From Acrocarpospora catenulata (GTDB taxonomy: Bacteria; Actinomycetota; Actinomycetes; Streptosporangiales; Streptosporangiaceae), in contig NZ_JAHCST010000085.1 of the NCBI RefSeq assembly GCF_018476525.1, positions 1-33,911 of the forward strand: a stretch of DNA of 33,911 nucleotides, written 5' to 3'. Numbering within the stretch: the first letter of the stretch is position 1; every line of letters starts with the position of its first letter. The notes under the pieces were generated by a model. That model was not told where the DNA came from. It did no database searches and was given only the letters and a program-made list of their open reading frames with translations. Shown piece by piece: positions 1 to 33,911 of the stretch. The translations under genes and the position numbers were made by a program.

Positions 1-142
1 ACCGCGGGCCCGTGGATCCCCGTCAACCCGGCACGACAGCCGGGCCACAACACTGACCCGATCACGCAATCAACGCTCAGCCGGACCATTCAACCGACCA
101 CGGGAAGATCACGAAAGATCCAGGTTAGCGCTTCGGCTTCTT
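1..142. other. left edge, no assignable gene
   Basis: One frame on the plus strand is open from the window edge to a TAG at 142-144, but its 47 codons resemble no family I know and the second half loses the GC bias at third positions. It may be the tail of a gene cut by the window edge or simply non-coding. It is followed at once by a strong hairpin at 143-171, which would suit the end of a rightward transcript. Confidence 0.3.
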
Positions 143-171
143 AGCCCCGGTCCGATCTTCGGACCGGGGCT
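143..171 (+). terminator. intrinsic-type hairpin closing a rightward unit
   Basis: Perfect 13-bp arms (AGCCCCGGTCCGA / TCGGACCGGGGCT) with a 3-nt loop, followed by TCTCATT. There is no long T-run, which is usual for actinomycete terminators. It probably ends transcription entering from the left of the window. Confidence 0.65.
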
Positions 172-177
172 TCTCAT

Positions 178-213
178 TAAAAAGAGAAGAGCCCCCGGCA
201 CGAGACCGGAGGC
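178..213 (-). terminator. intrinsic terminator of the M23/VCBS gene
   Basis: Read leftward, GCCTCCGG and CCGGGGGC form an 8-bp stem (one G-U pair) with a 7-nt loop, followed directly by TCTTCTCTTTTT. This is a near-classical intrinsic terminator about 44 nt after the stop codon of the leftward gene at 257-1666. It lies back to back with the hairpin at 143-171. Confidence 0.75.
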
Positions 214-256
214 CTTCCCGCTAGGAGCTATTTATCGGCTATTGATTGCAGTGGTA

Positions 257-1666
257 TCAGCCGAAGTTGCCGGAGAATGGAACGTCGCCGTTCCAGCCGC
301 CATGCATGGCGCCGTTGATGATCATGGAACCGAAGTTGACTCCATTCTTGACGTACCAGTACCCCGTACCACCAACCGGGCGATAGATACCCGCATCGGA
401 ATACCCATCGCCGTTGAAGTCGGCCACTACCGGAACATCCTGCGCCCAGCCGCCATGCGTTTGACCCCACATCCAGGGGATCTGCTGGCCATTGGTGCCA
501 TTGATGAAGTACCAGTAGCCGGTACCGCCGACCGAGCGCCAGACACCGAAGTCGGCATACTTGTCGCCGTTGAAGTCGCCTACGAGCGGGACGTCTCCGG
601 GCTGGCCGAAGTACGCTCCGTAGGTGGCAGTGGGCTGGCCGTTGGTGCCGTTGATGATGTACCACGTACCGTTGCGCCACACACCGAAGTCGGCGTAGCC
701 GTCGCCGGTGAAATCGCCGACCACCGGGATGTCGCCTGGCTGACCGAACTGCGTGCCCCAAATGGCGAGGTGCGCACCGTTTTGGCGACCGTCCATGACA
801 TACCAGGTACCGAAACCATTTTCGATGCGGTAGATGACGAAGTCAGAGATTCCGTCACGGTTGAAGTCGCCGGAAAGCGGGATGTCTCCCGCCCAGCCGC
901 CATGCGCCCAACCGTTGACTGCGTACGTGGTTGCGTTTGTACCATCGTTGCGCTTGACGTACCAGTAGCCAGTGCCGTTGATGACACGGTAGATGCCGAA
1001 GTCGTCCAGGGGGACCTTGGGACCCATCTGGCCAAGACCGCTGCTGCAATCTGCCCCCGTGAACGACGTACCGCTCCACGTTCCGTTGCCGCCGTTCGGA
1101 CCGGTTGGCGTCAGGTCAGGTGCTCCGCAGATGCGGGTGCCGTGTGCGGTGTCGAAGGGGATGACCGAGCTGTTGTAGCAGTTCGAGGCACCCCACATCT
1201 GGAAGTGAATGTGGGCGAGGTTGTTGTTACCTCGGTTACCGGCCGCAGCGACCGTGCCCACCAGCTGACCCGCCGTCACCGAACCGCTCGTGATGGAGCT
1301 GTCGATGTGGGTGAGTGTGTAGCTTCTGCCTCCTGCGATGTTGACACACAGGTTGCCGTAGCTGGCCTGGTAGTAGGACACCGTGCCGCCAATCGGGGCA
1401 CGAACGTTCCTCCCGGCAGCAGAGTTGTTGCAGCCCGCGCCGGTCAGGTCGAGTCCGTACTCCGATGTACCCGTGTGGGAGACGGGTCCGTTGTATCCCT
1501 GACAGATGTTCCACGTCTGTCCGAGGTCGAACGGCGGCAAGATGTCACCGGTGGCCGCCTTCGCGGGACTGGTATTCATGACGATCAGACCCCCTGTTAG
1601 GAGGGTCAGTACTACTGCGAAGATCAGGCCACGCCTGCCCCGCGGTGGTAATATCGCCGCTTTCAC
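257..1666 (-). CDS. secreted M23-type metallopeptidase with VCBS/FG-GAP repeats
   Basis: The 469-residue product has a basic N-terminus and hydrophobic core ending in SPAKA (about residues 1-37), a Sec signal peptide. Residues 40-175 look like a LytM/M23 peptidase: H64, D73 and the AHIHFQ motif (H152, H154) fit the zinc ligands, and H120 (LTHID) may take part in catalysis. Cysteines at 55, 79, 107, 163 and 180 suit a disulfide-bonded secreted protein. From about residue 215 to the end there are roughly five units of ~50 residues with the GDFNGDxxxDxxxYR pattern of Ca-binding FG-GAP/VCBS blades, probably a partial propeller used for wall or substrate binding. The start is GTG at 1666, with AGAAGGG about 6 nt upstream. 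It is monocistronic, with its own promoter and terminator. A role in cell-wall or peptide hydrolysis follows from the family; the substrate is unknown. Confidence 0.8.
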   Translation of the reverse strand: MKAAILPPRGRRGLIFAVVLTLLTGGLIVMNTSPAKAATGDILPPFDLGQTWNICQGYNGPVSHTGTSEYGLDLTGAGCNNSAAGRNVRAPIGGTVSYYQASYGNLCVNIAGGRSYTLTHIDSSITSGSVTAGQLVGTVAAAGNRGNNNLAHIHFQMWGASNCYNSSVIPFDTAHGTRICGAPDLTPTGPNGGNGTWSGTSFTGADCSSGLGQMGPKVPLDDFGIYRVINGTGYWYVKRNDGTNATTYAVNGWAHGGWAGDIPLSGDFNRDGISDFVIYRIENGFGTWYVMDGRQNGAHLAIWGTQFGQPGDIPVVGDFTGDGYADFGVWRNGTWYIINGTNGQPTATYGAYFGQPGDVPLVGDFNGDKYADFGVWRSVGGTGYWYFINGTNGQQIPWMWGQTHGGWAQDVPVVADFNGDGYSDAGIYRPVGGTGYWYVKNGVNFGSMIINGAMHGGWNGDVPFSGNFG

Positions 1667-1692
1667 GACGATCCCTTCTCGGGTAGGTACTA

Positions 1693-1751
1693 CGCTTCCC
1701 TAACCCGGCTCTTTATTCATGTTTATGAATAGAAAGCTGGATAGGGAAGCG
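1693..1751 (-). promoter_or_regulatory. long hairpin in the 5' leader of the M23 gene
   Basis: Ten-base perfect arms CGCTTCCCTA (1693-1702) and TAGGGAAGCG (1742-1751) enclose a second inverted repeat, TATTCAT GTTT ATGAATA (1714-1731), whose stem extends outward with two mismatches. The whole block lies between the predicted promoter (1761-1789) and the GTG at 1666, so it would fold near the 5' end of the mRNA. It could be an mRNA stabiliser or protein/RNA control site. I see no match to the c-di-AMP riboswitch often found before actinomycete wall hydrolases. Confidence 0.6.
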
Positions 1752-1760
1752 CAGGATTGG

Positions 1761-1789
1761 ACAATATAGCAAAAGCAGGTACTAGTCAA
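1761..1789 (-). promoter_or_regulatory. sigma70-like promoter for the M23 gene
   Basis: Leftward TTGACT (1784-1789), 17-nt spacer, TATTGT (1761-1766). The predicted start lies near 1754, giving a leader of about 88 nt that contains the hairpin at 1693-1751. From here to 2056 there is no further gene; the rightward open frame at 1866-2183 has no family resemblance and no ribosome-binding site. Confidence 0.55.
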
Positions 1790-2056
1790 CGGTTTGATCG
1801 CTTTCTAACAAAACCCCCTTGCGCAGGGTTCGCCTTCTTTGGCGATGAACAATTCATCGTGATCCATGAACGGATTTACTGCGGATGGGGCAAACTTTCC
1901 CGTGTCCCAGATTGGGGCAGGTGAGACGCATCTTGGTCTCTTGAGCTGGTATGCAAGGCCCCAGGGCAAGCCCAGAGCGATCTCGATCTGGCCAACGAAG
2001 AAGACAGCCAGCCCAGTGAGAGATCAAGATCACCAGGCTGGATCATTTGCATGGGA

Positions 2057-2581
2057 CTATCCAGTAGCCCCCGGCCAGTTATCCTCATGCTCGACGAACG
2101 TCCCCTTGCAGGGGACGGTAAATACCCAACTCAGATCGCGCAGGAGAGCCATAGCTTGCCGGACGGTGCCCCGGCTCACTTGATAGCATCTGGCGAATCG
2201 GTCTTCGCTGGGGAGCTGGTCAAGGGGTAGAAACGTTCCTCCCCGGATATCGGAGATGATCTCATCAGCGATTGTCCGGTAGATGGATTTCCTGCGGCAA
2301 GGCACAGGTGAGAGACGGCTGGAGCGCTGGCCGACGAAGGTCCCGTAGCCCTGCGCCATGTAGGCCAGGCTTTCATTGCGGAGAACTCTCACTGCCCTAT
2401 TGGCAGTTTTGAGACCGACCCCGTAGCGCTTCGCGATCTCCTTTTCGCTGGGGAGCATGTCGCCGTCTTTGAGTACCCGGCTCTTGATCTGCGCCCGGAA
2501 CATGTTGGCGATCTGCTGGTACATCGGCAGTGGTCCTTCCCGGTCCACCTCTGTATCGAGGGGAAACGCGAACACACTCAC
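2057..2581 (-). CDS. GntR-type regulator made of two winged-helix domains
   Basis: This 174-residue protein contains two GntR winged helices and nothing else. Domain 1 (about 20-85) shows YQQIANMFRAQI, LPSEKEIAKRYGV and GYGTFVGQRS. Domain 2 (about 98-170) shows YRTIADEIISDI, LPSEDRFARCYQVSRGTVRQA and KGTFVEHEDNWP. There is no UTRA or FCD effector domain, so ligand sensing must be absent or placed elsewhere. An upstream extension of the frame to 2821 overlaps the next gene and shows no homology. The GTG at 2581 aligns with the paralogue at 28451-28969; in both, GGAGTGAGTGTG suggests GGAG may serve the second GTG two codons later (2575). It follows the small gene at 2650-2994 by 68 nt, probably in one operon with the XRE regulator. 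DNA binding is sure from the family; targets are unknown. Confidence 0.8.
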   Translation of the reverse strand: MSVFAFPLDTEVDREGPLPMYQQIANMFRAQIKSRVLKDGDMLPSEKEIAKRYGVGLKTANRAVRVLRNESLAYMAQGYGTFVGQRSSRLSPVPCRRKSIYRTIADEIISDIRGGTFLPLDQLPSEDRFARCYQVSRGTVRQAMALLRDLSWVFTVPCKGTFVEHEDNWPGATG

Positions 2582-2649
2582 TCCAATCAGGGGGTGACCA
2601 TCAAAGGGATGCCGTGACGGCGCGCAGAACGGGCCTCGCGAAGGTTGCG

Positions 2650-2994
2650 CTAAGAGGCAACAGAGGATGACGGACGGGCCTGGTCCATTGCCCGGTAGCG
2701 CAACGCGATGTGACGAGCGCTGGTCGCCGGATTGGTAGCCGGGACCCAAAGGTAAATCTTGTAACCGGTTCGGACGTCTGTCTTCCCAGCCCACCAGCTG
2801 TAAAAGTGGCCGTCGGTCCACACCACTAGTTCCGGGCGCACGGATATGAGCGCGATGAATTCAGCCGCCCGCACGTGCCCGACAATCCCCAGATTCTCAA
2901 GCTGGTGTCGCAACCGCTCGGCGGCTCTGGCCGCAGCAAGGGCCGGATTTTGGTACGCCCATTGGCCGGCTGTCCGGGAGCGCGTGTCCGTCAT
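2650..2994 (-). CDS. small conserved-type actinomycete protein, unknown function
   Basis: A 114-residue protein from ATG 2994 (an in-frame TTG at 3000 would add two residues; neither has a strong ribosome-binding site). The N-terminal half is Ala/Arg-rich and helical (residues ~15-35). The centre, around ALISVRPELVVWTDG and the following FYSWW, is aromatic and probably a small beta domain, and the C-terminus is basic. I recognise no named domain. It sits between an XRE/TPR regulator and a double winged-helix GntR protein on the same strand, so it may be a regulatory accessory protein; this is inference from position. Confidence 0.55.
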   Translation of the reverse strand: MTDTRSRTAGQWAYQNPALAAARAAERLRHQLENLGIVGHVRAAEFIALISVRPELVVWTDGHFYSWWAGKTDVRTGYKIYLWVPATNPATSARHIALRYRAMDQARPSSSVAS

Positions 2995-3071
2995 GGACAA
3001 TACGTTGGCGCTCGGCCCTTAGCCTGTCAGTGGCACTCTGCCGCGCGGCCCGTGCCGAAGTACCACAGACC

Positions 3072-4259
3072 TTATAGGTCCAGCCCCATGAAGTCGGCGA
3101 GGTCGCGCATCTCATCGGTGAGGGTGCGGCGCTTGCCCGTGATGGTGGCGAGAATGTCATGGGCGTAACGCTGGTGCGGCAGCCATTCGGGAGCATCCCA
3201 CCGAATCCTGGACAGAAGTTCAAGCGCCTGCCCGTACTGCCGCAGCTGCACGTGGGCATAGGCGACATCGAGCAGATGTCGGTTGAGATTGTCGCTGGTC
3301 GGATTCGCTGCCTGCGGAATCTGTTGTGCTAGCCGCAGCGCTTTGGCGGGGTTGGCATCGATGATGGCGTTCTCGACGTTCTTCATCTGAACGGTGGCCG
3401 GGCCGAACGTGGTGAAGTACTCGTGGTAGCTGCCGTGTTCGCGGCCGATCCGGACTGCGCCCGCGAGCGCCAGCCGCATGAAGTCCTCGGCTTCGGACGC
3501 GCGGTTGTCACGAATGGCCGCCGCAGAGCCACGTAGCAGCAGCCACCCCCAGGCGGCGACCTCCCGGTCGGTGGCGCGCGACATCCGGGGTTCGATGCGG
3601 TCCGCCCACAGGGTGGCGAGCTCCCGCGCCTCATCCAATTTGCCCTGGCGCAGCAGGAGCCAGCACTGGGTGATGACAGCGGAAGCCGCCTCAATGTCGT
3701 CGCCCGTGTCCTGGGCATCGCGCAGGGCAATGCCCAGAGCAAGCTCTGAGGCCTTGAAATGGCGGGTTTGCGTGGCGAGCGAACCGACGACTTGCATGAC
3801 ACGAGCGCGCAGTGCCAGCGCCGTACTTGCCTCGTCTTCTTGTGCAGCCACAAGCGCGTTGGCTTCGGTCACCAGCGGGAGCAGCACGGTGGCCAGCTCG
3901 CGGTAGTTGTCGAGGTGGTAGAGCCGTACGGCTGCTGTCACTGCCGAATCAAGACCGCCCGTTGTTGGCAGGGGATCGCCTGTCGCGTCATCCTGGCCTG
4001 TCATGGCACGCATGACTTGCTGCCACTGCGGGTCAGTTACGCTTCCCGCCACGCTTTGACGCTCACCTATGAGCGTGGTAGTCGCGACACCAAGGGATTT
4101 GGCGATCTTCCGCAGGGTTTCCAGCCGGGTGTCTGGCCGTTCCCCCTGCTCGATCTTCCTGATGAGGGAGAGCGACACGCCTGCCAGCGATGCCAGTTCA
4201 CTTTGAGTCAGGCCACGCCGCTTACGGGCGGCAGCCAAGCGATCCCCCAGGGAACTCAT
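3072..4259 (-). CDS. XRE-family regulator with TPR-like C-terminal domain
   Basis: 395 residues starting ATG at 4259. Residues 1-65 form a Cro/C1 helix-turn-helix: RLAAARKRRGLTQSELASLA, then GVSLSLIRKIEQGERP for the recognition helix and wing. The rest (about 90-390) is an all-helical array with TPR-like pairs, the common arrangement in actinomycete regulators that bind a peptide or partner through the C-terminal half. It probably heads a leftward operon with the 114-residue protein (77-nt gap) and the GntR protein. Ligand and targets cannot be seen from sequence. GC content is lower than in the genes to its right. Confidence 0.8.
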   Translation of the reverse strand: MSSLGDRLAAARKRRGLTQSELASLAGVSLSLIRKIEQGERPDTRLETLRKIAKSLGVATTTLIGERQSVAGSVTDPQWQQVMRAMTGQDDATGDPLPTTGGLDSAVTAAVRLYHLDNYRELATVLLPLVTEANALVAAQEDEASTALALRARVMQVVGSLATQTRHFKASELALGIALRDAQDTGDDIEAASAVITQCWLLLRQGKLDEARELATLWADRIEPRMSRATDREVAAWGWLLLRGSAAAIRDNRASEAEDFMRLALAGAVRIGREHGSYHEYFTTFGPATVQMKNVENAIIDANPAKALRLAQQIPQAANPTSDNLNRHLLDVAYAHVQLRQYGQALELLSRIRWDAPEWLPHQRYAHDILATITGKRRTLTDEMRDLADFMGLDL

Positions 4260-4461
4260 GGGTCAATTGTTACGCTCCGGCACCCCCGGTGAGCAACGGC
4301 TGGCTCGTTGTCGCGGAGCTGGACCAACGCCATGCTGAGAGCGGGTCGGGCGCGGACGCTCACGGTGGAGTAAGGGGGCGGAAGACGGCTTTTGGGTGGT
4401 TGGACCTTGGCTGGCTTGCTCGACCTAGCCCTAGAGGGCCAGGGTTCGAGTAAGACAGCCA

Positions 4462-4537
4462 TGGTGGAGCTATGGGGACTCGAACCCCAGACCCCCTCCA
4501 TGCCATGGAGGTGCGCTACCAGCTGCGCTATAGCCCC
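4462..4537 (-). tRNA. tRNA-Ala (anticodon GGC)
   Basis: The minus strand folds into a standard cloverleaf. The acceptor stem is GGGGCTA with TAGCTCC (one G-U pair), followed by discriminator A and an encoded CCA (4464-4462). The anticodon arm CCTCC ATGGCAT GGAGG presents GGC. The T arm is CTGGG GTTCGAG TCCCC with a wobble pair. The D arm contains AGCTGGTAGCGC. The 3' end could serve as an attachment site, but no integrase lies beside it in this window. Confidence 0.97.
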
Positions 4538-4581
4538 TTACCCAAACACCGGACCGAACCTCGATCGCGGTGCCACGCCAG

Positions 4582-4610
4582 TGTATAGGACACCAGGCAC
4601 CTGGCTGTAA
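4582..4610 (-). promoter_or_regulatory. promoter of the tRNA-Ala gene
   Basis: Leftward TTACAG (4605-4610), 17-nt spacer, TATACA (4582-4587). The predicted start near 4575 gives a 5' leader of about 38 nt before the mature tRNA end at 4537. The spacer holds the palindrome CCAGGTGCCTGG. Confidence 0.6.
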
Positions 4611-4633
4611 TCGTTAGTTCCACGCTCGTGCCC

Positions 4634-4744
4634 CATGCGATCGGGCACCCGAGTCAGCCCTTGCCGCTTGCGCACCTCCGCAAGCTGCCATCCCTGCGCC
4701 TCCTCGGTTAGCCGCCGGGTCTCCGCGTCAAACCGCTCCCCCCA
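4634..4744 (-). pseudogene. fragment of a HigA/XRE-type antitoxin
   Basis: Read leftward, this stretch encodes RFDAETRRLTEEAQGWQLAE, then VRKRQGLT and VPDRMG. That is the pattern of the linker and first helices of HigA-like XRE antitoxins (usually AEIRKxRGLTQxxLAxRMGV). The frame is cut upstream by a stop with no credible start, the helix-turn-helix has lost residues, and the continuing frame runs into the tRNA promoter. No partner toxin is seen. It is a decayed remnant; the assignment rests on about 35 residues. The rest of 4538-4853 shows only the tRNA promoter. Confidence 0.4.
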
Positions 4745-4853
4745 CCTGCGGTTTCGATCGCCCGCTCAAGATGCCCGCTGTCACGCCACCGCCGGATACC
4801 GCTCACTGGCCCCATCCTGTCACGCCGCTTCGGCCCAGGTTTGCGGAATCGGG

Positions 4854-6299
4854 TCAGCTCAGTGAGGCGGTGCGGGTGAGGAGGTCGGCGAGTTCGGCTA
4901 CCGCGGGGTCTTCGGTGGTGGTGGCCAGTTCGGTGGCTCGGGTGGTGAGGGCGGGGAGGGGGAGGTGGGTGAAGGTGTCGTGGGTGCGGAGGTAGTCGGC
5001 CAGGGCGGCGGCGAGGACGGTGACCTGGAAGCGGGGGGAGGTGGTGGTCCAGAGGTCGGGGGCCAGGGCGGAGGTGTCGAGGGAGTGGGAGACCTCGGCG
5101 GGGCGGCGGGTGTCGGGGTCGAGCCAGCGGACGGTGATGGTGGCGAGCTGGCCGGTGGCGTCGGGGCGGAGGCGGACGCGGTAGAGGGCGGTCACCGAGT
5201 GGCCGGGGCCGACCTCACCGCCGTCGCGGGAGTCGTCGCGGAAGTCCTCGGCGGCCAGCGCCCGGTTCTCGTAGCCGAGCAGGTGGTAGGAGTCGACCAC
5301 GCCGGGATTGAAGGCGACCTGGGCCTTGGCGTCGCGGGCGCGCAGGTCGAGCGTGGTGGGAAGCTGCTCGACGAAGGCCTTGCGGGCCTCCTCGGAGGTG
5401 CTCACGTAGATGGCCGCGCCGTCGCCGTTGTCGGCGAGTTGCTCCATCAGCGTGTCGCCGTACTCGCGGCCGACCCCGACCGTGAGCAGCGTGATCTGCT
5501 TGCGGGAGTACTCGGCGACCCGGTCGAGGATGGCCTGCCAGGAGGTGGAGCCGGTGTTGGCCAGCCCGTCGGAGAGCAGGATGACCCGATTGGTGGCGAC
5601 GGAGCGGAACTCCCGGGAGGCTTCCTGGTAGCCGAGGACCAGGCCGCCCTCCAGGTTGGTGGAGCCCTCGATGCCAAGCGAATCGATGGCGCGGTGCAGT
5701 TCGGCGCGTTCGGCGACGGGAGTCATCGGCGCGACCACCCGCGCCTGCTCGCTGAAGGTCACCAGGGCCACCTGGTCACCGGCCATGAGCTGGTCGACCA
5801 GGGCGTGCAGCGCGTCCTTGACCAGGTCCAGGCGCCCCGGTTCGCTCATGGACCCGGACACGTCCACGACGAAAGTCAGGCTGGCCGGGCGGCGTTCGGC
5901 GTTCCCGGCGCGCCGGGTGCTCATGCCGATCCGCACCACCGCCTCCCGCTCCCCGAGCAGGGCCCCGTCCGCGTGAACGGCGAACCCGTTGCCCTCCGGC
6001 TCCGGATAGTCCTGCCGGAACGCGTTCACGAATTCCTCGGTCCTGATCTGCGACGCCTCCGGCCACCGCCCCTCCTGGATGGTGCGGCGGGCGTAACCGT
6101 ACGAGGCGGTGTCCACGTCCAGCGCGAACGTGGACACCATGGAGGCCGGGGGAACCTCCCTGGGCGCGAGGTTGGGATCGGCGGCCTGCGCGGGCGCGGC
6201 GCGCTCACCGCGGTCGGCCGGTTCGGACCCGCCGCCCCCGCAGGCCCCCAGGAGCAGGGCGGAGATCACGAGTAATGGCGCGGCCAGACGTGCCTTCAT
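4854..6299 (-). CDS. VWA-domain lipoprotein (YfbK type)
   Basis: 481 residues from ATG 6299, chosen because GGAGG lies 7 nt upstream and the next residues form a lipoprotein signal (lipobox LLGAC, Cys20 lipidated). A Ser/Pro/Ala spacer precedes the YfbK N-terminal region (FALDVDTASYGYARR, 58-72). The von Willebrand A domain spans about 140-320 with a complete MIDAS: DVSGS (D146, S148, S150), T214 and SDG (D244). The C-terminal part (about 340-475) matches the DUF3520-like tail of this family. It should display a metal-dependent protein-binding domain on the outer face of the membrane. The stop lies next to the antitoxin fragment. It probably is transcribed alone; the LuxR gene upstream ends 101 nt before its start. 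Confidence 0.85.
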   Translation of the reverse strand: MKARLAAPLLVISALLLGACGGGGSEPADRGERAAPAQAADPNLAPREVPPASMVSTFALDVDTASYGYARRTIQEGRWPEASQIRTEEFVNAFRQDYPEPEGNGFAVHADGALLGEREAVVRIGMSTRRAGNAERRPASLTFVVDVSGSMSEPGRLDLVKDALHALVDQLMAGDQVALVTFSEQARVVAPMTPVAERAELHRAIDSLGIEGSTNLEGGLVLGYQEASREFRSVATNRVILLSDGLANTGSTSWQAILDRVAEYSRKQITLLTVGVGREYGDTLMEQLADNGDGAAIYVSTSEEARKAFVEQLPTTLDLRARDAKAQVAFNPGVVDSYHLLGYENRALAAEDFRDDSRDGGEVGPGHSVTALYRVRLRPDATGQLATITVRWLDPDTRRPAEVSHSLDTSALAPDLWTTTSPRFQVTVLAAALADYLRTHDTFTHLPLPALTTRATELATTTEDPAVAELADLLTRTASLS

Positions 6300-6400
6300 G
6301 GTTCGCCTCCATCTGCAACGGTGTTCTCCCCCGTACGACGAGAGGTCCGGCGGAAAGGCCGGTCGCGTCACCCAAGCGTCGGCAAACCGTACTCCCGGTG

Positions 6401-8929
6401 TTATTCGGCGAGCAGTTCCGCGAGCGCGGCCCGATCGTTGACGCCGGTCTTCTCGTAGACCGCGTAGAGCGTGTTGGCCACGGTCCTGATCGACAGCACC
6501 AGCCGTTCGGCGATCTCCCGGTTGGTCAGACCCCGGGCCGCGAGCACCGCGACCTCCCGCTGGCGCGGCGTGAGCCCGGGCACCTCAAGGTCGAGCAGCG
6601 CGCTGGTCCGTGCCCCCTGGCAGCGCCGGGTCAGCGTCCAGGCCCGCGTCTCGGCCGCCCGCGCGCCGCGCGCCAGCCCTTTCTCCCGGTACGCCAGGGA
6701 CGCGCGGGCGGCGGCTTCGGCCGCGAGCAGGGGCATGCCGAAGGATTCGAAGCCGCTGGCGACCTCGTCCAGCTCGGCGGGGGTGGTGGCGGTGGCATGC
6801 CGTACCAGGAGGGGGTAGAAGGGACCTTCGGCGGCGAGGGCGGTGAGGCGGTCGGCGGCCAGGGTTGGGTGGCCAAGACGGACCACGTCGTGCAGGCCGA
6901 TCATGGCGTAGCCGGGGAGGGGGCAGTCGGCGACGGTGAGCGCGGTCGCGACGGCGCCGATGAGGTCGCCCCTGGCCGCGCGGGTCCAGGTTTCGGCGAT
7001 CCGGAGCGGGATCAGGGCGTGCGGGCCGGTGGGGATGACCGCGGCGGCGGCGCGGCGCAGGGTGGCCTCGGCCGCGTCCACCTCGCCCAGCAGCGCCTGC
7101 GCGTGCGCGAGCTCCCCCAGGCAGGGGCCCCCGAAGCTGCTCCGCTCCGGCAGCAGCGCGGCGGCCTCGGCGGCCGTGTCGAGCGCGGCCCTGACCTCGC
7201 CGCGCAGCCGGAGCACCTGCGCCGTGTAGGCCCCGAACGTCACGCTGGACCGGGCCCAGCCATCCTCGCCGCGTCCGTGCTCGGCCAGCCGCCCCGCCTC
7301 GGCCAGGTCACCGGTGAGCAGGGCGTTCCGCAGCCGAGACTCGATCAGCGAGGCCGTCATGCCGATCGGGACCTCCTCCAGATCGGTCATCAGATCCTCG
7401 ATCCAGTGCCGGCACTCGCGGACCCGCCCGGCCGAGCTCAGGATCATCGCGCGCGTCACCCCGCCGGCGATGCGTCCGCGGCGCCCCGGCGGGCCTAGCC
7501 GCTCGGCCGCCTCCAGGCGGCGGATGGCGTCGGCGGGGTCGCCGGCGAGCGCGCTCACCGCCGCGCCCACGAACAACAGCCCCTGCCGCGCCTCCATGGT
7601 GAGATCGTCACCGTCGGCCGCGTCCAGCACGGCCATGGCCTGGTTCAGCCGTCCCATGCCCTGCAGCAGGTTGAACGCCCGGGCGGCGGCGTAGTCCACC
7701 CGGCGCTCGCCGGTGATTCCGGACTCGGCCAGCTCCCGGAACACCTGCTCCGCCTCGGTGTACCGGTCGGCGTAGGCGAGGATGGAGGCGAGGCTGAGCC
7801 GGATCGCGAAGCCGCCGCCGGACTCGATGGCGGCCCTGGCCAGCCGTTCGGCCAAGGCCAGGTCGCGGACCGCCCTGGCCTGGTCGGCGGCGCGGGCCAG
7901 CAGGCCAGGGTCGCCTGGTGCGCCCGCGTCCAGCCGCCAGACGGCGACCCGGAGCACGTCCTCCCGGCGGCGCATGCCGGTCGGCTCGGTGAGGTCGGCC
8001 AGCCGCCGGAGCACCGAGCGGGCGCGCAGAGTGCCGCACGATTCGCGGATGACCTCGGCGTAGAGGGGGTGGGCCAGCCGGGCCTGGAGGCGTCTGCCGT
8101 CGGCCCGCACGGTCACCAGTTGCCGGGTCTCCAGGCGTTCCACCACGTCGGGCGGGCCGAGCACGTCCACGCCGAGCGGCTCCCCGTACGCCAGGAGGTC
8201 GAGGATGTCGCGTTCGGGGTCGGTCAGCTCGCCGATGCGGGCCGCGACCGTCTCCCGCAGAGTGGCGGTCAGCGCCAGCGGGCCGTGCCAGAGCCAGAGC
8301 CCGCCGACGTCCCTGAGCACCCCGGAGAGCACGAGTTCCCGCAGGTAGAGCGGGTTGCCCTGGCTGGAGCGCCAGAACCGGGTGAGGGTGGCCTTCTCGA
8401 TCCGGCCACCCAGCGCGGCGGCGAGCAGTTGCTCGGTCTCGGCCAGCGTGAGCGGCTCCAGGTCAAGCCGGGGCACCAGGTCGTCCTTCCAGAGCGCGAC
8501 CACCGCGTCCGGGGCGGGGGCGCCCGCGCGTACCGTGGCCAGCACCCGGACCCGCCCGTCCAGCACCAGCCGGTGCACCAGCGCGGCCGAGACCGGGTCG
8601 AGCAGGTGCGCGTCGTCCACCACCAGGGTGGCGGCCTCGATGGCCGGGGCCGCCCAGCTCAGCGGATTGCCGGCGGGCGGTTCCTGCGGCAGCAGGTGGG
8701 CGAAGGCGCCGAGCGGAATCTCGGCCGCCGAGGCGGTGGCCCGCACCCAGGCGACCCCGGGCTCCTCGGCCACGGCCCGCTCCACCAGGCGGCTTTTGCC
8801 CGCACCGGCGGGGCCGGCCACCACCAACCCCCGGGAGGCAGACCGGAGCGCGGCCAGCGCGGCGGACCGGCCAGCGAAAGGCCATGAGCTCGGCACAGGC
8901 CCGACAGTATTTGAGTAGGCCCTACTCAT
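6401..8929 (-). CDS. LuxR-family transcriptional regulator with AAA ATPase domain
   Basis: About 842 residues. The N-terminal ATPase has Walker A GPAGAGKSR (39-47) and the Walker B segment ATLVVDDAHLLDPVS, and a helical repeat region fills the middle. The C-terminus is a LuxR/GerE helix-turn-helix (LTPRQREVAVLAARGLTNRE, then IAERLVLSIRTVANTL). This is the large LAL/MalT-like architecture: ATP and inducer binding drive activation. The frame stays open far upstream, but that part is antisense to the phosphotransferase gene and is not real. ATG 8929 has GAGGTGG upstream. GTG 8896 is an alternative that would leave the palindrome 8912-8928 wholly upstream. It diverges from the phosphotransferase gene with a 33-nt gap, its likely target. 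Confidence 0.85.
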   Translation of the reverse strand: MSRAYSNTVGPVPSSWPFAGRSAALAALRSASRGLVVAGPAGAGKSRLVERAVAEEPGVAWVRATASAAEIPLGAFAHLLPQEPPAGNPLSWAAPAIEAATLVVDDAHLLDPVSAALVHRLVLDGRVRVLATVRAGAPAPDAVVALWKDDLVPRLDLEPLTLAETEQLLAAALGGRIEKATLTRFWRSSQGNPLYLRELVLSGVLRDVGGLWLWHGPLALTATLRETVAARIGELTDPERDILDLLAYGEPLGVDVLGPPDVVERLETRQLVTVRADGRRLQARLAHPLYAEVIRESCGTLRARSVLRRLADLTEPTGMRRREDVLRVAVWRLDAGAPGDPGLLARAADQARAVRDLALAERLARAAIESGGGFAIRLSLASILAYADRYTEAEQVFRELAESGITGERRVDYAAARAFNLLQGMGRLNQAMAVLDAADGDDLTMEARQGLLFVGAAVSALAGDPADAIRRLEAAERLGPPGRRGRIAGGVTRAMILSSAGRVRECRHWIEDLMTDLEEVPIGMTASLIESRLRNALLTGDLAEAGRLAEHGRGEDGWARSSVTFGAYTAQVLRLRGEVRAALDTAAEAAALLPERSSFGGPCLGELAHAQALLGEVDAAEATLRRAAAAVIPTGPHALIPLRIAETWTRAARGDLIGAVATALTVADCPLPGYAMIGLHDVVRLGHPTLAADRLTALAAEGPFYPLLVRHATATTPAELDEVASGFESFGMPLLAAEAAARASLAYREKGLARGARAAETRAWTLTRRCQGARTSALLDLEVPGLTPRQREVAVLAARGLTNREIAERLVLSIRTVANTLYAVYEKTGVNDRAALAELLAE
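8912..8928. promoter_or_regulatory. 17-bp palindrome, likely operator
   Basis: TGAGTAGG C CCTACTCA has perfect 8-bp arms around one central base, in the divergent control region between the LuxR regulator and the phosphotransferase gene. It overlaps the first codons of the regulator if ATG 8929 is used. A leftward AAATACT lies just beyond it and could be a -10 box for a start at GTG 8896. Confidence 0.5.
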
Positions 8930-8962
8930 GCGACCCCACCTCGGCCCCCACACCATCGGACC

Positions 8963-10036
8963 ATGAACATGACGCTGACCGCCGACCTCACCGAGCTCGT
9001 CCGGGAGAGTCTGGGCGACCCGCGGGCGGAGATCGCCGAGCAGCGGGTCGAGCCGATCCACCATCCGACCCACATGCTCTCCACCGCCGGGCTGTACCGG
9101 GTGCGCGGCACCACCACGGCCGGACGTGCCTGGTCGTTCGTGGTCAAGTCCGTGCAGTCGGTTAAGCACTGGCCGGGCCTGGACACGGTGCCGGAGGCGC
9201 TCCGGGCCGATTTCGTGGCCGGGTTCCCGTGGCGTACCGACGTGGACGTCTATCTGGCCGACGAGCCGCTCCCCGCCGGCCTGCGCCTGCCACGGTTGCA
9301 CCGGTTGGACGATCTGGGCGAGGACCGGCTGGTGATGTGGCTGGAGGACGTCGACGCCCGCCAGGACCGGTGGGACATCGGGAGGTACCGGACGGCCGCG
9401 CGGCTGCTCGGCGAGCTCGCCGCCGCGCGCCGGGTAGGGGACCCGGGCCCCGACCTCGGCCTGCACGCGATCTACCAGGGCCCGATCAGCCACCTGTTCC
9501 TGCCCGCCTTCGCCGACGAGGCGATCTGGCGCCACCCGCTGATGCCCGGCCCAGACGACCCGCTCCGTACCGATCTGCTGACAATGGCCGACTTCATCCC
9601 AGAAGTACTGGAAACCCTGGCCCGGCTCCCGCGTACCCGCTGCCACGGTGACGCCAGCCCCGCCAACCTGCTGGTCCCCCTGGACGACTCGGCCGAATTC
9701 GTGGCCATCGACTGGAGCTGGGGCACCCCCACAGCGGTCGGCTTCGACCTCGGGCAACTGCTGGTGGGCCAGTTCCACGACGGTGTCGGCGATCCCGCCG
9801 AGTTGCCCGCCATTCACTCGACCATCCTGGAGGCGTACACGACGGCGCTCGGCGGCGACCCCGAGCAGGTCATGCTCGGGTACGTCGGGGCGCTGACCAT
9901 CCGCTCGCTCTGGATGGCCCTCCCGATCGAGCGGCTGTCCGACGAGCCGGGACCCGAACTGGCCGACCTGTTCCGCAAACGCGTCGCCCTGGCCCGCTTC
10001 ATCACCGGCCTCGCCCGCCGGTACGGCTTCGCCTAG
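8963..10036 (+). CDS. phosphotransferase of the APH/choline kinase fold
   Basis: 357 residues. The kinase-like signature is complete: FVVKS (K62, ATP lysine), CHGDASPANLLV (H228, D230 catalytic base, N235) and VAIDWSWG (D250, metal ligand), followed by GFDLGQLL. This family phosphorylates hydroxyls of small molecules such as aminoglycosides, macrolides, choline or sugars. The substrate cannot be told from sequence and the protein is no close match to a known resistance enzyme. ATG 8963 is adopted; ATG 8969 is two codons in. It diverges from the LuxR regulator across a palindrome and ends overlapping the phosphatase gene tail-to-tail by 4 bp. Confidence 0.8.
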   Translation: MNMTLTADLTELVRESLGDPRAEIAEQRVEPIHHPTHMLSTAGLYRVRGTTTAGRAWSFVVKSVQSVKHWPGLDTVPEALRADFVAGFPWRTDVDVYLADEPLPAGLRLPRLHRLDDLGEDRLVMWLEDVDARQDRWDIGRYRTAARLLGELAAARRVGDPGPDLGLHAIYQGPISHLFLPAFADEAIWRHPLMPGPDDPLRTDLLTMADFIPEVLETLARLPRTRCHGDASPANLLVPLDDSAEFVAIDWSWGTPTAVGFDLGQLLVGQFHDGVGDPAELPAIHSTILEAYTTALGGDPEQVMLGYVGALTIRSLWMALPIERLSDEPGPELADLFRKRVALARFITGLARRYGFA

Positions 10037-11487
10037 ATCGGAAGCGAGAACCAGACCGTCTTGCCGCCCGCCACCCGGCTGGTCCCCCACCGGGCCGCGA
10101 GCTGGCTCACCAGGTAGAGCCCGCGCCCGTCCTCGTCGAGATGGCCGGGCTCGCGGAGCACCGGCATGCGGTGGTCGTCGTCGCTGACCTCGCAGAGCAG
10201 CACGTCCGTACGGAGCAGCCGGACCGTGATCGGCCGGGGTGTGGTGCGCACCGCGTTGGTGACCAGCTCGGAGGCGAGTAATTCGGCGGCCGGAACCAGC
10301 CGCCCCAGTCCCCACCCCTCCAGGGTGCGCCGGACCAGGCCGCGCACCCGCCCCGGTGTCTGTACCTGCGGCTCCAGCAGCCACTGCGCCACGTCGTTGC
10401 TGGGGATGCCCTCGAACTTGATGGCCAGCAGGGTCACGTCGTCGACCTGCCCGTCCGGGATCACCGTGTCGCAGAGGTCCTCGATCGGGCCGCCCGCCGA
10501 GAGCTTGCGCCGCAGCCGCTCCACGCCCATCAGGATGTCCTCGCCGCGCTCCTCCACCAGGCCGTCGGTGTAGAGCACCAGCATGCTGCCGTCCTGGGCG
10601 GCGATCTCGGTGGTCTCGAAGGGGGTACGTCCCAGCCCGATCGGGGCGCAGCTCGGCGGGGCCAGCACCTCGGCCTTGCCGTCCGGGCCGACCAGGATCG
10701 GGGGCAGATGCCCGGCGCTGGCGATCGTGCACCGCCGCAGCACCGGGTCGTACACGCAGTACACGCAGGTGGTGATGGTCTGGGCGGCCAGCCGCTGGGC
10801 CATCTCGTCCAGCGAGTGCAGCACCTGCTCGGCCGGCAGATCCAGCGAGGCCAGGGTCTGTACGGCGGTGCGGAGCTGGCCCATGATCGCCGCCGCGTCC
10901 AGCCCGTGACCCATGACGTCGCCCACCACCATGGCCACCCGGCTTCCCGGCAGCGGGATCACGTCGAACCAGTCCCCGCCCACCCTGGCCGCGGCCGGTT
11001 GGTACCGGAACGCGATCTGTAAGCCGGGCAGGGCGGGTGGGCGGCCCGGGCGCATGCCGCGCTGGAGCGTTTCCACGGTCTCCAGCTGCTGGCGGTGCAA
11101 CCGGCCGTGGAAGATCGTCAACGCGGCCGGGACGCCGAGCTGGCCCGCCAGCTGCACATCGGCGTCGTCGAACGGGGTCCGTTCACGGTCCCTGGCCAGT
11201 ACGGCGTAGCCGATCGCCTTGCCGTACGCGCGGAGCGGGACGACCAGCAGCCCGTCCACCAGGGCGGGTTTGACCAGTTCGTCGGCGGTCCAGCGCAGCG
11301 GCAGGCGGCCCCGGGGGTCGATCCGGTGGGCCGTCGCGCCGCCGTCCAGGTAGACGGCGGCGCCGTCGGCCAGCCGGGGCACCGCTGCTTCGCAGAGCAA
11401 CCGGACGGCCTGCTCTGGATCGAGGCTGTCCCCGATCGCCCGCATCGCCTCACTGAGAAAGGAGAGCGAGTCCCCGTCCCATGACAC
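10033..11487 (-). CDS. GAF-PP2C(SpoIIE)-HATPase signalling phosphatase
   Basis: 484 residues from GTG 11487. A GAF-like sensor covers about 8-135 and a PP2C/SpoIIE phosphatase about 155-345, with metal-binding motifs GGDWFDV (170-176), GDVMGHGLDA (189-198) and YTDGLVEER. A C-terminal HATPase_c_2 domain (about 365-484) has an N-box ELVTNAVR and G-box DEDGRGLYL. Such proteins dephosphorylate anti-anti-sigma factors, and the kinase-like tail can act as an anti-sigma module, so one polypeptide may hold both activities of a partner-switching pathway. The GTG lies 3 nt after the stop of the methyltransferase gene, indicating translational coupling. Its cognate STAS protein and sigma factor are not in the window. 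Confidence 0.88.
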   Translation of the reverse strand: MSWDGDSLSFLSEAMRAIGDSLDPEQAVRLLCEAAVPRLADGAAVYLDGGATAHRIDPRGRLPLRWTADELVKPALVDGLLVVPLRAYGKAIGYAVLARDRERTPFDDADVQLAGQLGVPAALTIFHGRLHRQQLETVETLQRGMRPGRPPALPGLQIAFRYQPAAARVGGDWFDVIPLPGSRVAMVVGDVMGHGLDAAAIMGQLRTAVQTLASLDLPAEQVLHSLDEMAQRLAAQTITTCVYCVYDPVLRRCTIASAGHLPPILVGPDGKAEVLAPPSCAPIGLGRTPFETTEIAAQDGSMLVLYTDGLVEERGEDILMGVERLRRKLSAGGPIEDLCDTVIPDGQVDDVTLLAIKFEGIPSNDVAQWLLEPQVQTPGRVRGLVRRTLEGWGLGRLVPAAELLASELVTNAVRTTPRPITVRLLRTDVLLCEVSDDDHRMPVLREPGHLDEDGRGLYLVSQLAARWGTSRVAGGKTVWFSLPI

Positions 11488-11490
11488 GGT

Positions 11491-12156
11491 TCAGAACTGG
11501 TTGCGCCGGCAGTTGAGGAAGAGCTGGATCTCCGGGGGTGCCTGGGTGGTGGCCGGGGCGTAGGAGATGTCGGTCTCCAGGACCACGGTGAACCCGGCCT
11601 CCTCGATCACTTGGCGGAGTTCGTCGCGGAGGTAACCCGTCACGCGTACGGGGGCGCCCAGGAACTGAAAGGGCACGTCGTCGAGGTCGATCTCGACCAT
11701 GCTCAGGGCCAGCACGCCGCCCGGGTTGAGCACGTCGTGAATCTTCTTCAGCGCGGTGACGATCTCGGCGCGCGGGAGCATGAGCAGGACGAAGAAGGCC
11801 ACCACGGCGTCGAAGCGGCCGAGGGAGTCGTCCAGGTCGGTGACGTCGCGGAGGAGGAACGTGCCTTCGGGGACGTTCTTGCGGGCGAGGTCCAGCATGA
11901 CCGGGGAGATGTCGAGCCCGACCACCTCGCAGCCGGCCTCGGCGAACTGCTGCGCGGTCGGGGAGCCGGTGCCGCAGCCGACGTCCAGGACGCGGGCGCC
12001 CGGCTGGAGTTGTTTGATCAGCCACTCACCGGCGGCGATCTGTCCTTCCTTGTGGGGGAAGGCGTCGTCGTATCGGGAACCGATACGGTTGAACGCTTCA
12101 GCCTGTAGCGCGCGGTACTCCTCGCGGGAGCTTCCCGAACCAGATTCAGTTGTCAT
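11491..12156 (-). CDS. class I SAM-dependent methyltransferase
   Basis: 221 residues, ATG 12156. Motif I VLDVGCGTG is at about 56-64, then VVGLDISPVMLDLARK for the acidic loop binding the ribose, FDAVVAFFVLLMLPR for motif II, and a C-terminal beta-strand region. The family methylates small molecules or proteins; nothing here points to one substrate. It heads a two-gene unit with the PP2C phosphatase downstream (3-nt gap), an unusual coupling that may mean the methyltransferase product or substrate is part of the signal. No strong ribosome-binding site is visible. Confidence 0.85.
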   Translation of the reverse strand: MTTESGSGSSREEYRALQAEAFNRIGSRYDDAFPHKEGQIAAGEWLIKQLQPGARVLDVGCGTGSPTAQQFAEAGCEVVGLDISPVMLDLARKNVPEGTFLLRDVTDLDDSLGRFDAVVAFFVLLMLPRAEIVTALKKIHDVLNPGGVLALSMVEIDLDDVPFQFLGAPVRVTGYLRDELRQVIEEAGFTVVLETDISYAPATTQAPPEIQLFLNCRRNQF

Positions 12157-12779
12157 CTATGCCGCCATTGTGATCAGCCGTCGCCTGCCCACTCTTAGAT
12201 AGGGGCCCAACGCACATAAGTCAAGATATAGCGACGTAAATTCAGAATTTCGTCACTACGACATGCGAAGTTAGCCCTTACACACCCAAACTGGACAGTC
12301 AACTTTCCGGTCAAGTGTACGCTCGCCGCCCTAGACTACCCTCTCCCCGGCAATTCGGACCCTCTCTCACGTATCCCAGTTACGCAACCCTCCCACCACG
12401 GATCACAAGCACCCCCACCCCACCCGAAAAACCACACAATTTCCCACAAACCGCCCATATTCCCACCCTCGAACACGACCCCGGCAACGCCGACTGCCAG
12501 GGCAATCGCTGCCGGCGCTCCGCCTCTGGCCGAGAGGCGTGAGTCAGTGAGTCGTGCCGTGGCAGGCGGGTCCACCTGACGTCTCGCCCGAGCTCCTGTA
12601 AGAACCGGGGTGCCAGACAGCCTCGGAACTCGGCGGCCAGGACGCCCTGCGGCGCCTCGACGGGCCCGCATCCCCCGACCACACGGCCAGACGAGCGAAC
12701 CTTCGCTCGAAAGCTCGCGGATATTTCAGGGTCGCCGAAACGCAACCTCTTCGCGCCAAGCTTGACCGGAACGCGCGGA
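12157..12779. other. 620-base gap with no convincing gene
   Basis: The left 150 bases are AT-rich and hold an inverted repeat GACG-T-AAATT CAG AATTT-CGTC at 12233-12254, plausible as an operator of the methyltransferase unit. From about 12300 to 12540 the plus strand is strongly C-rich and G-poor (G-rich on the minus strand, including GGGTGGGGTGGGGG). Open frames across it have no family resemblance and no codon bias. I see no RNA gene. Confidence 0.5.
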
Positions 12780-13187
12780 TCATTCGTAGTAGATGTACTG
12801 ATCAATGTCCACGGCCGCACCGGCGACGGCCAGCCATTCGATCAGCTCCGCCTCCAGAACTATCCCTTTCTCAAAGACATTATCCGGATCACGAAACTCC
12901 TGAACGACTACCAGGCTTGCTTCCCAACCACCCTCCGTGGCCAACTCCCTGATGACACGAGCCGTAGGGAGCCCCCAGGACATCAGCTCGTTCAGCGCGC
13001 CATCGGGACTTCCAACGATGTTCTTCGGCCCGAAGCACACCTTCCAGGAGCTGAACTTGCGCGGTCGTCCGCTCCTCGGCGACGTCTCGCCGACTCTCCA
13101 CACTTCGTCGGGAGTTCTGCCGACAGCACGGGTCACCGAATCAGGATCCCCTGAGTCACTGACCAGTCTTAAATACACACGAAACAT
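12780..13187 (-). CDS. DUF4279 family protein
   Basis: 135 residues, ATG 13187. It opens MFRVYLRLVSDSGDPDSVTR, continues TPDEVWRVGE and then RKFSSWKVCFG, which fits the DUF4279 pattern (a small alpha/beta protein beginning with a beta-strand ending in D/E and a conserved W before the second strand). The acidic C-terminal half ends in DIDQYIYYE. Members are often found beside toxin or immunity genes, but no partner is seen here. Function is unknown. Confidence 0.7.
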   Translation of the reverse strand: MFRVYLRLVSDSGDPDSVTRAVGRTPDEVWRVGETSPRSGRPRKFSSWKVCFGPKNIVGSPDGALNELMSWGLPTARVIRELATEGGWEASLVVVQEFRDPDNVFEKGIVLEAELIEWLAVAGAAVDIDQYIYYE

Positions 13188-13290
13188 CCTCTACCAGTCC
13201 CCGGTCGAGGCAAACAAGGCCGACATCGACGCTCGGTCGGAACAAGCGATGACACTCAATTATTCATGCTCCGAACTTTGACGGCCGGTT

Positions 13291-14433
13291 TCAGGCGATC
13301 TCCTTCAGATCGAGGATGAGGGCGAACGGGTTGTCATAGCCGACCCAGGTGCCGGGGCCGGCTCCTTCCTCCTTCTTGGTCAGTAGGCAGGAGTCGAGCA
13401 GTTGGTGGATGCGGCCGTGGTCGAGGCCCGGGCCGGTGAAGACCAGGTGTTGGACGCGGTCCCCACTGATCGGATGCCAGTCCAGGGTGGCGGCCATGCG
13501 GCGGGCTGGGGAGATCGTGTCCCAGGCGGTCTCGGGTAGTGCGGCCAGCCAGGGTCCGGTGTCCTCCAGCCAGACGACTCCCGCGACCGCGTCCCAGGCG
13601 AGCAGCCGGTCGGGTGCGGTGGGCAGCCAGAATCGGCCGCGTGAGCGGACCGATGAGGTGACCAGTTCGTCCATCGCTTCGAAGAGACGGGTGGGGTGCA
13701 GTGGGTGGACACGGCGCCACACGACCGTGGTGATCTCCTCATCCTCGGCGTCGCAGGGCAGCTGGGCGGTGGCGGGGTCGACGCGTTCGGCCAGCTCCGC
13801 GGTGCACAGCGCGGCGCCGGTGACGTGCGGCAGCGTGCCGATCTCGTGTATCGGCGTCAGGGGGGCGAGGTGGGCGACCACCGCCCGGGCGAGGCCGGTG
13901 TCCTCCTCGTCGCCGCCGTGCAGTACCAAACCCGTGGCGTACTCGAGTTGGGTGGCCAGGACTCCAGCCAGGTAGCGCGGGTCGCCTCCCGCCGCTTGCT
14001 TGCCGACCCCCGCGAGGCGATCGCCACGGGTGATGTCGATGGGCATGCGTTCCGCGTCGAGGGCGGTGAGCACGCAGGTCAGCCGCAGGATGTCGCGGGT
14101 TTCGGCGCAGCCGATCGCCTCGGCCACCGCGCGAGGTTCCACCGAGTCCCACAGGTCCACGATCAGCAGGGAGGCGCCGGAGGCCAGCTGCAGCAGTTGC
14201 GGCAGCAGGTCCTCGCGGATGGTGCAGGTGACGCAGCCGTGCGCGAGCGACACCTCGGCCAGGTCGATCAAACCCGTCCTGTCCCGGACGATCCGGCTGA
14301 CGCGGTCCTCGCTGATCGTGCTCAGGTCGTGGTGCACGGCGATCGATCCGGGGTGGTCCTGCAGCAGCCGGTCGACGGTGGCCGTGCGGGCCGAGGCGTA
14401 CAGGCCAGCGATGAGGACGACGGGGGTGGACAC
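13291..14433 (-). CDS. mrf: ribosome hibernation factor-recruiting CobW-like protein Mrf
   Basis: 380 residues from GTG 14433, chosen because GGAGG lies 4 nt upstream and the longer frame would run through the Zur-like box. It begins [10 protein letters not shown] as CobW-family proteins do, but the P-loop is degenerate ([10 protein letters not shown], no GxxGxGK), as in mycobacterial Mrf. [11 protein letters not shown] motif (C67, C70) corresponds to the CxCC/CxxC metal-binding site of the family. A CobW C-terminal domain follows (about 255-375; [29 protein letters not shown]). In mycobacteria Mrf recruits the hibernation factor to ribosomes carrying zinc-free proteins when zinc is low. Divergent placement from L33-L31-L28-S14 across a shared operator fits that role. 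Confidence 0.85.
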
Positions 14434-14452
14434 GAGCCCTCCAGTTGCGAAA

Positions 14453-14475
14453 ATGAAAACGATTGTCGTTATCAT
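14453..14475. promoter_or_regulatory. Zur-box operator shared by mrf and the ribosomal operon
   Basis: ATGAAAACGATTGTCGTTATCAT has 9 of 11 base pairs complementary between its halves and resembles the actinomycete Zur consensus (TGAAAACGATTTTCA-like core). It sits in the only control region between mrf and rpmG. Zinc-loaded Zur bound here should block both directions. The box covers an ATG at 14474 that is in frame with rpmG, so the downstream TTG is the better start. Confidence 0.85.
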
Positions 14476-14506
14476 GGCACAGCTTCTCGACCGAAGGGCA
14501 TCCCAC

Positions 14507-14671
14507 TTGGCCAGAAACGAGCTCCGCCCGGTGATCAAACTCCGATCGACCGCCGGGACCGGCTACACGTACGTGACCACCAAGAACCGGCGCAACAACC
14601 CGGACAGACTCACCCTCCGCAAGTACGACCCGACCATCCGCCAACACGTGCTGTTCCGGGAGGAACGTTGA
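14507..14671 (+). CDS. rpmG: 50S ribosomal protein L33, zinc-free paralogue
   Basis: 54 residues: [20 protein letters not shown], then [14 protein letters not shown] and [16 protein letters not shown], clearly L33. It has no cysteine, whereas zinc-binding L33 carries CxxC pairs, so it is the C-minus form. I take TTG 14507 because GAAGGG lies about 8 nt upstream and the family starts here; ATG 14474 would add 11 unrelated residues and lies in the operator. It is first in the zinc-limitation operon and ends in a 4-base overlap (TTGA) with rpmE. Confidence 0.9.
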
Positions 14672-14913
14672 AAAAGGGCATCCACCCCGGCTACCACCCG
14701 GTCGTCTTCCGCGACCCGGGCGCGGACTTCGCGTTCCTCACGCGGTCCACGATCACCAGCGACAAGACCATCGAGTGGACCGACGGCAACACCTATCCGG
14801 TCGTCGACGTCGACGTCTCCTCCGCGAGCCACCCCTTCTACACCGGCCGCAACCGCGTCCTGGACACCGCCGGGCGCGTCGAGCGGTTCAACCAGCGCTA
14901 CGGGAGGAACTGA
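14668..14913 (+). CDS. rpmE: 50S ribosomal protein L31 type B, zinc-free
   Basis: 81 residues starting TTG 14668 with GGAGG 4 nt upstream, overlapping the rpmG stop by 4 bases. The sequence [15 protein letters not shown] and the [20 protein letters not shown] segment are typical of type B L31 (longer than type A). No cysteines are present, so no zinc is bound. In zinc limitation it replaces the zinc form and frees the metal. It overlaps rpmB by one base (TGATG). Confidence 0.93.
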
Positions 14914-15149
14914 TGTCCGCCCACTGCCAGCTCACCGGCGTCAAACCGGTCTTCGGCAACAACGTCTCCCACTCCCATCGGCGCACCCGGCGACGGTGGA
15001 ACCCCAACATCCAGCACCGCCGCTACTGGGTGCCGAGCGAGGGTCGTTTCGTCCGGCTGGCGCTCAGCGCCCGGGCGATCAAGACCATCGACAAGATCGG
15101 CATCGAGCAGGCCGTCGCCCGGATCCGCGCCCGGGGAGAGCGAATCTGA
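14913..15149 (+). CDS. rpmB: 50S ribosomal protein L28, zinc-free paralogue
   Basis: 78 residues, ATG 14913 with GGAGG upstream. [20 protein letters not shown], then [10 protein letters not shown], matches L28. Only one cysteine (C5) is present, so the zinc-finger pairs of the C-plus form are missing. The gene is third in the operon, overlapping both neighbours by one base, which implies tight translational coupling. Confidence 0.93.
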
Positions 15150-15448
15150 TGGCCAAGAAGAGCAAGATCGCGGCAAACGAGCGGCGCAAGGTCATCGTGG
15201 CCCGCCACGCGGCGCGGCGTACGGAGTTGAAGGAGGTCATCCGTACCGGCACACCGGAACAGCGGGCGGCGGCCGTACGGGAACTGGGCCGGCAGCCGCG
15301 GGACGCCAGCGCCACCCGCGTGCGCAACCGCGACTCCGTCGACGGACGGCCTCGCGGCCACCTCGGCAAGTTCGGCCTCTCCCGGATCAGGTTCCGGCAG
15401 CTGGCCCACCGGGGCGAACTCCCCGGCATCACCAAAGCGAGCTGGTAG
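15149..15448 (+). CDS. rpsN: 30S ribosomal protein S14, zinc-free paralogue
   Basis: 99 residues, close to the 101 of long S14. [14 protein letters not shown] opens the protein, and the C-terminal [30 protein letters not shown] is diagnostic. The zinc form is about 61 residues with CxxC pairs; this protein has no cysteine. It is last in the operon, followed 6 nt later by a strong terminator. An S18 paralogue, often present in such operons, is absent here. Confidence 0.93.
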
Positions 15449-15454
15449 CCATGG

Positions 15455-15494
15455 CCGGGTCACCCGCCCTGATTCCCCTTGGCGGGCGACCCGG
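15455..15494 (+). terminator. terminator of the ribosomal operon
   Basis: CCGGGTCACCCGCC (15455-15468) pairs with GGCGGGCGACCCGG (15481-15494), 14 positions with one mismatch, 12-nt loop, starting 6 nt after the rpsN stop. No T-run follows. Confidence 0.7.
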
Positions 15495-15655
15495 GGCCTC
15501 GCCAGCCGGTCGACCTCGGAATTCGCCACCACCAGACCAGCGCTTTGCCCGAATGGCACCGGCTTCGGGAAGAAATCACGTTGCCGGTGAAGACGACGAG
15601 TATCTGCCGCTTTGCCGGAGGTCGAGCAATGAACTGATCAGTGAGGTGGAGTCCA

Positions 15656-15958
15656 GTGACCATATCTGTCGAACATCATCCGCATCCGAATCACACTCAC
15701 GTGCATGGGGCCGGGTGCGGGCATGTCGCCGTACCGCATGCCGATCACGTCGACTACGTGCACGACGGTTGCCTGCACCGGGTGCACGAAGATCACATCG
15801 ATGAATGCGAGCCGGCGGGGCACGTCCCTCACGGTGACCACGATCACCAGCACGGGCCTGGCTGCGGACACGTCGCCGTACCACACGGTGATCATGTCGA
15901 CTACGTCCACGACGGCCACCGCCACGCCATCCACAACGGGCACTGGGACGAGCACTGA
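15656..15958 (+). CDS. histidine-rich two-repeat metal-binding protein
   Basis: 100 residues, 27 of them His and four Cys (21, 39, 51, 70). Two repeats share the core GCGHVAVPHxDHVDYVHDG (19-38 and 68-88), each followed by a His-rich tail (HRVHEDHIDEC; HRHAIHNGHWDEH). There is no signal peptide or membrane segment, so it is likely cytoplasmic. GTG 15656 is chosen because GGTGGAG lies 5 nt upstream; GTG 15641 would add five residues. The composition implies binding of zinc or another soft transition metal. Position right after the Zur-controlled operon suggests a zinc buffer or chaperone, but a terminator (15455-15494) lies between and I find no second Zur box, so regulation is open. The family is known to me only as uncharacterised His-rich proteins. 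Confidence 0.8.
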   Translation: MTISVEHHPHPNHTHVHGAGCGHVAVPHADHVDYVHDGCLHRVHEDHIDECEPAGHVPHGDHDHQHGPGCGHVAVPHGDHVDYVHDGHRHAIHNGHWDEH

Positions 15959-15987
15959 GCCGGCCCCGGCACACCTGCGCGCAACAC

Positions 15988-16014
15988 GGCCGAAAGTCTT
16001 CGAAACTTTCGGCC
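15988..16014 (+). terminator. hairpin after the His-rich gene
   Basis: GGCCGAAAG (15988-15996) and CTTTCGGCC (16006-16014) pair perfectly over 9 bp with a 9-nt loop, 30 nt after the stop codon. It contains the perfect palindrome CGAAACTTTCG (16001-16011), the motif seen upstream of several actinomycete xylanase genes, so it may double as an operator for the downstream gene. Confidence 0.5.
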
Positions 16015-16137
16015 TCGGCGCCCAGGATTTGGCTCGTTGAACAGAGGCTTTCATTGGCCGACTGCACACTTGATCAGCCAGACAGGACGAACTACCAGGC
16101 AAAATGCCCGCTCAATGAATCCTGAATCAAGATCAAG

Positions 16138-16157
16138 TTTCGGACATATTTCCGAAA
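16138..16157 (+). promoter_or_regulatory. inverted repeat TTTCGGA-N6-TCCGAAA upstream of the xylanase
   Basis: Seven-base perfect arms 4 nt before the -35 box at 16162. Together with CGAAACTTTCG at 16001-16011 this gives two related CGAAA/TTTCG palindromes before the gene, a pattern known from actinomycete xylanase control regions. A LacI-type or other repressor is likely, but none is encoded nearby. Confidence 0.5.
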
Positions 16158-16161
16158 GTTG

Positions 16162-16191
16162 TTGACAGTTCGACGAACTCAGACACATACT
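16162..16191 (+). promoter_or_regulatory. promoter of the xylanase gene
   Basis: TTGACA (16162-16167), 18-nt spacer, CATACT (16186-16191). The spacer contains a perfect 11-bp palindrome GTTCGACGAAC (16168-16178), placed where a repressor would block polymerase. The leader is about 200 nt and carries a 10-bp perfect inverted repeat, ATGACGGCCG (16266-16275) / CGGCCGTCAT (16311-16320), with GC-rich inner pairing. Confidence 0.6.
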
Positions 16192-16401
16192 CTCGCCATC
16201 GACAGACCTCAAACACTGTCGATCCGGGTCACCCCCCGCGACCTGGTCCTCCGGTCGTCGACCCCATGACGGCCGGTCACTCCGCCGCGTCGTACGGCGC
16301 CTACGCGCGGCGGCCGTCATCCTGTGCCACCGACTGCTCCCGTCGGGTCGTATCACGCTGCCCGGCCTCCCGGCCGGCCCTCAGCAGGAGGAAGCACGCA
16401 C

Positions 16402-17406
16402 ATGAACGACGCCCCCGCCCGCCCGAAGCGCCGCAGACACGGCCGCACCAGACTGTTCATCGGCGGCGCCTGGGCCGCAGCGCTGGCCCTGATCACGATG
16501 ATGCCCGGCGTCGCCCACGCGGCCATCACCACGAACCAGACCGGCACCAACAACGGCTACTTCTATTCTTTCTGGACCGACAGCCAGGGAACGGTCTCCA
16601 TGGAACTGGGGTCCGGCGGAAACTACAGCACTTCATGGCAGAACACCGGGAACTTCGTCGCCGGTAAGGGCTGGAGCACCGGCGGACGCAGGGCCGTGAC
16701 CTACTCGGGCAGCTTCAACCCGTCAGGCAACGCGTACCTGACCCTCTACGGGTGGACGAGAAACCCGCTGATCGAGTACTACATCGTCGACAACTGGGGC
16801 ACCTACCGGCCCACCGGAACATTCAAGGGCACCGTCACCAGCGACGGCGGCACGTACGACATCTACGAGACGACGCGCACCAACGCGCCCTCCATCGAAG
16901 GCACCAGGACCTTCAAGCAGTTCTGGAGCGTCCGGCAGTCGAAGAAGACGGGTGGGACCATCACCAGTGGCAACCACTTCGACGCATGGGCCAGCAAGGG
17001 AATGCAACTGGGCAGCCACGACTACATGATCCTCGCCACTGAGGGCTACCAGAGCAGCGGAAACTCCAACATCACGATTGGCGGCAGCACCGGTGGCGGC
17101 GGTGGCGGCACCACGCCGCCTCCGAGTGGCGGTGGCGGCGGCAGCTGCACCGCCTCGCTGTCGGCGGGCCAGCAGTGGAGCGACCGCTACAACCTCAACG
17201 TCTCGGTCTCCGGCTCCAGCAACTGGACGGTCACGATGAACGTCCCGTCCCCCGCCAAGATCATCGCTACCTGGAACATCAGCGCCAGCTACCCCACCGC
17301 CCAGCAACTGGTCGCCAGGCCCAACGGCAACGGCAACAACTGGGGTGTGACGATCCAGCACAACGGTAACTGGACCTGGCCGTCGGTCTCCTGCAGCGCG
17401 AGCTGA
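16402..17406 (+). CDS. secreted GH11 endo-1,4-beta-xylanase with CBM2
   Basis: 334 residues from ATG 16402 (GGAGG about 10 nt upstream; longer frame rejected). Residues 1-40 are a long, very basic signal peptide ([13 protein letters not shown], then a hydrophobic stretch to GVAHA), compatible with Tat or Sec. The GH11 jelly roll covers about 42-226, with nucleophile E125 in [13 protein letters not shown] and acid/base E214 in [14 protein letters not shown] Gly/Pro linker (about 228-247) leads to a carbohydrate-binding module of family 2 (249-331) with terminal cysteines C249 and C331 and exposed tryptophans W259, W275, W314, W324 and W326. It cleaves internal xylan bonds outside the cell while holding cellulose or xylan. 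It has its own promoter, operators and terminator. Confidence 0.95.
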
Positions 17407-17435
17407 CCCCCGAACACCCGAAACACCGCACCATT

Positions 17436-17462
17436 GGCGCGGCGGCCCCTGGCCGCCGCGCC
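17436..17462 (+). terminator. terminator of the xylanase gene
   Basis: GGCGCGGCGGCC and GGCCGCCGCGCC, perfect 12-bp stem with a 3-nt loop (CCT), 30 nt after the stop. The next gene begins at 17691; the intervening DNA shows nothing else. Confidence 0.8.
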
Positions 17463-17690
17463 ACGCCACTGCCGGCAGATGGCCACCACGCGCATCACGA
17501 AGATCAGACCGCGGGGGCGGGCTTGGCGGCATCACCCAGGAGTCGGACCGATCGATCGGGCCTTGGCGAGTCGGGCAGGTCGATCGGTAGCACTTCATCC
17601 GTTGGTGTGGCATCCGTCACCCAGTGTTCTTCCGTGGGGATCAGGGTGCTGTCCCGGACCTGAAGCAGCATTCGGGACGGGAGACCAGCA

Positions 17691-19364
17691 ATGGGCCACC
17701 ACCATCACCACCACAACAACAACCTTCCACACGACCACTCGGGCGACCTGTCGGTTCCGGATGCCGAGCTGACCTCCGGCGAACTGAGCCGCCGGTCGCT
17801 GATGCGCAGGGCCGGACTGCTCGGGGCGGCCGCGGTGGCCGTCGGAGCGACCTCGCTTCCGGGGACGGCCATGGCCACCCCCCACCACCGCGGGCGGGAG
17901 CCGAAGTACGGATACCAGTGGCTGGCGGGCGACCACCACATCCACACCCAGTACAGCAGCGACGCCATCTACCGCGTGATCGACCACGTGCGGCACGCCA
18001 ACGCGTACGGCCTGGACTGGATGGTCATCACCGACCATGGTGGCCCCGAGCACGCGCGGATCGGTGTGGAGAAGGTCAACCCGGACATCGTCAAGGCACG
18101 TGAGGAGTACGAGGACGTCCTGGTGTTCCAGGGGCTGGAATGGAACATCCCGGCCGCCGAGCACGCCACCGTCTTCGTGCACCCGGGCCGCAACGAGGTC
18201 GCGGTGCTGAAGGAGTTCGAGAACGCCTACGACGGCACGGTCAAGGGCGCCGGCGACTCCACCCCGGCCAACGAGGCCCTGGCCGTCGCCGGTATCGCGT
18301 TCCTGGGCGAGCAGGTGCGCCGCCGCCGCATCCCGGACGCGCTGTTCTTCGCCAACCACCCGGCGCGGCGCGGCGTCGACTCCCCGCACGAGATCCGCGC
18401 CTGGCGGGACGCCGACCCGGCGATCGCGGTCGGCTTCGAGGGCGCGCCCGGCCACCAGGCCGCCGGTATCAAGGCACCGCTCGGCCCCGGCAGCGGCCGC
18501 GGCTTCTACAGCGGCAGCCCGAGCGCGGCCTCCTTCCCGGGCTACCCCGTGGAGAGCTACCGCACGTTCGGCGGCTTCGACTGGATGACCTCCACGGTCG
18601 GCGGCCTCTGGGACAGCCTGCTCGCCGAGGGCAAGCCGTGGTGGATCACCGCCAACTCCGACTCGCACACCGTCTACGGCGACACCGCCCAGCGCGGCCC
18701 CAACAGCAACTTCCCCGCCAACGGCTTCTACAACGACCCCGTGTACGGCCAGCCCACCCAGGTGTCGGCGGGCGACTTCTGGCCCGGCTTCTACAGCCGC
18801 ACCAGCGTCGGCGCCGAGGACTTCTCCTACGCGGCCGTCATGCGCGGCCTGCGGGCGGGCAGAGTCTGGGTCGACCACGGCCACCTGATCGCCGGCCTGA
18901 ACGTGCGGGCGCGGGCGGTCGGCGACCGTAACGGCGTGACCCTCGGGGACACGCTGACCGTGCGCAAGGGCACCGCGGTCGAGCTGGTCATCGAGATCGA
19001 CCTGGCCACCGAGCCGAACTGGGCGCAGTTCGTGCCGGTGCTGGCCCGGGTGGACGTCATCCAGGGTGACGTCACCGGCCCGGCGGCCGACCCCGACGTG
19101 TTCACCACGCCCAGCACCAAGGTGGTCAAGTCCTTCGAGGTGGGCGCGGGCGCCAAGGGCACCGTGCGGTTCACCTACGGCCTCGGGCGCCTCGACCGGC
19201 CGGTCTACCTGCGGGTGCGCGGGACCGACGGGCTGCGCTCGGAGGTCGGCCTGCTCGGCGCCGGGGTGGACCCGGCCGGGCCCAAGATGGACGTGCTCGG
19301 GGACGCCGACCCGTGGCTCGACCTCTGGTTCTACACCAACCCGATCTGGGTGCGGACCAAGTGA
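17691..19364 (+). CDS. Tat-exported PHP-domain metallo-phosphoesterase with natural His6 N-terminus
   Basis: 557 residues. Residues 2-16 are GHHHHHHNNNLPHDH. A Tat signal then follows (SRRSLMRRAGLLGAAAVAVG, 33-52, cleavage near AMA). The PHP-like domain from about 75 has DHHIHTQYS (H83, H85), VITDHGG, LEWNIPAAEH and TANSDSH, the set of histidines and acids that hold two or three metals in this superfamily. The C-terminal 150 residues form a beta-rich domain. The reaction is hydrolysis of a phosphoester, substrate unknown. ATG 17691 has GGGAG about 7 nt upstream, so the His tract is translated. The tract would be in the cytoplasm before export and lost on cleavage, suggesting a role in metal loading before Tat transport (inference). 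Confidence 0.8.
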   Translation: MGHHHHHHNNNLPHDHSGDLSVPDAELTSGELSRRSLMRRAGLLGAAAVAVGATSLPGTAMATPHHRGREPKYGYQWLAGDHHIHTQYSSDAIYRVIDHVRHANAYGLDWMVITDHGGPEHARIGVEKVNPDIVKAREEYEDVLVFQGLEWNIPAAEHATVFVHPGRNEVAVLKEFENAYDGTVKGAGDSTPANEALAVAGIAFLGEQVRRRRIPDALFFANHPARRGVDSPHEIRAWRDADPAIAVGFEGAPGHQAAGIKAPLGPGSGRGFYSGSPSAASFPGYPVESYRTFGGFDWMTSTVGGLWDSLLAEGKPWWITANSDSHTVYGDTAQRGPNSNFPANGFYNDPVYGQPTQVSAGDFWPGFYSRTSVGAEDFSYAAVMRGLRAGRVWVDHGHLIAGLNVRARAVGDRNGVTLGDTLTVRKGTAVELVIEIDLATEPNWAQFVPVLARVDVIQGDVTGPAADPDVFTTPSTKVVKSFEVGAGAKGTVRFTYGLGRLDRPVYLRVRGTDGLRSEVGLLGAGVDPAGPKMDVLGDADPWLDLWFYTNPIWVRTK

Positions 19365-19365
19365 A

Positions 19366-19914
19366 ATGATCGTTCTGGGAGTTGACGCCGGCAGCCCCGA
19401 CGTCCCGGCGGCCGAGCACACGATCCACGACCTGATCGCGCTGCTCGGCCGACCGGCCCTGGCCTGCACGCACTTCATCCGCTCCGGCCGCCCGCACGTG
19501 GCGATCAGCCTCGCCCTGGACACGCTCCCCGCCGAACTTCCCGCCGGGTATGGCCTGGCCTGGGAGGACCGGCGAACCGGCCCCGAGGAACTCGCCGCGG
19601 GAGCGGAACTGGCCCTGGCCGAGCACACCTCGGGCGCCGGCCGTGCCGTCCTCTTCCCCGGCTCCGCCCACCTCACCGGAACCCTCACGGTGGGCGAACT
19701 CGTCGACCGCTCGGCGATCTCCGCCGTGACCGTGCTGGCCTCGGCCACGCCACCCGCTCCCGAAACCCTTCTGGACACCCGCGGCTACCTCCGCCCCGAA
19801 CGGAAGAACGGCATCCTCACGCTGGCCACAACCCCCGGCCTCCTGCCGGACGGCTCCCACGGCCTGGTCCCCTTCGAAATCGTCGACCCCCAAGCCTGCT
19901 GCGGCGGCCACTGA
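19366..19914 (+). CDS. unknown protein coupled to the PHP gene, ends in CCGGH
   Basis: 182 residues, ATG 19366, one base after the TGA of the PHP gene (TGAAATG), so translation is probably coupled and there is no separate ribosome-binding site. It starts MIVLGVDAGSPDVPAAEHTI and has alternating beta/alpha pattern, His residues in the middle, and a C-terminal QACCGGH that looks like a metal site. No signal peptide or membrane segment is present. I do not recognise the family. The coupling and the terminal motif suggest a cytoplasmic helper of the exported metalloenzyme, which is a guess. Confidence 0.6.
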   Translation: MIVLGVDAGSPDVPAAEHTIHDLIALLGRPALACTHFIRSGRPHVAISLALDTLPAELPAGYGLAWEDRRTGPEELAAGAELALAEHTSGAGRAVLFPGSAHLTGTLTVGELVDRSAISAVTVLASATPPAPETLLDTRGYLRPERKNGILTLATTPGLLPDGSHGLVPFEIVDPQACCGGH

Positions 19915-19976
19915 CAGCCACCGACTGTCACCCACCGTAGACAAGCCCGCCGACAATTCTCAGCGAGGGACCGGCA

Positions 19977-20008
19977 CCCTCGGCGACACCCCCGAAAATC
20001 GCCGAGGG
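19977..20008. terminator. bidirectional hairpin between converging genes
   Basis: CCCTCGGCGA and TCGCCGAGGG, perfect 10-bp arms with a 12-nt loop, between the ends of the genes at 19366-19914 (rightward) and 20025-20387 (leftward). Confidence 0.75.
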
Positions 20009-20024
20009 GCACGGCCATGGCCGG

Positions 20025-20387
20025 CTACGAGCCCTGATCCTTCTTGATCATCTCGGCGCCGGACACCGTCACCGGAGGCACGGCCTTGCGTCCTCCGTTC
20101 GCGATCAGCCAGAGAATCCACGCCTGAAGCAGTCCCACGGCGGGGAAGATCAGCATGGAGAACTCCGAGTCAGGCAGCGGGATGAATATCACCAGCTGCG
20201 ACAGAGGCGCGGTGAGCCAGATCAGCAACACCCCCTCCAAGCCGTCGCTCCCCGGCTGACGCACCGCGATCTCCACGTAGATCGTCGCCGCGAGAACGAG
20301 AAACGCGTAGATCCCCGCGAGGGCGAGGGCGAAGCGACCCCGGTTGTACCGGGATACGTAGCGGGTAACGGTCCTGATTGGTCGCAT
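20025..20387 (-). CDS. small integral membrane protein (SCO4225-like)
   Basis: 120 residues with three hydrophobic segments (about 19-40, 52-72, 78-96): a basic N-terminus, FALALAGIYAFLVLAATIYV, then GVLLIWLTAPLSQLVIFIPL, then an aromatic helix around LLQAWILWLI. Size, order and the LTAPxS motif are like the SCO4225 family of actinomycete membrane proteins. Function is unknown. It diverges from the 96-residue gene at 20480. Confidence 0.65.
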   Translation of the reverse strand: MRPIRTVTRYVSRYNRGRFALALAGIYAFLVLAATIYVEIAVRQPGSDGLEGVLLIWLTAPLSQLVIFIPLPDSEFSMLIFPAVGLLQAWILWLIANGGRKAVPPVTVSGAEMIKKDQGS

Positions 20388-20479
20388 AGTTCAGAGTTTG
20401 CTACCCCAGAGCGCCGCGCTCGTGAGTACGAGTACTCAGCTACCGGCGACACAGTACGCAAATCACGAAAAATACTGGC

Positions 20480-20770
20480 ATGGAGGATTACCAGCGGGCC
20501 CTCATCGGCCAGATGACCACCCGCCTCGACCTGTACGAATCAGGCGATCTCTCCATATCCAAGCTCGTCCAGGACCTCAGAGGCCTGTTCGACGCAGCCG
20601 ACCCCCACGAGCGCATCATCCACGACTCGTTCGAACACCTCTGGTCCGACCTGGACGCAGAAGCCGACCTGAGAACGGAACCCTGGGCGCCTCCCGGTCT
20701 CGCCGACGACGCCCACCTGGCCAAACTCATCAGCGCCTTACGCTCCTGGATCGCCGTCATCACCCGATAG
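20480..20770 (+). CDS. small acidic unknown protein
   Basis: 96 residues, all predicted helical, acidic (MEDYQRALIGQMTTRLDLYE, then ISKLVQDLRGLFDAADPHER). The size and LVQDLRGLFDA-type helix resemble small immunity-like proteins of actinomycetes, but no toxin gene is next to it. No ribosome-binding site is visible before ATG 20480, so a leaderless start is possible. Divergent from the membrane protein at 20025-20387. Confidence 0.5.
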   Translation: MEDYQRALIGQMTTRLDLYESGDLSISKLVQDLRGLFDAADPHERIIHDSFEHLWSDLDAEADLRTEPWAPPGLADDAHLAKLISALRSWIAVITR

Positions 20771-20837
20771 GCCCAGGCCACGGCCGCGTGCTCAGGTGAA
20801 GATGAGTACCTCAGCGGTATCGGCGGCAGAGCTCTTC

Positions 20838-20853
20838 GGAGATCATCATCTCC
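20838..20853 (+). promoter_or_regulatory. hairpin that encloses the ribosome-binding site of the next gene
   Basis: GGAGAT (20838-20843), loop CATC, ATCTCC (20848-20853), ending one base before ATG 20854. The only Shine-Dalgarno candidate is the left arm, so the fold would hide it. Confidence 0.45.
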
Positions 20854-21594
20854 ATGAAATGGTGGATTTTTCTGGTTTCGCTGGCTTTTGCGGTCTTCGC
20901 GGCCTGGCTGACTTTTCATACCGGGGTGGCACCCAGCACCCTGCTCGCCGTACTCGTCGGTGCCATCAGCCTGATCTGGCTACTCGTCCTGCTGACCGTG
21001 CCGTGGAACCTCTACTTCGCGGCCCGGAGGGTGGTCCACGAGACCCACCTGTCCCGCGAGCGCGGCATCGAGGTCCCCCAGTCCCGCGAGGACGAGGCGA
21101 ACGGCATCGCCCGCCGCATGCTCCGCTTCGCCATCGCCGGGCACCTCGTCTCAGCGGCCGTCATCGCCGTCATCACCTACTTCTCCGGCGCCCAGGTCGG
21201 CTACTACTTCGCCGGTTTCTACCTGCTGGCCACGTTCTTCCGCCCGGCCGGCTCCTACCTGGCACACCTTCGGGAACGGGTCAGCAGCCTGATGGAGGAA
21301 CTGCACTACCCCCGCGAGGACGTCGCCACGCTCCGGACCGAACTGTCCGACCTCACCGAGGCCCGCACCAAACTCGAAGAATCGGTCCGCGACCTCGACG
21401 AGAAACTCACCCAGACCCGCGCACAACTCGCCGCCCTCCAGGCCACCACAGAAACCGCCGATCACGACCTGAACCGCCGTATCACCCAGATGACCCGCCG
21501 CTTCGACGAAACAGTGGACGGCCTGAGCGACAACCAGGAATTGATCACCGGTCTGAAGGCCTTCCTCCGCCTGATCCGCACCGACCCCGCCTGA
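20854..21594 (+). CDS. membrane protein with cytoplasmic coiled coil
   Basis: 246 residues. Four hydrophobic helices are placed as two pairs (about 3-19, 27-50, then 91-110, 112-128), with a charged loop between. Residues 140-235 are a long coiled coil rich in Leu, Glu and Arg heptads (VATLRTELSDLTEARTKLEE and following). No known domain is seen. The shape suggests a membrane-anchored scaffold or tether. The start ATG 20854 follows GGAGAT 10 nt upstream, within a hairpin. It stands alone; the next gene converges on it. Confidence 0.65.
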   Translation: MKWWIFLVSLAFAVFAAWLTFHTGVAPSTLLAVLVGAISLIWLLVLLTVPWNLYFAARRVVHETHLSRERGIEVPQSREDEANGIARRMLRFAIAGHLVSAAVIAVITYFSGAQVGYYFAGFYLLATFFRPAGSYLAHLRERVSSLMEELHYPREDVATLRTELSDLTEARTKLEESVRDLDEKLTQTRAQLAALQATTETADHDLNRRITQMTRRFDETVDGLSDNQELITGLKAFLRLIRTDPA

Positions 21595-21670
21595 CCCCAG
21601 GCGCCTGTCCGGCGACCCCGATCCGGTTGACTCAGAACTGGCCGTGCTCAGGGTGAGGAGGTGCCAACCG

Positions 21671-22069
21671 TCATGCCACGGCGGCCACGCGAGTGCGGCC
21701 GGCGCTGACCCAGCCGAGCTGAAGGACGCTCATGCCGAACATCAGGACGCCCAATGGGACGTGCAGGGTCTTCACGTGCGCTATGCCCAGCGCTATCTGC
21801 GCCAGCGTGAGACCGAAGAACCCGACCGCGTACAGGATGGGTTTGGGCGAGCCACCGCCCGGCCGCCACGCCAGGACCGCGGCGACCAGGTGCAGCAGCG
21901 CCACGGTGAACACCCCGTACGCCGACATACTGTGCAATGTCCGCCCGCTGGGTGAGGACAACAACAAGCCCGCGGTGATCGGTGCGGCGAAGACGGCCAA
22001 GGTTTGCAGGATGATCGCAACACGCAAGAACACAAAGTTGCCCTGCTTGATCGGCGTGGGTGTGGACAT
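21671..22069 (-). CDS. four-helix membrane protein, divergent partner of the ECF41 sigma factor
   Basis: 132 residues from ATG 22069 (GGGAG about 6 nt upstream; a start at 22090 lacks one). Four hydrophobic helices (about 14-38, 48-68, 77-97, 103-121) with little outside them: LRVAIILQTLAVFAAPITAG, a helix with LLHLVAAVLAW, and HVPLGVLMFGMSVLQLGWVS. Histidines lie in helices 2 and 4 and between 3 and 4, so haem or metal binding is possible. Its upstream promoter (22124-22150) matches that of the sigma gene, so it is a likely target of that sigma factor. Function is unknown. Confidence 0.65.
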   Translation of the reverse strand: MSTPTPIKQGNFVFLRVAIILQTLAVFAAPITAGLLLSSPSGRTLHSMSAYGVFTVALLHLVAAVLAWRPGGGSPKPILYAVGFFGLTLAQIALGIAHVKTLHVPLGVLMFGMSVLQLGWVSAGRTRVAAVA

Positions 22070-22123
22070 GGAGGTCTCCCCTTCTCCCATCTCGAGGCTT
22101 GCGGCCTGGTGTCTCAGTAGTCC

Positions 22124-22150
22124 GACGACACAACCGCTGGAAATGTGAGG
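22124..22150 (-). promoter_or_regulatory. ECF41-type promoter facing left (membrane protein)
   Basis: On the minus strand: CCTCACA (22144-22150), 16-nt spacer, CGTC (22124-22127). The published ECF41 consensus is TGTCACA-N16-CGTC; this differs in the first two bases only. The start codon lies 54 nt downstream. Confidence 0.7.
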
Positions 22151-22161
22151 CGACGCGCCAA

Positions 22162-22188
22162 CCTCACAGTTCGATGCGCTCTCTCGTC
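22162..22188 (+). promoter_or_regulatory. ECF41-type promoter facing right (sigma gene)
   Basis: On the plus strand: CCTCACA (22162-22168), 16-nt spacer, CGTC (22185-22188). The -35 heptamer and spacing are identical to those of the leftward promoter. It lies 42 nt before ATG 22231 and rules out the upstream ATG at 22174, which would be inside the promoter. Confidence 0.7.
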
Positions 22189-22230
22189 GAACTGGGTGAG
22201 GGCAGAGCGACCAAGGGAGCCGGCGACACC

Positions 22231-23175
22231 ATGACCACCTATTCCCAGCCGGGACACGGCCAGCCAGATCCGGGCCTGAGCGCGATCGTGAGCGAGCGGC
22301 GTCAGCTCATCAACCTCGCCTACCGGCTCCTGGGCTCCCTGGCCGATGCCGAGGATGTCGTACAGGAGACCTACGCCCGCTGGTACGCCATGTCCCGGCA
22401 GCAACAACAAGCCATCGAATCCCCCGGCGCCTGGCTGACGAAGGTCGCCGGCCGCATCTGCCTGGACCTGCTCGGCTCGGCCCGGGCCCGGCGCGAGAGC
22501 TACGTGGGCGAATGGATCCCTGAGCCACTGCCCGACCACACAGAGTGGATCAACGGGCGGCCGGGCGGCACCACGGCCGACCCGGCCGATCGGGTCACCC
22601 TCGACGAGTCGATCAACATGGCCTTCCTCGTCGTGCTCGAATCGATGACCCCCGCCGAGCGCATCGCGTTCATCCTGCACGACGTCTTCGGCTACCCCTT
22701 CGCCGAAGTCGCCGAAATCGTCGGGCGGACACCGGCAGCATGCCGCCAGTTGGCCTCCTCGGCCCGCCGCCGCATTCGCGCGTCACAGCCCCCCGCGACT
22801 CCAGCAGCGCCATCATCCAGCACTGTCAGAGACTTCAAACAAGCCTGGGAAGCCAAGAACATCGACGCCCTCATCGCCCTCCTCGACCCCGACGCCACAG
22901 CGATCGTCGACGGCGGCGGCCTGGCCAGCGCCGGCCTCCGCCCGATCGAAGGCAGCGAGCAGATCGCCCGCTACGTGCTCACCATCGCCAGCAGGGCACC
23001 CGACCTCACGATCCTGGAGCGCACGGTCAACGGCCAGCCCGGCCTGGTGGCTCAACAAGACGGCGTCACCGTAACGGTGGCAGCGTTCGACGTCACCAAC
23101 GACCGCATCAAACACATCTGGGCAGTACGCAACCCCGAAAAGCTCCGCCCTTGGACAGCAAGCCCACAGCACTAA
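22231..23175 (+). CDS. sigJ: ECF41-family (SigJ-like) RNA polymerase sigma factor
   Basis: 314 residues from ATG 22231. Sigma region 2 covers about 22-95 (LAYRLLGSLADAEDVVQETY), region 4 about 125-180 (VLESMTPAERIAFILHDVFG, YPFAEVAEIVGRTPAACRQL), and residues ~195-310 form a SnoaL-like fold (FKQAWEAKNIDALIALLDPD, AIVDGGG). In this group the SnoaL tail replaces an anti-sigma factor and tunes activity from within. No carboxymuconolactone decarboxylase or oxidoreductase gene, the usual ECF41 target, lies beside it; instead a small membrane protein diverges from a matching promoter. A GGGAG lies 11 nt before the ATG. Confidence 0.9.
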   Translation: MTTYSQPGHGQPDPGLSAIVSERRQLINLAYRLLGSLADAEDVVQETYARWYAMSRQQQQAIESPGAWLTKVAGRICLDLLGSARARRESYVGEWIPEPLPDHTEWINGRPGGTTADPADRVTLDESINMAFLVVLESMTPAERIAFILHDVFGYPFAEVAEIVGRTPAACRQLASSARRRIRASQPPATPAAPSSSTVRDFKQAWEAKNIDALIALLDPDATAIVDGGGLASAGLRPIEGSEQIARYVLTIASRAPDLTILERTVNGQPGLVAQQDGVTVTVAAFDVTNDRIKHIWAVRNPEKLRPWTASPQH

Positions 23176-23238
23176 CTCGAACACCGATCTCTGGCTCATG
23201 CGTGGGGTTGGACGACAACCTCCAGTTAATCTGCCGGG

Positions 23239-23600
23239 GTGAACCGCGTGGAGCGTGTGGCCGGTGCGATCGTGGGCTCGGCGGTGGGTGACGCTCTCGG
23301 GGCGCCGTTCGAGTTCGGTCCGCCGGGTGCGTTCTCGGCTGCTTTCCCCCCGCCCTCCGCGCCGCGATCGACCTGGGGAGCGACACCGACACCGTCGCCA
23401 CGGTCACCGGCGCCCTGGCCAGAGCCGTCTACGGACTGCCCGCGATCCCCACCCGATGGACGAAGCCTCTGCACGTTCCCCTCCCCAGAAGCGGCGGCCG
23501 GACCCTGCGCCTGCCGCACCTACTGGAACTCGCCCATGCGCTGACAAACCGGACCCCGCCAGCGAACGACCCCACGCCACGCCAGGAGCCAGATTTCTGA
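23239..23600 (+). pseudogene. ADP-ribosylglycohydrolase with internal deletion and frameshift
   Basis: From GTG 23239 the first 35 codons read NRVERVAGAIVGSAVGDALG, APFEFGPPGAF, the N-terminus of ADP-ribosylglycohydrolases with its metal-site approach. At about 23350 the match jumps, in another frame, to ALRAAIDLGSDTDTVATVTG and ALARAVYGLPAIPTRW, the C-terminal DTDT metal motif and following helix. The ~200 residues between are missing. The C-terminal frame ends at TGA 23598-23600. No active enzyme can be made; the deletion looks old enough to have no repeats at the junction. Confidence 0.8.
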
Positions 23601-23672
23601 GATCACGAGCCAAGAAGCAACGAACCCTCATTGACACCACTTTTTGGTACCGTAGAGAGGTATCATCGCGGA

Positions 23673-23873
23673 ATGGAACTTCGACTCCGCCTGCCTGATG
23701 AGGTCCACAGCCGACTGCGGGTCGTGGCTGAGGAGGACGGCAACAGCCTGAACACCGAGATCGTGATCGCGATCGAGGAGCACCTCGCGCGCCGTCAGAC
23801 CAGTGCGGTGCGGGCCATCGCCCGCAAGGTCGCCCAGCGCGACGCGGAACTACTGCACCGCCTCTCCCAGTGA
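23673..23873 (+). CDS. RHH-type antitoxin of the Doc toxin
   Basis: 66 residues from ATG 23673 (an upstream frame to 23631 has no ribosome-binding site). MELRLRLPDEVHSRLRVVAE gives the beta-strand and first helix of a ribbon-helix-helix fold, and NSLNTEIVIAIEEHL the second helix. The C-terminal helix (AVRAIARKVAQRDAELLHRL) should wrap around the toxin. It probably represses its own operon; TTGACA lies at 23631 and the repeated GGTAYC near 23645-23664 could be operator. It overlaps the toxin gene by 4 bases. Confidence 0.8.
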   Translation: MELRLRLPDEVHSRLRVVAEEDGNSLNTEIVIAIEEHLARRQTSAVRAIARKVAQRDAELLHRLSQ

Positions 23874-24271
23874 CCGTCTATCTGACCACGACCGATGTCC
23901 TGGCCGTCGCCGAGGAGATCCTGCCTTCGATCGGCCTGCGCGACGGCGGTCTCCTGCACGCTGCCGTTCTACGCCCACAGACCAGTCTGTACGGCCAGGA
24001 CGCGTACGCTGACCTGTGGACCAAGGCCGCGGCCCTGATGCAGAGCCTGATCATCGGCCACCCTCTGGTCGACGGCAACAAACGACTGGGCTGGACATGC
24101 GCCGTCGTCTTCCTGGAATTGAACGGCGAGACCCTGTCCGGCACCAATGCCGACGCTGCCGAGGAACGGGTCATCGCCGTCACCACCGGCGAACTCGACG
24201 ACGTGACCGAGATCGCCAAGAAACTCCGCGAACTGTGTCCGGATGACGGCCGAGGCCCCACGGACTCCTGA
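23870..24271 (+). CDS. doc: Doc-type (Fic fold) toxin
   Basis: 133 residues from GTG 23870, overlapping the antitoxin stop (GTGA). The catalytic motif HPLVDGNKRLGW (64-75) matches Doc (HxFxDANKR) rather than Fic (HPFxxGNGRxxR): Lys replaces the second Gly, as in P1 Doc, which phosphorylates EF-Tu instead of adding AMP. The usual Phe is Leu. The upstream beta-hairpin region (RPQTSLYGQDAYADLW) is the flap that holds the target. Predicted to halt translation when the labile antitoxin is lost. Confidence 0.88.
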   Translation: MTVYLTTTDVLAVAEEILPSIGLRDGGLLHAAVLRPQTSLYGQDAYADLWTKAAALMQSLIIGHPLVDGNKRLGWTCAVVFLELNGETLSGTNADAAEERVIAVTTGELDDVTEIAKKLRELCPDDGRGPTDS

Positions 24272-24444
24272 CACACGACCCTCCGACCATGCGGGACCCG
24301 CCCAGCTTCCACCTTGGCGGCAACGCGACGCATCGTCCGCCGGAACCACCCGATCAAGCGGCTTCCGATGGAGTCGGGCCCACTCGAAGCCGGCGAGCTC
24401 CGGCCAGATCTCCGCCTCGTCTTCGGTACTTCGAGTCGAAATGG
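24272..24444. other. gap after the Doc gene, no gene recognised
   Basis: No start with a ribosome-binding site and no recognisable family in any frame. A leftward frame contains WPELAGFEWARLHRKPLDR but has no start or partner motif I can name. The gap continues to 24715 and its second half holds the hairpin cluster listed next. Confidence 0.4.
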
Positions 24445-24518
24445 CCCCACGCCTGCACCTGCCGGGGGCGTGGGGGCGGCAGCCCCCACCTCGGGGGGTT
24501 CGGGGGGTCGTCCCCCCG
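24445..24518. repeat. three stacked G/C hairpins, two mutually exclusive
   Basis: Hairpin A: CCCCACGCC (24445-24453) with GGCGTGGGG (24467-24475). Hairpin B: GTGGGGGC (24470-24477) with GCCCCCAC (24482-24489), loop GGCA. Hairpin C: CGGGGGG (24501-24507) with CCCCCCG (24512-24518), loop TCGT. A and B share bases 24470-24475 and cannot form together, as in attenuators. The block lies between converging transcription units (Doc rightward, NB-ARC leftward). It may be a dispersed actinomycete repeat or a two-way terminator. Confidence 0.6.
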
Positions 24519-24531
24519 TATAAACGACGAA

Positions 24532-24574
24532 GGAGACCCACGGAAGCGAGCAAAGCTCGCGACCACAGGTCTCC
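24532..24574. repeat. nested inverted repeat
   Basis: Outer arms GGAGACC (24532-24538) and GGTCTCC (24568-24574) enclose, across two 7-nt internal-loop strands, an inner hairpin GCGAGC AAA GCTCGC (24546-24560). It is symmetric enough to form a cruciform. From 24575 to 24715 I see no gene. Confidence 0.6.
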
Positions 24575-24715
24575 GTCTCCGAGTGGAGCTAACAGTTGCT
24601 TACTCGAACACTGCCTTGCAGGTAGAAGGGTTATGTCGTGCTCTGAGAGCTACGCCAGACCCTGGAGACCGTACGTGAGCAGTTGCATGCGACTGTCACG
24701 TGCCAGACAAAAGTG

Positions 24716-27700
24716 TCAGGCAGGTCCCTTGCGATGACACCTTTTGAGCTTCCTACCTGAGCCGCAGGGGCAAGCACTGTTCAACGCAAGAGAGCGAGCT
24801 TCTTGCAAACCTTTCATAGTGGGGTGGTCGGGCCCGTAGGCGGCCTGGGTTATCGCCAACGCCCGCTCAAACAGCGGAACCGCCTCACCCGACCTACCCA
24901 GATCACTGAAACTGGCCGCCAAGTTACTCAGCCTGACGGCGACAGTGGGGTGGTCGGGCCCGTAGGCGGCCTGGGTAATCGCCAACGCCCGCTCAAACAG
25001 CGGAACCGCCTCACCCGACCTACCCAGATCACTGAAACTGGCCGCCAAGTTACTCAGCCTGACGGCGACAGTGGGGTGGTCGGGCCCGTAGGCGGCCTGA
25101 GTGATCGCCAACGCCCGCTCAAACAGCGGAACCGCCTCACCCGACCTACCCAGATCACACAAACTCGCCGCCAAGTTACCCAGCCCGACGGCGACATCGG
25201 GGTGATCGGGGCCGTAGGCGGCCTCCGCGATCGCCAACGCCCGCCCCAGCAGCGGAACCGCCTCAGCCGACCTACCCAGATCGTACAAACTCAGCGCCAA
25301 GTTACCCAGCCCAACGGCGACAGCGGGATGGTCCGGGCCGTAGGCGGCCTCCGTGATCGCCAACGCCCGCTGCTCCAACGGAACCGCCTCACCCCACCTA
25401 CCCAGATCACGCAAAATCACCGCCAAGTTACCCAGCCGGATGGCGACAGTGGGGTGGTCGGGGCCGTAGGCGGCCTCCGTGATCGCCAACGCCCGCTCAA
25501 ACAGCGGAACCGCCTCACCCGACCTACCCAGATCACGCAAACTCGCCGCCAAGTTACCCAGCCTGACGGCGACATCGGGGTGATCGGGGCCGTAGACAGA
25601 CTCCGTGATCGCCAACGCCCGCTGCTCCAACAGAACCGCCTCACCCGACCTACCCAGATCACGCAAACTCGCCGCCAAGTTACCCAGCTTGACGGCGACA
25701 GTGGGGTGGTCGGGGCCGTAGGCGGCCTCCGTGATCGCCAACGCCCGCTGCTCCAACAGAACCGCCTCACCCGACCTACCCAGATCACGCAAACTCGCCG
25801 CCAAGTTACCCAGCCAGATGGCGACATCGGGGTGATCGGGGCCGTAGGCGGCCTCCGTGATCGCCAACGCCCGCTGCTCCAACGGAACCGCCTCACCCGA
25901 CCTACCCAGATCACCAAGGCTGGCCGCCAAGTTGCCCAGCCTGACGGCGACATCGGGGTGATCGGGGCCGTAGACAGACTCAGCGATCGCCAACGCCCGC
26001 TGCTCCAACGGAACCGCCTCACCCGACCTACCCAGATCACGCAAACTCCCCGCCAAGTTACCCAGCAATGTGGCGACATCGGGGTGGTCGGGGCCGTAGG
26101 CGGCCTCCGTGATCGCCAATGCCCGCTCAAACAGCGGAACCGCCTCACGCGGCCTACCCAGATCACTGAAACTGGCCGCCAAGTTGCTCAGCCTGACGGC
26201 AACAGCGGGGTGGTCGGGGCCGTAGGCGGCCTCCGTGATCGCCAACGCCCGCTGCTCCAGCAGGACCGCCTCACCCGACTTACCCAGATCACCAAGGTTG
26301 ACCGCCAAGTTACCCAGCCCGACGGCGACATCGGGGTGATCGGAGCCATATTCAGACTCAGCGATCGCCAACGCCCGCAAAGCGATGTCAACAGCGCGGC
26401 CATGGCTGCCCTGCACTCTGTGGAAGATCGCACTACTGTTGAGCACGCGTCCTAGGAGAGCGGGTTCGCTACTTTGCCGGTACCGGCTGGTGAGGGCGTC
26501 GATGTGTGGAGTGAGCTGCCTCCACCGTGGCCATCCTGAGGGATCGTACTGCGGGTCATCGGGTAGCGTGGCGGCCAGCCAGCCCAGGGCGGTGTCGCGG
26601 GCGGTGTCCGGGTCGGGTTGATCCTCATGGGTGCCGGTGAGCAGGACCGCTTGCATAAGTCGGTGCATGCTGATGGTGTCCTGGGTGAGGGTGACCATGC
26701 TGTAGGAGCTGAGCAGGCCCAAGGCCTCATCGATGTCGATCACGTCGGCGGTGTGCGGCAGGATGCTGCGCGGTATTTGGTCGGGTGCGTACTGGGCGAG
26801 GATGTACAGGAGCTGGACGGCTAGGGGATTGCGCTGGTTGATGGTGGTCAGGGTGATCTGCCAGAGGCGTGCGATAGTGCGCTCGGCTTGTCCGCCGTCG
26901 GCTGTGGCTGCATGCATGCGCGCGGGATGATCGGCTAGCAGCGCCAGGTAGCGGTCCAGGCTAATGCGGGTCTGAGCGATGTAGGCTGCGGCCTGTTCCA
27001 GCGCCAGCGGGAGGAAACCGAGTTCTTCCGCGAGCTGCCGAGCGAGGATTTCGTCACTGTCGCTGGTGTGCCCAGCCACTTTCATGATCAGTTTGGTTGC
27101 GGAGCCGGGGTCCAGGACGTCGAGGGGAATCGGGGTGGCAAGGCGGTGCCAGCCGATGTCGCGGCGGGTGGTGATCAAGACATGTCCGCTGGACAGCTGG
27201 CCCAGGAGCGGCTGGACGTGGTGCGGATCCTCGACGTTGTCCAGTACCAGTAGCCACTGGGTATGTGCCTGGAGCCAGTTCAGCGCCCATTGAGCTGCTT
27301 GCTGGCCGGTCTCGGCCAGCAAGATCGTTGTGGGAAGCAGACGTCCAGTCAGGGCGGCAAGTCCCGCCTCGATCTGTTCTTCATCGTTGGCTGTGATCCA
27401 CCAGCGCAGTTGGTAGCGGTCGCGGCAGTTGTGCGCGTGATGGAGTGCCAGCTCTGACTTGCCGACGCCGCCCAGCCCGTACACCGTCTGGGTGACGACC
27501 ACGTTCTCCTCATCGGCCAGCGCGGCACCCAGTCGCGCCAGGGCCTGATCTCGCCCGACGAAGATTCGGGCAGGGGTTCTAGGCAGATTGTTCATACCCG
27601 GAGGCGGCTGTACATCGGCCGGATGCGGCAACTCCGGCGACGGGGTGGAGATCTGCGGCATTCCCGCCAGCGTAGCCTGGACGTCGGCGATACCAGCCTG

Positions 27701-28165
27701 GAGCGCGCGGGCGTCGGCCTGCCTCAGCGTCTCGGGCAGGCCGCCACGATCGACGGCCACCTCATGGACCGTCTGCTCTGCCGCACTCTCCACCAACTGG
27801 ACGAGACGATCCAGGTCAAGGTCATGCCGAGCAAGAAACTCTTCACCAGTTTCCCCTTGGTGTGCCCCTCGCTGCGATCGAGCAGCAAGCAGTGGGGTGA
27901 GGGCCGCCTTGAGCGCCTGGGCGAATGAGTCGGTTTCGCCGACTCCGGCTTCATACCAAGCCGAGCGAGGCCCGCTCAGCAACCGGCGGATCGTGTCGGC
28001 CAACTGGTCCCCTTCAGCACCTTTCGGTAAATGCGCCCTGACCAGCTTCACTGTCTTCTTTAGGACCGCTTGCCGCTCACTGTCGGTGAAGCTTTTTCCC
28101 GTTACCCCGACAGCACGCTCCAAGACTTCCTCGATCACCCACCCGAGGAGGATCTCAGCAACCAC
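24716..28165 (-). CDS. NB-ARC/TPR STAND ATPase with C-terminal SEC-C motif
   Basis: 1149 residues from GTG 28165 (GAGAGGGG 9 nt upstream; ATG 28213 lacks one). Residues 1-190 are a helical N-terminal domain I do not recognise (EILLGWVIEEVLERAVGVTG). NB-ARC spans about 200-480: Walker A GLGGVGKSE (230-238), Walker B WLLVLDNVEDP, sensor VLITTRRD and GFLPLALEQAAAYI. A helical linker leads to 12 full 42-residue TPRs plus a partial one (597-1115; consensus RALAITEAAYGPDHPxVAVR). The end is CPCGSGRKLKRCH (C1132, C1134, C1143, H1144), a SEC-C zinc motif. STAND proteins are ligand-triggered switches; several defend against phages, others regulate transcription. The TPR array would sense and the N-terminal domain would act. 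No nuclease, TIR or protease motif is visible at the N-terminus. Confidence 0.85.
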   Translation of the reverse strand: MVAEILLGWVIEEVLERAVGVTGKSFTDSERQAVLKKTVKLVRAHLPKGAEGDQLADTIRRLLSGPRSAWYEAGVGETDSFAQALKAALTPLLAARSQRGAHQGETGEEFLARHDLDLDRLVQLVESAAEQTVHEVAVDRGGLPETLRQADARALQAGIADVQATLAGMPQISTPSPELPHPADVQPPPGMNNLPRTPARIFVGRDQALARLGAALADEENVVVTQTVYGLGGVGKSELALHHAHNCRDRYQLRWWITANDEEQIEAGLAALTGRLLPTTILLAETGQQAAQWALNWLQAHTQWLLVLDNVEDPHHVQPLLGQLSSGHVLITTRRDIGWHRLATPIPLDVLDPGSATKLIMKVAGHTSDSDEILARQLAEELGFLPLALEQAAAYIAQTRISLDRYLALLADHPARMHAATADGGQAERTIARLWQITLTTINQRNPLAVQLLYILAQYAPDQIPRSILPHTADVIDIDEALGLLSSYSMVTLTQDTISMHRLMQAVLLTGTHEDQPDPDTARDTALGWLAATLPDDPQYDPSGWPRWRQLTPHIDALTSRYRQSSEPALLGRVLNSSAIFHRVQGSHGRAVDIALRALAIAESEYGSDHPDVAVGLGNLAVNLGDLGKSGEAVLLEQRALAITEAAYGPDHPAVAVRLSNLAASFSDLGRPREAVPLFERALAITEAAYGPDHPDVATLLGNLAGSLRDLGRSGEAVPLEQRALAIAESVYGPDHPDVAVRLGNLAASLGDLGRSGEAVPLEQRALAITEAAYGPDHPDVAIWLGNLAASLRDLGRSGEAVLLEQRALAITEAAYGPDHPTVAVKLGNLAASLRDLGRSGEAVLLEQRALAITESVYGPDHPDVAVRLGNLAASLRDLGRSGEAVPLFERALAITEAAYGPDHPTVAIRLGNLAVILRDLGRWGEAVPLEQRALAITEAAYGPDHPAVAVGLGNLALSLYDLGRSAEAVPLLGRALAIAEAAYGPDHPDVAVGLGNLAASLCDLGRSGEAVPLFERALAITQAAYGPDHPTVAVRLSNLAASFSDLGRSGEAVPLFERALAITQAAYGPDHPTVAVRLSNLAASFSDLGRSGEAVPLFERALAITQAAYGPDHPTMKGLQEARSLALNSACPCGSGRKLKRCHRKGPA
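24866..26377 (-). repeat. twelve tandem 126-bp units coding the TPR array
   Basis: Each unit codes 42 residues, with exact period and no gaps, and neighbouring units are highly similar at DNA level. Units 11 and 12 encode identical peptides and are nearly identical in DNA. Because 126 is a multiple of three, the antisense strand is also open over the whole array. Confidence 0.9.
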
Positions 28166-28386
28166 GCGGCAACGCCCCTCTCGTCCTAAACGGCCTCCAC
28201 CCCGGCCATCCAACCTCTGACGACAGTCTGGCAGCGAACGGGCTCAACCGTGCGATAAGCCGAAGGAAGCGGCAACAGCAGGCTTGTGTGATAGAGAACA
28301 CTAGGTCCTCAATCGGCCCCTTACCGAACAGGACCGGGCCAGAAGCTTGTTCACCAAGGATTCCCTAAGGTCCCGCAGGCCACGAA

Positions 28387-28412
28387 CCCGACGAGCGAGG
28401 GCGCTCGTCGGG
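28387..28412. terminator. hairpin between the GntR and NB-ARC genes
   Basis: CCCGACGAGCG and CGCTCGTCGGG, perfect 11-bp arms with a 4-nt loop, 39 nt past the stop of the leftward GntR gene and 222 nt before the NB-ARC start. It should separate the two leftward units. The rest of 28166-28450 shows no gene. Confidence 0.75.
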
Positions 28413-28450
28413 CTTGATCGCTTGTGCGGCAGATCAGGTAGCGGCAACTG

Positions 28451-28969
28451 CTATGAGTCAGGCCAATTGTCTTCGTGCTCTACGAAGGTTCCCTTCCCGT
28501 GACTGGTGCTTACCCAACCCTGCTGCTTAAGTACCGCGAAAGCACGCCCGATGATAGCCCGGCAAACGCCGTAGCTCCTGGTCAAGACTTTTACGCTCGG
28601 CAGTGCCTCGTTCGGCAGATGCGTTCCGTCGCGGATTTCTTCGATAAGGTCACTGGCGATCGACCAGTATTTGGTCTCTTTCCGGATGGGTAGACGTGGA
28701 GGGTGAATCGAACGTTGACCGACGAACGTCCCACGCCCGTGGACAAGGTATGCGATGTTCGCGTCACGAAGGACTCTGAGCGCCCGATTCACGGTGTTGC
28801 GACCGGCCCCGAAGCGCTCCATAAGCTCTGTTGTGCTCGGAAGCATATCGCCTGCCTTGAGTTCATTGTCCGAAATCTGAACTCGAAGGATGTGCTCGAT
28901 TTGCAGATAGAGCGGCATCGGGCCGCTCCTGTCCACCTGCGCATCATGGGATGACAGAAACACACTCAC
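28451..28969 (-). CDS. GntR-type regulator made of two winged-helix domains (second copy)
   Basis: 172 residues. Domain 1 (about 18-85): PLYLQIEHILRVQI, LPSTTELMERFGAGRNTVNR, GRGTFVGQRS. Domain 2 (about 98-168): YWSIASDLIEEI, LPSVKVLTRSYGVCRAIIGR, GKGTFVEHEDNWP. It is a paralogue of the gene at 2057-2581: same length, same domain order, same final motif, same start context (GGAGTGAGTGTG, with GTG 28969 or, if GGAG is the ribosome-binding site, GTG 28963). Sequence identity is moderate, so the split is old. No effector domain. Upstream on the same strand lie a small unknown gene and a HATPase, possibly co-transcribed. Confidence 0.8.
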   Translation of the reverse strand: MSVFLSSHDAQVDRSGPMPLYLQIEHILRVQISDNELKAGDMLPSTTELMERFGAGRNTVNRALRVLRDANIAYLVHGRGTFVGQRSIHPPRLPIRKETKYWSIASDLIEEIRDGTHLPNEALPSVKVLTRSYGVCRAIIGRAFAVLKQQGWVSTSHGKGTFVEHEDNWPDS

Positions 28970-29035
28970 TCCGATCGAGCGACACCGGCAAATAATGCCG
29001 TAGATGGTTATCGAATGAACCGCAAATACGGTCTG

Positions 29036-29344
29036 CTAAGCCGCGAACCCTCCCCCATCGATATTCCTCGAAGATGCCATCAGGGCAAGGGCATGGGCAA
29101 TCAGTCTCACCATCTGAGGAGAGGCGCGACCCAGCTCTACAAACCCGGTTCCGAATTCGTTGACGTCTGCCCTGAGATATGGCAACTCGTCATTTCGGCC
29201 CATGCTGGCTAGGGCTTCTTTGAGGGCGGATACGGAGCATTGAGCCTCCGCCCATGCCCGAACATAGGACACACCTTCATCCAGAAGAAATGCGGGGTCG
29301 CCGTCAATGCCCAAATCTGAGCGCTCCACATGCTCGTCAGCCAT
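29036..29344 (-). CDS. small acidic unknown protein after the HATPase
   Basis: 102 residues, ATG 29344 with GGCGGGA upstream. Acidic N-terminus (EHVERSDLGIDGDPAFLLDE), helical C-terminus (SPQMVRLIAHALALMASSRN). Its start lies 8 bases inside the end of the HATPase gene, so the two are coupled. In actinomycetes HATPase genes are often paired with tiny partner genes next to an XRE regulator; this one does not look like DUF397. Function is unknown. Confidence 0.55.
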   Translation of the reverse strand: MADEHVERSDLGIDGDPAFLLDEGVSYVRAWAEAQCSVSALKEALASMGRNDELPYLRADVNEFGTGFVELGRASPQMVRLIAHALALMASSRNIDGGGFAA

Positions 29345-29849
29345 TGATCCCGCCCCCTGTTCGTCCTTGCCTCAGAGGTTGAGGGGATCCAGTTCTAGGT
29401 GTATCCAATTCACACCAGACGGATTTACCTGTGACAGTCGGATTGACGCCCCATCGGTCAGCGCAATTTTCTATCAGAGCAAGTCCGCGACCGTCCTCCT
29501 CGGTTGGTTCGGCATTTCTGCACGAAGGAAGTGCGGTTGCGTCGGAATCCCGTACTTCCAAGCGCAGTGTGTTGGATGCGTACATCAATAGGAGCGTGAT
29601 GGAGTGCGTATCAGCCGCATGTCGAATTGCGTTCGTGGCCAACTCCGACGCCAGGAGTTCACAGGAGTCGACGAGTTCATCCAACGCCCACCGCGTGAGG
29701 TGCTTCCGGATCCATCGACGCGCCACGGCCACGGCCGGCGGCTCTGAGGGCAGGAGCAGGGCACGGGAACGGTAGGTGCTCGCGGGTGTGCTCGCCCACG
29801 GACTGTATGGACGCGCTGCGTCGTCTGAATCGCCCTGGAACCGCGACAT
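29337..29849 (-). CDS. HATPase_c_2 anti-sigma-like kinase
   Basis: 170 residues from ATG 29849 (GGGAGG 7 nt upstream; longer frame from 29900 rejected). GHKL fold: helix LASELATNAIRHA (N73 in the N-box), EVRDSD (D101 in the G1 box), EEDGRGLALIENCADRWG (G2 box, 118-135). These are the ATP-binding parts of RsbW/SpoIIAB-like anti-sigma kinases. It diverges from the regulator at 30042, an arrangement common in actinomycete regulator clusters. Target sigma factor unknown. Confidence 0.82.
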   Translation of the reverse strand: MSRFQGDSDDAARPYSPWASTPASTYRSRALLLPSEPPAVAVARRWIRKHLTRWALDELVDSCELLASELATNAIRHAADTHSITLLLMYASNTLRLEVRDSDATALPSCRNAEPTEEDGRGLALIENCADRWGVNPTVTGKSVWCELDTPRTGSPQPLRQGRTGGGING

Positions 29850-30041
29850 TCCCGCACCTCCCTTGCGCAATGGCCGTTGGGCTCGTGATCGTTCGATCAC
29901 GGTTCAAGCGTCGTGGGTGTGGGTGTTGCATCGCGAGCGCGTCTAGGTCGCATCTTGTGTTTCTGGTACTCCTATGGTCTCGTCTAGGTCTCCTCTGTTA
30001 TGTTTTAGGACTGAGCTGCATAGCGGTGGAGGGTCCCCACT

Positions 30042-31346
30042 ATGAGTGTTCGCGCCATCAGGCTGAAATTGCTGTTGCAGCAACAGCATTGGCAGACGTA
30101 CCGGACGTTCAGAAACGAATACAACAGGGCGGCCGTCTCTATCGACCCTGCGCTCGCGGAAAGCGCGCCGAGTCGATCTCAGCTCTTCCGGTGGCTATCG
30201 GGGGATTTAAAAGGGCTCCCGTATCCCGATACGTGTCGTGTGCTCGAAAGCATGTTTCCCGGCTGGACAGCTCAACAGCTTTTCGAGGTGGTGGCCGATG
30301 AGAGCGGTGACATCGCTTCCGGGAAACCCAGCGGCACTCAGTCGATCCAGTCAGGCGAGTTCTTCCACTCTGTCGATCCCTGGCTCACAAATCCGGGATT
30401 GATGACGCCTGCTTCCGCGCCGTCCAATGAGCTGTTCGGTGTCGTTGATGTAGTTCAAAGTTCTTCTGGGCGGCTCTCCGGCGTTCGATCGCATAAGTTC
30501 ATTCCCGCATATATCGAGGCATCGCGAGTTGCGGAACTCGTTCGTCGTGAATCTGGGACTTCGGCCGATGCCACATTTGGTCTCGACTGCTGCCGGTTGG
30601 CCATCTCAAACGAGCACGGTAAGTGTGCTCTCTACGTCTGGCCCTTCGGGGTGGCAATGTTTCATCTCGTGGAAGAGTTAGAGCTGCCCAACCTTGCGAA
30701 TCTGGCGATATGGCGGCGGAAGACCTACACCAGAGACTTGGAATGGGCATCAGATTATCTCTCCCGATCGCTGTCCGCTCCAATTAGACCGTCCTACGTT
30801 TTGAGCGCGTACTGGGTCCACGCGCCATCGTGGCAGTCTCATGAACTGGACACGGCTCTCCGGATAATGTGCATTCCCAGGGTCCTGCATGAGCGGGATT
30901 CGGAGATGTCCGAAGCGTCCCTTGCGCACGCTGAACTGGTGGAGCGTTCGTTGTTGTCGAATGGATTTGGGCACACCGAGATGGCGTCCTTTGGATTCAA
31001 GGGGATTTCGCTCGGTTATGCGTCCTGGTCTGGAGTGGTTTACCACCCCTCCGCTCCACGCAGAGCGCTCGCGGAAGAGGAGATTGTGAATGTCGAACTT
31101 GCCACTCAATCTATGTGGACGTACTGCGAGTTCATCAATACCCAAGTAGAGCAAGGCAAAGACCCGCAAGTGCCCGACCAATACGGTTGGCGCTTCCTCC
31201 GGGGAGCTCGCTCGCGACTGATGAACGCCCGCCCGCAGGAGACCGAGTACCATAAGTCCATGCGGACGGCCATTTTGGAAACAAGTGGGACCCTTGACCG
31301 CCTGTCCGAGGCCATTGAGATTCTTCGCGAAACAAGCGAAAGGTAG
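30042..31346 (+). CDS. orphan actinomycete regulator-like protein with unknown C-terminal domain
   Basis: 434 residues, ATG 30042 with GGAGGG about 9 nt upstream. The first ~85 residues (LKLLLQQQHWQTYRTFRNEY, PSRSQLFRWLSGDLKGLPYP, VLESMFPGWTAQQLFE) match the helix-turn-helix-like module found at the N-terminus of many uncharacterised actinomycete proteins. Residues 145-430 form a mixed fold with many aromatics (YVWPFGVAMFHLVEELELPN, SYVLSAYWVHAPSWQ) that I cannot assign. It is 5 nt upstream of the cysteine hydrolase, in one operon. It probably senses a small molecule; this is inference. Base composition is poorer in GC than in the first half of the window. Confidence 0.6.
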   Translation: MSVRAIRLKLLLQQQHWQTYRTFRNEYNRAAVSIDPALAESAPSRSQLFRWLSGDLKGLPYPDTCRVLESMFPGWTAQQLFEVVADESGDIASGKPSGTQSIQSGEFFHSVDPWLTNPGLMTPASAPSNELFGVVDVVQSSSGRLSGVRSHKFIPAYIEASRVAELVRRESGTSADATFGLDCCRLAISNEHGKCALYVWPFGVAMFHLVEELELPNLANLAIWRRKTYTRDLEWASDYLSRSLSAPIRPSYVLSAYWVHAPSWQSHELDTALRIMCIPRVLHERDSEMSEASLAHAELVERSLLSNGFGHTEMASFGFKGISLGYASWSGVVYHPSAPRRALAEEEIVNVELATQSMWTYCEFINTQVEQGKDPQVPDQYGWRFLRGARSRLMNARPQETEYHKSMRTAILETSGTLDRLSEAIEILRETSER

Positions 31347-31351
31347 ATGCC

Positions 31352-31921
31352 GTGTTCGACAAGTCCTCGGTACTGATCGTCGTTGACGCGCAGAACGGTT
31401 TCATTACCGAGCATTCCAGCCCGGTAGTGCCGGCCATAGCTTCGCTGGTCGAAAAATGGCAGGGCTCGGGCGGATCGGTAGTATTCACGCGCTACATCAA
31501 TTACGAGGGAAGCCCCTTTGAGCGGCTGATTCGCTGGTCGAAGCTCAAGACATCCCCTGAGATCGACATCGTGCCTGAATTACTGCCGTTGGCGAACAAG
31601 GCGACGGCCGTCATCGACAAGACCATCTACAGCTTCTTCAACGAAGAGGGCCAGGCGCTCACACGAGAGTACGGCTGGACCGACTTCTATGTCTGCGGTA
31701 TAGACACGGAGAGCTGTGTTCTCAAGACCGTTGTGGATGCATTCGAGCGGGATCTCACGCCATATCTGATCAGGGATGCGTCCGCAAGTCACGCGGGAAA
31801 AGCCGCTCACGACGCAGGAATTTTCGTGGCTTCTCGTTTCGTCGGCCAAAACCAAATAATCACGGCTGAAGACATTGTGTGGAACAAGCTAACGTCACCG
31901 GAAGCAGGGCTTTCGCGCTGA
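31352..31921 (+). CDS. isochorismatase-family cysteine hydrolase
   Basis: 189 residues from GTG 31352. The catalytic triad is complete: D12 (VVDAQNGF), K90 (VIDKTIYSFF) and C122 (GIDTESCVLKT), with the cis-peptide before it. The family includes nicotinamidase, isochorismatase and N-carbamoyl hydrolases. Length and the IDKTIYSFF segment fit the nicotinamidase-like branch, but the metal-binding DxHxxxH of nicotinamidase is absent, so the substrate is open. Same operon as the regulator before it (5-nt gap). A 6-bp hairpin (GAGCGG/CCGCTC, 31925-31942) overlaps the end of the converging cutA gene. Confidence 0.88.
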   Translation: MFDKSSVLIVVDAQNGFITEHSSPVVPAIASLVEKWQGSGGSVVFTRYINYEGSPFERLIRWSKLKTSPEIDIVPELLPLANKATAVIDKTIYSFFNEEGQALTREYGWTDFYVCGIDTESCVLKTVVDAFERDLTPYLIRDASASHAGKAAHDAGIFVASRFVGQNQIITAEDIVWNKLTSPEAGLSR

Positions 31922-31933
31922 CTAGAGCGGGCG

Positions 31934-32281
31934 TCACCGCTCGTCTTCCAAGACCTGAGAGTCACTATTAAGTTGGGACCCGACCCAGTCTAAGTAGTCG
32001 TGACTCCCTCCCAGTACGGGAGTCACGATTATCTCAGGGTTTTCATAGGAGTGGCTAGATCGGATGTGCCGCTCCAGTTCAGGATAGAGATTTCTCGCGG
32101 TCTTGATCACGAGTTGCCACTCCTCCGACACCTCCACACCGATGTCGTAACGGCTGAAAGTATGGACAGGCCCTATGACACTCACTGCTGCCGCCAGCCT
32201 TGCTTCAACAATGGCTTGAGCTAACGCCGTACCTTCCTCGCTACTCTCCACTCTCGTATACACCTGTATATACTCAACCAT
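31934..32281 (-). CDS. cutA: CutA1 divalent-cation tolerance protein
   Basis: 115 residues from ATG 32281, the usual CutA length (the frame continues upstream without homology). VYTRVESSEEGTALAQAIVE, ARLAAAVSVIGPVHTFSRYD, EEWQLVIKTARNLYPELERH and the YENPEIIVTPVLGGSHDYLD segment are the diagnostic strands and helices of the trimeric ferredoxin-like CutA fold. GGGAG lies about 13 nt upstream, further than ideal. It has been linked to copper and other metal tolerance, though its molecular role is unsettled. The 3' part of the gene holds a perfect 10-bp inverted repeat at 31999-32027. Confidence 0.93.
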   Translation of the reverse strand: MVEYIQVYTRVESSEEGTALAQAIVEARLAAAVSVIGPVHTFSRYDIGVEVSEEWQLVIKTARNLYPELERHIRSSHSYENPEIIVTPVLGGSHDYLDWVGSQLNSDSQVLEDER

Positions 32282-32379
32282 GAGGAGGTATGCTCCCTCG
32301 GACTTCTCGGAAAACAGCAGATGACCCGACACCTTACGCCAGATCATCTTGCTTGATCAGCATTCTGCCGTACGCCATT

Positions 32380-33153
32380 TCAGGTCTCATTCTGGGCAGA
32401 ACGCGTCCTCCGCACCGGGATGGCGTAGGCAAGCTCAAGTGCGTCACCTGGAGCGCTGATCTCCTCCATGACTACCGGGGCCTGATCTGCGTAGGTAAGG
32501 CGGATGACCTGTAGCAAGGGCGTTCCCGGTCCCATCGCTAGAGTGTCAACCTCGTCAGGGAACGGCATACGTGCGCGCACGAATTCGTCCCATCGCATGC
32601 CCCTTTTTCCGTTCTGCTCGAAATGGCTGTAGACCGTCTCAGGTTCGGGCAACCTCGCGTCGTCGGCCCACGGCGTGTGCTGCGCCACGCTGAACGCGAT
32701 CATCGTCTTGTGGATCCGTCGAGACTCTTCGGCCACTTGCACAACGGATCTCACCAGCATGGGCTCACCTGCCGGTATGCCGAGCATCTCAGCTTGATCA
32801 ACGCTGGCGTTCAGCCGGAAGAACGTGGGCTTGCCGACGTCCCGCCACTGGAAGGACTGGCGATCGGTATAGCGTCCATCGGCTCCACGGGTGACCCCGT
32901 GTCGCTCTCGGCGTGATGGGCGCGCGGACGGCGATCGGACCTTCATGCCCGTCGGGCGGTGAACTTCCACCAGTCCGGCCGCTTTGAGTTCGGCTATAGC
33001 CTGGCGGATGGTCGGCCGTGAGAGACCGAAGTCGGTGGCGAGCTGCTGTTCAGACGGTAGGAGCTGTCCGGCGGGGAAGGTGCCGTTGGCGATCTGTTCC
33101 CGCAGGTAGTCCGCTACCTGCTTCCATCGCGCCACAGGAGCCTTGATCTCCAT
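32380..33153 (-). CDS. GntR/UTRA repressor, KorSA-like
   Basis: 257 residues from ATG 33153 (AAGGGCG 7 nt upstream; frames from 33177 and 33222 rejected). The winged helix covers about 8-75 (WKQVADYLREQIANGTFPAG, LLPSEQQLATDFGLSRPTIR), followed by an Arg-rich linker and a UTRA domain at about 105-245 (FRLNASVDQAEMLGIPAGEP, VMEEISAPGDALELAYAIPV). It resembles KorSA and related repressors that control transfer genes of actinomycete integrative elements. It diverges from a set of tiny genes across a repeated operator (33225-33274), which it likely represses. Confidence 0.85.
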   Translation of the reverse strand: MEIKAPVARWKQVADYLREQIANGTFPAGQLLPSEQQLATDFGLSRPTIRQAIAELKAAGLVEVHRPTGMKVRSPSARPSRRERHGVTRGADGRYTDRQSFQWRDVGKPTFFRLNASVDQAEMLGIPAGEPMLVRSVVQVAEESRRIHKTMIAFSVAQHTPWADDARLPEPETVYSHFEQNGKRGMRWDEFVRARMPFPDEVDTLAMGPGTPLLQVIRLTYADQAPVVMEEISAPGDALELAYAIPVRRTRSAQNET

Positions 33154-33224
33154 CGTTCGCCCTTCTGGGTTGGTCATGCGACCTCGCAAAGCCGTTCTGG
33201 TATGGCGGGAACCTTGACTCAAGG

Positions 33225-33274
33225 TACTACGTTGGCCCTACAGTGAACAACGTCCAACGTATTACGTTGGCCCT
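33225..33274. promoter_or_regulatory. repeated operator between the GntR repressor and the small genes
   Basis: TAYTACGTTGGCCCT occurs at 33225-33239 and 33260-33274, 35 bp apart. The second copy is part of a perfect palindrome CCAACGTA T TACGTTGG (33254-33270). A half site CAACG lies at 33247. TTGACT at 33214-33219 may be the rightward -35 box. The layout fits two dimers of the neighbouring repressor. Confidence 0.65.
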
Positions 33275-33296
33275 CAACCGAAGGGAGTTGATCTGC

Positions 33297-33524
33297 ATGG
33301 ACCCGTTTTCGCTGATCTTGTTAGCCGCGATCTTCCTCGGCGGCGCCGCAGTGGGCGCCCTGTTCCTCGTCTCCGTGGGCGTTCGGCTCACCGATCGCCC
33401 ATCTCACACCCATGACAACAGCGCTATCGGTGCGGCAACGCGCCGCGCGGTTGGCTTCCACCACCGCACACCAGCAGTTCCCACCAGCGACAACGACCCG
33501 ACCAGACAAAGAGGTGATGCCTGA
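33297..33524 (+). CDS. small membrane-anchored protein
   Basis: 75 residues from ATG 33297 (GGGAG 9 nt upstream; the frame from 33243 lies in the operator). One transmembrane helix (about 4-26, FSLILLAAIFLGGAAVGALF), then a polar, His- and Arg-containing tail. No known domain. First of at least three tiny rightward genes after the GntR repressor, as in actinomycete integrative elements where small membrane genes accompany transfer. Overlaps the next gene by one base. Confidence 0.55.
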   Translation: MDPFSLILLAAIFLGGAAVGALFLVSVGVRLTDRPSHTHDNSAIGAATRRAVGFHHRTPAVPTSDNDPTRQRGDA

Positions 33525-33661
33525 TGCGAGCCCTCGACCTGCCGCCATTCGGCCGCCGCTGCCTCTGTGGTGCCGTCCTCCAGCCTCACCACCGCCAGTG
33601 CTTCAAGTGCCGCGCCCGCGCTCGGTGGTACCGCCGCAAGGCGACCCACGATGGCATCTGA
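33524..33661 (+). CDS. tiny zinc-ribbon-like protein
   Basis: 45 residues, ATG 33524 with GAGGTG about 9 nt upstream. Two cysteine pairs, CLC and CFKC, 11 residues apart (C13, C15, C26, C29), with a His pair between and a basic C-terminal helix (RARARWYRRKA). This is a small zinc-binding, nucleic-acid-binding shape. It overlaps the previous gene by one base, so it belongs to the same operon. Not named in any family I know. Confidence 0.6.
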   Translation: MRALDLPPFGRRCLCGAVLQPHHRQCFKCRARARWYRRKATHDGI

Positions 33662-33700
33662 CATCCCAGACTCTTCGACCCTTCAAGGAGGTGATGAACA

Positions 33701-33862
33701 ATGACGGTCTCCATCCCCCTGGTAGTCATCCTGGCTCTGCTAGTCGGCGTGGCCTGGCGCTTCCGGGCACTGGGACTGTGGCAAGCTGTCAACGGCCAAG
33801 TGCGTGTCGCCGCTGGTGGCCGGATCAAGGTCTCCATCCTGGTGAAGTTGACTATTTCTTAG
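33701..33862 (+). CDS. small hydrophobic protein, probably truncated
   Basis: 53 residues, ATG 33701 with a strong AAGGAGG 9 nt upstream. One transmembrane helix (about 4-19, SIPLVVILALLVGVAW) followed by RFRALGLWQAV. Similar small proteins of integrative elements continue with a second hydrophobic helix after this motif; here the sequence turns polar (NGQVRVAAGGRIKVS) and ends. That may be a shifted frame or a recombination point. The last 49 bases of the window show no further gene. Confidence 0.5.
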   Translation: MTVSIPLVVILALLVGVAWRFRALGLWQAVNGQVRVAAGGRIKVSILVKLTIS

Positions 33863-33911
33863 TGAGGCGTCCACCTGTCCTGGTTCGTGCCTGTTTCATG
33901 CGGAAGGACTC

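What the first reader, a model, noticed from the sequence alone, without database searches (positions are those of the whole stretch)
22124..22188. Two identical ECF41 promoter signatures back to back between the sigma factor and a membrane protein
Seen: CCTCACA-N16-CGTC occurs once on each strand in the 65 bases between the genes, with identical -35 heptamers and exact 16-nt spacing, pointing outward at the sigma gene and at a four-helix membrane protein. Known: ECF41 promoters are TGTCACA-N16-CGTC and usually drive carboxymuconolactone decarboxylase, oxidoreductase or epimerase genes. Inferred: this sigma factor activates itself and a membrane protein, a different target type, with a CC variant of the -35 box. 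The pair could be a self-contained membrane stress switch.
Basis: partly seen in the sequence, partly recalled or inferred. Interest (0 to 1): 0.75.

Follow-up and report, generated by a model that had tools for sequence, protein, structure and literature searches.

The report
Self-activating sigma factor's two-way promoter
A bacterial transcription switch (an ECF41-type sigma factor) sits beside a back-to-back pair of what look like its own promoters, one for itself and one for a small membrane protein, and related bacteria often keep the pair at a fixed distance while exchanging the gene it drives.

Summary
CCTCACA-N16-CGTC lies once on each strand (22124-22150 -, 22162-22188 +); 0 of 100 shuffles held two matches, and the 10.29-Mb genome has one other exact match. 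The sigma gene (22231-23175) is of the SigJ/ECF41 kind; its 132-residue partner is predicted as four helices.
Conservation supports function. A stricter box occurs in 129 of 341 family genomes, against 7 of 341 with a 17-nt spacer. Of 54 relatives with divergent, adjacent sigma and membrane genes, 45 have a box facing the membrane gene; 17 (22 with variants) have one facing sigma.
Best reading: a self-amplifying ECF41 module with a fixed bidirectional promoter and exchangeable output; here its visible regulon is two genes. Promoter activity, signal and membrane-protein function are untested. New variant of a known kind.

The parts
22231..23175 (+). ECF41-type sigma factor gene (314 aa, regions 2 and 4 plus C-terminal SnoaL_2 domain)
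   Evidence: Pfam Sigma70_r2, Sigma70_r4_2, SnoaL_2; NCBIfam SigJ subfamily NF007214, 307 bits, above its cut-off of 271; best PDB sequence match M. tuberculosis SigJ 5xe7, E 2.5e-48; YVGEWIPEP, DGGG and NPEKL motifs
22162..22188 (+). Promoter box CCTCACA-N16-CGTC facing the sigma gene; box end to ATG 42 nt
   Evidence: 62 of 140 examined sites of this kind precede a sigma homologue
22151..22161 (.). 11-bp gap between the two -35 boxes
   Evidence: gap of 10-12 bp in 56 of 79 distinct divergent box pairs, 11 bp in 40
22124..22150 (-). Promoter box CCTCACA-N16-CGTC facing the membrane-protein gene; box end to ATG about 54 nt
   Evidence: a box faces the membrane gene in 45 of 54 divergent orthologous loci
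21671..22069 (-). 132-aa membrane protein, four predicted helices, invariant H46 and H103 (alternative start at 22090)
   Evidence: no Pfam match at E<=0.001; alignments of 32 and 68 sequences; AlphaFold2 pLDDT 84.5, helices 6-38, 42-67, 76-96, 100-131

Best explanation
A self-amplifying ECF41 module. A signal acting on the SnoaL-like C-terminal domain (inferred from the ECF41 literature) lets the sigma factor bind RNA polymerase. The holoenzyme recognises CCTCACA-NTYC...TCGTC in two back-to-back copies, transcribing the sigma gene one way and a four-helix membrane protein the other. The pair is a fixed bidirectional promoter (most often 11 bp between the -35 boxes) to which different output genes have been attached during evolution; in this genome the visible output is the membrane protein alone. 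Shown here: boxes, their conservation, lineage consensus, preferred gap, change of partner on the sigma tree. Inferred: transcription from them, sigma dependence, the signal, and that the membrane protein is a redox (possibly heme-binding) protein.
For: Boxes beyond chance. Sigma is of the SigJ/ECF41 subfamily and its homologues carry the ECF41 motifs: W[LI]PEP 103 of 117, DGGG 112 of 117, NP[DE]KL 113 of 117 in the main lineage. Family scan: 129 of 341 genomes with the 16-nt form (reversed control 3 hits by my reading of its table); the identical pattern with a 17-nt spacer 7 of 341. Of 140 examined sites, 62 precede sigma, 19 the membrane gene, 17 CMD, 10 YceI, 11 SnoaL-like, 6 flavodoxin-like, 5 DoxX-like, 10 unassigned (Pfam names of representatives). 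Membrane-side box in 45 of 54 divergent loci: 38 CCTCACA, 7 CCTTACC, 15-17 nt and C or T before GTC allowed. Gap 10-12 bp in 56 of 79 divergent pairs. Partner label changes 27 times on the sigma tree; two genomes of the window's own genus have a DoxX-like gene there instead, with an 11-bp gap.
Against: No expression data. 9 of 54 divergent loci lack a membrane-side box by my patterns; 32 of 54 lack a sigma-side box, among them 15 of 17 Streptomyces loci by my count. 16 of 80 membrane homologues have no sigma match above 250 bits within 2.5 kb (some stretches are cut short), and the 80 are the best of 342. The -35 differs from the published ECF41 consensus TGTCACA (PMC3426412). Partner labels are clustered on the sigma tree, more than in any shuffle, so exchange is repeated but not frequent. 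Site counts come from related genomes and are not independent; the listing was cut short and I examined part of it.
Confidence: 0.85

Rival explanations
1. The boxes are operator sites for a separate dimeric regulator: the pair forms an inverted repeat (TGTGAGG-N11-CCTCACA) that a transcription factor could bind, and the likeness to ECF promoters is incidental.
For: The two heptamers are perfect inverted copies with a preferred gap of about one helical turn, as expected for a dimer operator.
Against: By the strict pattern, only 25 divergent pairs occur among the 140 sites, so single boxes are common (a looser box finds more pairs); the -10 TCGTC is tied to the 16-nt spacer (129 of 341 genomes against 7 of 341 at 17 nt); the -35 variant CCTTACC goes with a distinct sigma clade with a changed region 4; a second gap class of 0 bp exists.
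Confidence: 0.06
2. The boxes are genuine promoters but read mainly by one of the other ECF41 paralogues in the genome.
For: The genome holds six more sigma matches at 33-42% identity along most of the length, one of them with a stop inside.
Against: In relatives the box lies beside this sigma lineage; the four paralogues that I aligned differ in region 4; none of the six paralogue loci showed a CCTCACA box in the stretches held.
Confidence: 0.05
3. The membrane protein regulates the sigma factor (an unusual anti-sigma or sensor) rather than being an output.
For: Divergent linkage in 54 of 80 named loci; sigma-regulator pairs are often adjacent (general knowledge).
Against: The same sigma lineage lies beside CMD, YceI, flavodoxin-like or DoxX-like genes; the predicted protein is nearly all helix; published ECF41 factors are reported to be controlled by their own C-terminal extension (PMC3426412, abstract).
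Confidence: 0.12

Closest known systems
ECF41 sigma factors (Ecf41Bli, Ecf41Rsp; Wecke et al. 2012, PMC3426412)
   Same: Fused C-terminal extension, linker and C-terminal motifs, no evident anti-sigma gene, very small regulon, 16-nt spacer and CGTC -10; divergent sigma/target gene pairs with two promoters are described there (section 25).
   Different: -35 is CCTCACA instead of TGTCACA; [quoted passage not shown] the preferred 11-bp gap is not described in the sections and passages I read.
Mycobacterium tuberculosis SigJ (5xe7)
   Same: Closest sequence with a solved structure (E 2.5e-48); match runs through regions 2, 4 and the C-terminal domain.
   Different: Partner genes and promoter not compared; the SigJ promoter paper was not held.
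DoxX_2 membrane proteins
   Same: Small membrane proteins that occupy the same partner slot (L055), and a similar gene in two genomes of the window's genus (by likeness to that group, not scanned itself).
   Different: The window's protein does not match DoxX_2 or any Pfam family at E<=0.001.

Membership tests
ECF41 sigma factors | Sigma regions 2 and 4 plus SnoaL-like C-terminal extension | tested here: met
   Pfam; NCBIfam SigJ subfamily above cut-off
ECF41 sigma factors | WLPEP-type linker motif and NPDKL-type C-terminal motif (PMC3426412; PMC7730460) | tested here: met
   YVGEWIPEP and NPEKL in the window protein, with I for L and E for D; conserved in the lineage
ECF41 sigma factors | -10 CGTC, 16 +/- 1 nt spacer | tested here: met
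ECF41 sigma factors | -35 TGTCACA | tested here: not met
   CCTCACA at both sites. The motif is a consensus of the group's promoters, not a feature of the protein, so I count this as a lineage variant rather than as exclusion
ECF41 sigma factors | Target is a CMD, oxidoreductase or epimerase gene | tested here: inconclusive
   Not met in the window; met elsewhere in the same lineage (17 CMD and 6 flavodoxin-like of 140 sites; one Pyr_redox_2 and one NAD(P)H-binding gene). ECF41 genes without such partners are also counted in PMC3426412, Table 4
ECF41 sigma factors | Sigma-dependent transcription and autoinhibition by the extension | not testable with these tools
   needs bench work
Heme-b four-helix membrane proteins (cytochrome b561-like, CtaA-like) | Significant sequence or fold match | tested here: not met
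   Sub-threshold Pfam hits in 2 or 3 of 32 homologues, not in the window protein itself; no Foldseek match at E<=0.001
Heme-b four-helix membrane proteins (cytochrome b561-like, CtaA-like) | Conserved axial histidines on membrane helices | tested here: inconclusive
   H46 and H103 invariant in 68 of 68, near the starts of helices 2 and 4; consistent with one bis-His site, not proof

The most novel reading that the evidence does not exclude
The divergent box pair is a standardised cassette with exchangeable output. The 11-bp (or 0-bp) gap is selected because two holoenzymes cannot, or must, sit back to back, so each firing is divided between making more sigma and making output; swapping the output gene behind a constant promoter lets one signal be re-wired between detoxifying enzymes and a new bis-histidine membrane redox protein. 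The recognition helix (Arg172 to Lys) has co-evolved with the -35 box (CCTCACA to CCTTACC).
Probability: 0.25. Interest if true: 0.7.

Novelty: new variant of a known kind. Interest (0 to 1): 0.5.

Why it matters
ECF41 genes were found in 60 of 118 sequenced actinobacterial species by Wecke et al. (PMC3426412, Table 3), yet their signals and many targets are unknown. This lineage offers a compact, testable unit: in this genome seemingly one sigma, two promoters and one output. The preferred gap makes it possible to ask whether two divergent promoters compete or cooperate, the natural CCTCACA/CCTTACC split gives a candidate specificity residue, and a conserved membrane protein with no Pfam match gains a regulatory context.

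Tried and rejected
Tried without gain. Foldseek of the membrane protein against the PDB gave 381 matches at E<=10 and none at E<=0.001. A profile search of PDB sequences gave two hits at E 0.43 and 0.44. NCBIfam gave one far sub-threshold toxin hit to the membrane protein (15.7 bits against 70), rejected. The third exact box in the genome was rejected as a target. Canonical TGTCACA-N16-CGTC has 2 sites in the genome against 1 in the reversed control, so canonical ECF41 promoters were not identified for the paralogues. The paper search for CCTCACA with 'sigma factor' gave two papers that look unrelated by their listing.

Considered and rejected: a dimer operator; another sigma as reader; membrane protein as anti-sigma (see rivals). 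'Membrane stress' as the signal: no evidence for it.

Limits. One search's listing was cut short; I examined 140 distinct sites in L053-L161 and the window. Partner labels come from similarity to representatives, and 10 of 140 sites stay unassigned. The tree is FastTree only. The CCTTACC sigmas (10 rows) look like one group, so the R172K link may rest on one event; 17 columns differ between the groups, not only this one. The other 117 rows include sigmas whose promoter I did not see. The convergent arrangement, found 0 times, is a weak control, because the loci were chosen around divergent genes. The 2021 ECF reclassification (NAR 49:986) and the SigJ promoter paper were not held, so I cannot say whether the CC motif is already catalogued there. 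PMC3426412: outline, abstract, sections 20, 21, 25 and passages read; its supplements were not seen. PMC8999054, PMC8103513, PMC7730460, PMC9205884: passages only. Other papers: search listings only.

Full report
Observation. Shuffled windows gave 0.03 matches on average and never two (0 of 100). The whole 10.29-Mb genome has three exact matches, two of them here. With a fuller consensus these two have 0 and 1 mismatches, two other sites have 2, and the 25 matches at up to three mismatches compare with 18 for the reversed control. In this genome the visible regulon is therefore two genes.

Genes. The plus-strand gene (22231-23175) has sigma regions 2 and 4 and a SnoaL_2 domain. It passes the NCBIfam SigJ-subfamily cut-off (307 against 271 bits) and matches M. 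tuberculosis SigJ best among solved structures. It has YVGEWIPEP and NPEKL, close to the ECF41 motifs YVGPWLPEP and NPDKL quoted in PMC7730460 (passages). The minus-strand gene (21671-22069) encodes 132 residues with no Pfam family at E<=0.001. AlphaFold2 with 68 sequences predicts four long helices (pLDDT 84.5). H46 and H103 are invariant in that alignment and lie near the starts of helices 2 and 4, which puts them on the same membrane face (inference). Sub-threshold Pfam hits of 2 or 3 of 32 homologues each include Ferric_reduct, COX15-CtaA and Ni_hydr_CYTB, beside others without that theme; the window protein itself hits none of these three. Foldseek found nothing significant. A heme or metal site is a guess.

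Conservation. With the pattern CCTCACANTYC-N11-TCGTC, 129 of 341 genomes of the family have a match; the reversed pattern has 3 hits by my reading of the table. The identical pattern with one more base in the spacer is in 7 of 341. A search for the membrane protein in named genomes kept the best 80 of 342 relatives: Nonomuraea, Microtetraspora, Planomonospora, Planobispora, Streptosporangium, Streptomyces, Kitasatospora, Amycolatopsis, Rhodococcus, Actinocatenispora and others. Of these 80, 64 have a sigma match above 250 bits within 2.5 kb and 54 have it divergent and adjacent. Of the 54, 45 have a box facing the membrane gene (38 CCTCACA, 7 CCTTACC; spacers of 15-17 nt and CGTC or TGTC allowed); 17 have CCTCACA facing sigma, and 5 more a variant. 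The output promoter is thus better conserved than autoregulation; 15 of 17 Streptomyces loci in this set show no sigma-side box (my count). Two Amycolatopsis loci without a sigma match have TGTCACC boxes before the membrane gene. In a class-wide sample the strict box is in 16 of 246 genomes, 7 of them outside the family (second number counted from its table).

What else the box drives. Around the hits I read 140 distinct sites in 110 loci (29 delivered, 80 fetched, and the window's L022). Downstream genes: sigma 62, membrane protein 19, CMD 17, SnoaL-like 11, YceI 10, flavodoxin-like 6, DoxX-like 5, unassigned 10. Pfam on one representative of each cluster gave CMD, YceI, SnoaL_3, SnoaL_4, SnoaL, FMN_red and DoxX_2; two unassigned sites precede a Pyr_redox_2 gene and an NAD(P)H-binding gene whose NmrA match is below cut-off. 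So the CMD and oxidoreductase classes of Wecke et al., and perhaps the epimerase/NmrA class, occur with this CC promoter, together with further ones.

Geometry and partner exchange. In the strict set, 25 divergent pairs lie within 400 bp: 18 have 10-12 bp between the -35 boxes, 5 have 0, one 5 and one 61. Over all loci then held and a looser box, 79 distinct pairs give 56 with 10-12 bp (40 with 11) and 10 with 0. The 10-12 bp class includes membrane, CMD, YceI and flavodoxin partners; the 0-bp class is CMD in the strict set. On a FastTree of 127 sigmas plus 4 paralogues, the partner label needs 27 changes among labelled rows; starred branches alone force at least 7 for the membrane label and 7 for CMD; labels are nevertheless more clustered than in shuffles. 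In two genomes of the window's own genus the sigma (82-83% identical) has a DoxX-like gene on the other side of an 11-bp gap, with CCTCACC as its -35. Sequence after the -10 is also shared across unrelated partners (G-N-A-C, then often TGA, less so before CMD and the membrane gene), so the promoter may extend into the first transcribed bases.

Specificity. Sigmas beside CCTTACC boxes (10 rows) all have Lys at position 172, by its place in the region 4 recognition helix; 116 of 117 other rows have Arg, and so do the 4 paralogues. This is a candidate contact for the C-to-T change, but 16 other columns also differ.

Mechanism. Most likely, a change in the SnoaL-like extension lets the sigma bind RNA polymerase and fire both promoters; one arm amplifies the sigma, the other makes the membrane protein. 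The 11-bp gap is about one helical turn, and polymerases reach further upstream than the -35, so simultaneous occupancy may be hindered or cooperative (inference). Signal and output function are unknown. I think redox or lipophilic-compound stress likelier than envelope stress, because several of the alternative partners are redox or small-molecule proteins.

Known or new. ECF41 and divergent ECF41/target pairs with two promoters are known (PMC3426412, sections 20, 21, 25 read: 55 divergent cases of 373, 36 with a sigma-side and 41 with a target-side promoter). I saw no mention there of the CC form, the preferred gap or this membrane family, and paper searches showed none in the listings, abstracts or passages seen; the 2021 reclassification was not held. 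I file it as a new variant of a known kind.

Noticed in passing
24716-28213 (-): Large protein with NB-ARC domain, twelve TPR_12 stretches and a SEC-C tail, STAND-like (recalled); the repeats look strikingly uniform in sequence.
   Followed up: partly
23870-24271 (+): Fic/DOC family protein (E 1.4e-12), downstream of the sigma gene; possibly a Doc-type toxin (recalled).
   Followed up: partly
23239-23544 (+): Short ORF matching only the first 33 of 287 positions of ADP-ribosylglycohydrolase: apparently a fragment right after the sigma gene.
   Followed up: partly
L206:2929-2955 and L212:2930-2956: Two Amycolatopsis membrane homologues are preceded by TGTCACC-N16-CGTC boxes with no sigma match in the locus, nearer the published ECF41 consensus.
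   Followed up: no
L236, L238, L240-L242, L247-L249: Streptosporangium and Streptomyces loci with CCTTACC-TTTC boxes facing the membrane gene; in the 7 divergent ones no sigma-side box was found, and the aligned sigmas have Lys instead of Arg at position 172.
   Followed up: partly
Possibly decaying.
   Followed up: partly
L001:1562-1628: Three TCTCTAGATA words just upstream of the third exact box match.
   Followed up: no
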